A stretch of DNA of 41,615 nucleotides from the NCBI GenBank assembly GCA_016787925.1, contig JAEUSK010000050.1:1-41615 (forward strand), read 5' to 3'. The stretch comes from a bacterium. Lineage in GTDB: Bacteria; CLD3; SB21. Below, piece after piece: positions 1 through 41,615 of this stretch (positions are counted from its first letter, which is position 1; each line of letters starts with the position of its first letter). The notes beneath the pieces are model-generated. The model was not told where the DNA came from. It was given only the letters and a program-made list of their open reading frames with translations, and ran no database searches. The translations under genes and the position numbers were made by a program.

Positions 1-1
1 T

Positions 2-82
2 ATCCTGCTTGGCCTGTTTCCGAGTTATGTCGTAAATTCCGTTCAAGTGGTCGGTAATTTTATTCATGCAAGTTTAAAATAA
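2..82 (+). CDS. C-terminal fragment of a membrane protein, possibly an NADH-quinone oxidoreductase subunit (NuoN/NuoM-like)
   Basis: An open frame enters from the left edge and stops with TAA at 80-82. The 26 visible residues are hydrophobic and begin with a Leu-Gly-Leu-Phe-Pro stretch. That pattern resembles the last transmembrane helix and short tail of proton-pumping Nuo subunits N or M, which often end with a similar Gly-x-x-Pro turn. This is family resemblance over very few residues, so the identity is tentative; any other polytopic protein is possible. A hairpin terminator follows 27 bases after the stop, so this gene looks like the last of its transcript. Confidence 0.4.
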   Translation: MLLGLFPSYVVNSVQVVGNFIHASLK

Positions 83-108
83 AAATAATTGCCTGCGTTT
101 TAATTAAG

Positions 109-135
109 AGGTAAGTTTAAAAGCTTACCTTTTTT
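109..135 (+). terminator. Rho-independent terminator closing the left-edge gene
   Basis: A perfect 7-base stem (AGGTAAG at 109-115, CTTACCT at 124-130) encloses an 8-base loop and runs straight into five or more T residues. A-T pairs formed with the upstream AAG extend the stem. It lies between the truncated left-edge gene and meaB and ends before the meaB ribosome site, so it separates two transcripts. The stem is GC-poor but the U tract is good. Confidence 0.75.
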
Positions 136-156
136 ATTTATTGGAACGGATTCATT

Positions 157-1137
157 ATGGCCGGTAACATCCTGTCCTTGTTTTTAGAAAATATTCGATC
201 GAAAGAAAAAATAAGTCGGCCAAAGTCCGTCCTTTCAAAAGCCATTTCGATAATTGAAAATGAACAATCGGAATCTCAAGACATCCTGAAGAATCTCTTT
301 CCTTATTTGGGCAACGCATATCGTATCGGATTTACCGGCCCGCCCGGATCAGGAAAAAGTACGTTGGTAAATTTGATAGCAAAAAATTTTGCGGATCAAG
401 GCCTGAAAGTTGGTATCATAGCCGTAGATCCGACAAGTTCATATACCGGCGGAGCGATATTAGGCGACCGCTACCGCATGAACGACATAGTGCTGCACCC
501 CCATATTTTTATTCGAAGCATGGCTAGCCGCGGTTCCTTTGGCGGTTTGGTTAGAACGGCTTATCAGGTCGCGGACGTCATGGAAGCGTACGGGATGGAC
601 ATGATCTTGTTTGAAACGGTGGGCGTCGGGCAATCGGAAATCGAAATTGTCAAACATGCCGATTCCACCATCGTCGTTTTGGTTCCGGAATCGGGCGACG
701 GCGTTCAGGCCATGAAAGCCGGGCTGATGGAAATCGCCGACATCTTTGTAATCAATAAGTCGGACAGAGAGCAATCCGATCATATTAAACTTGAAATTGA
801 AGCCATGCTGGAATTGAAGGCGCACGATGAAAAGTCGTGGTTAACGCCGGTAATTAAGACTGTTGCGACCCAGAAAAAGGGCATAGAAGGCGTTATGGAA
901 CAAGTTGAAAAACATAAAGAATATCTGAGGAATTCCGGTGAGTTGAGTCGTAGGAGGAAGGATAGAATTCAGCACGAATTGCTAAGGCTGATCGAAGGCA
1001 GAATTCGCCAACAATGGACGGAGCAAGATTTTGTTGGTAAAATACAATCGCACGTGGAGTCCATTTTTTTGAACAAGGATTCGTTATATTCCGTCGCAGA
1101 AAATATTTATCAGGAACATTTTAAAGGGCAGCCTTAA
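157..1137 (+). CDS. meaB: Methylmalonyl-CoA mutase-associated GTPase MeaB (ArgK family)
   Basis: This is a G3E-family P-loop GTPase that acts as a chaperone for adenosylcobalamin-dependent methylmalonyl-CoA mutase. It gates cofactor loading and protects the mutase from inactivation. Visible motifs are Walker A GPPGSGKST (residues 61-69), the family signature GDRYRM (about 103-108), the switch segment ETVGVGQSE (153-161) and the guanine-specificity motif NKSD (200-203). The 326-residue length is normal for the family. The ATG start lies behind a GGAACGGA-like ribosome site. No mutase gene is present in the window, so the partner must be encoded elsewhere. The gene converges on the response regulator downstream, and the two coding ends overlap by four bases with no room for a terminator. 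Confidence 0.95.
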   Translation: MAGNILSLFLENIRSKEKISRPKSVLSKAISIIENEQSESQDILKNLFPYLGNAYRIGFTGPPGSGKSTLVNLIAKNFADQGLKVGIIAVDPTSSYTGGAILGDRYRMNDIVLHPHIFIRSMASRGSFGGLVRTAYQVADVMEAYGMDMILFETVGVGQSEIEIVKHADSTIVVLVPESGDGVQAMKAGLMEIADIFVINKSDREQSDHIKLEIEAMLELKAHDEKSWLTPVIKTVATQKKGIEGVMEQVEKHKEYLRNSGELSRRRKDRIQHELLRLIEGRIRQQWTEQDFVGKIQSHVESIFLNKDSLYSVAENIYQEHFKGQP

Positions 1138-1805
1138 TAATCCGACAAACTACCTCTCCGTACCACAAAATCTCCGGCATTCCATTCATACATTTTTTCA
1201 AAAGCTTCGGTTTCGGTAAATAGCTTTTTGCCATGTTTATCCTGAATGTACATCAGGTCGGGCAAACCCTTTATAAAAACTATTACGCCTTGAAAGTTGT
1301 CCGGGTGACTAATATGGACAAATCCATTGAGACTTTCGTGTTCACAGAAAGCCACTATTTCGTCGAGCGGTTTATTGCCCAGTTTCCCTGAGAGAAGAGT
1401 ATTTGTACTCTTAATATGATCGTCGAAAGCGCCGACCATAGACCGGATTTTGGCAATGAATAGTTCTTTTTTTAGAGGTTTGAAAAAATAGTCAACGGCG
1501 CCGTGTTCGAAAGCGTTGATCAAAATGGACGTGTCGTGGGCGTGGGTTAAGAACAAGAAAGGAAGATCCTTAACGGCCGGGCGTCTCTTTACTTCTTTCA
1601 AAAATCCAAAACCGTCCACGTCCGGCATGACGGCCTCTGCAACAATCATACGCAGAGCGTTTTTGCCCAGCGTATCCAAATGCGTCAGCGCCTGTTGTGC
1701 GCTGGAATAACCGACCGTTTCAAACCCTGCTTTATTTACCAATTCAACGACATCCGCGAGCATGGCCGGATCATGATCGACCACCATGATTTGTTTTTTC
1801 TGCAT
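1134..1805 (-). CDS. Response regulator with atypical receiver domain plus C-terminal DUF4388-like domain
   Basis: The 223-residue protein has a CheY-like receiver (about 5-120) followed by a short PatA/DUF4388-type domain (about 128-220) that starts with LSGKLGNKPLDEI. DUF4388 domains are common in FCB and delta-proteobacterial regulators and are thought to mediate protein contacts. There is no DNA-binding output domain. In the receiver, the switch Thr87 and Lys109 are present, but the phosphoacceptor aspartate is replaced by glutamate (E57 in AEAVMPD). The second pocket acid is His (D10-H11-D12). This suggests phosphorylation-independent or constitutive signalling, which is inference. A strong sigma70-like promoter lies upstream at 1847-1875. 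No histidine kinase is nearby. Confidence 0.85.
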   Translation of the reverse strand: MQKKQIMVVDHDPAMLADVVELVNKAGFETVGYSSAQQALTHLDTLGKNALRMIVAEAVMPDVDGFGFLKEVKRRPAVKDLPFLFLTHAHDTSILINAFEHGAVDYFFKPLKKELFIAKIRSMVGAFDDHIKSTNTLLSGKLGNKPLDEIVAFCEHESLNGFVHISHPDNFQGVIVFIKGLPDLMYIQDKHGKKLFTETEAFEKMYEWNAGDFVVRRGSLSDY

Positions 1806-1836
1806 AAAATGTAATGCTTTATTGGTGTATTTTTAA

Positions 1837-1848
1837 ATTCAGCTGAAT
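1837..1848. promoter_or_regulatory. Perfect 12-base palindrome over the response-regulator promoter (possible operator)
   Basis: The sequence ATTCAGCTGAAT is a perfect dyad. It overlaps the downstream edge of the -10 box of the leftward promoter and the expected transcription start. That position would suit a repressor site, but a 12-base AT-rich palindrome can arise by chance and no regulator is known. Confidence 0.3.
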
Positions 1849-1875
1849 AATAGAAATAATGAATCAAAGAGTCAA
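1847..1875 (-). promoter_or_regulatory. Sigma70-like promoter for the response-regulator gene
   Basis: Read on the minus strand, TTGACT (1875-1870), a 17-base spacer and TATTAT (1852-1847) match the sigma70 consensus at 5 of 6 positions in each box. The expected start point is about 35 bases before the ATG at 1805. Confidence 0.6.
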
Positions 1876-1924
1876 AATTTAAATGCACATTCAAATTGAT
1901 TTTTCTCCAAAACAATCATATTTT

Positions 1925-1952
1925 TTGATGCATTTCAACAACATTGTATTTT
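1925..1952 (+). promoter_or_regulatory. Possible promoter for pepD
   Basis: TTGATG (1925-1930), a 16-base spacer and TATTTT (1947-1952) lie 26 bases before the pepD ATG. Each box matches the sigma70 consensus at only 4 of 6 positions, so this is a weak candidate. It is divergent from the response-regulator promoter. An AAGGAA ribosome site follows near 1964. Confidence 0.3.
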
Positions 1953-1977
1953 ACATTTAACGATAAGGAATTACACA

Positions 1978-3447
1978 ATGTCCGACCATATACTATCACA
2001 GTTGGAGCCGCAAAGAGTGTTTGATTATTTTTTTCAAATAACACAGATCCCGCGGCCGTCCAAGAAAGAAGAGAAGATCAGAGAATACGTGATTGGTATT
2101 GCAAAAAAACTAAATCGTGATTATCAGGAAGATGCCGCCGGCAACATCGTCATACGAAAACCGGCCACACAGGGTTATGAAACGGCGCCGACCGTCATCT
2201 TGCAGGGGCATGTTGACATGGTGTGTGAGAAAACGAACGAAATCAATTTCGATTTTGACAATGACCCCATTCAGGTTCGGGTGGACGGCGAATTCATCAA
2301 AGCGACACAGACTACATTAGGCGCAGACAACGGCATTGCCGTCGCGGCCATGCTGGCCATACTTGAAGATGAAGCTGTTAAGCACGGGCCGTTAGAACTG
2401 TTGTTTACCATGGATGAGGAAACCGGCCTGACGGGAGCAACAAAATTAGATCCGAAAATGCTGAAAGGGCGTTATCTTCTAAATCTAGATTCAGAAGAGG
2501 AAGGATTGCTCTATGTGGGCTGCGCGGGGGCGAAGGATTGTATTATCACAGTTCCGGTCAAGTGGAAGGAAAGCCATCATGAGGATCTGCTGCAACTAAG
2601 TATCAAAGTGGATGGATGCGTGGGCGGGCACTCGGGCCTGGATATCCATTTGGGTCGGTCTAATGCAATCAAATTACTGACGCGTATTCTATGGAATTTG
2701 CATAACGAATTTGGCATTCGAATATGTGATATTCGCGGCGGGACCAGGAGAAATGCCATTCCCCGCGACGCCGATGCAGTAATCATGATTCCGACAGATG
2801 AACTCAATTCAGTTCGGAAACGAATTCAGTCGCTGCAAAAGGCGATCAAATCTGAATACAAATTGACCGATCCGAACATTAAAATTTCTTTTAAAGAAAT
2901 GGCAAACCAACGTTCACCCATGACGAAAAAATCCCAGACGACCGGACTTTTGAATTTGCTTTATGCCCTGCCGAATGGCGTATTTGGAATGAGCCAGGAT
3001 ATTCCCGGATTGGTGGAGACTTCGGTCAATCTTGCCACGCTGGAAACGAATAAGACCTCTATCGTGATCGGATCAAGTCACCGGAGTTCCGTCGAAAGCA
3101 AAAAGCGCGATATTGTGGACCGGGTGTTTGCCATAGCAAGTTTAGCAGAAGCCGACGTGGAAGAAACAGACGGATATCCAGGGTGGAAACCGGATATGAA
3201 TTCTAAAGTTCTTAGAGCATGCCGGGAAGTGTTTGGTGAAGTATACGGCAAGGAACCGGCTATCACCGCTATTCACGCGGGATTGGAATGCGGCATCATC
3301 GGCGAAAAATTCTCCGGTATGGAAATGATTTCATTTGGCCCGACCATCAAGAATGCGCATTCTCCGGATGAATGTTTACACATTCCAAGCGTAAAACCGT
3401 TTTATGAGTCGGTATCAAAAATTTTAGAAAAAATGACGACGATGTAG
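1978..3447 (+). CDS. pepD: Aminoacyl-histidine dipeptidase (cytosol non-specific dipeptidase, M20 family)
   Basis: This cytosolic di-zinc M20C peptidase cleaves dipeptides such as those with C-terminal histidine and feeds amino-acid recycling. Metal and catalytic motifs are visible: GHVDMVCEK with H78 and D80, LGADNGI with the bridging D117, MDEETGLTGA with the catalytic and metal glutamates E147/E148, and the C-terminal FGPTIKNAHSPDE with the last metal histidine. The central GGHSG segment belongs to the lid/dimerisation domain. The 489-residue length matches the family (about 485). The start is preceded by AAGGAA and a possible promoter. The gene stands alone between a divergent regulator and a hairpin-rich gap. 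Confidence 0.95.
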   Translation: MSDHILSQLEPQRVFDYFFQITQIPRPSKKEEKIREYVIGIAKKLNRDYQEDAAGNIVIRKPATQGYETAPTVILQGHVDMVCEKTNEINFDFDNDPIQVRVDGEFIKATQTTLGADNGIAVAAMLAILEDEAVKHGPLELLFTMDEETGLTGATKLDPKMLKGRYLLNLDSEEEGLLYVGCAGAKDCIITVPVKWKESHHEDLLQLSIKVDGCVGGHSGLDIHLGRSNAIKLLTRILWNLHNEFGIRICDIRGGTRRNAIPRDADAVIMIPTDELNSVRKRIQSLQKAIKSEYKLTDPNIKISFKEMANQRSPMTKKSQTTGLLNLLYALPNGVFGMSQDIPGLVETSVNLATLETNKTSIVIGSSHRSSVESKKRDIVDRVFAIASLAEADVEETDGYPGWKPDMNSKVLRACREVFGEVYGKEPAITAIHAGLECGIIGEKFSGMEMISFGPTIKNAHSPDECLHIPSVKPFYESVSKILEKMTTM

Positions 3448-3483
3448 TTGCCCATCATGGGAATTGCAGCATAAAAAATTTTG

Positions 3484-3560
3484 CCACGAAAAACACGAAA
3501 GGACGAAAAAATTAGTATGGATGACGTATTCTTTTTTAGTATTTTTCGAGTGTTTCGTGG
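3484..3560. repeat. Imperfect palindromic intergenic element (CACGAAA-type hairpin)
   Basis: The left arm begins CCACGAAAAACACGAAA (3484-3500). The right arm, read on the opposite strand from 3560, begins CCACGAAACACTCGAAA. The arms are inverted copies with a few mismatches and a one-base slip, enclosing about 40 bases. The element fills most of the 169-base gap between pepD and the sirtuin gene. Related CACGAAAGGACGAAA-like repeats are familiar from other bacterial genomes as small dispersed elements. Whether this one is repeated elsewhere in the genome cannot be seen here. It could also act as an mRNA stem-loop after pepD, though no T tract follows. Confidence 0.65.
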
Positions 3561-3616
3561 GAACAAGAACAAGTTATTAAAATAAGAAACAAGGCCGATG
3601 CAGATAGACGATTGAT

Positions 3617-4354
3617 ATGAGTTTTCCGGAAGAAGTCATACGTAAATTACAAACAGCCGAACGAATCGTTGTTTTGACCGGCGCCGGGATTTCTGCAGAA
3701 AGCGGTGTTCCGACCTTCCGTGACGCGCAATCGGGTTTATGGGCTAATTATGATCCGGAGGAGTTGGCAACGCCTCAGGCTTTTCGCAGAAATCCAAGAA
3801 TGGTTTGGGAATGGTACATGATGCGCCGCGAGATTATCAAAAAAGTAAAACCTAATCCCGGCCATTTTGCTTTAGCCGGCATAGAAAAAAGAGTTACACG
3901 GTTTCTGCTGGTAACTCAAAATATCGATAATCTGCATCGCCTTGCCGGAAGTGAGAATGTGATCGAAATTCACGGTAATATCCAACGTACCAAATGTTTC
4001 GATGAAGATGTTGTGATCGATACGTGGGATACGACTGACGATGTTCCGCCGCGGTGCCCTCGCTGCGGAGGTATGCTAAGGCCGGATGTAGTATGGTTCG
4101 GCGAGATGCTGCCGTCCGGCGCATTTGAGAAATCCGCAGAGGCCGTTAGAAATTGCGACGTGTTTTTTTCTATCGGAACATCTTCATTGGTCTATCCTGC
4201 GGCAGCATTGCCGTACGAGGCTCTTAACAATCGAATTTTGTCGATTGAGATCAATGCGGAGGCAACTCCGCTGACAGTCCATGTTGACCACCATTTCCGT
4301 GGCCCGGCGGGAGAGATATTACCGCAACTGGTTGCCGCAGCATGGAGAGCCTGA
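3617..4354 (+). CDS. cobB: NAD-dependent protein deacylase, class III sirtuin (CobB/SIRT5-like)
   Basis: The 245-residue protein is a compact bacterial sirtuin that removes acyl groups from lysine using NAD+. It shows GAGISAESG and TFRD in the NAD fold (about 22-35), TQNIDNLH (100-107), the catalytic H119 in EIHGNI, and the RPDVVWFGE segment. Y67 and R70 (WYMMR) form the YxxR pair of class III sirtuins that binds succinyl, malonyl or glutaryl groups, so desuccinylase activity is likely. The structural zinc site looks incomplete: C127, C147 and C150 are present, but the expected partner at 130 is Glu. No clear ribosome site precedes the ATG. It lies 82 bases upstream of tmk on the same strand. 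Confidence 0.93.
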   Translation: MSFPEEVIRKLQTAERIVVLTGAGISAESGVPTFRDAQSGLWANYDPEELATPQAFRRNPRMVWEWYMMRREIIKKVKPNPGHFALAGIEKRVTRFLLVTQNIDNLHRLAGSENVIEIHGNIQRTKCFDEDVVIDTWDTTDDVPPRCPRCGGMLRPDVVWFGEMLPSGAFEKSAEAVRNCDVFFSIGTSSLVYPAAALPYEALNNRILSIEINAEATPLTVHVDHHFRGPAGEILPQLVAAAWRA

Positions 4355-4368
4355 TCACGGCAAAGGAA

Positions 4369-4397
4369 TTGACTTTACATTGGAAAGCCATTACATT
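4369..4397 (+). promoter_or_regulatory. Candidate promoter for tmk
   Basis: TTGACT (4369-4374), a 17-base spacer and TACATT (4392-4397) match sigma70 consensus at 5 and 4 of 6 positions, 39 bases before the tmk ATG in the only sizeable gap on this strand segment. Confidence 0.35.
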
Positions 4398-4436
4398 CGA
4401 ACTATTATCCATCAATTTTGATCATCAAGTCAAACC

Positions 4437-5084
4437 ATGTTACACAAAGGCATTTTTGTAAGTTTTGAAGGGATAGATCGTTGCGGCAAGTCCACACAGG
4501 TTGAGAATCTCACGCAGCAATTGCAGGGCGAGGGTTATTCCGTATTAACTCTTCGCGACCCCGGCGGCTCTGAGATTTCTGAGCAAATCCGGAATATTTT
4601 GTTGTCAATACATAATATGAATATCGATCCTATCACGGAACTTTTGCTTTATGAAGCGGCGCGCGCACAAATCGTTGCAGAAAAAATCAGACCGGCGCTC
4701 CAGAAAAAAATGATCGTTTTAATTGACCGTTTTTATGATTCCACAACGGCTTATCAAGGTTATGGCCGAGGGCTCTCCCTTCAGGCCATTGAAAAGGCAA
4801 ATGCGCTTGCAACGGGCGGTTTAGTACCGGACCTCACAATTTTTATCGATATCAATTGGGAAGAATCGGAACGGCGCCGTGGAAATCTGGCCGCAGACAG
4901 GATGGAAAGCGAAGATCAGTATTTTTTTGAGCGCATCCGCAACGGGTATATTCAGATTGTTCAGGAAAATGCAAAACGTGTCAAATTAATCGATGGGAAC
5001 TTGCCCATTGGCGCTATCGGGGAGAAGATCTATCACGAGATTCTTAAGGTCATTAGAAAACACAATCCTATACATTCGAATTGA
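4437..5084 (+). CDS. tmk: Thymidylate kinase
   Basis: This enzyme phosphorylates dTMP to dTDP with ATP, an essential step of dTTP synthesis in the cytosol. The P-loop is GIDRCGKST (residues 12-20). The dTMP-binding DRF motif is in DRFYDSTTAYQG, and a lid segment LAADRMES contains arginine. The length of 215 residues is typical. There is no obvious Shine-Dalgarno sequence at the ATG. The stop codon overlaps a possible TTG start of the following DUF445 gene, so the two are probably co-transcribed. Confidence 0.95.
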   Translation: MLHKGIFVSFEGIDRCGKSTQVENLTQQLQGEGYSVLTLRDPGGSEISEQIRNILLSIHNMNIDPITELLLYEAARAQIVAEKIRPALQKKMIVLIDRFYDSTTAYQGYGRGLSLQAIEKANALATGGLVPDLTIFIDINWEESERRRGNLAADRMESEDQYFFERIRNGYIQIVQENAKRVKLIDGNLPIGAIGEKIYHEILKVIRKHNPIHSN

Positions 5085-5092
5085 ACTTTTCG

Positions 5093-6370
5093 ATGTTTCA
5101 AAAAAGCAATGAGCCTGATCAGCATTTTTTGACACAACATAAAGGCGAGATCTCGTTTGCAATTGCTCTTTCGGGACTCATTGTGTCGTCGTTATTCATG
5201 TCCTATGCGCCGCCGTCCTATTTAGCATTTCTCTTAGTAGTGCAAACTGGATTTGAAGCCGGCACCGTTGGCGGTGCAGCAGACTGGCTTGCGGTGAAAA
5301 TGATATTTGATGAGATCAAAATCGGAAATGTACGGATCGTTCCGGCGTCCGGTATTATTCCGCGCAAACAAAAAGCCATAGCGCAGGCTGCGGGGAAATT
5401 AGTTGCAGACGAATGGTTGTCGCCGCAGAGCGTGAAAAAGATTCTGCAATCGGTTGACGTGGCCGGGGCGCTTGCCGATTACTTGGAAAAAATAAAACAG
5501 AACGGGGAGCTTTCAGGACACGTTAGCTGGCTTATACAACGCTTGACTAAAATTCTTGAAAAGCCGGGAGCCAAAGAAAAGTTAGCCGGAATATTAAATG
5601 AACAGGTTACCCGTATTCAGTGGAGCCAATGGATCGGGAGCACCTTAACGGACGATCAGGCAAGAAAAATTTTGGATCAGCTGGTTCCGTTTTTTGCAGA
5701 AAAATTAACCGAACTTCTGAGTACGCAGGAAGCTTTTGATTTGATCGTCGAGAAGTTGTCTGAAGATAAGGGCGGGTTTTTGAAACAATTATTTTTTGAT
5801 CCCGTAGAGACAGCAGAGAAGACCATTCTCAAAAGCATACAGTTCCTCCGTGAATTACAGGACAATCCATATCATCCTGTTCGCCTGAAAATTGATACAA
5901 AAACGGTAGCTTGGATCAATGAACTGCGTACTGACTCTGAATCAGCTAAGAAAATAGATAAACTCGCGGCTGAAATAACATCAGAACTGGAATTCACTTT
6001 ATTGGCTGAAAAAGCGATCAACAGGCTGATTGAATTTCTTAATGAACAGCGGCACGAAAAGGACGGCCTGATTTATCGTACCGTGTCAGACTGGGTTGAC
6101 AATATTATTCTGGAACTCAGGAATAATAGCGAATGGCAGAAAACTGTAAATGAGAATGTTATTTCTGTCATAGGCGAAGTCATTAACAGAAACCATCATT
6201 TGATCGGAGAAATGGTTGAAAAAAACCTAAGCAGCCTTTCTCCGGAACAGATCAAAGAACAATTCCGTATCCGAACGTATAACGATATGCAATGGATTCG
6301 TGTCAATGGCGCTGTTGCTGGATTTGCCATCGGAGTAGTTATTGGAATCATTAGAGTATTATTGTCTTAA
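5093..6370 (+). CDS. DUF445 family membrane-anchored protein (YjiN/YheB-like)
   Basis: This is a widespread family of unknown function. The N-terminus holds two hydrophobic segments (about residues 18-60) followed by the family signature GTVGGAADWLAVKMIF. A long, charged, helical middle region (about 90-390) follows, and one C-terminal transmembrane helix ends in VAGFAIGVVIGIIRVLL. Such proteins are probably anchored in the inner membrane at both ends with a helical domain between. I placed the start at ATG 5093. An in-frame TTG at 5081 overlaps the tmk stop (TTGA) and would add four residues, so it is a real alternative through translational coupling. Role in this organism is unknown. Confidence 0.85.
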   Translation: MFQKSNEPDQHFLTQHKGEISFAIALSGLIVSSLFMSYAPPSYLAFLLVVQTGFEAGTVGGAADWLAVKMIFDEIKIGNVRIVPASGIIPRKQKAIAQAAGKLVADEWLSPQSVKKILQSVDVAGALADYLEKIKQNGELSGHVSWLIQRLTKILEKPGAKEKLAGILNEQVTRIQWSQWIGSTLTDDQARKILDQLVPFFAEKLTELLSTQEAFDLIVEKLSEDKGGFLKQLFFDPVETAEKTILKSIQFLRELQDNPYHPVRLKIDTKTVAWINELRTDSESAKKIDKLAAEITSELEFTLLAEKAINRLIEFLNEQRHEKDGLIYRTVSDWVDNIILELRNNSEWQKTVNENVISVIGEVINRNHHLIGEMVEKNLSSLSPEQIKEQFRIRTYNDMQWIRVNGAVAGFAIGVVIGIIRVLLS

Positions 6371-6391
6371 ATTTAGAATAAAGGAGAGCGT

Positions 6392-9193
6392 ATGAAGTAT
6401 GGGTTGTCCTGTCTCTTCATACTTTTTTTTGCGGTACCCGTTTGGTCTCAGATCAATATGACTAACCTTAGTCAACTGGATCAACACGGCACGAATTACG
6501 CCAATATTTGGGGGTACACCGATTCCCTTGGGCGTGAGTATGCGCTTTTGGGCTGTAATACTGGGACGGCGGTGATTGAAATCACCAATCCGTCCATACC
6601 GGTGGAAAGAGCGTTTATTCCTGGCGGTACATCCAGTTGGCATGAGATCCAATCCTGGGGGAAATACGCATATGTAGTGTCGGAAGCGGGAGGCAGCGGA
6701 TTACAGATCATTGATATGTCCCAGCTGCCCGTTACGGCAACACTGGTTAATACGTGGACAACAACCGGTTACGATCATACGCATGATATTCAGATTCGCG
6801 ACGGGTATGCCTATTTGACCGGCGGGAATGCGACGCCGGTGGGGGGCATTAAGATATTAAGTCTTGCGGATCCCGTTAACCCTGTGGAAGTTGGAAGTTT
6901 TAATAATGAATATATCCATGACTGTTACGTTCGAAATGATACTATCTATGCGGCGGCCATATTTTCAGGGAAAGTGTACGTGATCGATGCAAAAAATAAA
7001 TCCAACCTGCAGGTTGTTCACTCATACACTTACCCCGGAGCTTTTACTCACAATACGGCATTGTCCGATAACGGCCAAATTCTTTTTACAACGGACGAAA
7101 CAAGCAGCCCCGCCGGAAGCCTGCGAATTTGGGATATTTCAACTTTGCGGGATGGCATTGCGAATAATACAAATATCTCTCAACTGGGATCGTACGGGAG
7201 TTCCGGGATTGTGCATAATGTATATGCCAAAGGGAAATATGCCTACGCTTCCTATTATACGGAAGGCGTACGCATTTTTGATGTCAGCAATCCATCAGCG
7301 CCGATTGTTGCAGGACATTATGACACATATACTCCGAGTAACTCCGCGCAATTCGCCGGTGCGTGGGGTGTTTATCCGTACTTTCCATCCGGAAATATTG
7401 CGGTTTCCGATATCAGCGGCGGCCTTTACGTTCTTGGCTTCTCAGGAAAAGAAACTGGACAAATATCAGGGATCGTAACCGACAGTATCTCCGGGGAACC
7501 AATCAAGGATGTAACTATAACGCTTTTGCAGGATAATCTGACGCGTACCACCAATGATTCCGGCCGGTATAATTTTACAGCATTATCAGGCAATTCAACT
7601 TTAAAAATCGTTAAACCGGGATACGTTACTATTTATCGGGATGCAACTGTTCCGACTAATTCTGCATCGAATTTTGATTATGCGATGACCCGAAATTTAC
7701 CGCAAACACCCCAGCATGTTACCATCAGCCATGATAGTGCATCGCTTACGTTAACCTGGCGGCAAAATCAGGAACCCTTTTTCATGCGGTATAGAATTTA
7801 TGGCGGGACGTCTCCTAATCCTGTCACGGTACTTGATTCTCTCGACAATCGTCAGGATACGGTAATAACATTCAGCGGACTGACCAACGGTACTTTGTAT
7901 TATTTCCGGCTGACGGTTGTAGATTCCTCATTCCGTGAAAGTGTGTTTTCTACCGAAGTAAGCGAGGCTCCGAATATCCCCGGATTCGAACCGCCCGAAA
8001 CGCCTGCGAATGTCACTATAAGCAGCGACAGTGCTCGCGTGACACTGCAGTGGAATCAGAATCAGGATGGCGATTTTATGAGGTATAGAATTTATGGCGG
8101 AACTTCCCCGGGCCCTACCGTATCCATAGATTCTGTTGAAAACCGGGTTGATACCATTAAAACAATCGCCGGGCTTGTCAACGGCACGACTTACTATTTC
8201 CGTATCACGGCAGTTGATAATCATTACGTGGAAAGCGGTTTTTCTGCACAAGTGAGCGCCACGCCCCAAACGCCTTCATTAAGTCTGACGACCTCACTTT
8301 ATCAGAATTCGCTGCTCACGAAATATGTTGATATCATTGTGACCTCGGATGTTGATTTGACGGGCGCGCCAACCGTCAAACTTTGGCGAACAACGGACAC
8401 GACCGTTATTGCCATGTCAGTCATCTCGCAAAATGTTTACAAAGGATCCTACGCATTTGATGCGGACGGAATTTATAAAATCCGCACGCGGGCGGTGTCA
8501 TACCGTGGGCAGGACTCAACAAAGGAGCGAACCTATTCAGTCTCGCTGGCAAAACCCGGAATTCCGGTGGTTTTGAAATCCGCAGATGGTTTAGCCCGTC
8601 TTCAAATACTGGACAATTCCGTTTCTGAAGAAACATGCTTTATTTTGAATAATGAGACAATCAAAAATGAAACCGCGTATTATTTCGGACCCACAAACGA
8701 GTTTTCTTCAACTATACGGGTAGAGATTCAATACGATCCTGCCAGGTTCGCCGAGACGGATAAGCTTTTTATCTTTAGATATGAGGACGGGCAATGGCAA
8801 CGCCTCGAGAGCCTGGTTTTACCAAAGTATAATAAAGTAGTTGCGAATGTAAATAAACTGGGCGTATTCAAGGTTGATGAAGATTACGAAATGACGGCAC
8901 ATAATTTGGTCGTGAAATCTTATAATCTAAAACAAAATTACCCGAATCCTTTTAATCCGTCTACCACAATTGAATATGATATGCCTGAAGACGGGCGTTT
9001 GTCTATTGTGGTATACAACCTGCTCGGACAGAAAGTCAGGACTTTATATGATGCGCAGCGTTCTGCCGGTCGATACACGGTTATTTGGGACGGACGACAT
9101 GATAATGGACGCGAAGCCGCAAGTGGAATTTACCTATACCGATTACAGACGAAAAACTTTATTCAGACTAAGAGAATGCTTTTTATAAAATAA
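6392..9193 (+). CDS. Secreted choice-of-anchor B (LVIVD repeat) protein with two FnIII domains and a FlgD/T9SS-type C-terminal sorting domain
   Basis: This 933-residue exported protein begins with a signal peptide ending near AVPVWSQ (residue 20). Residues about 20-355 are LVIVD-type beta-propeller repeats (for example QIIDMSQLP, RIFDVSNPSAP) of the choice-of-anchor B family. Residues about 357-435 are a carboxypeptidase-regulatory-like domain (SGIVTDSISGEPI). About 437-530 and 534-625 are two closely related fibronectin type III domains. About 850-933 is a FlgD-like/type IX-style C-terminal domain with NPFNPSTTIEY and SGIYLYRL. It is therefore probably surface-attached or released through a type IX-like system, which is inference. 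The start follows a good AAGGAGAG ribosome site 22 bases after the DUF445 gene. Ligand and function are unknown. Confidence 0.85.
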   Translation: MKYGLSCLFILFFAVPVWSQINMTNLSQLDQHGTNYANIWGYTDSLGREYALLGCNTGTAVIEITNPSIPVERAFIPGGTSSWHEIQSWGKYAYVVSEAGGSGLQIIDMSQLPVTATLVNTWTTTGYDHTHDIQIRDGYAYLTGGNATPVGGIKILSLADPVNPVEVGSFNNEYIHDCYVRNDTIYAAAIFSGKVYVIDAKNKSNLQVVHSYTYPGAFTHNTALSDNGQILFTTDETSSPAGSLRIWDISTLRDGIANNTNISQLGSYGSSGIVHNVYAKGKYAYASYYTEGVRIFDVSNPSAPIVAGHYDTYTPSNSAQFAGAWGVYPYFPSGNIAVSDISGGLYVLGFSGKETGQISGIVTDSISGEPIKDVTITLLQDNLTRTTNDSGRYNFTALSGNSTLKIVKPGYVTIYRDATVPTNSASNFDYAMTRNLPQTPQHVTISHDSASLTLTWRQNQEPFFMRYRIYGGTSPNPVTVLDSLDNRQDTVITFSGLTNGTLYYFRLTVVDSSFRESVFSTEVSEAPNIPGFEPPETPANVTISSDSARVTLQWNQNQDGDFMRYRIYGGTSPGPTVSIDSVENRVDTIKTIAGLVNGTTYYFRITAVDNHYVESGFSAQVSATPQTPSLSLTTSLYQNSLLTKYVDIIVTSDVDLTGAPTVKLWRTTDTTVIAMSVISQNVYKGSYAFDADGIYKIRTRAVSYRGQDSTKERTYSVSLAKPGIPVVLKSADGLARLQILDNSVSEETCFILNNETIKNETAYYFGPTNEFSSTIRVEIQYDPARFAETDKLFIFRYEDGQWQRLESLVLPKYNKVVANVNKLGVFKVDEDYEMTAHNLVVKSYNLKQNYPNPFNPSTTIEYDMPEDGRLSIVVYNLLGQKVRTLYDAQRSAGRYTVIWDGRHDNGREAASGIYLYRLQTKNFIQTKRMLFIK
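7701..8263 (+). repeat. Tandem duplication encoding two FnIII domains
   Basis: Two copies of about 270 bases (7701-7975 and 7992-8263) lie head to tail within the LVIVD-protein gene. They share blocks such as GGTATAGAATTTATGGCGG at 7788 and 8083. The protein copies align through HVTISHDSASLTLTW / NVTISSDSARVTLQW and RYRIYGGTSP. The nucleotide-level identity indicates a fairly recent domain duplication. Confidence 0.75.
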
Positions 9194-9238
9194 AAATGAC
9201 GAGTGAAAATTGAATTGTCAATCAAACTTAAAAGTTTT

Positions 9239-9829
9239 ATGAAAACGATTAACTTTGTTCTGCCGGTCTTTGTTCTAATATGTCAAATCTCCTGCGGTCC
9301 CGACCCGGTGAAAGAAACGACAACATACGAAGATATGATCCTAGAAGGGTGGACCAGTTATAGCCAAAACGAATTTGAAATGGCGGCTGAATGGTTTACC
9401 AAGGCCGCGAAAAAGGAACCTTCCTTCGCAGAACCTTACACCGGCTTGGCGTGGATACAAATGAAAATGGATCATTTTATTAAGGCGGAGGAGTATTTTA
9501 ATACGGGCACACTAAAAATAAATGTAACGGCTGATCACTTCGCCGGGTGGGCATTTATGAAAAATGCACAAAAAGAATATGACGTCTCTAATACGCACGC
9601 TCAAACGGCTTTGGATGCCGATGCCGAATGGAGTTTTCCCTACGCCGTCGGTCTCAGCGCATCGGACCTGAAGTTGTTGCAAGCGCAAAATTATTTTCTT
9701 CTCGCGGATTACACCAACAGCCTGCTGTTGGTGAAAACTCTAAACCCGGGTTTTGATGCGGATATTTTTGACAGTGCAGGACAAGCATTGCTTGCGAAGG
9801 AAATTGAGCGGCTGCGAAAGATCGTATAA
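9239..9829 (+). CDS. Small lipoprotein with tetratricopeptide-like repeats
   Basis: No specific family is recognised. The ATG at 9239 gives a 196-residue protein with a classic lipoprotein-style leader (MKTINFVLPVFVLICQISC), so the mature protein would be lipid-anchored at Cys19. The lipobox is loose, as in many FCB lipoproteins. An in-frame GTG at 9203 would add twelve residues before the leader and is less likely. Residues about 33-110 form helical TPR-like pairs (GWTSYSQNEFEMAAEWFTKA, YTGLAWIQMKMDHFIKAEEY). The gene follows the LVIVD protein by 45 bases on the same strand and ends at a shared bidirectional terminator. A scaffold role in the envelope is plausible. Confidence 0.7.
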   Translation: MKTINFVLPVFVLICQISCGPDPVKETTTYEDMILEGWTSYSQNEFEMAAEWFTKAAKKEPSFAEPYTGLAWIQMKMDHFIKAEEYFNTGTLKINVTADHFAGWAFMKNAQKEYDVSNTHAQTALDADAEWSFPYAVGLSASDLKLLQAQNYFLLADYTNSLLLVKTLNPGFDADIFDSAGQALLAKEIERLRKIV

Positions 9830-9838
9830 GTATCATTC

Positions 9839-9874
9839 AAAAAAAAAGTCCGGCCATGAGCGGACGAACTTTTT
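9839..9874. terminator. Bidirectional terminator between convergent lipoprotein genes
   Basis: The stem GTCCG (9848-9852) pairs with CGGAC (9861-9865) around an 8-base loop. Nine A residues flank it on the left and five T residues on the right, so each strand reads a hairpin followed by a U tract. The leftward version, with nine U residues directly after the stem, is the stronger. It serves both the TPR lipoprotein and the lytic transglycosylase gene. Confidence 0.8.
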
Positions 9875-9894
9875 ATGACTTTTATTTGTTTAAT

Positions 9895-12012
9895 TCAGTT
9901 GTTAGTACCAACGTAGATTTTCAGTTTTTCTCCGACGCGGATTGAGTTGGAAGATAATTTGTTCCATCGTTTGATGCTGCTTACTTCGACGTTAAATAGT
10001 TTTGCGATACTGATCAATGTGTCGTTGTCCTGCACCACGTAAATCTTCGTTCCCGGCTCGTCCGCTGCGACTTCCTTAGCTTTTTTCCTGGTCGCATTGC
10101 GATATCCTTCGTCAGGAATATACGTATCTATCCACAGGGTCAGCACTTGTCCCGGAAAAATAGGATCGCCGTAGTATAATCCGTTCCAGTCCCTGATGTT
10201 CTGTGCCAAAATATTGTACCATTCTGCAATTTCCCCTAGGGTATTTCCTCCCTCGACTTTGTATAATATTTTTTTCTTACCTGCCTTGTCATCGGCTTTT
10301 TTCTTGGTCGTTGTTGATCCCGCGCCGGATGAATAGCTGCCGGCGCTTGTCGTGGATTTCGTATACGCAGGTGTTGTAACTGCCGAAGCCGTGTAGGATT
10401 TCGGCGCAACCGGAATGATAATGTATTGGCCGGTGATCAGATTAACGGAACTCTTGAGCTGATTGGCCTGCATGATCGCTTTGATATCCGTGCCGTAACG
10501 ATTGGCAATCAGTGACAGCGTTTCACCGTATTTTACCTGGTATCTGACCCATGAGCGTTTTTTCTCCTGCGGAATTTTGGCGTAATTCTCAAGGAATGTG
10601 GCGCGCGTGCCGGACGGCAATTTGAGCAAGTACCGGGAAGTCGTTGGCGGCGTGCACCAACGCAATAGCGCGGGATTGATATCACGAATGCTGTCCACCG
10701 TCGAATTCACACAACCGGCAATAATCTCAAGGTCAAGGCATTCGGTTACTGTGACTGTGTCGACAAGCATTGGAAGGTCTTTTTGTAAAGTGACTCCGAA
10801 TTGATCCGGGTTTTTGGCTATGGTCGCCGATGCTATAAAGTAGGGCACATAATTCTTAGCCTCTCTCGGCATCTTAGACATTTCCCAGTAGTCACGCGTA
10901 TTGTTCTTTTTCATCGCACGGTTGACGCCGCCCGGGCCTGCGTTGTATGCGGCTAATACAAGATACCAATCGCCGTAAATATTGAACAGGTCCTTAAGAT
11001 GTTTGATAGCGGCCTTGGTTGACACATAAATATCCCGCCGTTCGTCTACCCACCAATCCACATTCATTCCGTAGATTGCAGCAGTTGATTTGGTAAATTG
11101 CCAGGGTCCAACCGCATGCGCGCGTGATCTGGCAGTTGCGCTGAAACCGCTTTCGATCATGGCGAGATAAATCAGATCTTCGGAGACGCCCTCCTGTTTG
11201 ATCACTTCCCTGATCAGGTTCTCAAATTGTCCCATTTTCTTATACAAAAAGCGAATGTTGGCGCCGCCGTCTTTGGCCATATAGTCGATGTATTTTTGTA
11301 TTCTTTCATTTTGGATATTCATAGGAATGTAATCCAACGCGTGGCCTTTTGCTATGGGCGCTTTGATCGAGCCGTATGAAGTGAGGCCGGATAAACCGGT
11401 ATCAAAGAACACCAGACGACTCAAAACCGTTTGATTAAAGGCGTCGCCGTTAAATTCATTCTTAAGTTCAAGCAAATTCTTATAATGTTCAATTATTCCG
11501 TTTGCCAGCCAATTACCGTAATCGGATCTGTCTGCAACCTGCGTATCATCCTGTTCCGTTCTCGTTTCTCCGATATTAAAAGGCAGCATAAGGTCGCCGC
11601 CATTGCCATTGGCGGCATCGTCATCATACGACTCCTTACTTGCTAATATATCTCCCAGGGCAACGAGAGCATCAATGGCGGCAAGATATTCTTGTTTTGC
11701 AGCTTCTGCATTTTGTTCGACGAACCAGAAGTTAAGGGCATTGGCATAATGCTTTTTTACGTTCTCGATCGCGACGACTTCACCCGACCCGTTTGTTTGC
11801 TGAAAGCCTTTATCTGAATCTGAATCGACCAGCTTAAGGAATTGAACTTCTTGAACCGGCAGCTGAACGGAATCAGCCTTTTGGCTAGTAATCTCAGCCG
11901 GTTTTGTTCCAGCCTTGTTTAGCTCCGGATTAAGAACACTTTGCGACGAACCGCAGCCGATCATGACCCATACAAAAAATGTCAACCACATAGTTCTCAA
12001 GTAAAATCTCAT
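9895..12012 (-). CDS. mltD: Membrane-bound lytic murein transglycosylase D-like lipoprotein with three LysM domains
   Basis: This periplasmic peptidoglycan-cleaving enzyme has a lipoprotein leader with lipid Cys at residue 20 (WVMIGC) and an extended linker. The SLT/GH23 catalytic domain (about 275-390) has the catalytic E287 in AMIESGFSATA, the GPWQF motif and AAYNAGPGGVNRA. A degenerate LysM-like stretch lies near 415-465. Three LysM peptidoglycan-binding domains follow (about 489-535, 583-630 and 657-702), separated by Ser/Thr- and Lys-rich linkers. The length of 705 is longer than E. coli MltD (452), because of an extended N-terminal region and the extra linkers. A near-consensus promoter and an AGGAG ribosome site lie upstream. 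It is probably a single-gene transcript. Confidence 0.92.
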   Translation of the reverse strand: MRFYLRTMWLTFFVWVMIGCGSSQSVLNPELNKAGTKPAEITSQKADSVQLPVQEVQFLKLVDSDSDKGFQQTNGSGEVVAIENVKKHYANALNFWFVEQNAEAAKQEYLAAIDALVALGDILASKESYDDDAANGNGGDLMLPFNIGETRTEQDDTQVADRSDYGNWLANGIIEHYKNLLELKNEFNGDAFNQTVLSRLVFFDTGLSGLTSYGSIKAPIAKGHALDYIPMNIQNERIQKYIDYMAKDGGANIRFLYKKMGQFENLIREVIKQEGVSEDLIYLAMIESGFSATARSRAHAVGPWQFTKSTAAIYGMNVDWWVDERRDIYVSTKAAIKHLKDLFNIYGDWYLVLAAYNAGPGGVNRAMKKNNTRDYWEMSKMPREAKNYVPYFIASATIAKNPDQFGVTLQKDLPMLVDTVTVTECLDLEIIAGCVNSTVDSIRDINPALLRWCTPPTTSRYLLKLPSGTRATFLENYAKIPQEKKRSWVRYQVKYGETLSLIANRYGTDIKAIMQANQLKSSVNLITGQYIIIPVAPKSYTASAVTTPAYTKSTTSAGSYSSGAGSTTTKKKADDKAGKKKILYKVEGGNTLGEIAEWYNILAQNIRDWNGLYYGDPIFPGQVLTLWIDTYIPDEGYRNATRKKAKEVAADEPGTKIYVVQDNDTLISIAKLFNVEVSSIKRWNKLSSNSIRVGEKLKIYVGTNN

Positions 12013-12064
12013 CTGCTTTGATTCTCCTAAATCATTAAAAAATCAGGCACTTCTAAACCGCGAG

Positions 12065-12093
12065 AATATAGAATAATCGCTTCGGAATGTCAA
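12065..12093 (-). promoter_or_regulatory. Strong sigma70-like promoter for the lytic transglycosylase gene
   Basis: On the minus strand the consensus -35 box TTGACA (12093-12088) is followed by a 17-base spacer and TATATT (12070-12065), with A/T-rich sequence upstream. The start codon is 53 bases beyond the -10 box. This is the best match to the sigma70 consensus I found in the window. Confidence 0.75.
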
Positions 12094-12127
12094 TATTTTT
12101 AGAATTTAAAAAATGCAACTGCAGGCG

Positions 12128-12733
12128 TTATTTTGAGAAAATGTCAACGTTTCTTTTTGTAATTTCCAGATTTTGTCTGCTCACTAATACTAAGTTCTTG
12201 AAATTGACACCGAAAATTTCAGATGTACGCCATAGCTGATCCGATTCCCTGACATAAACCAGAGTTTCCCCAGCCAAAGTTTGTATTGTTGCCTTATCCG
12301 GGTCCTGCAATTCAATCGATTGTACCATGGTACCAAACTTCTGCATCAGTGATGGGGTTTCATCCTTGGAAGCGAACATATGGCTGCATAATACTGTAAA
12401 AACGTCTTTCTCGTATGCCGACGATTCAATGTCCCTGTATTTGAACGTATCTTGCTGAAAAGCTATGGAAAGATTATCTATAGCCTCCTCCTTTAGTGCA
12501 TCTGGATATTCGGAACGTATTATGGCGACCACTTCGCGGGTTGTATTGAGATAGGCATGAAAATCGGCTTTTGTATCCGATGTGAGGAGTTCATACACTA
12601 TTTGATAATCTTTGTCCGCAAATGCACGAACAAATTTGTTGTGGGCGCCATCCGGCGTAGCGGGATCCATATTAGCTGAACCGCAGCCCGCATTCACTAT
12701 TACAAGTCCGGCCAATAAGAAAAAACGGGTCAT
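12128..12733 (-). CDS. Hypothetical lipoprotein, possibly NTF2/DUF4878-like
   Basis: The 201-residue protein has a short lipoprotein leader with lipobox NAGC (lipid Cys17). The mature part starts with PDGAHNKFVRAFADKDYQIVYELL. That resembles the first helices of NTF2-like and DUF4878 envelope lipoproteins, which often begin by pairing a residue-loss or 'capacity' helix with a cone-shaped fold. Alternating helices and strands continue to the end. No catalytic residues are recognisable. It lies upstream of the lytic transglycosylase on the same strand, 115 bases away, but that gene has its own promoter. It is divergent from rlmN. Function unknown; the fold assignment is a guess from pattern. 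Confidence 0.7.
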   Translation of the reverse strand: MTRFFLLAGLVIVNAGCGSANMDPATPDGAHNKFVRAFADKDYQIVYELLTSDTKADFHAYLNTTREVVAIIRSEYPDALKEEAIDNLSIAFQQDTFKYRDIESSAYEKDVFTVLCSHMFASKDETPSLMQKFGTMVQSIELQDPDKATIQTLAGETLVYVRESDQLWRTSEIFGVNFKNLVLVSRQNLEITKRNVDIFSK

Positions 12734-12859
12734 AGTATGCCTGTCAAGGTTTTTTCGACAACGTATTCAATGGCGGCCTTATATGCAAGTGGCATGTATC
12801 GCATTAAAATAAGCATCAAAATGCTTGCAAGAAAAGGGTGGAAATGTTATGTTACGCCA

Positions 12860-13954
12860 ATGAAGGTCCTCACACGAAACACTGATTTTACAGCCTCTGT
12901 TGACAGCCCGGTCCCGACTGAAAAACCGAATTTACTCGGTATGACGTTGGACGAACTGGAAACATTTTTCGTTTCGCTGGGCGAAAAAAAATTCCGCGGC
13001 GCACAGGTTTTCCAATGGTTATATAAATATGGCGCTGAGTCATTTGACGATATGACCGATATCTCGAAAACGCTGCGGGAGCGATTAGGAGAAGTGGCAG
13101 TGATTCATCATGCGGCAGCCATTAAAACTCAGCAGTCGGGGGAGAAAGAAGCCTATGCGACGAAGAAAATCTTGTTCGAACTGGCGGACGGGCAGAAGAT
13201 CGAATCGGTTTTCATTCCAGACGACGAAAGACGAACAGTTTGCATTTCCACACAGGTTGGCTGCGCCGTCGGTTGCGAATTCTGCGCAACGGGGTGGATG
13301 GGTTTTAACAGAAATCTTACAGTCGGGGAGATCGTCGGACAGTTAATTTATGTTCGGAAATATATTGACCCCGGTATTTCCAACGTTGTTTTTATGGGTA
13401 TGGGCGAGCCCTTTCTGAATTATGAAAATGTGATTGCGGCTGCGCAGATCATTGCCAATGAAAAAGGCGTCGGTATGGCGGCGAAACACATTACTATTTC
13501 CACCTCCGGAATTATTCCCAAGATTTACGAATATGCGGATGAAGGCCACCCTTATAATCTGGCCATAAGCCTGAATGCGACCACAGATGAGGTGCGCCGG
13601 CGTGTAATGCCTATTACAAAAAAATATCCATTGACTGAATTGCTTCAGGCGGCCAAACATTTTAATTCAACCCGTCGAAATCCAGTTACGCTCGAGTATG
13701 TCTTGATGGCGGATGTGAATGATACTAACGCCGATGCGCTTCGACTAAGAAAATTTGCGTCCGAGCTGGGACGATGTAAAGTTAATGTGATTCCTTATAA
13801 TCCGATCGAAGGACCTGCTTTGAAGAGGCCGTCACAGGAGAGCATAGATCATTTTATGAAGCTGGTTTCCTCTATTCAGAGCCCGCTTACTTTGCGGAGA
13901 AGCAGAGGAACGGATATTTCGGCGGCTTGCGGACAACTTGCAGTCAAAAATTAG
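12860..13954 (+). CDS. rlmN: 23S rRNA (adenine-C2)-methyltransferase RlmN
   Basis: This radical SAM enzyme methylates C2 of A2503 in 23S rRNA and of A37 in some tRNAs. It has an N-terminal helical RNA-binding domain (GMTLDELETFF..). The [4Fe-4S] cluster cysteines are C135, C139 and C142 in CAVGCEFC. The GMGEPFLNY motif binds SAM, and the methyl-carrying catalytic Cys is C357 in SAACGQLA near the end. The frame is open upstream to 12737, but the ATG at 12860 gives a normal 364-residue protein; the extra upstream residues do not look conserved. No strong ribosome site is visible at any candidate start, so the exact start is uncertain. Confidence 0.93.
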   Translation: MKVLTRNTDFTASVDSPVPTEKPNLLGMTLDELETFFVSLGEKKFRGAQVFQWLYKYGAESFDDMTDISKTLRERLGEVAVIHHAAAIKTQQSGEKEAYATKKILFELADGQKIESVFIPDDERRTVCISTQVGCAVGCEFCATGWMGFNRNLTVGEIVGQLIYVRKYIDPGISNVVFMGMGEPFLNYENVIAAAQIIANEKGVGMAAKHITISTSGIIPKIYEYADEGHPYNLAISLNATTDEVRRRVMPITKKYPLTELLQAAKHFNSTRRNPVTLEYVLMADVNDTNADALRLRKFASELGRCKVNVIPYNPIEGPALKRPSQESIDHFMKLVSSIQSPLTLRRSRGTDISAACGQLAVKN

Positions 13955-14001
13955 TTTTGAGGAACATTTCATTTATTCACACTTAACCGGAGGTGTCGGG
14001 T

Positions 14002-14253
14002 ATGAAAGCGAATCAAAAACAAATCAAAGGCCGTCCGCGAAAAGCGCCGGCGGTCGTATCGGATACAGCATGGATCAAGGCCAACTGGGACATGATTTCA
14101 AAACACTACGCAGGCCAATGGATAGCCGTGTTTCGCGAGTCGGTGATCGCTAATGGACATAATCCGGAAATAGTTCAACTTAACGCAAAAGAGATTGTTG
14201 GCGATGTAACTTTTACGGTAAAATACATAGAAAAGGGAATCGTATTTCTGTAA
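14002..14253 (+). CDS. Small DUF5678-like protein
   Basis: This 83-residue protein has a basic N-terminus (KQIKGRPRKAP) and a short domain beginning with W..ISKHYAGQWIAVF and ending in a hydrophobic strand. That order, a short helix, a Tyr-x-Gly-x-Trp strand, then a helix and strand, resembles DUF5678, a small domain of unknown function. The start is set by GGAGGTG at 13988-13994, eight bases before ATG 14002. A GTG at 13993 overlaps the ribosome site and is unlikely. It follows rlmN by 47 bases and precedes dsbD, probably in the same transcript. The basic tail could contact nucleic acid, which is speculation. Confidence 0.65.
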   Translation: MKANQKQIKGRPRKAPAVVSDTAWIKANWDMISKHYAGQWIAVFRESVIANGHNPEIVQLNAKEIVGDVTFTVKYIEKGIVFL

Positions 14254-14301
14254 CAGCATCACGTTGACAAATTGGAAACAACTTATAACCGTCAGGCTGG
14301 T

Positions 14302-16308
14302 ATGCAAACTTCTTTTAGGCTCATGCTTTTTCTTCTCATAACAATTCTTTTTATTCAATCTGAAATTAAAGGTCAGCAACCGCAGACGGTAAAGCTGAGC
14401 GTGAATATAAGTTCAGTTGATGCAGCGTCATTTACAATGGACGTTAGAGCGGTAATTGACCCGCAATATCATATCTACGGCGTTGAACTACTGGATGGTC
14501 CGGTTCCGACGACCGTTGTAACGCATTTGCCTGCCAACATCAGGCGGTCCGGCGATCTCATCAGCCCGAAAGGGACAAAGCATTTTGATGAAGGATTTGG
14601 AATCGACGTAACATGGCATTCGGGGACGGTTGTCTTCAAACAGCCGCTGGAAATCACGGGCCCGCTGAATACCGGAGATATGATCGGTGTGGAATTTCGA
14701 TATCAGGCCTGCACGGAGTCATACTGTCTTCCTCCGAAAACCGTCAAAGCAACGTATTCGATTCCGTTATCTGTCATTTCCGCTTCACAGAAAATAAGCC
14801 AATCCGGCATGGCCATTTCTAAAAGCGAGGCTCAGGGCAGCAAAATTATAGGCAATGACCAGTCAGTCATAAAAGACACGGTCTTATCATTCGTTAAAGG
14901 AAATTTGGCTATAGAAAGTTCGGATAAAACAGTTATGGAGAGAACCGCATCTTATGAATCGCTGCGCGGTGAGTCACTGGTCTCATTTATCGGTCTGGCT
15001 TTTCTGACGGGCTTTCTTGCATTATTGACGCCTTGCGTATTTCCAATGATTCCGATCACGGTATCGTATTTTACAAAACATTCGGCAAAGTCGAGATTTC
15101 AGGCGATCAAGCAATCGGTAGTTTACATCCTTGGAATTATTGTTTCGTTTGCTTTATTCGGCTGGCTTATGTCCCTGATCTTGGGTGCATCCGGCGCTCA
15201 GAATTTTGCTGCGAATGTGTGGGTCAATATGATTATTGGAATATTGTTTATTGTTTTCGCCTTAAGCCTGTTCGGCGTATTTGAAATAAGGCTGCCGTCG
15301 TTTATTGTAAATTTTTCTCAGCAGCACAGCGACACCGGGCGAACGATCGGAACTTTGTTTGCCGGCGTGACGTTCACTTTGGTTTCCTTTACCTGCACGG
15401 TTCAGTTTCTCGGCCTTTTGATGGTTGCCTCGGCCAACGGAGAATGGTTCTTGCCCGTAATCGGTATGTTATGTTTTGCGACGGCATTCTCAGCTCCATT
15501 TTTCTTTTTGTCGCTTTTTCCGCAATATCTTGCCAATATGCCCAAAAGCGGAAGCTGGCTGCATGCCACCAAGATTATTATGGCGTTCATAGAGGTTGCC
15601 GCCGCGTTCAAGTTTTTCAGTAATGTTGATCTCGTCTGGGATACTCAAATCTTAACGCGGCCGGTTCTACTTTCTATATGGATTGTGTTATTTGGCATCT
15701 CGGGATTCTATTTACTCGGTAAAATCAAATTTTCAGAAGATGATACGGTGGAGTCCGTCGGTGCCGGCAGAACGGGTCTCGGTATATTTTTCTTGAGTTT
15801 AACAACGTACCTCCTGTCCGGACTTTTTGGACATCCATTACAGGCCGATCTTGATTCCTATCTCCCGCCGGCAGATTATGGAGCGATTCATAGTGTGCGT
15901 TCATCGGCAGAAAAGGAAGAAAATGAATGGATTGAAAATTATCCTGCAGCACTGGCGCGTGCGCGCGAAACGGGCAAACCGCTATTCATCGATTTTACGG
16001 GGAAGACATGCACCAATTGCCGCTTAATGGAAAAAACAATATTTGTCAGAGAAGACGTAGACGAACTTTTTGGCCAAATGGTATTGTCCCGTTTATGGAC
16101 TGATTTTGGCGAATCACAGGAAATGAATCAGGAGTTACAGCAAAAATTAGTAGGCAGCGTTGCCCTGCCGTTCTATGTGATCATTGATCCTGAAGAAAAT
16201 GTGCTGGCAACTTTCGGCGGGCTGGAAAGAAACCCGGAGATTTTTAAAATGTTTCTGAATGACGGGCTGGAAAAAATGAAAATTACGGCAGATATTCGAA
16301 AAAATTGA
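14302..16308 (+). CDS. dsbD: Thiol:disulfide interchange protein DsbD
   Basis: This three-domain membrane protein carries reducing electrons from cytosolic thioredoxin to the periplasm. After a signal peptide come the N-terminal Ig-like alpha domain (about 25-160) with its redox pair C137/C142 in ACTESYC, and an eight-helix transmembrane beta domain with C245 (TPCVFPMIP) and C365 (FTCTVQF). The C-terminal thioredoxin-like gamma domain has CTNC (C570/C573). All six functional cysteines are therefore present. ATG 14302 gives 668 residues and places the signal peptide at the start; a TTG at 14272 would add ten residues. It is followed almost directly by a TlpA-like thioredoxin lipoprotein, its likely client. 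Confidence 0.93.
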   Translation: MQTSFRLMLFLLITILFIQSEIKGQQPQTVKLSVNISSVDAASFTMDVRAVIDPQYHIYGVELLDGPVPTTVVTHLPANIRRSGDLISPKGTKHFDEGFGIDVTWHSGTVVFKQPLEITGPLNTGDMIGVEFRYQACTESYCLPPKTVKATYSIPLSVISASQKISQSGMAISKSEAQGSKIIGNDQSVIKDTVLSFVKGNLAIESSDKTVMERTASYESLRGESLVSFIGLAFLTGFLALLTPCVFPMIPITVSYFTKHSAKSRFQAIKQSVVYILGIIVSFALFGWLMSLILGASGAQNFAANVWVNMIIGILFIVFALSLFGVFEIRLPSFIVNFSQQHSDTGRTIGTLFAGVTFTLVSFTCTVQFLGLLMVASANGEWFLPVIGMLCFATAFSAPFFFLSLFPQYLANMPKSGSWLHATKIIMAFIEVAAAFKFFSNVDLVWDTQILTRPVLLSIWIVLFGISGFYLLGKIKFSEDDTVESVGAGRTGLGIFFLSLTTYLLSGLFGHPLQADLDSYLPPADYGAIHSVRSSAEKEENEWIENYPAALARARETGKPLFIDFTGKTCTNCRLMEKTIFVREDVDELFGQMVLSRLWTDFGESQEMNQELQQKLVGSVALPFYVIIDPEENVLATFGGLERNPEIFKMFLNDGLEKMKITADIRKN

Positions 16309-16321
16309 AATGAAGGGAACC

Positions 16322-16813
16322 ATGAAACAGATATTTAGTGCAATAGTAATCATGCTTATGATGGTCTCCATTTTCTCTTGCGGTAAAAAGGAAGCCGGTC
16401 TGGGCGGAGCAGTTGATTTCTCAATTACAGACCTGGAGGGGAATTCGGTAAAACTTTCTGAATATAGAGGCAAAACGGTATTAGTTAATGTTTGGGCAAC
16501 CTGGTGCGCGCCTTGTATCAAGGAAATTCCTGATCTGAAAGAGATACATGCGGAATACAAGGACAGCAATGTGGTTGTCTTGGGTGTTCTGCTGGAGTCG
16601 CAATCGCCGGAGGCTGCCAAACCTATGGTAGTTGATCAACTGCAGATCAATTATCCAACATGGTACGGTGACGACGCCTTTGCAAAACAATTTCAGATTC
16701 AGGCATTTCCGACGACCATAATTATTGATAAAAACGGAAAAGTAGTCAGCCGTAATGTCGGGCTTCAGAACAAGGAGCGTTTTTTGAATCTGTTGAAGGC
16801 TGCGGGTATTTGA
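16322..16813 (+). CDS. TlpA/ResA-like thioredoxin-family lipoprotein
   Basis: This is an envelope thiol-disulfide oxidoreductase of the AhpC/TSA-TlpA type. From ATG 16322 the protein has 163 residues. A lipoprotein leader ends at FSC (lipid Cys20), followed by a thioredoxin fold with the active site WATWCAPC (C62/C65), the cis-proline FPTTII, and the typical insertion between strand and helix. An AAGGGA ribosome site five bases before 16322 supports this start over the ATG at 16310. It lies 13 bases after dsbD, so DsbD probably keeps it reduced. Likely clients are cytochrome c apoproteins or other exported thiol proteins, but no such genes are adjacent. Confidence 0.88.
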   Translation: MKQIFSAIVIMLMMVSIFSCGKKEAGLGGAVDFSITDLEGNSVKLSEYRGKTVLVNVWATWCAPCIKEIPDLKEIHAEYKDSNVVVLGVLLESQSPEAAKPMVVDQLQINYPTWYGDDAFAKQFQIQAFPTTIIIDKNGKVVSRNVGLQNKERFLNLLKAAGI

Positions 16814-16915
16814 GAGCAAGATGAATTTCAACAGGCGCTAGAAATGACAAAAAATGCCAATATGGCTAACGCGCTTCATTCCGCTTCATGCGTATCCTCA
16901 CATCACGAATTATTT

Positions 16916-17761
16916 TCATCGCAGCATATCCTCCAGTGCCGTTGAGACATCGGTTTTCTCATCCCTATATTTTATGATAATGGGCGTATACAAAGATAGA
17001 TTTTTTTCGCGCGCAAATATATTGGACACGATGGGCCGCGTACCTGCGACAACGACCGCGCCTTCCGGAATAATGAGAGGCGCCTCTTTTGTTTTGCGAT
17101 AGACCGAACTTGTGACCAGATCATAAACGGGTGTTCCGCCGGTCAGAATCACGCCCGCTCCGATTACCGCGCGGGCCTTCACTATGGTTCCTTCATAAAT
17201 GCCGCAATTTCCTCCAATCATGACATCGTCTTCTATAATCACCGGCATTGCGCCGATAGGTTCTAACACGCCGCCGATCTGAGCCGCGGCGCTGAGATGA
17301 ATATTTTTTCCAAGCTGCGCGCACGAGCCGACGAGCGCATGCGAATCGATGAGCGTTCCGGAATCCACATACGCGCCGACGTTTATATACGCCGGAGGCA
17401 TGATCACCGTTTGCGGTGAAACGTAGCAACCGTCGCGGATACTGCTGCCGCCCGGGACCATTCTTACATTGTCTTTTACGACGATACTTTTCAGCGGATA
17501 CGTATCTTTATCAAAAAAGCGAAAACGGCCGTCAATGGACATGTCTGTTAGGTTACCGATCCTAAATCCGAGCAGTATGCCTTTTTTTACCCATTCGTTT
17601 ACTCGCCATTGGCCGCCGTCTTTTTCAGCCGCGCGAATTGCGCCGCTATTCAGCATCTTTTTAAATGTATAAAATAATTCCAACGTATCATTATTTTGAA
17701 TTTCCTTTACGGGCGAATCATACAGCGATTCAATAGCTGAGATCATTTCTTGTGTATTCAT
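16916..17761 (-). CDS. dapD: 2,3,4,5-tetrahydropyridine-2,6-dicarboxylate N-succinyltransferase
   Basis: This enzyme transfers succinyl from succinyl-CoA to tetrahydrodipicolinate in the succinylase branch of lysine and meso-diaminopimelate synthesis. The 281-residue protein has a helical N-terminal domain. A left-handed beta-helix of hexapeptide repeats follows (about 100-230), including [28 protein letters not shown] and [23 protein letters not shown], which are the conserved substrate- and CoA-binding segments. The length is close to E. coli DapD (274). No other lysine genes are in the window, so it is a lone locus. It converges on tlpA across a 102-base gap with no clear terminator and is divergent from ggt. 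Confidence 0.95.
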
Positions 17762-17784
17762 ATTCTTATGAGTTTAATAATTTC

Positions 17785-17813
17785 TTGAGCTTGTATTATT
17801 TATATGATAAAAT
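17785..17813 (+). promoter_or_regulatory. Candidate promoter for the gamma-glutamyltransferase gene
   Basis: TTGAGC (17785-17790), a 17-base spacer and TAAAAT (17808-17813) lie 39 bases before the ggt ATG in the 90-base divergent gap with dapD. The -10 box matches 5 of 6 and the -35 box 4 of 6. AT-rich sequence makes chance matches likely. Confidence 0.35.
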
Positions 17814-17851
17814 ACAATTATCGAATTTAAAATCCAATTCGAAAGAATAGC

Positions 17852-19537
17852 ATGAAGTCCAATATGTATTTGTTTATCTTGTTTAGCCTGACTTTTTCAA
17901 TAACGAACATTTCAGCGCAACAGAAGTCGGTGGTCGCTAAAAAGGGAGCGGTGGTTTCTGTTGATGAATTCGCCTCCAAAGCCGGCGTCGCCATTCTTAA
18001 GAAAGGCGGTAACGCCGTTGATGCGGCAGTAGCAACGGCGTTTGTTTTAGCCGTGACGTATCCGCAGGCCGGCAATATAGGCGGGGGCGGATTCATGCTG
18101 ATTCGAATGAAAAACGGCGAATCTGCCGCGATCGATTACCGCGAAAAAGCGCCCATGAAATCACATGCGCGTATGTTTCTGAATTCGGATGGCTCGGTGG
18201 ATACGGTTTCGAGCAACTACGGTTATCTCGTCGCCGGTATTCCCGGGACCGTGCGTGGATTGGAAGCCGCATGGAAGAAATACGGTAAATTACCTTGGAA
18301 AGAATTGGTCATGCCCGCTGTGATTCTTGCAGAAAATGGTTTCAAATTAAGCCCGCAATTTGCCGACTATTTGGAATCCAGCCGGTTTGCGTTATCAAGA
18401 TTCGATGAGACAAAACGAGTTTTTTTCAAAGCAAATGGCGATGCGTATCGAGCCGGGGAGCGTTTGATTCAAAAAGACCTTGCCAGGACACTCCGCATCA
18501 TTGCAGAGGGAGGAGCGCTTGCGTTTTATGAAGGAGCGCTTGCAGAGGCGATGGTGGCGGATGTGTCGAACAACGGCGGCATATGGACCGAAGATGACCT
18601 GAAAGATTACCAAGCCGTGATTCGGAAACCGATTGTCGGAACGTATCGCGGCTATGAAATACTCGGTATGCCGCCTCCGTCGTCAGCCGGGGTCGTGTTA
18701 ACGGAGATACTCAATATTCTTGAGAACTTTGAACTGAAGCAAAACAATCCTGAATCATTGCACATTATGATTGAATCCATGCGGCTTGGTTTTTTTGATC
18801 GAATCCGATTCTTAGGCGATGCGGATTTTGCAAAATTACCGACTGACAAACTAATGTCAAAACAGTACGCTAAAGATCTTGCAAAGACTATTGATAAAGC
18901 ACAGGCTATGCCGAGCGTGAAAATGAGCGAAGATATTTCTGCAATTGACGAATCTATGGAGACAACTCACTTTTCAGTTGTTGATATGGATGGGAATGTA
19001 GTCTCCAATACCTATACCATAGAGGAATGGTTTGGTTCAGGGGCTGTGGTGAAAGGGCTGGGTTTTCTGTTGAATAATGAGATGCATGATTTTAATATTC
19101 AGCCTGATGTTTCACTTTTCAATAATCAAAAAGGAAATAGTCCCAATCTTATCGAACCGGGTAAGCGCATGTTAAGTTCCATGGCGCCAACCATAGTGCT
19201 AAAAAACGGCAAGCCGGTATTGATCACAGGTTCTCCCGGCGGGAAGACCATTATCAATACAGTACTTCAGGTTATCATCGGCGTTACCGATTACCGGCTA
19301 ACGTTGCGTGAGGCGATTGATGGGCCGCGCTTGAATCATAACTGGATGCCGGATCGTGTAACAATGGAAAAAAACAGGTGGGATGCAAAAATGGCTGACG
19401 ATTTAAAGTCTAGAGGACACAACGTAACAGAAGTTAGTTATTTAGGTGATGCGCATTCGATTTGGATCGATCCTGTAACCGGCGTGATTTATGGAGAGGC
19501 TGATATGCGCAGATACGGATGGGCAGAAGGGTACTAA
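17852..19537 (+). CDS. ggt: Gamma-glutamyltransferase (gamma-glutamyltranspeptidase)
   Basis: This exported N-terminal nucleophile hydrolase cleaves gamma-glutamyl bonds of glutathione and related peptides. After a signal peptide (ending near NISAQQ), the large subunit contains GNAVDAAVATAFVLAV and the substrate-binding region around DYREKAP. The protein self-cleaves before the nucleophile Thr371 in TTHFSVVD to give large and small subunits. Oxyanion and substrate segments GSGAVV, LNNEMHDF and GSPGGKTI are conserved. The length of 561 residues is typical. The gene stands alone, divergent from dapD and convergent with the purine nucleoside phosphorylase operon. Confidence 0.95.
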   Translation: MKSNMYLFILFSLTFSITNISAQQKSVVAKKGAVVSVDEFASKAGVAILKKGGNAVDAAVATAFVLAVTYPQAGNIGGGGFMLIRMKNGESAAIDYREKAPMKSHARMFLNSDGSVDTVSSNYGYLVAGIPGTVRGLEAAWKKYGKLPWKELVMPAVILAENGFKLSPQFADYLESSRFALSRFDETKRVFFKANGDAYRAGERLIQKDLARTLRIIAEGGALAFYEGALAEAMVADVSNNGGIWTEDDLKDYQAVIRKPIVGTYRGYEILGMPPPSSAGVVLTEILNILENFELKQNNPESLHIMIESMRLGFFDRIRFLGDADFAKLPTDKLMSKQYAKDLAKTIDKAQAMPSVKMSEDISAIDESMETTHFSVVDMDGNVVSNTYTIEEWFGSGAVVKGLGFLLNNEMHDFNIQPDVSLFNNQKGNSPNLIEPGKRMLSSMAPTIVLKNGKPVLITGSPGGKTIINTVLQVIIGVTDYRLTLREAIDGPRLNHNWMPDRVTMEKNRWDAKMADDLKSRGHNVTEVSYLGDAHSIWIDPVTGVIYGEADMRRYGWAEGY

Positions 19538-19551
19538 TAATAGGAAATTAG

Positions 19552-19622
19552 TAATGAATAATTAATAATCGGTTGTGTTAAAGTCGAAGTTCCAGAGAAT
19601 CGAAAATAAATATTATTCATTA
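19552..19622. repeat. Perfect 11-base inverted repeat between convergent genes
   Basis: TAATGAATAAT at 19552-19562 and its exact reverse complement at 19612-19622 flank 49 bases in the gap between the ggt and punA stop codons. The arms are AT-only apart from one base each and no T tract follows, so it is a poor terminator. It may be a degraded small repeat or a chance AT-rich match. Confidence 0.5.
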
Positions 19623-19626
19623 TCCA

Positions 19627-20448
19627 CTAAAGCTTCTCTACAACTTTTTTCATGATAGCCGTCATTTTCGGTTCTGTCTCGCCCGCTGTTTTAAGGATTT
19701 TCTTAATGTCTACCGGCTGCAGCGAGTCCGGAAAGCACTCATCGGTGACAATTGAAAAACCTAAACAAGCAATACCCATGTGGTGGGCCACTATAACTTC
19801 GGGAATCGTCGACATGCCAACCACATCCGCTCCGATATACCGCAGAAATCGATATTCCGCACGCGTTTCCAGATTAGGACCCATTACGGCAACATACACG
19901 CCGCGCTGAACTTTAATTTTTTCTTCCAGGGCAATTTGTTCCGCCATCGCAATAAGTTTTTTTGAATACGGTTCGCTCATGTCCGGGAATCGCGGTCCGA
20001 GGCTGTCTTCGTTCTTGCCACGCAGGGGATTATCGCCAAGCAAATTGATATGGTCGTCCATGATCATGATATCACCGGCCACATATTGAGGGTTCATTCC
20101 TCCGCATGCATTGGAAACTAACAGCGTTTTGACACCCAAAAATTTCATCACCCTAACGGGAAATGTGATCTGCTGCATCGTGTAGCCTTCATAGAAATGA
20201 AAACGGCCCTGCATGGCAACTACGTTTTTCCCGCCGAGTTTACCAAAAATTAATTTTCCGGCGTGGCTTTCCACGGTTGAAAGCGGGAAATGAGGTATAT
20301 CCGCGTATGAAATTTCTGTTTCTTTTTGAATTTCTAACGCTAACCCGCCCAATCCCGTTCCGAGGATTATACCGACGGGAGTTTCCGTTTTCGTCTTTTT
20401 TCGTATCGCAAGAACGGCTTCTTGTATCTGATCCAGATAGGTGCTCAT
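19627..20448 (-). CDS. punA: Purine nucleoside phosphorylase (trimeric PNP-I family)
   Basis: This enzyme splits purine nucleosides with phosphate to free base and ribose-1-phosphate for salvage. The 273-residue protein matches the trimeric PNP/MTAP family: GTGLGGLA (30-37, phosphate loop), STVESHAGKLIFG (57-69), SNACGGMNP (112-120) and GPNLETRAEYRF with the base-binding E194. At the position where classical PNPs carry the base-selecting Asn (TN), this protein has Asp236 (TDECFPD), which may widen use toward 6-aminopurines. It is the last gene of a leftward operon; its ATG overlaps the stop of the 69-residue gene by four bases (ATGA), indicating translational coupling. Confidence 0.92.
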   Translation of the reverse strand: MSTYLDQIQEAVLAIRKKTKTETPVGIILGTGLGGLALEIQKETEISYADIPHFPLSTVESHAGKLIFGKLGGKNVVAMQGRFHFYEGYTMQQITFPVRVMKFLGVKTLLVSNACGGMNPQYVAGDIMIMDDHINLLGDNPLRGKNEDSLGPRFPDMSEPYSKKLIAMAEQIALEEKIKVQRGVYVAVMGPNLETRAEYRFLRYIGADVVGMSTIPEVIVAHHMGIACLGFSIVTDECFPDSLQPVDIKKILKTAGETEPKMTAIMKKVVEKL

Positions 20449-20654
20449 TTTTTCTCCGATTTCTTTTTTTCCAGTTCAGCGTAAATATCGTCGATCATGT
20501 CTTCGGGCTTTTTCTTGGCATATTCTCCCAGCATCTTGTCAAAATCAGCTTTCTTAAATATGCCGGTCGGATTTGTACTGAGGCTATCTAGGTCTTCAAT
20601 GACTTTCTTTTTGTCATCTGTTTTTTCATCGTCTTTTTTGTCGTTTTCACTCAT
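20445..20654 (-). CDS. 69-residue protein duplicating the C-terminal module of the neighbouring DivIVA protein
   Basis: This small, very charged protein has a Lys/Asp-rich tail (1-20). Residues 21-66 then align without gaps to residues 247-292 of the DivIVA-like protein encoded just upstream, with 30 of 46 positions identical by hand count (shared TG.FKKADF.KMLG and IYAELEKKKS). It therefore looks like a partial tandem duplication that kept an open frame. It has four-base ATGA overlaps with divIVA upstream and punA downstream, so its expression must be tied to both. No known domain is recognised. It could compete with, or bind, the DivIVA tail or that tail's partner, which is inference. Confidence 0.8.
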   Translation of the reverse strand: MSENDKKDDEKTDDKKKVIEDLDSLSTNPTGIFKKADFDKMLGEYAKKKPEDMIDDIYAELEKKKSEKK

Positions 20655-20827
20655 TGTTTTTCCTCGGGATTGGAGTTATCTTTTTGTAATGATTTTTTCT
20701 TTTCAAGTTCGGCATAGATCTGATTGATCATTTCCTCCGAACGAGTGTGAATATCATCGCCAAGCATTTTGTGGAAATCCGCTTTCTTGAACATCCCGGT
20801 CGCGTGTTCCGATATGGAGTCGAGATC
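20457..20827 (-). repeat. Tandem duplication of a 138-base coding module (DivIVA tail and small protein)
   Basis: The segments 20690-20827 (DivIVA residues 247-292) and 20457-20594 (small-protein residues 21-66) encode the same 46-residue module in the same strand and spacing, about 233 bases apart. The similarity is clear in protein and partly retained in DNA, suggesting an old duplication kept by selection. Confidence 0.75.
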
Positions 20828-21565
20828 GTCGAGCATTTGCTGCATCTTTGCCTGCGCTTCCGGATCGATGACACGGGGTACTTCATTATCTTTGTAGCGG
20901 CTCAGCGCATGGGCGAGTTCCTGGGGAATATCGTCGAGCTCAACATCGCTGAGAAAACTATCAATGCCATCCGCTTGTGGTATTTCCACAGGTGTTTCAT
21001 CCGCAGCATTTTCCGATGGTGGGTTTTTCGAATTGGCGGAATCAGTTTCCATGGCATCCGATATGGTGCCGATATTTACGTCAGTTCCGGAGTCTGATCT
21101 TAGCGGTTCCTCGCTGTCCGAAATGATTCCCAATAGAGCCATCTGCGACTTTAGATATTCCCGTAAATGGGCGGCCACTTTTGCGCGCTGGTCAAGCAGG
21201 AATTTTGTTTCCGAGGCGATACGGTCAGCCTGTTTTTTGGATTCTGTAATGATGTGTTCCGCCTCAGACTTGGCTTTCTGAAGGATGAAGTCGGCGTCAA
21301 TTTTTGAATCCATCAGGCGCTCCACCTTCGCCATTTCAAGTTTATAGCTTTGGAGCATTTTTTCATTTTCATTGAGTTGAATTCTTAATTGTTCCATTTC
21401 ATTTTCAACGAGTTTTATTTTCTGCAGAAGGGCGGCATTGTCATTATTTAATTCGGTATAATTCTCTGCCACGACCTCGAGAAACGCAGACACCTCGTGG
21501 CGGTTATAGCCGCGGAACGCACGCTTGAACTCCTGATGCAATATATCGGTCAGTTCCAGTCTCAC
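20651..21565 (-). CDS. divIVA: DivIVA domain-containing protein
   Basis: The 304-residue protein starts with the DivIVA/GpsB lipid-binding head (LTDILHQEFKRAFRGYNRHE, residues 5-24). A long coiled coil follows (about 30-135). A low-complexity acidic linker comes next (about 150-235), then a distinct 46-residue tail module (247-292) that is repeated in the next gene. DivIVA proteins recognise curved membrane at poles or septa and recruit partners for division, chromosome or envelope functions. Its place next to yggS recalls the yggS(ylmE)-sepF-divIVA order of Gram-positive division clusters, although no sepF is visible here. Start and stop codons overlap the neighbours by four bases each. Confidence 0.88.
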   Translation of the reverse strand: MRLELTDILHQEFKRAFRGYNRHEVSAFLEVVAENYTELNNDNAALLQKIKLVENEMEQLRIQLNENEKMLQSYKLEMAKVERLMDSKIDADFILQKAKSEAEHIITESKKQADRIASETKFLLDQRAKVAAHLREYLKSQMALLGIISDSEEPLRSDSGTDVNIGTISDAMETDSANSKNPPSENAADETPVEIPQADGIDSFLSDVELDDIPQELAHALSRYKDNEVPRVIDPEAQAKMQQMLDDLDSISEHATGMFKKADFHKMLGDDIHTRSEEMINQIYAELEKKKSLQKDNSNPEEKQ

Positions 21566-22344
21566 AATTTTTCCTCCATTTGGTTAGACGCGGCCGATAA
21601 CAAACTCTTAACTGCACGCTTGCGCTTTCCGAAGATAGCTGTCCCAATGCGGAGATGCGTCGCGCCTTCTTCAATAGCAATCTCAAAATCATTGCTCATG
21701 CCCATGGAAAGGCAGTCCATGTCCACATTCGGAATATTCTTACCTGCTATGAATTCCCTCAATTCCCGCAATTTCCTGAAATACGAGCGGATCTTAACGG
21801 TATCGTTTGCCGTTGTGGCCGTCAGCGCACCGATAGTCATGAGCCCTTTGATTTTCACGTTCTTAAGTTCCGAAACCTGCTTGACCAATTCGAGTGTATC
21901 ATCGGGATCAATACCATACTTTGATTTCTCGCGCGAAGTATTGACCTGAATTAGAACCGGCATAATTTTATCTTTGGTATAGGATCTTCGATCAATCTCT
22001 GCGGCAAGCCTCAATGAATCCACAGAATGTATGATATCAAAAAGTTCGACGGCTTGCCGGACCTTATTGGTTTGCAAGTGCCCGATATAATGCCATTGAA
22101 CGTGAGACAGGCTCTTGTCTTTCTGCAGGGCGGGAAGTTTTTCTTTTGCTTCCTGCACTTTATTTTCTCCGATATGACAAATACCTGCGCTTAGAGCTTC
22201 TTTGATCTCTTCCACACCGTAGGTTTTAGAAACCGCAATTAATTGCATGTCTTCCGGTTTTCTGCCGGAGCGTTGGCACGCATCTCTAATACGCTGAAGA
22301 GTCGCGTGTACTCTGTACGTGGTAGAATTTGTATTAGATTCCAT
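21562..22344 (-). CDS. yggS: YggS/PROSC-family pyridoxal 5'-phosphate homeostasis protein
   Basis: This is a single-domain PLP-binding protein with an alanine-racemase-like TIM barrel, involved in vitamin B6 and amino-acid homeostasis and lacking a known catalytic activity. The PLP lysine is K40 in LIAVSKTYG. Other conserved segments are HYIGHLQTNKVR, IHSVDSLRLAAEI, VLIQVNTSREKSKYG and the phosphate-binding LSMGMSNDFEIAIEEGATHLRIGTAIFG. The length of 260 residues is slightly above the usual 230, with an N-terminal extension before the first helix. It is the second gene of the leftward operon, 14 bases after the unknown 315-residue gene, and it overlaps divIVA by ATGA. Confidence 0.95.
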   Translation of the reverse strand: MESNTNSTTYRVHATLQRIRDACQRSGRKPEDMQLIAVSKTYGVEEIKEALSAGICHIGENKVQEAKEKLPALQKDKSLSHVQWHYIGHLQTNKVRQAVELFDIIHSVDSLRLAAEIDRRSYTKDKIMPVLIQVNTSREKSKYGIDPDDTLELVKQVSELKNVKIKGLMTIGALTATTANDTVKIRSYFRKLRELREFIAGKNIPNVDMDCLSMGMSNDFEIAIEEGATHLRIGTAIFGKRKRAVKSLLSAASNQMEEKL

Positions 22345-22358
22345 TAGTATCCTGTGTT

Positions 22359-23306
22359 TTATTCTGCGTTTTTGCCGAAGCCGGACCGGATTCTGGCTTC
22401 CGGGTCGGTTTCAATCTTGATGCGTTCAATACCGTCGATTACATTTTTTAAGTACTTGGTCATCACGTTATCGCCCAGATAGATGATGGACAATATCATT
22501 TTTTCATGGGCAATTTCAAAGCCGATACTGCTAAACGTAACTTTCTTGATGTACTTTGTCAGTTCAGGGTTTTTTTCAACTGCTTCTAATTTGCTTGCCA
22601 GTTCCTCGTCCAAAGGGAATCGCTGGTTAAACGCCAGAAATGGCTCTCCAAATTGCGCAAACCGAAACTCATGTTCGGTGATGGCGTCCGAGAGGCGGCG
22701 GATGCCCTCAGATATGATCGGTGAAATAGCGCTTCCGTCCGTCGTAAATACTTTTGGGGATCCGAATTTGTCCGATAAAATAAGTCCGATGCTATTGTGC
22801 TTTTCTATGATCTTCTTAAAAAATAATTCGATAGCGACGTGCGGTATGTGACTTCGGTTTTTTCTAGACTCAAATATCTGCGCAACCGTCAGGATATCTT
22901 CTTTGATCTTAGTGATCGCACACTGGGGATCCAGGTGATAACAGCCCTCATTCAAGCATGCTTCGATCGACTCGGAACAGCCGGTTCGTTCCTTAAAGTC
23001 CAGCAAATTTTCGAATTTATTTCGGATATCCTTTTCGTTGGCAGAAATATTTAGCGCCTCGCTGTAATAAGCAACGGCAGTCCGAATGAGCGCTTCTAGA
23101 AAGTTCTTAAGCTGATCGTAATTCAGTTCCTCTATAAAGGAATCGTATTCCTTATAAATATGAAATCGGCTTTTGATTCTATTTATTTTATCATCTTCAA
23201 AAAGCCTCGAATCGAGCTCGAAACTTTTCTGAAAATTGCCTGTTTCACCGCCCGAAAATTTCTGTTCGGCTTCAGGCAAGACTGCATCGTGAATCTTTAC
23301 TTCCAT
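22359..23306 (-). CDS. Uncharacterised protein with a four-cysteine cluster, first gene of the yggS-divIVA operon
   Basis: I do not recognise the family of this 315-residue, soluble-looking, mainly helical protein. There is no signal peptide or membrane segment. Its only four cysteines, C110, C117, C122 and C129, sit in a symmetric C-x6-C-x4-C-x6-C pattern with His124 inside (GCYHLDPQC). That looks like a metal or iron-sulfur site or a disulfide pair. Residues about 155-300 have mixed strand and helix (GLILSDKFGSPKVFTTDG, KVTFSSIGFEIAHEK), possibly a regulatory domain. It is first in a coupled operon with yggS, divIVA, the 69-residue protein and punA, and has its own candidate promoter at 23352-23380. 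Confidence 0.75.
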   Translation of the reverse strand: MEVKIHDAVLPEAEQKFSGGETGNFQKSFELDSRLFEDDKINRIKSRFHIYKEYDSFIEELNYDQLKNFLEALIRTAVAYYSEALNISANEKDIRNKFENLLDFKERTGCSESIEACLNEGCYHLDPQCAITKIKEDILTVAQIFESRKNRSHIPHVAIELFFKKIIEKHNSIGLILSDKFGSPKVFTTDGSAISPIISEGIRRLSDAITEHEFRFAQFGEPFLAFNQRFPLDEELASKLEAVEKNPELTKYIKKVTFSSIGFEIAHEKMILSIIYLGDNVMTKYLKNVIDGIERIKIETDPEARIRSGFGKNAE

Positions 23307-23351
23307 TCGATCTGAATAAATTTCTGGATGTGGTTCCCCATAGATTCAACC

Positions 23352-23380
23352 AATATATTTTTTAAAACCTTAAAAATCAA
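23352..23380 (-). promoter_or_regulatory. Candidate promoter for the leftward yggS-divIVA-punA operon
   Basis: On the minus strand TTGATT (23380-23375), a 17-base spacer and TATATT (23357-23352) precede the first gene by about 46 bases. Spacing is ideal; boxes match 4 and 5 of 6 positions. It is divergent from the promoter at 23425-23453. Confidence 0.5.
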
Positions 23381-23424
23381 TAAAAATGTCCTGCCTATAA
23401 TTTGCACAATTCCATAATTTTGTA

Positions 23425-23453
23425 TTGAAAGATAGAGGAAAATACACTATCAT
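23425..23453 (+). promoter_or_regulatory. Sigma70-like promoter for the secreted Ig-like protein gene
   Basis: TTGAAA (23425-23430), a 17-base spacer and TATCAT (23448-23453) each match consensus at 5 of 6 positions. The start codon is 56 bases downstream, behind a GAAGGGG ribosome site. It is divergent from the operon promoter at 23352-23380. Confidence 0.65.
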
Positions 23454-23509
23454 GCTTATTAATTAATACACTAATTACAATTTCATGTTTCACTGAAGGG
23501 GTAAATCCT

Positions 23510-24202
23510 ATGGTCAAAAGAGCTTGTTTCGTTTTTATTGCGGCAACATGCCTGCTTTTCGTTATTAGCCATCAGGCAGAAGCCCAATTTACGGTTAAAG
23601 TGGACCAGGACACGATTTTGGCGGGCGATCAGGAAGCAAAAATAATCGTCTCGCCGTCGAAGGGGGAGGCAAATCTAAATTGCGTTTCCCGAAAGGGCGG
23701 GGGAAATTTCAGCGATTTTAAGACCGTTCAATTAGCTGAAGGCAGCGTCAGCCAAGCTACTTTTACAAGCCCTTTTCCGGGCGAAGTTGAGATCGACGTA
23801 TTAGACGGAAAATTTAATAAGATCGGAAAAACCAATATCACGGTCGTTGCTCCAACTATAACGGTAATGGAAGAAAAGTCGGTAAATAGCATTGACTGGC
23901 AAAATAAGACGATGCCTCTTTATGTGCGTGTTACGGATCACCGTGATAATTTGGTTAAAACGGCCTCGCTCAAATGTAAATTGACGGAAATAGTCGGAAA
24001 AAAGATCGTATCGACAACATCCAAAGTTACAGAGTTTGTACTTCGCGCCGATTATTATGAAGCAATGATAACCGGCTTGAAAGATGCTTCATATCGGCTT
24101 GAGGTCATAGATGTAAATCATCTTGAAGCGTTTGATGCCTTGGATAATCCCGATAATCCGCATCCGTCAACTGTGATTGAAGGACTGAACATTTCCTTTT
24201 AG
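23510..24202 (+). CDS. Secreted beta-rich (Ig-like) protein of unknown function
   Basis: The 230-residue protein has a clear signal peptide (hydrophobic core about 6-20, cleavage near AEAQ, residues 23-26). Two or more beta-sandwich-like segments follow, for example FTVKVDQDTILAGDQEAKIIV and TITVMEEKSVNSIDW. Repeated short strands and glycine turns suggest bacterial Ig-like folds. Two Cys in the mature part (NLNCVS, SLKCKL) could form a disulfide. There is no sorting domain or lipobox, so it would be periplasmic or released. It forms a single-gene unit: good promoter, strong GAAGGGG ribosome site and a hairpin terminator directly after the stop. Family not recognised. Confidence 0.75.
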   Translation: MVKRACFVFIAATCLLFVISHQAEAQFTVKVDQDTILAGDQEAKIIVSPSKGEANLNCVSRKGGGNFSDFKTVQLAEGSVSQATFTSPFPGEVEIDVLDGKFNKIGKTNITVVAPTITVMEEKSVNSIDWQNKTMPLYVRVTDHRDNLVKTASLKCKLTEIVGKKIVSTTSKVTEFVLRADYYEAMITGLKDASYRLEVIDVNHLEAFDALDNPDNPHPSTVIEGLNISF

Positions 24203-24223
24203 ATCGATTCAATCGTATTGATT

Positions 24224-24275
24224 AAACCCCGTGGTGGAGACGTATGGGATGTCCTGTCACGGGGTTTCATTTTAT
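24224..24275 (+). terminator. Rho-independent terminator after the secreted Ig-like protein gene
   Basis: AAACCCCGTG (24224-24233) pairs perfectly with CACGGGGTTT (24258-24267) around a 24-base loop, followed by CATTTTAT. The GC-rich stem is strong; the loop is longer and the T tract shorter than ideal, but the position 21 bases after the stop codon fits. Confidence 0.75.
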
Positions 24276-24374
24276 GATCTGTAAATTGAAATTATTCAAG
24301 AAAGTGGAGTTAGAACATAACGCCAGACTTAAACCGATGAGTTTGTTATTTAATTGAATCCACGCAAACCCTAT

Positions 24375-26093
24375 ATGGGACATAGCCGCAACCGTATTGC
24401 CATCCTGACAATTCTGTTATTCGCGTGGGGCTGTGCCAGTATGCAGCCGCCGGGCGGAGGCCCTGAAGACAAGGAGGCGCCGGAAGTTATATGGACAATT
24501 CCGACCAATGATTCGGTAAGGGTTTCCAGAAAAGTGGATATTTTCGTAGCATTCAGTGAAAAAATGAATCACGAAACAATTGAAAATGCCGTCTATCTAT
24601 CGCCGCATCCGGCCGGTGAGATCAAACTCAGCTGGAAAAAGAACGTAATGAAGATCGAACTCGAGGATTCACTGGAAAGCAACAAGACATTTGTAGTCAC
24701 GTTGGGTACGGATGGAAAGGATATTCATGCAAATGCGCTTCAACAAGCCTACAGTTTTGCTTTTTCGACCGGCGATTCCATTGACCGAGGCTCTATTAAT
24801 GGCCGCGTCATAGCGGAAAATACAAAGGGAATATCGATATGGTCTTATAGACTGGGTGGACAGGCAAATGAGGACAGCCTGGTTTACATCAGACGCGCAG
24901 ATTATATAACGCAGGTTGGCGCCGGAGGCAAATACAAATTATCGTATTTATCTCCGGGAAAATATCGGGTATACGCTATTGCAGATCTCGACGCAGATTA
25001 TTTATACACGCCGTCTTCGGATTACATAGGGTTGACGTTCAAAGATGTTACGGTTGAACCGGGAAAACTCGACGCAACCGGTAATGATTTCATGATGTTT
25101 CAGGAGGACACGGCAAAATTTGCGCTTCAAGCCGTCGTTCCCGTAGACCGGAGTCAGGTCGTTGTCGGTTTTTCGAAACCGCTGATGGCGGAACTCTATG
25201 TCGAAAATGGAAGACGGTCTGACGGTCTCAAAAAACACTTCACGATGACCGACAGTTCGAGCGGAACAGAAATTCCGATCAGAGATATTTACCTAAATCC
25301 GGTGAAATTAAACGAAATAAGAATTTTAACGGAGCCTCGAAATGTCCAGCAACGTCATTCTTTGTCGGTCCGGAGTTTATTTTCACAAACCGGAGAAGAG
25401 ATCGTGTCAGATGACATGAGTTTTGGAGGCGGAGATGATAGTTCCAACATCAAAATCGAAACAGAGATGTTTCGCCCGCAAACAAAGGATGGTACGGTAT
25501 TGGCTAATGACGTTTTCGGGTTTCGATTTTCTAATGGCGTTCACAGGGGTTCATTTGAAAAATATTTCCACATGCGGGATAGTTTAGGAAATCGGGTGAA
25601 CGGTTTATTCACATGGGCTCATTCGGCTCAAGTAGAGTTTCAGCCGTCGGTATTGCTGCAAAGCCGGATGGCTTATACCATAGATATCATTGCGGATTCT
25701 GTGATGGATTGGTCAGGTAAAGTGGTTGGCGATACGGTAATAAAGTATTTTGTTAATACATTTAAGACGGACAGCCTTGGATATGTCTCCGGGATTGTCG
25801 CGGATGAGGATACCGCCAAGCCAGGAACATACCACATTACCTGCCGCAATCTGAATCGCAGCATGCGGGATCATTCCGTTCGAATTGACAAGACCGGCGT
25901 CTTTAATCTGAACTATCTCGTTCCGGGCCGCTACAGCATTGTTGCCTTTAAGGACGAGGACGGCAACGGAATTTACAGCCATGGCCGGGTAAGCCCCATA
26001 ATATTTTCTGAGCGTTTTACTAGTTATGCTGACACCGTGATAGTAAGACCGAATTGGGAAACATCAAACATCCTACTGCGTTTTAAGGACTAG
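24375..26093 (+). CDS. Big_5 (SbsA-type Ig-like) domain lipoprotein
   Basis: ATG 24375 gives 572 residues with a lipoprotein leader ending at LLFAWGC (lipid Cys20); a TTG at 24354 would add seven residues. The mature N-terminus CASMQPPGGGPEDKEAP and the following Ig-like domain (about 30-135: PTNDSVRVSRKVDIFVAF, ending AFSTGD) match the Big_5 lipoproteins common in Bacteroidota and relatives. Two CNA/prealbumin-like beta domains contain SPGKYRVYAIADLDADY and VPGRYSIVAFKDEDGNG. Such proteins are outer-membrane or surface anchored; their job is unknown. It is the first of twelve rightward genes, eight bases before the FHA gene. Confidence 0.8.
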   Translation: MGHSRNRIAILTILLFAWGCASMQPPGGGPEDKEAPEVIWTIPTNDSVRVSRKVDIFVAFSEKMNHETIENAVYLSPHPAGEIKLSWKKNVMKIELEDSLESNKTFVVTLGTDGKDIHANALQQAYSFAFSTGDSIDRGSINGRVIAENTKGISIWSYRLGGQANEDSLVYIRRADYITQVGAGGKYKLSYLSPGKYRVYAIADLDADYLYTPSSDYIGLTFKDVTVEPGKLDATGNDFMMFQEDTAKFALQAVVPVDRSQVVVGFSKPLMAELYVENGRRSDGLKKHFTMTDSSSGTEIPIRDIYLNPVKLNEIRILTEPRNVQQRHSLSVRSLFSQTGEEIVSDDMSFGGGDDSSNIKIETEMFRPQTKDGTVLANDVFGFRFSNGVHRGSFEKYFHMRDSLGNRVNGLFTWAHSAQVEFQPSVLLQSRMAYTIDIIADSVMDWSGKVVGDTVIKYFVNTFKTDSLGYVSGIVADEDTAKPGTYHITCRNLNRSMRDHSVRIDKTGVFNLNYLVPGRYSIVAFKDEDGNGIYSHGRVSPIIFSERFTSYADTVIVRPNWETSNILLRFKD

Positions 26094-26101
26094 TTTATTG
26101 A

Positions 26102-26527
26102 ATGGGACCTTATATTAAGCGGGTGTATTATTTATTGCAACTCGCTACCGGCAGAAATTTCCGTATCGACGAAGGGCAGGAAATTTCGTTTGGGCGTGCT
26201 TTTGATAACACGATTTACGTTGACGACGCCTCGGTGTCCAGGCATCACGCGGTGATCAAATGGAAAAAGAGTACGATGTATATTTCTGACCTTCAAAGTA
26301 CGAATGGAACCCATGTGAATGGGGAAGAAGTTCAAGACAATTTTTATTATGAACTAAATTACACAGACGAAGTGAAAATCGGTAATGTCACTTTCAAAGT
26401 ATTGGATGAAGAGGCGGTCATAGGAAAAAATTTCGAAAATAATTTAATGACGGCTAAAACCATAGCGCTTGATCCCGAAAAAGCAAAACGGACATTAGAC
26501 AAAAATGATTTTGAAAATAATCCGTAA
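26102..26527 (+). CDS. FHA domain protein
   Basis: This is a 141-residue cytosolic protein with one forkhead-associated domain (about 26-100), a phosphothreonine-binding module. The conserved G31-R32, S46-R47-H48 and N68-G69 residues that contact the phosphopeptide are all present (SFGRAFDN, SVSRHHAV, STNGTHVNG). The C-terminal 40 residues are polar and end in a Lys/Asp-rich segment (about 118-136), with a Thr (MTAKT) that could itself be phosphorylated; that is speculation. No Ser/Thr kinase is encoded in the window. It sits between a surface lipoprotein and a TPR lipoprotein with gaps of 8 and 20 bases. Confidence 0.9.
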   Translation: MGPYIKRVYYLLQLATGRNFRIDEGQEISFGRAFDNTIYVDDASVSRHHAVIKWKKSTMYISDLQSTNGTHVNGEEVQDNFYYELNYTDEVKIGNVTFKVLDEEAVIGKNFENNLMTAKTIALDPEKAKRTLDKNDFENNP

Positions 26528-26547
26528 TACCTCAGGAGGTTTATTGC

Positions 26548-28167
26548 ATGAGAATTAGTTACTTAAATAGCAGGATTGCCGTCTATATTGCAATTTTGTT
26601 ATTTGTAGGTTGTGCCGCAAAAAAAACTGCTATTGCTGACCGCAAGCCAATTGAAACTGTTGCGACGGCTACGGACTCAATTAAGAATGACCGTACGTCA
26701 CTAAACGACTCAGCATTAATACGAACTAAAAATGAAGAGATCAAACGGGTGGGTATTGCTGCAGACGCCGATCTTGCAGCCTTGAAAGCGGCGGGCGATT
26801 CGTTATATATAGCCGAGAATTTTGATGATGCGTTGCCGGTATGGATGAAAATCGCAGAAAGAGCCGGAAACGACAGATCGTTGTCCTGCGAAGCGCATTT
26901 TGTTCTGGGCAACATTTTTTTTCAAAAGGCAGAATACGGCAAAGCGGAAATTGAACTTAGATTAGCGATTAGTGCTGACTCGTTATTAATTGACGCGCAT
27001 CAGAGCCTCGGATTATTATATTTCACGAAAGGCGATTATGACAAAGCAATTACGTCATTTCAAAACGTTTTGGCATTAGCGCCCGGAGATTCGGATGCAA
27101 CGTATTGGGTCGGCTACACAATCGGTTCCCAGGCCTATGAAGCAGGACTGAGCGACTTTAATATCGAATGGTATGACAGAGCAATAGAACATTTTAAAAC
27201 GGCAGCCGAATATCTTGAATCCGACACATCTGCAAATTACAAAATTTATTTCTTTCTCGGCAAGGCTTTCATTGAAAAATTGGACTACGATCAGGCGTTG
27301 GTTTACTTGAATAAATGCATCGAATTGAATCCCATGTTAGCGGATGGCTATACGGAATTGGGCAGCGTGTATTTTGCGCGGCGCGATTTTGATAACGCGA
27401 TTTCTTTCAATGAAAAAGCGATCTCAATAAGTCCAAGCCATCCGAAGGCGCACAACAATTTGGGATATATCTATTTCACGATGGGAAACACATTTGCCGT
27501 GAATAATGATAAAATCAAAGCGGATGAATATTATCAGAAAGCGATCGTCCTTTTTGAGAAAGCATTAAGCTTTGACCCTAATCTGGACGGCACACGCCGC
27601 AACATTACCCATGTCAAAAAGATCATCAGCGGAGAACGAAAAGTTAACGCTTTCACAATGATGCAGGCTGCCGTAAGATCAGAAAACAGTCCGGACAAAA
27701 TAGCGCAGTTGAAAAAAATCATCACCGAAGATCCAACCTATGACGATGCCTACAATAATTTAGGCGTTGCCTATTTTTACAGCGGCCATGTTGACAGCGC
27801 CGTTACGGTAATTGAAAAAGCGATAGAGATCAATCCTTATAATCCGCAGGCGCATAACAATTTAGGCTACATGCTGGGAACTTTACGTCGTTATGATGAC
27901 GCCCTGAAACATCTTTTCATTGCCATTCAGATAAAACGTGATTATTTTGATGCTTACCACAATCTGGGTTATGTTTACATGTGGAAAGAGGATTTTGCCA
28001 GTTCAAAAAAGATATGGGCACAATTGCTCAAATCCAACCCGAATAATCAGCAGGCGCGGAAAGGACTGGCAGAACTCGAACGGCGCGAAGCAATGATCAA
28101 AGCGGGAGAAAGCACCACCAAGATCGAGATCAGCGATGACGCGGACGCGGGAATATTAAAAAACTAG
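26548..28167 (+). CDS. Tetratricopeptide-repeat lipoprotein
   Basis: The 539-residue exported protein has a lipobox at LFVGC (lipid Cys22) and a Ser/Thr/Lys-rich spacer. From about residue 75 to the end lie some ten TPR units, for example AHQSLGLLYFTKGDYDKAI, DGYTELGSVYFARRDFDNAI, AHNNLGYIYFTMGNTF, DAYNNLGVAYFYSGHVDSAV and DAYHNLGYVYMWKEDFA. TPR solenoids bind proteins, often as envelope assembly scaffolds. A textbook AGGAGG ribosome site precedes the ATG. Its neighbours, an FHA protein upstream and mannose-1-phosphate guanylyltransferase 12 bases downstream, suggest one transcript, but no shared pathway is evident. Confidence 0.88.
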   Translation: MRISYLNSRIAVYIAILLFVGCAAKKTAIADRKPIETVATATDSIKNDRTSLNDSALIRTKNEEIKRVGIAADADLAALKAAGDSLYIAENFDDALPVWMKIAERAGNDRSLSCEAHFVLGNIFFQKAEYGKAEIELRLAISADSLLIDAHQSLGLLYFTKGDYDKAITSFQNVLALAPGDSDATYWVGYTIGSQAYEAGLSDFNIEWYDRAIEHFKTAAEYLESDTSANYKIYFFLGKAFIEKLDYDQALVYLNKCIELNPMLADGYTELGSVYFARRDFDNAISFNEKAISISPSHPKAHNNLGYIYFTMGNTFAVNNDKIKADEYYQKAIVLFEKALSFDPNLDGTRRNITHVKKIISGERKVNAFTMMQAAVRSENSPDKIAQLKKIITEDPTYDDAYNNLGVAYFYSGHVDSAVTVIEKAIEINPYNPQAHNNLGYMLGTLRRYDDALKHLFIAIQIKRDYFDAYHNLGYVYMWKEDFASSKKIWAQLLKSNPNNQQARKGLAELERREAMIKAGESTTKIEISDDADAGILKN

Positions 28168-28179
28168 ACTGGGGATAAC

Positions 28180-29253
28180 ATGTTATATGCAGTGATCATG
28201 GCGGGTGGCGTTGGGACGCGCTTCTGGCCGAGAAGCCGGAGCATCAGCCCAAAACAATTACTGAATATTTTCGGCGAGAAAAGTATGATTCAGCATACGG
28301 TTGAACGTATCCAGCCGCTGGTCGAAGCGAACAATATATACGTCGTGACTAATATTCAGCAGTCTGCAACTGTGGCGAGGCAGCTTCCGCAGATTAGCCG
28401 TGAGAATATTCTCGTCGAGCCGGTTGGACGCAATACGGCACCGTGCATTGGTTTGGCGGCGCTCCATATCATGGAAAAAGACCCGGATGGCGTAATGGCA
28501 GTTCTGGCAGCCGATCATCTTATCAAGCCGGTTGAGGCATTCTGCGCTGATATTAGGTTTGCGGAGGAAATTGCAGTCAAGACCGGCGCTTCCGTCACAT
28601 TAGGTATCATTCCAACGCGCCCGGAAACAGGCTACGGGTATATACAATATCACGATCATGAATCAATCGGCGAAGACCGAAAAGCATTTCGGGTTAAGGC
28701 TTTTGCTGAGAAACCGAATACGGATACGGCCAAACGATTTATTTCCAGCGGCGATTTCTTGTGGAACAGCGGTATGTTTATCTGGAAGGCTGCCACGATT
28801 TTAAAACTCATTGAGGAATTTCTTCCGGAACTATATGAAGGATTAATTGAGATCAAATCTGCCCTACATCATAGCCATTATGACGACGTGGTTAACCGCG
28901 TCTATCGCTCAGTCAAAGGTATTTCGATTGATTATGGGGTAATGGAGAAAACAAAAGATGTATATGTGATCAAGAGTGAATTTGACTGGAACGATGTCGG
29001 TAGTTGGGAAGAAGTTTACCAGTTATCGAAAAAAGATTCCTCTGGGAATGCGCTTACGGGAGATCACGTTATCCTGGATACAACCAATTCGTTAGTCTAT
29101 TCTGCGGAGAAAACGGTTGCGATGGTGGGAGTTCATGATCTGATTGTCGTCAATACGGATGATGCGTTATTGATATGCCGCCGGGATCAGGCGCAGGATG
29201 TTAAGAAAATTGTTGATGAACTGCAGAGACAAAAACGAAACGAACTCTTATAA
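28180..29253 (+). CDS. manC: Mannose-1-phosphate guanylyltransferase
   Basis: This enzyme makes GDP-mannose from mannose-1-phosphate and GTP, feeding polysaccharide, O-antigen or glycolipid synthesis. The 357-residue protein is the short, single-domain form without a fused isomerase. The nucleotide-binding start MAGGVGTRFWPRSR with the SPKQLL motif and the sugar-phosphate region NTAPCIGLAALHI are clear. So are AADHLI (metal aspartate), FAEKPN, WNSGMFIW and FDWNDVGSWEE. It belongs to the rightward gene run and lies 21 bases before the 97-residue unknown gene. Its product could supply an envelope glycan pathway together with the polyprenyl-phosphate genes downstream (inference). Confidence 0.94.
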   Translation: MLYAVIMAGGVGTRFWPRSRSISPKQLLNIFGEKSMIQHTVERIQPLVEANNIYVVTNIQQSATVARQLPQISRENILVEPVGRNTAPCIGLAALHIMEKDPDGVMAVLAADHLIKPVEAFCADIRFAEEIAVKTGASVTLGIIPTRPETGYGYIQYHDHESIGEDRKAFRVKAFAEKPNTDTAKRFISSGDFLWNSGMFIWKAATILKLIEEFLPELYEGLIEIKSALHHSHYDDVVNRVYRSVKGISIDYGVMEKTKDVYVIKSEFDWNDVGSWEEVYQLSKKDSSGNALTGDHVILDTTNSLVYSAEKTVAMVGVHDLIVVNTDDALLICRRDQAQDVKKIVDELQRQKRNELL

Positions 29254-29274
29254 CTCAGTCACGCTATACAGACT

Positions 29275-29568
29275 ATGAAAAAAGAAAAAATACTTTCAAC
29301 GCTCGAAGAAGTTGCCAGACAACTTGATATTAAAGTTCGGCATGAAAAAGGTGATTTTACGGGCGGTTACTGTACCAAAGAAGAAGAGCATATCATATTA
29401 ATAAATAAACGGCATATGATCGATAAGAAGATCAACGTTCTGGCAAGAGAACTGGCTTCGTATGATTTGACCGGAATTGAGATTCCCAAAGCGGTGGTTG
29501 AAATTATTGAAAGCGAAAGAAAGCGGGCTTCCCAGATAGAGATGGAAGAGCTGGAAGACAGCGAGTAA
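29275..29568 (+). CDS. Conserved-looking 97-residue hypothetical protein
   Basis: No family is recognised. The protein is small, acidic and probably helical: an N-terminal helix (KILSTLEEVARQLDIKVRHE), a short strand region with GGYCTKEEEHIILINKRH, then a longer helix ending in a Glu-rich tail. It lacks a signal peptide and membrane segments. It lies in the rightward run between manC (21 bases) and uvrC (39 bases). I believe similar short genes occur next to uvrC or manC in related FCB genomes, but I cannot verify that here. Confidence 0.6.
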   Translation: MKKEKILSTLEEVARQLDIKVRHEKGDFTGGYCTKEEEHIILINKRHMIDKKINVLARELASYDLTGIEIPKAVVEIIESERKRASQIEMEELEDSE

Positions 29569-29607
29569 TACTGATTCCAATGGTTACATCTTTTTTTTTA
29601 TACTTTA

Positions 29608-31491
29608 ATGGATATCAATTCCAATCTGCAGAGCAAACTGGATAATCTGCCCAAGACGCCGGGGTGTTACCTTTTTAAGAACGAGCAACAAAAAGTCATT
29701 TATATCGGCAAAGCGAAAATCCTGCGAAACCGCGTGCGGCAGTACTTTCAGGAATCAAAGCGCGACGATCTGAAGTTGCAGGTGATGGTTTCCAAAGTTC
29801 GGGATGTGGAAATTATCGAGACAGATTCAGAAGTGGAAGCGTTGATCCTGGAATCGAATCTGGTAAAGGAATACCGGCCACGGTATAATATTGAACTTAA
29901 AGACGACAAGAGTTTCCCGTATATTAAAGTTACCGATGAACTTTTTCCGCGTATCTATGTGACACGTGAGAAAGAAAAATCCGGAGGGCGGTTTTTCGGG
30001 CCGTATACGGACGTCAAGAATTTGCGTCACACGCTTAAGACGCTTCATCGTATTTTCCCTGTCCGCAGCTGCACGCATCATTTCACGGCGGAAACAATTG
30101 ATGCGAAAAAGGTAAAACTATGTTTAGATTACTATATTCATAAGTGCGACGGCCCGTGCCAGGGTCTGATCAGTGCCGACGAATATAGTAAAATCATTGT
30201 GCAGATGGAACGATTCTTGAATGGAAAAACGAACGTTCTTTTGAAACATATGCGAAATGAAATGCAGGGATATGCATCGGCGCAGCAGTTTGAGGCAGCT
30301 GCGAAGATCCGGGACCGGATCAAGGCCATCGAAAACTACACGGAATCGCAAAAAGTCGTTTTTCAGGATCTCTCGGATAAAGATATTTTGGCCGTTGCCG
30401 CCGAGGAAGACCACGCATGCGGCGTGGTTTTTAAGATTCGTGACGGGAAAATGATCGGAAGACAACATTTCTATTTCACACACGTGGAAGACAAGACGCA
30501 GCAACAGATTTTGGAAACGCTATTAAAAAACTATTACCTTCAGTCGGATTATGTCCCCAATGAGATTTACCTGCAGCTGGAACCCGATGAACCGACTGCG
30601 TTACGGGACTGGCTTCAGAGTAAATCCGGCGAGGCGGTAGTTTTTGTCATTCCAAAAATCGGCGAGAAACACAAACTTGTAGATATGTGCGAACGTAACG
30701 CGCGCTTGCTCCTTGGGGAACTTAAATTACAAAAACTGAAGGCAAAGGAGTCCTATGTACCGAAAGTGCTACAGAGTTTGCAACGCGATTTAAATTTAAA
30801 AGCTCTTCCGCGGCGGATAGAGTGTTTTGATAATTCAAATATACAGGGAAGCGATCCCGTGGCGTCGATGGTGGTTTTCGAAGACGGGAAACCGAAGAAA
30901 AGCGAGTATCGAAAATTCAAGATCAAAACGGTGGACGGCCCGGATGACTTTGCCAGCATGCACGAAGTGCTGACACGCCGTTATCTAAGGGTTCTTAAAG
31001 AAGGACTTGAATTTCCGGATATGATCGTGATTGACGGCGGAAAAGGACAGCTTTCTTCGGCGGTATCGGCGCTTGAGGGACTTGGCATTGCTGTGTCTAA
31101 GGCAGGCTCGGATGGCCAATCGATCATCGGACTTGCAAAACGTATGGAAGAAATATTCGTTCCGGGAGTGAGCGACTCGATCATGATCCCAAAAACATCT
31201 TCAAGTATTAAACTATTACAACACGTGCGCGACGAAGCCCATCGTTTTGCGATTACGTTTCACAGGGAACGGAGAGACAAACGGGTTATCGCGTCAGAAC
31301 TCGATGGCATAGACGGAGTGGGCGAAAAAAGGAGAAGACTATTGATCAATCATTTTGGATCAGTCAAGAAACTGTCAGAAGCCGGGATCAATGAAATCGC
31401 AGAAGTAGAGGGTATTAACGAAAATATCGCCAGGCGAATTTACGAATATTTCAATGAACAGAATCCCGATGACGGAGAACATGATTTATGA
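29608..31491 (+). CDS. uvrC: UvrABC excinuclease subunit C
   Basis: UvrC makes both incisions in nucleotide excision repair after recruitment by UvrB. Domains in order: an N-terminal GIY-YIG nuclease (about 13-100, GCYLFKN and VIYIGKAK) for the 3' cut; a cysteine cluster C155, C172, C180 and C184 that matches the reported [4Fe-4S] site; the UVR motif for UvrB binding (about 205-240); an RNase H-like endonuclease (about 390-550, IECFDNSNIQGSDPVASMVVF and VIDGGKGQL); and two C-terminal helix-hairpin-helix motifs. The length of 627 is typical. The ATG follows a T-rich stretch and lacks a ribosome site. The stop overlaps the next gene's start by four bases. Confidence 0.96.
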   Translation: MDINSNLQSKLDNLPKTPGCYLFKNEQQKVIYIGKAKILRNRVRQYFQESKRDDLKLQVMVSKVRDVEIIETDSEVEALILESNLVKEYRPRYNIELKDDKSFPYIKVTDELFPRIYVTREKEKSGGRFFGPYTDVKNLRHTLKTLHRIFPVRSCTHHFTAETIDAKKVKLCLDYYIHKCDGPCQGLISADEYSKIIVQMERFLNGKTNVLLKHMRNEMQGYASAQQFEAAAKIRDRIKAIENYTESQKVVFQDLSDKDILAVAAEEDHACGVVFKIRDGKMIGRQHFYFTHVEDKTQQQILETLLKNYYLQSDYVPNEIYLQLEPDEPTALRDWLQSKSGEAVVFVIPKIGEKHKLVDMCERNARLLLGELKLQKLKAKESYVPKVLQSLQRDLNLKALPRRIECFDNSNIQGSDPVASMVVFEDGKPKKSEYRKFKIKTVDGPDDFASMHEVLTRRYLRVLKEGLEFPDMIVIDGGKGQLSSAVSALEGLGIAVSKAGSDGQSIIGLAKRMEEIFVPGVSDSIMIPKTSSSIKLLQHVRDEAHRFAITFHRERRDKRVIASELDGIDGVGEKRRRLLINHFGSVKKLSEAGINEIAEVEGINENIARRIYEYFNEQNPDDGEHDL

Positions 31492-33347
31492 ATGATAATC
31501 GCCCAAATAATTTCCTGGAGATACTGCGCGAACGCATACTGATTTGCGACGGAGCGATGGGCACGCAATTGTATGACAAAGGGATCACATTCGATCACTG
31601 CTTTGATGCAATTAATATGTCCCATCCTCAATTGATACGTGACATTCATTCGGCTTACATTGATGCGGGCGCCGATATCATCGAGACAAATACCTTTGGC
31701 GGCAATCGTTTTCGTTTGACACATCACGGGTTTGAGGACAAGCTCGATGACATCAACCGCACAGCGGCAAACCTTGCAAGGGAAGTGGCCGACAGAAAGA
31801 AAATAGAACTTGGGCGGGACGTTTTTGTTGCCGGATCTGTCGGCCCGCTGGGAAAACCGCTCGAGCCGATCGGAAAAATCAAACACGAGGAAGCGCGCGC
31901 GTATTTCGCCGAACAAATCCAAATTCTGGCTGACGGCGGCGTCGATCTTATCATGATCGAAACGATTTCCGATATCGAAGAGGCCAAAGAAGCCGTGGCA
32001 GCTGCGCGTAACGTGACCTCCTTGCCGATTGTTGCGCAAATGAGTTTTACTGAAGACGGTAAAACATTGATGGGTAATAAACCGCAGGAAGTTGCAAAAA
32101 TATTGAAATCGCTCGGCGCAGACGTCGTCGGAGCCAATTGTTCCGTCGGCCCGCAGGTGCTTTTGGAAGTCTTGGAAAAAATGAACGGAATGGATGACGT
32201 TTTTTTTTCGATCCAGCCGAATGCCGGATTGCCGCGCTATGTCGGCGGAAGGTATATATACCTGGCGTCGCCTGATTATTTTGGCGAATATGCCAAGCTC
32301 ATGGTGGCTGCGGGAGTGCATATTATCGGCGGATGTTGCGGAACAACGCCGGACCATATTCGCTCGATTCGGAATGCGGTCGGCATTCAAGCCCCGAGAA
32401 AAGTTGATAAAAAGATTACCTTGGTTGAACCGGAAGAAGTTGCTGCCAAATCGCAAAACCGCGAAGACACACATCATTCCTCGCTGATCGGCAAATTTAA
32501 GTCCGGGAAATTTGTGATCAGTGTGGAATTAGATCCGCCGCGCGGTTTAAATTATGAGAAGGTGATTGAAGGCGCCGTCTTGTGTAAGAAAAATAATGTA
32601 GACGCTATTAATATAGCCGACAATCCTCTGGCGAAGGCCGGGATGACTCCGCTGGCAATGGCGTCGCTGATAAATAAAAGCGTGCACATTGAAACCATAC
32701 TTCATTTTTCATGCCGGGACCGTAATTTATTGGCGATGCAGTCAGAATTGATGAGCGCGCATGTGATGGATATTCGGACTATATTAGGCATAACCGGCGA
32801 TCCGCCGATTGTTGGCGATTATCCTAACGCGACGGGTGTTTTTGATGTTGATTCGATCGGGCTGATCAAACTCATTACGAATCTCAATCAAGGGATTGAT
32901 CTTGCAGGTAAACCTATCGGATCAAAAACTAATTTTTTTAAGGCCTGCGCAGTCAACCCCACTCCGGTGGATCTGGCAAGGGAGCACGAGCGGATTGAAC
33001 AGAAAATTGCCGGCGGTGCGGATTTCGCCATGTCGCAGGTGTTATATGATTTGAAACCGCTGGAAGAATATGCAAAGAAATTCAAGGGACGAATTCCCGT
33101 TCTTCTCGGTATCATGCCTTTGAGGAACGCAAAACACGCGCAATTCATGCATAATGAAATTCCGGACATCACCATTCCTGAAAAAATACAAGAGCGCATG
33201 AATAAGGCTGGAGACCGCGGTCAGGCTGAAGGCGTTCAGATCGCCAAAGAATTTCTGAAGGAGGCCAAGCATCTCGTGGAAGGCGTCTACGTCATGCCTC
33301 CGTTTAATAAATTCGAAATGGCGTTCGATGTACTGGAAGTTTTGTAA
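31488..33347 (+). CDS. yitJ: Bifunctional homocysteine S-methyltransferase / methylenetetrahydrofolate reductase (YitJ-like)
   Basis: The 619-residue fusion has a betaine-homocysteine-methyltransferase-like TIM barrel (about 5-305) whose zinc cysteines are C218 (GANCSVGP) and C283/C284 (GGCCGTTPDH). A methylenetetrahydrofolate reductase barrel follows (about 325-615, FVISVELDPPRG, ITGDPP, GADFAMSQ and MPPFNKFEM). Together they can make and use 5-methyl-THF or another methyl donor for methionine synthesis. The first domain lacks a cobalamin-binding module, so it is not a complete MetH. The ATG overlaps the uvrC stop. The known relative is Bacillus YitJ, so the name is by domain architecture. 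Confidence 0.92.
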   Translation: MNDNRPNNFLEILRERILICDGAMGTQLYDKGITFDHCFDAINMSHPQLIRDIHSAYIDAGADIIETNTFGGNRFRLTHHGFEDKLDDINRTAANLAREVADRKKIELGRDVFVAGSVGPLGKPLEPIGKIKHEEARAYFAEQIQILADGGVDLIMIETISDIEEAKEAVAAARNVTSLPIVAQMSFTEDGKTLMGNKPQEVAKILKSLGADVVGANCSVGPQVLLEVLEKMNGMDDVFFSIQPNAGLPRYVGGRYIYLASPDYFGEYAKLMVAAGVHIIGGCCGTTPDHIRSIRNAVGIQAPRKVDKKITLVEPEEVAAKSQNREDTHHSSLIGKFKSGKFVISVELDPPRGLNYEKVIEGAVLCKKNNVDAINIADNPLAKAGMTPLAMASLINKSVHIETILHFSCRDRNLLAMQSELMSAHVMDIRTILGITGDPPIVGDYPNATGVFDVDSIGLIKLITNLNQGIDLAGKPIGSKTNFFKACAVNPTPVDLAREHERIEQKIAGGADFAMSQVLYDLKPLEEYAKKFKGRIPVLLGIMPLRNAKHAQFMHNEIPDITIPEKIQERMNKAGDRGQAEGVQIAKEFLKEAKHLVEGVYVMPPFNKFEMAFDVLEVL

Positions 33348-33356
33348 AATAATAAT

Positions 33357-34298
33357 ATGACAATTATCGCAGAACATAGAAAATTGCGTCCGCCGGATCC
33401 GCCTGGTTTAACTCGCATGGAGCGGCTGCAGTATTTATTCTTGTCCATGCGTCCACTGCACTGGATAAAAAATATTTTCGTATTTGTTGCGCTGCTTTTT
33501 TCGCACCGGCTATTTGATTGGACATCATTTGCTGAGTCCGTATACGTGTTCTGCGTTTTCTGTCTGGCATCAAGCACAATCTATATTGTTAACGACATTT
33601 TTGACCGGACAGAAGACGCCAATCATCCTTCGAAATGGATGCGTCCGATCACGCGGGGGCTTGTGAAAGTACCGCATGCGGTTTTGTTTTCTGCAGTTCT
33701 CGGGTCGGTTTCAATTCTATTGGCATTTACAATCGGCCCGACGGTGGTTCTGGTCATCCTGTCGTATTTGACGCTTAATTTGTTATACTCGTTTTTTCTG
33801 AAAAAAATTGCGATTATCGATGTTGGTATTATCGGGCTAGGTTTTGTTTTTCGTGTGTTAGCCGGAGCCGCTGTGCTTGAGGTTGATGTGTCAAACTGGA
33901 TTCTGATTTCAACATTTTTTCTTGCAACACTCGTTGCATTATGCAAACGCCGATACGAGGTTATGTCGGACCATGCCTCGGTTCATTTCGAACGCGGATA
34001 TTCACCGTATTTTCTGGATATGCTCATTGTGACGCTGGCCGCATCCGTGATCGGCTCATACATATTCTATGTCATTTCACGCGGCCAATGGCAAAACGGA
34101 ATTGCGCTAATGCTAAGCGTCCTAAGCGTTTTTTACGGTGTGATTCGTTACCTGCTGATCATCTACCGCAACGAAGAAAAACTGGATCATACGCGGTTGA
34201 TCCTGTCGGATAAACCGCTGGTGGCTTCCGTCCTGATCTGGATCGGATTGTCGATTATAGAAATGTATTATATCAACCCCAATTTACGATTTGAATAA
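33357..34298 (+). CDS. Polyprenyl-phosphate phosphoribosyltransferase-like UbiA-family prenyltransferase
   Basis: This is an integral membrane enzyme of the UbiA superfamily, most like decaprenyl-phosphate phosphoribosyltransferase (DPPR synthase, mycobacterial UbiA/Rv3806c), which moves phosphoribosyl from PRPP to polyprenyl phosphate. The family signature MRPLHWIKN is at 31-39, the first Asp motif NDIFDRTED (N79, D80, D83, D87) follows, and a second motif LYSFFLKKIAIIDVG precedes RVLAGA. About eight transmembrane helices are predicted. The product would be a lipid-linked pentose donor. It sits 9 bases after yitJ and the next gene starts on the base after its stop. In related genomes the same family also serves aromatic prenylation, so the substrate is inferred. 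Confidence 0.8.
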   Translation: MTIIAEHRKLRPPDPPGLTRMERLQYLFLSMRPLHWIKNIFVFVALLFSHRLFDWTSFAESVYVFCVFCLASSTIYIVNDIFDRTEDANHPSKWMRPITRGLVKVPHAVLFSAVLGSVSILLAFTIGPTVVLVILSYLTLNLLYSFFLKKIAIIDVGIIGLGFVFRVLAGAAVLEVDVSNWILISTFFLATLVALCKRRYEVMSDHASVHFERGYSPYFLDMLIVTLAASVIGSYIFYVISRGQWQNGIALMLSVLSVFYGVIRYLLIIYRNEEKLDHTRLILSDKPLVASVLIWIGLSIIEMYYINPNLRFE

Positions 34299-35762
34299 AT
34301 GCTGAATCCTATTATCAGATTGAAAACGGTTTTGCTTATCAATCCTCCAGGTCCATTGTACCAACGGGGTGAAGACAGGTGCCAGGCTAATATTGAGGAA
34401 TCATCCGCCGTGTCGCTCCGAGCACCGAATGATTTGGCGTATATGGCGGCGATATTACGGCAAATGGGTATTGTGCCGCTCATTAGGGACTATCCCGCCG
34501 AGAAGTTATCGTGGAGTATATTTGAAAATGATTTGAAGATATGGTCGCCGGACGCGATTATTATGAGCGTGACAACCGCTACAATTCTTGACGATCTTCA
34601 CGCATTTGATCTTGCAAAGAAAATCGACCCGTCAATTATTGCGATTGCAAAGGGCGCATTATTTTTTTCTTCTGATATGAAGTTATTCAGCAGATCGCAA
34701 TTCGCAAGCATGGATTTTGCTTTAGCCGGCGAAGCGGAAACCATAATTCATGATCTGATTTCCGGCCTGATAGGGCAAATGCCAATGTCAGATATTCCTG
34801 GAATTATTTGGAAACATGCCAATGGGGAGTGGATTCGTAATAGACAGAAGGAATTTGAGATCGATTTGGATTCAATTCCATTTCCGGCCAGAGATCTGCT
34901 GAAGAACGAACTCTATATTCGTCCGGATACGGGTGCTCCGCAGGCTACCATTCAAACGTCACGCGGTTGTCCGTCAAAATGTATTTTTTGTTTGACGCCT
35001 GCGATTTCCGGAAATAGAGTACGCCAGCGATCGGTTCAGAATATTGTTGACGAGATTGAAGAATGCGTGAGCACATACGCGATTAGAGACTTTTTTTTCA
35101 AAGCAGATACGTTTACGATCAACAAAAAATTTGTAATCGAGCTTTGCATGGAAGTTCTTAACCGGAAATTGGATATCCGCTGGGTTGCCAATAGCCGTGT
35201 GGACACGATCGATTTAGAAAGGCTGGAGTGGATGAAAAAGGCCGGCTGCTGGCTGGTGGCATTCGGTTTTGAAAGCGGGGATGATGAGATTCTGCGAAAA
35301 ATGAAGAAAGATGCGACGGCAGCGGACGCAGTCAACGCGGTAAGACTCGTCAAAGAAGCCGGATTGCGTGTATACGGATTCTTTATGATTGGCCTGCCAT
35401 GGGATGATCATCTGTCGGTAGAAAAAACGATCCGTTTCGCTAAGAAACTGGATTGCGATTTTTCAGAAATCCACATTGCGACGCCGTATGAGGGAACGGA
35501 ACTTCACGCAATTGCAAAAGAATCAGGTTTACTCAATGATGAAGTCATAGGACATGATTATTTCCATGATTCGACCATGGCTACGCTTTTCTTGAGCCGT
35601 GAGGAGATCATGGATTATAGAAAGAAAGGGCTGCGTCATATTTATCTGTCTCCCAAATACGTCATCAAAACTTTTTCTAATATCCATTCCGTTCAGGAAC
35701 TCCGCCGATACGCAACGTACGGCATGCGTATGGTTAAAAACGTTGTTATGCAGACCCATTAA
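34299..35762 (+). CDS. B12-binding domain-containing radical SAM protein
   Basis: The 487-residue protein belongs to the class B cobalamin-dependent radical SAM group. The N-terminal 190 residues resemble a B12-binding Rossmann domain (VLLINPPGPL, APNDLAYMAAIL, PDAIIMSVTTATI). The radical SAM core follows with the [4Fe-4S] cysteines C224, C228 and C231 in SRGCPSKCIFC, the GFESGDDE motif and the FFMIGLPW segment. Members methylate or rearrange unactivated carbons in lipids, phosphonates and natural products; the exact reaction cannot be read from sequence. Its ATG abuts the stop of the polyprenyl-phosphate phosphoribosyltransferase gene, suggesting both act on the same lipid or glycan pathway. 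ligA follows after 33 bases. Confidence 0.85.
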   Translation: MLNPIIRLKTVLLINPPGPLYQRGEDRCQANIEESSAVSLRAPNDLAYMAAILRQMGIVPLIRDYPAEKLSWSIFENDLKIWSPDAIIMSVTTATILDDLHAFDLAKKIDPSIIAIAKGALFFSSDMKLFSRSQFASMDFALAGEAETIIHDLISGLIGQMPMSDIPGIIWKHANGEWIRNRQKEFEIDLDSIPFPARDLLKNELYIRPDTGAPQATIQTSRGCPSKCIFCLTPAISGNRVRQRSVQNIVDEIEECVSTYAIRDFFFKADTFTINKKFVIELCMEVLNRKLDIRWVANSRVDTIDLERLEWMKKAGCWLVAFGFESGDDEILRKMKKDATAADAVNAVRLVKEAGLRVYGFFMIGLPWDDHLSVEKTIRFAKKLDCDFSEIHIATPYEGTELHAIAKESGLLNDEVIGHDYFHDSTMATLFLSREEIMDYRKKGLRHIYLSPKYVIKTFSNIHSVQELRRYATYGMRMVKNVVMQTH

Positions 35763-35777
35763 CGAAATCCAGGCTGA

Positions 35778-38808
<3,031 letters not shown>

Positions 38809-38812
<4 letters not shown>

Positions 38813-40611
38813 CACATCTTAAATGGCCCGTAATGGTTGTTATGGCTTTTTGCGTTATGATGATTGCGGCTCCGATGCCGCGAAATGATAACAAGATCGG
38901 AATGGCGCTGAAAAATCGGTTGTCAAAAATGTCTTTAGGTGAGAAAGAACTTGTTTGGATTTATTTTAAAGACAAAGGAGCGGATGTTAATCTGAAAAAA
39001 AATCGCGCTTTTCAAACACTGTCAAGTAAAGCCCTTAAACGCCGCGCTAAAGTGCGAAGTTCTGATAAGCTTGTTGATGAAAGAGATATTCCGGTTTCTC
39101 AGGATTATTCCAAGGCACTTGAGGAAAAAGGCATTACTATTCGCAATTCATCCAAGTGGTTTAACGCAGTGAGCGCTTGGGCGACGCGGGATCAAATTGA
39201 AATGTTGAATAATGTTGATTTCATAATTACGATCGATCCGGTTGCGCGATTCCAAAAAAAGAAGGGCATCGATGAAAGTGAATCGGTTGAACTTACGCAC
39301 GTATTGAATAAAGTTTCTTTGTCCGAGTTTGATTCTTTGTTTTACGGGTACAGTTACTCACAGCTCAAACAGATCAAAGTTCCCGAAATGCATCAACTAG
39401 GTTTTTTCGGGCAGGGCGTAACTATCGCGCTTTTGGATAACGGCTTTCGGCTGTTGTCTCACGAGGCTTTGCTGGGAATGAATATTGTTGATACCTACGA
39501 TTTTGTCGACAAGAAAGAAAATGTTGCGCCGGTGAATTCAAGTGCAGCGTTTGGTTCGCACGGCATCAATACGCTCTCAGTCATCGGCGGATATAAAGCA
39601 GGCAAACTAATCGGGCCGGCTTATAAGTCGGATTATATTTTAGCGAGAACCGAGAATGACAGCAGCGAAACCCCATTGGAAGAAGATAATTGGATCGCCG
39701 CGATGGAATGGGTTGAAGGTCTTGGCGCAGACATTATAAGCAGTTCATTAGGGTACATTAATTTTGATTCATCCGGCGCGCTAACCTATGACAAAAGCGT
39801 ATACAATTGGACGTGGATGAATGGCGATTCAACGAGGATCACGAAGGCGGCCAATATCGGCGTGGGTATGGGCCTGGTAGTAGTTAATTCGGCTGGAAAT
39901 GAATTTGCCAATATTTCACACAATACGTTAGGTGCGCCCGCGGACGGCGATAGCGTAATTGCTGTAGGCGCAGTCGATGCATCCGGCATAAGGGCCGCAT
40001 TTAGTTCCGTTGGGCCGACAACGCGCGGTCGAATAAAACCGGACGTGATGGCAATGGGGTACGCCGTCAGTATGGCCAGCGCAACAAATACTACAGGGTA
40101 TGTATTAAACCCGGGAACTTCTTTTTCCTGTCCCTTGACGGCGGGCGTATGTGCGTTAATGTTATCCGCTCATCCGGGTCTTACACCGGCGCAAGTACGA
40201 TGGGCGTTGAAAATGACAGCCGATAATGCAGGCAGCCCAAATAATCAGTACGGATACGGGATTATCAACGCTTTAGCGGCATCCAATTACTTTGGGATTA
40301 CCGGAATACCGGATACAGCGAATACGCCGGATCAGTATTTCCTCTATCAGAACGCGTCAAATCCGTTTGGAGATGAGACAGTCATAAGATATGATGTGGC
40401 AAAAGCCGGCAGAGTGCGAATTACAGTATATAATGTGTTGGGCCAAGAGGTGAAAATGTTAATTGATCGGCACCATTCGGTTCAAAGCGGATACACGATC
40501 ACGTGGGACGGAAAGGATCGTCACGGGAACGCAGTTTCATCGGGTATGTATTTTTACCGGCTGGAAGGAAATAAATTTTCAACAACAAAAAAAATGATTT
40601 TGGTAAGATAA
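38809..40611 (+). CDS. Secreted S8 (subtilisin-like) serine protease with C-terminal sorting domain
   Basis: The 600-residue exported protease has an N-terminal signal anchor (about 7-22), a propeptide-like region (about 40-145) and the subtilase domain. The catalytic triad is complete: D210 in ALLDNGF, H251 in GSHGINTLS and S438 in GTSFSCP, with the oxyanion Asn in VVNSAGNEF. The last 85 residues form a FlgD-like/type IX-style sorting domain (NPFGDETVIRYDV, YNVLGQEVK, SSGMYFYRL), very similar in layout to that of the LVIVD protein at 6392-9193. It is the last of twelve rightward genes. Its stop lies two bases from the convergent cstA stop, with no room for a terminator. Confidence 0.92.
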
Positions 40612-40613
40612 TT

Positions 40614-41615
40614 TTAGCTGCAGCCGTATTCGGGGGGCGTGAAAACTTCTTTTTTTGAATATACGGTTTTTCCATTAACCTCGTACTGCCCTTTCACCAG
40701 CACTCTGTACCAGCGCCGCAGCGCTTCAACAAGTATAATCACCGCGCATGTCATGATGATCACGGTCATGCTGATGTTGATGTAGCCCTGAACGGCCATT
40801 TGCGGGTTCTCCGTCAATGGAAGAAAATTGTCCGTTATGTTTAACCAGCATGCGGTCAGCGTGGTTGTCGCAACAAAAACAAGCGGTACGAGCGTTATCC
40901 AAACGTATTTCTTCTTACCTGAATTTAATATTGCGCTGGTCGCAACCGCCAATGCCACGCTGGCGAGCAATTGATTGGCCGTGCCGAACATAGGCCAGAT
41001 GGTGCTGATACTGCCTGTCCAAATAAAATACCCCCAGCCAACAACCACCAGAGCAGACGAAATCAAGGCGCCCGGCAGCCAATCCGTTCTGTCAAACGGT
41101 TTCCAGATACGCCCGCCGAATTCCTGCACCAAAAAACGTGACACACGTGTTCCCGTGTCGATGGTCGTCAAAATAAATAAAGCCTCGAACATAATTGCGT
41201 AGTGATACCAATATGAGATGAGATGTGAAAATCCCGGAATGGCTCCGAATATCTGAGCAAATCCTACGGCAAGTGAAACGGCGCCTCCGGGCCGACCGGC
41301 AAGCGATTCGCCGATTTCCTTTGAAAGCACATCGAGGCTCACAATATCCAGGCCTAGCGTTTTGAATTTTTCCGGCGTGACATTGATTGCGAAATAATCG
41401 GCCGGAAAGAGGGAACATGATGCGATCAGTGCAACAATACCGACAAGACCCTCCATCAGCATGGCGCCGTACCCAATAAAACGAGCATCCGTTTCTTTGT
41501 TTATCATCTTCGGGGTGGTGCCGGATGCAACTAACGCGTGAAACCCGGAAATCGCCCCGCAGGCAATAGTGATAAAAACAAACGGAAATATTTTTCCGGG
41601 AATGATCGGCCCGCC
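40614..41615 (-). CDS. cstA: Carbon starvation protein CstA, C-terminal part (cut by the right edge)
   Basis: The reading frame is open to the window edge; the ATG at 41507 is an internal methionine. Residues encoded near the edge ([25 protein letters not shown]) are the hallmark of CstA-family peptide/pyruvate transporters. Further transmembrane segments continue down to a polar C-terminal tail. About 333 of an expected 550-700 residues are visible. CstA proteins import peptides or pyruvate, often when carbon is scarce. The gene converges on the S8 protease with only two bases between the stops. Confidence 0.93.

Follow-up and report, generated by a model that had tools for sequence, protein, structure and literature searches.

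A protein with an uncatalogued four-cysteine domain heads a conserved yggS-divIVA operon and is probably a metal- or redox-dependent adaptor

In a bacterial contig of 41,615 nucleotides, analysed at its full length and referred to here as the window, a gene encoding a protein of 315 residues (gene A) precedes yggS and divIVA. An earlier note on this DNA had pointed out that all its cysteines lie in one 20-residue C-x6-C-x4-C-x6-C segment; this was confirmed for C110, C117, C122 and C129, the only cysteines of the protein, and the chance that four randomly placed cysteines fall within 20 of 315 residues is low (p about 9e-4). No significant match to the gene A protein was obtained in Pfam, NCBIfam or PDB sequences. 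Based on alignments, it is composed of an N-terminal part, named here the Cys4 domain and helical according to a low-confidence prediction, and a C-terminal domain (Table 1). The evidence described below establishes Cys4 as a real, uncatalogued domain family of about 115 residues with a coherent signalling context, and the gene A protein probably serves as an adaptor, dependent on a metal or on redox state, in the control of the cell pole, pili or division.

Table 1. Position of gene A, its domains and the downstream genes in the window
Feature	Position	Strand	Remarks
Gene A, 315-aa protein (Cys4 domain and roadblock-like C-terminal domain)	22359..23306	-	ATG start; orthologues in 7/7 family genomes
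Cys4 domain, residues about 31-146	22869..23216	-	From alignments; elsewhere alone or receiver-fused
C110-x6-C117-x4-C122-x6-C129 cluster	22920..22979	-	Invariant in 18/18 family members; 87/92 non-redundant homologues
C-terminal domain, residues 147-315	22362..22868	-	Roadblock/LC7-like via homology to group B; group A alone without a match
yggS, PLP-binding protein	21562..22344	-	TIGR00044, E 1.3e-62; 3' of gene A in 7/7 genomes
divIVA-family gene	20651..21565	-	PF05103, E 1e-15; 3' of yggS in 7/7 genomes
Purine nucleoside phosphorylase gene	19627..20448	-	PF01048, E 2.9e-56; 3' of divIVA in 6/7 genomes

The gene order conserved in the host's family is A, yggS, divIVA and purine nucleoside phosphorylase. 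The placing of gene A at the head of a yggS-divIVA operon stood for both genes in all seven genomes, but the conserved order is longer and adds the phosphorylase; in the seventh genome the contig stops short of the position of this last gene. The stop of gene A lies fourteen bases from the start of yggS, which in turn shares 4 bases with divIVA. Since promoter-like sites near gene A (8, against a mean of 5.7, sd 2.1, in shuffles) and terminator-like sites (2, against 3.0) were about as frequent as in shuffled sequence, no promoter is claimed for the gene. On the opposite strand, a divergent gene (23510-24202, +) encodes a protein of 230 aa whose N-terminus is signal-like and which matches no Pfam family; the gene was called beside gene A in 6/7 family genomes.

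Two paralogues of the gene A protein are encoded in the host genome, and the 18 members found in the host's family constitute group A (gene A, 7 genomes), group B (6) and group C (5). In a tree of the domain these appear as three clades joined with modest support (81/88), group A on a long branch, a topology that fits the duplication of one ancestral protein containing Cys4 and the C-terminal domain. The spacing of the cysteines is kept in 18/18 aligned members, and the invariant positions are L66, I94, C110, E112, C117, C122, C129, A130, K133, F145, R148, R151, P184, R295 and I296. This conservation is telling because the proteins of groups B and C share just 15-21% identity with the gene A protein. 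The histidine that the earlier note had pointed out inside the cluster did not withstand the alignment: H124 occurs in 3/7 group-A orthologues and a role for it was rejected.

The family extends well beyond the host. A single-protein search of 60 genomes was positive in 7, all from the host's family, and negative in 53. A profile of 18 proteins detected 16 positive genomes among 386 (the 7 family genomes, 8 with the Cys4 part only and 1 with the C-terminal part only), and a profile of 62 Cys4 domains again detected 16, from five phyla; the matches depended on the profile, as G247 (C-terminal part only) was found by the former only and G229 by the latter only. Cys4 is encoded in 7/9 genomes of the host's phylum, 5/5 of the phylum of G059, 9/13 of the phylum of G088, 58/82 of the phylum of G328 and 15/40 of the phylum of G081. 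That no family is recognised proved correct for the Cys4 part, which gave no consistent match in Pfam, NCBIfam (outside receiver parts), PHROGs or PADLOC; when 62 diverse members were compared with Pfam, three families were matched, each by one member. Weak matches to Phlebovirus G2, YhdX, uS15, S100, CARD and hepatitis C-type E2 were taken as chance. A defence or phage family was rejected, as PADLOC matched 0/5 and PHROGs 0/4 Cys4 proteins, and a scan of viral contigs with one stand-alone member revealed no relative. The spacing string was searched for in the literature and no paper was found, a weak test given that motifs are written in many ways.

Across the five phyla the pattern is kept in 87/92 non-redundant homologues, a set derived from 114 loci by retaining sequences below 90% identity, with the partial duplication between the genes of L047-L106 and L030-L037 thereby removed. 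L019, whose protein is identical to that of L005 and whose contig, at 64,273 bases, is as long as that of G001 (L136), was not counted as independent, and a 59-aa contig-end fragment of G466 was left out while 28 other genes of its phylum were included. The exact spacing was present in 60/60 loci fetched from the phyla of G059, G088, G328 and G081. Among 885 distinct ORF-predicted genes of at least 100 aa in the fetched loci, 88 contain the exact pattern and 88/88 of these match the Cys4 profile, hence the pattern is specific to the family. The alignment of homologues that the earlier note had proposed as a check thus returned cysteines invariant in the host's family and nearly so outside it.

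The exceptions are instructive. In 28 further genes from the phylum of G328, 22 keep the pattern and 6, forming three same-genus pairs (L107-L112, from G432-G435, G441 and G442), have lost the whole set of four; none of these 28 retains just two or three cysteines of the set. All four are lost as well in the receiver protein L209 (G229), and the tree places the losses on separate branches (L107/L108, L109, L111/L112 and L209), its deep forks being weakly resolved. Homologues without the cysteines had been named as evidence against the site: they exist, as a minority of 5/92 non-redundant sequences plus L209, and their all-or-none loss in few branches speaks for a unit and not against a site. 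The four residues act as one unit, given that the exceptions lost all of them together, and this behaviour, in a domain of the cytoplasm, points to a single metal site, for which the cysteines are most likely the metal or Fe-S ligands. The view that the cluster is a metal, Fe-S or redox site and not a product of chance is thereby supported, as a conserved set of metal-ligand residues is present and kept as a unit (18/18, 87/92, joint loss).

The C-terminal domain of group B shows a likeness to roadblock/LC7 proteins that is reasonably supported by profile comparisons. A group-B C-terminal profile run against the PDB gave roadblock/LC7 proteins in 7/8 matches, each weak (E 0.19-0.63), and the full-length profile gave two roadblocks among four matches; for the group-A C-terminal profile, 0/3 PDB matches were roadblocks. 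Compared with a roadblock alignment of 11 rows, 10 of them from the same genomes, the joint C-termini of groups A, B and C scored E 1.2e-4 over 41 columns and group B alone E 3.2e-3, while groups A and C alone gave nothing of note. None of 100 column shuffles reached the joint score or that of group B, and 6/100 and 5/100 reached the scores of groups A and C, respectively (one artefactual score of 126.75 is counted within the 5/100). One row of that alignment, L038 (G247), is roadblock-like by eye and has no Pfam match and no useful PDB match. With Pfam Robl_LC7 (PF03259) at E <= 1 in the seven family genomes, canonical roadblocks were matched and no A, B or C protein was. AlphaFold, run with two sequences, produced low-confidence models (pLDDT 34.6 and 43.7). 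A roadblock-like C-terminus may be assigned to group A only through its full-length homology to group B.

The loci of the paralogues differ from that of gene A. In the host, the group B gene is located in the order pilin, B, prepilin peptidase, histidine kinase, receiver, pilB-type ATPase and pilC-type protein, and in three further genomes it lies between pilin and peptidase genes, as assigned by sequence similarity only. Histidine kinase-like and receiver genes were seen inside the type IV pilus operon with a group-B gene in L141 (G000:C141), L143, L145 and L146. Group C lies between gpsA and ispG (by Pfam in the host, by eye in G004). The ispG/GcpE gene 3' of group C is long, about 700 codons (L142, host, 8206-10287; L144, 5248-7356), and two stretches of the host gene match PF04551; ispG enzymes are 4Fe-4S proteins. 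Canonical roadblock proteins are also present in the family genomes, as is an MglA-like GTPase that has a P-loop (Arf family, E 3.2e-7) and whose gene does not adjoin gene A. Two tandem roadblock-type genes, the second weakly matching PF03259, were observed in L168 (1003-1407, 1423-1770), L170 and L171, flanked by a STAS-like/ABC transporter region on one side and by a cysteine synthase-like gene on the other.

Outside the host's family, Cys4 either constitutes a small protein by itself or is fused to the receiver of a response regulator. Copies in the phylum of G088 have 275-299 codons, and in both copies tested the receiver is N-terminal to Cys4 (PF00072, E 3.2e-20 in L036 and 2.8e-22 in L037). 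Most Cys4 copies in the phylum of G328 are small separate proteins; two response-regulator-cluster genes adjoin Cys4 in L154, L155, L156, L164, L165 and L166; in L154 both of these neighbours consist of a receiver and DUF4388, according to Pfam. Directly 5' of Cys4 in 5/6 representatives of this phylum there is a gene of about 165 aa without a Pfam family, which a profile search found adjoining Cys4 in the sixth (G448) too. In a PDB comparison with a profile of this protein, Ras-family GTPases made up 9/10 weak matches (best E 0.026), and the P-loop, as defined in PMC4316618, is absent from the five proteins aligned; on this sequence basis it is named here a Ras-like pseudo-GTPase. Both genes are found in 55 of the 82 genomes of the phylum, neither in 18, Cys4 only in 3 and the Ras-like gene only in 6 (Fisher p 2e-10, relatedness ignored); counted by families, both are present in 17/23 and neither in 6/23, a weak G198 match having been dropped. 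The Ras-like gene is adjacent, on the same strand and always upstream of Cys4 in 37/55 genomes, and in the other 18, all from families f268, f277 and f278, both genes are kept but apart. Cys4 lacks its cysteines in 6/37 adjacent pairs, which indicates that the partnership is independent of them; the copies concerned, L107-L112, lie directly downstream of the Ras-like gene. In the other four Cys4 phyla this gene was detected in 13/67 genomes, with weaker scores and exclusively in the phylum of G081, and a profile search found it in none of the nine genomes of the host's phylum. Other neighbours include MotA/TolQ/ExbB-family genes and housekeeping genes; G388 (L060, L061) has two copies, a stand-alone Cys4 that neighbours MotA/ExbB-family genes and a longer one of 275 codons.

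The context of Cys4 is a variant of small-GTPase and two-component signalling modules, and it has relatives. In Myxococcus, type IV pili are assembled at the leading pole under stimulation by MglA-GTP, and the roadblock protein MglB is the GAP of MglA (PMC9481161, PMC11580455). The gene A protein resembles this MglA/MglB polarity module of Myxococcus xanthus (PMC9481161 and PMC4316618) in the roadblock-like character proposed for its C-terminal domain, in the MglA-like GTPase encoded in the same genomes and in the response regulators and type IV pili found near paralogues or homologues; unlike MglB, the gene A protein contains an extra N-terminal Cys4 domain, is not matched by the Pfam roadblock model and has no GTPase gene beside its own. 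The conservons of Actinomycetota, described in PMC8510531 as kinase-like CvnA, roadblock CvnB, DUF742 CvnC and Ras-like CvnD, likewise are a recurring set of a signalling protein, a roadblock-type protein, a small protein and a Ras-like protein; the Cys4 sets, however, lack DUF742, their Ras-like neighbour has no P-loop and DUF4388 response regulators replace the membrane kinase-like protein. PATAN/DUF4388 response regulators (PMC11580455) adjoin the stand-alone Cys4 in the phylum of G328, as neighbours only, and the gene A protein contains no DUF4388.

Slightly less than an even chance is given here to the reading of the gene A protein as a soluble two-domain adaptor in which a Cys4 metal site is combined with a divergent, MglB-type roadblock/LC7 domain that feeds a small-GTPase polarity module. 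In this model, for which we infer the presence and kind of the cofactor, sensing, the partner, GTPase binding, polarity output and phenotype, the helical N-terminal Cys4 domain would hold a metal site made by the four cysteines, with [4Fe-4S] as the most likely cofactor and Zn as a less likely one, and would either report redox, iron or oxygen state or constitute a cofactor-stabilised docking surface. A Ras-like GTPase of the MglA type, from the same cell, would be bound by the roadblock-like domain; the gene A copy, given its DivIVA operon, would exert its output at the cell pole or division site, and the group-B paralogue at type IV pili. The preference for [4Fe-4S] over Zn comes from the spacing of the cysteines, a compact 6-4-6 in which no CxxC pair occurs, by analogy with the [4Fe-4S] loop of Endonuclease III and MutY, which is C-x6-C-x2-C-x5-C: both have four cysteines in about 20 residues of a helical protein and a first spacing of 6, but Cys4 continues with 4-6 and matches no DNA glycosylase in sequence, and the likeness is an analogy only.

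Cys4 is read as a cofactor-dependent adaptor, and gene A as the copy serving the DivIVA operon, since the domain is found again and again joined to, or beside, receivers, DUF4388 response regulators, a Ras-like protein and a roadblock-like domain. In favour of the two-domain model are the cysteines invariant across distant paralogues and five phyla with their all-or-none loss, the fusions of receiver and Cys4, the pseudo-GTPase accompanying 55/58 Cys4 genomes in the phylum of G328, the roadblock matches of group B with the joint profile score and the shuffle results, the type IV pilus operon in which group B is located, and the MglA-like GTPase and canonical roadblocks of the same genomes. Against it count the group-A and group-C C-termini, which do not rise above shuffles, the Pfam roadblock model missing all three groups, the scarcity of the P-loop-less partner outside the phylum of G328, the Cys-less copies still beside the Ras-like gene, and the low pLDDT values. 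A bolder proposal, that Cys4 is an undescribed Fe-S (redox or iron) sensing domain plugged into small-GTPase signalling, located beside a nucleotide-free Ras-like pseudo-GTPase and DUF4388 regulators and fused to receivers or to a roadblock, is advanced tentatively and must be considered doubtful.

Alternatively, the four cysteines could bind a structural Zn whose sole function is to stabilise a small helical domain used for docking, in which case the protein would be a scaffold devoid of sensing. Structural Zn sites are often dispensable for the persistence of a domain, and Cys4 does persist without cysteines in at least three branches, its adjacency to the Ras-like gene being maintained in those copies; most small Zn sites, however, have a CxxC pair, which Cys4 lacks, and no Zn-binding family is matched, so that this reading is judged unlikely. 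Much less credit is given to a thiol-disulfide switch of two cysteine pairs in place of a metal site: the symmetric arrangement (x6, x4, x6) and the joint loss expected of two linked pairs agree with it, but a single pair could be lost alone, and no two- or three-cysteine homologue is present among the 28 genes, and the receiver fusion places the domain in the reducing cytoplasm, making a switch very improbable. A further possibility concerns the other half of the protein, namely that gene A encodes a regulator peculiar to the yggS-divIVA-phosphorylase operon, whose C-terminus is not a roadblock and which involves no GTPase. The fixed gene order in the host's family, the long branch of group A, the failure of PF03259 and the group-A and group-C results against shuffles would all be accommodated; yet A, B and C align over their full length, sharing P184, R295 and I296 in the C-terminal part, and group B does resemble roadblock proteins, which leaves this explanation quite improbable.

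With the adaptor as the preferred reading, the suggestion that the protein is a sensor or regulator linked to growth or division fares unevenly: a regulatory role gains from the receiver fusions, the DUF4388 and Ras-like neighbours and the roadblock-like C-terminus, but the link to growth or division consists of gene order alone, and the homologues are more suggestive of polarity, pili and two-component signalling. Titles and abstract beginnings retrieved by a full-text literature search described no tie between iron or oxygen state and Ras-like polarity signalling in bacteria.

What was a single ORF is now a member of a domain family spread over five phyla, with a candidate cofactor site and a candidate class of partners. 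If the cofactor were redox-active, iron or oxygen state would be tied to Ras-like polarity signalling in bacteria, and if Fe-S sensing were true, several little-known phyla would set polarity, pilus assembly and division in a cofactor-dependent manner. The places to look are the copy in the type IV pilus operon and the P-loop-less Ras-like neighbour. In the phylum of G328, weak Ras-like matches were also observed inside ORFs of about 530-830 codons that neighbour the pseudo-GTPase gene (for example, G401:C32:25145-25483 and G399:C16:65668-66012); these long ORFs are probably the DUF4388 response regulators, which may carry a second degenerate Ras-like domain.
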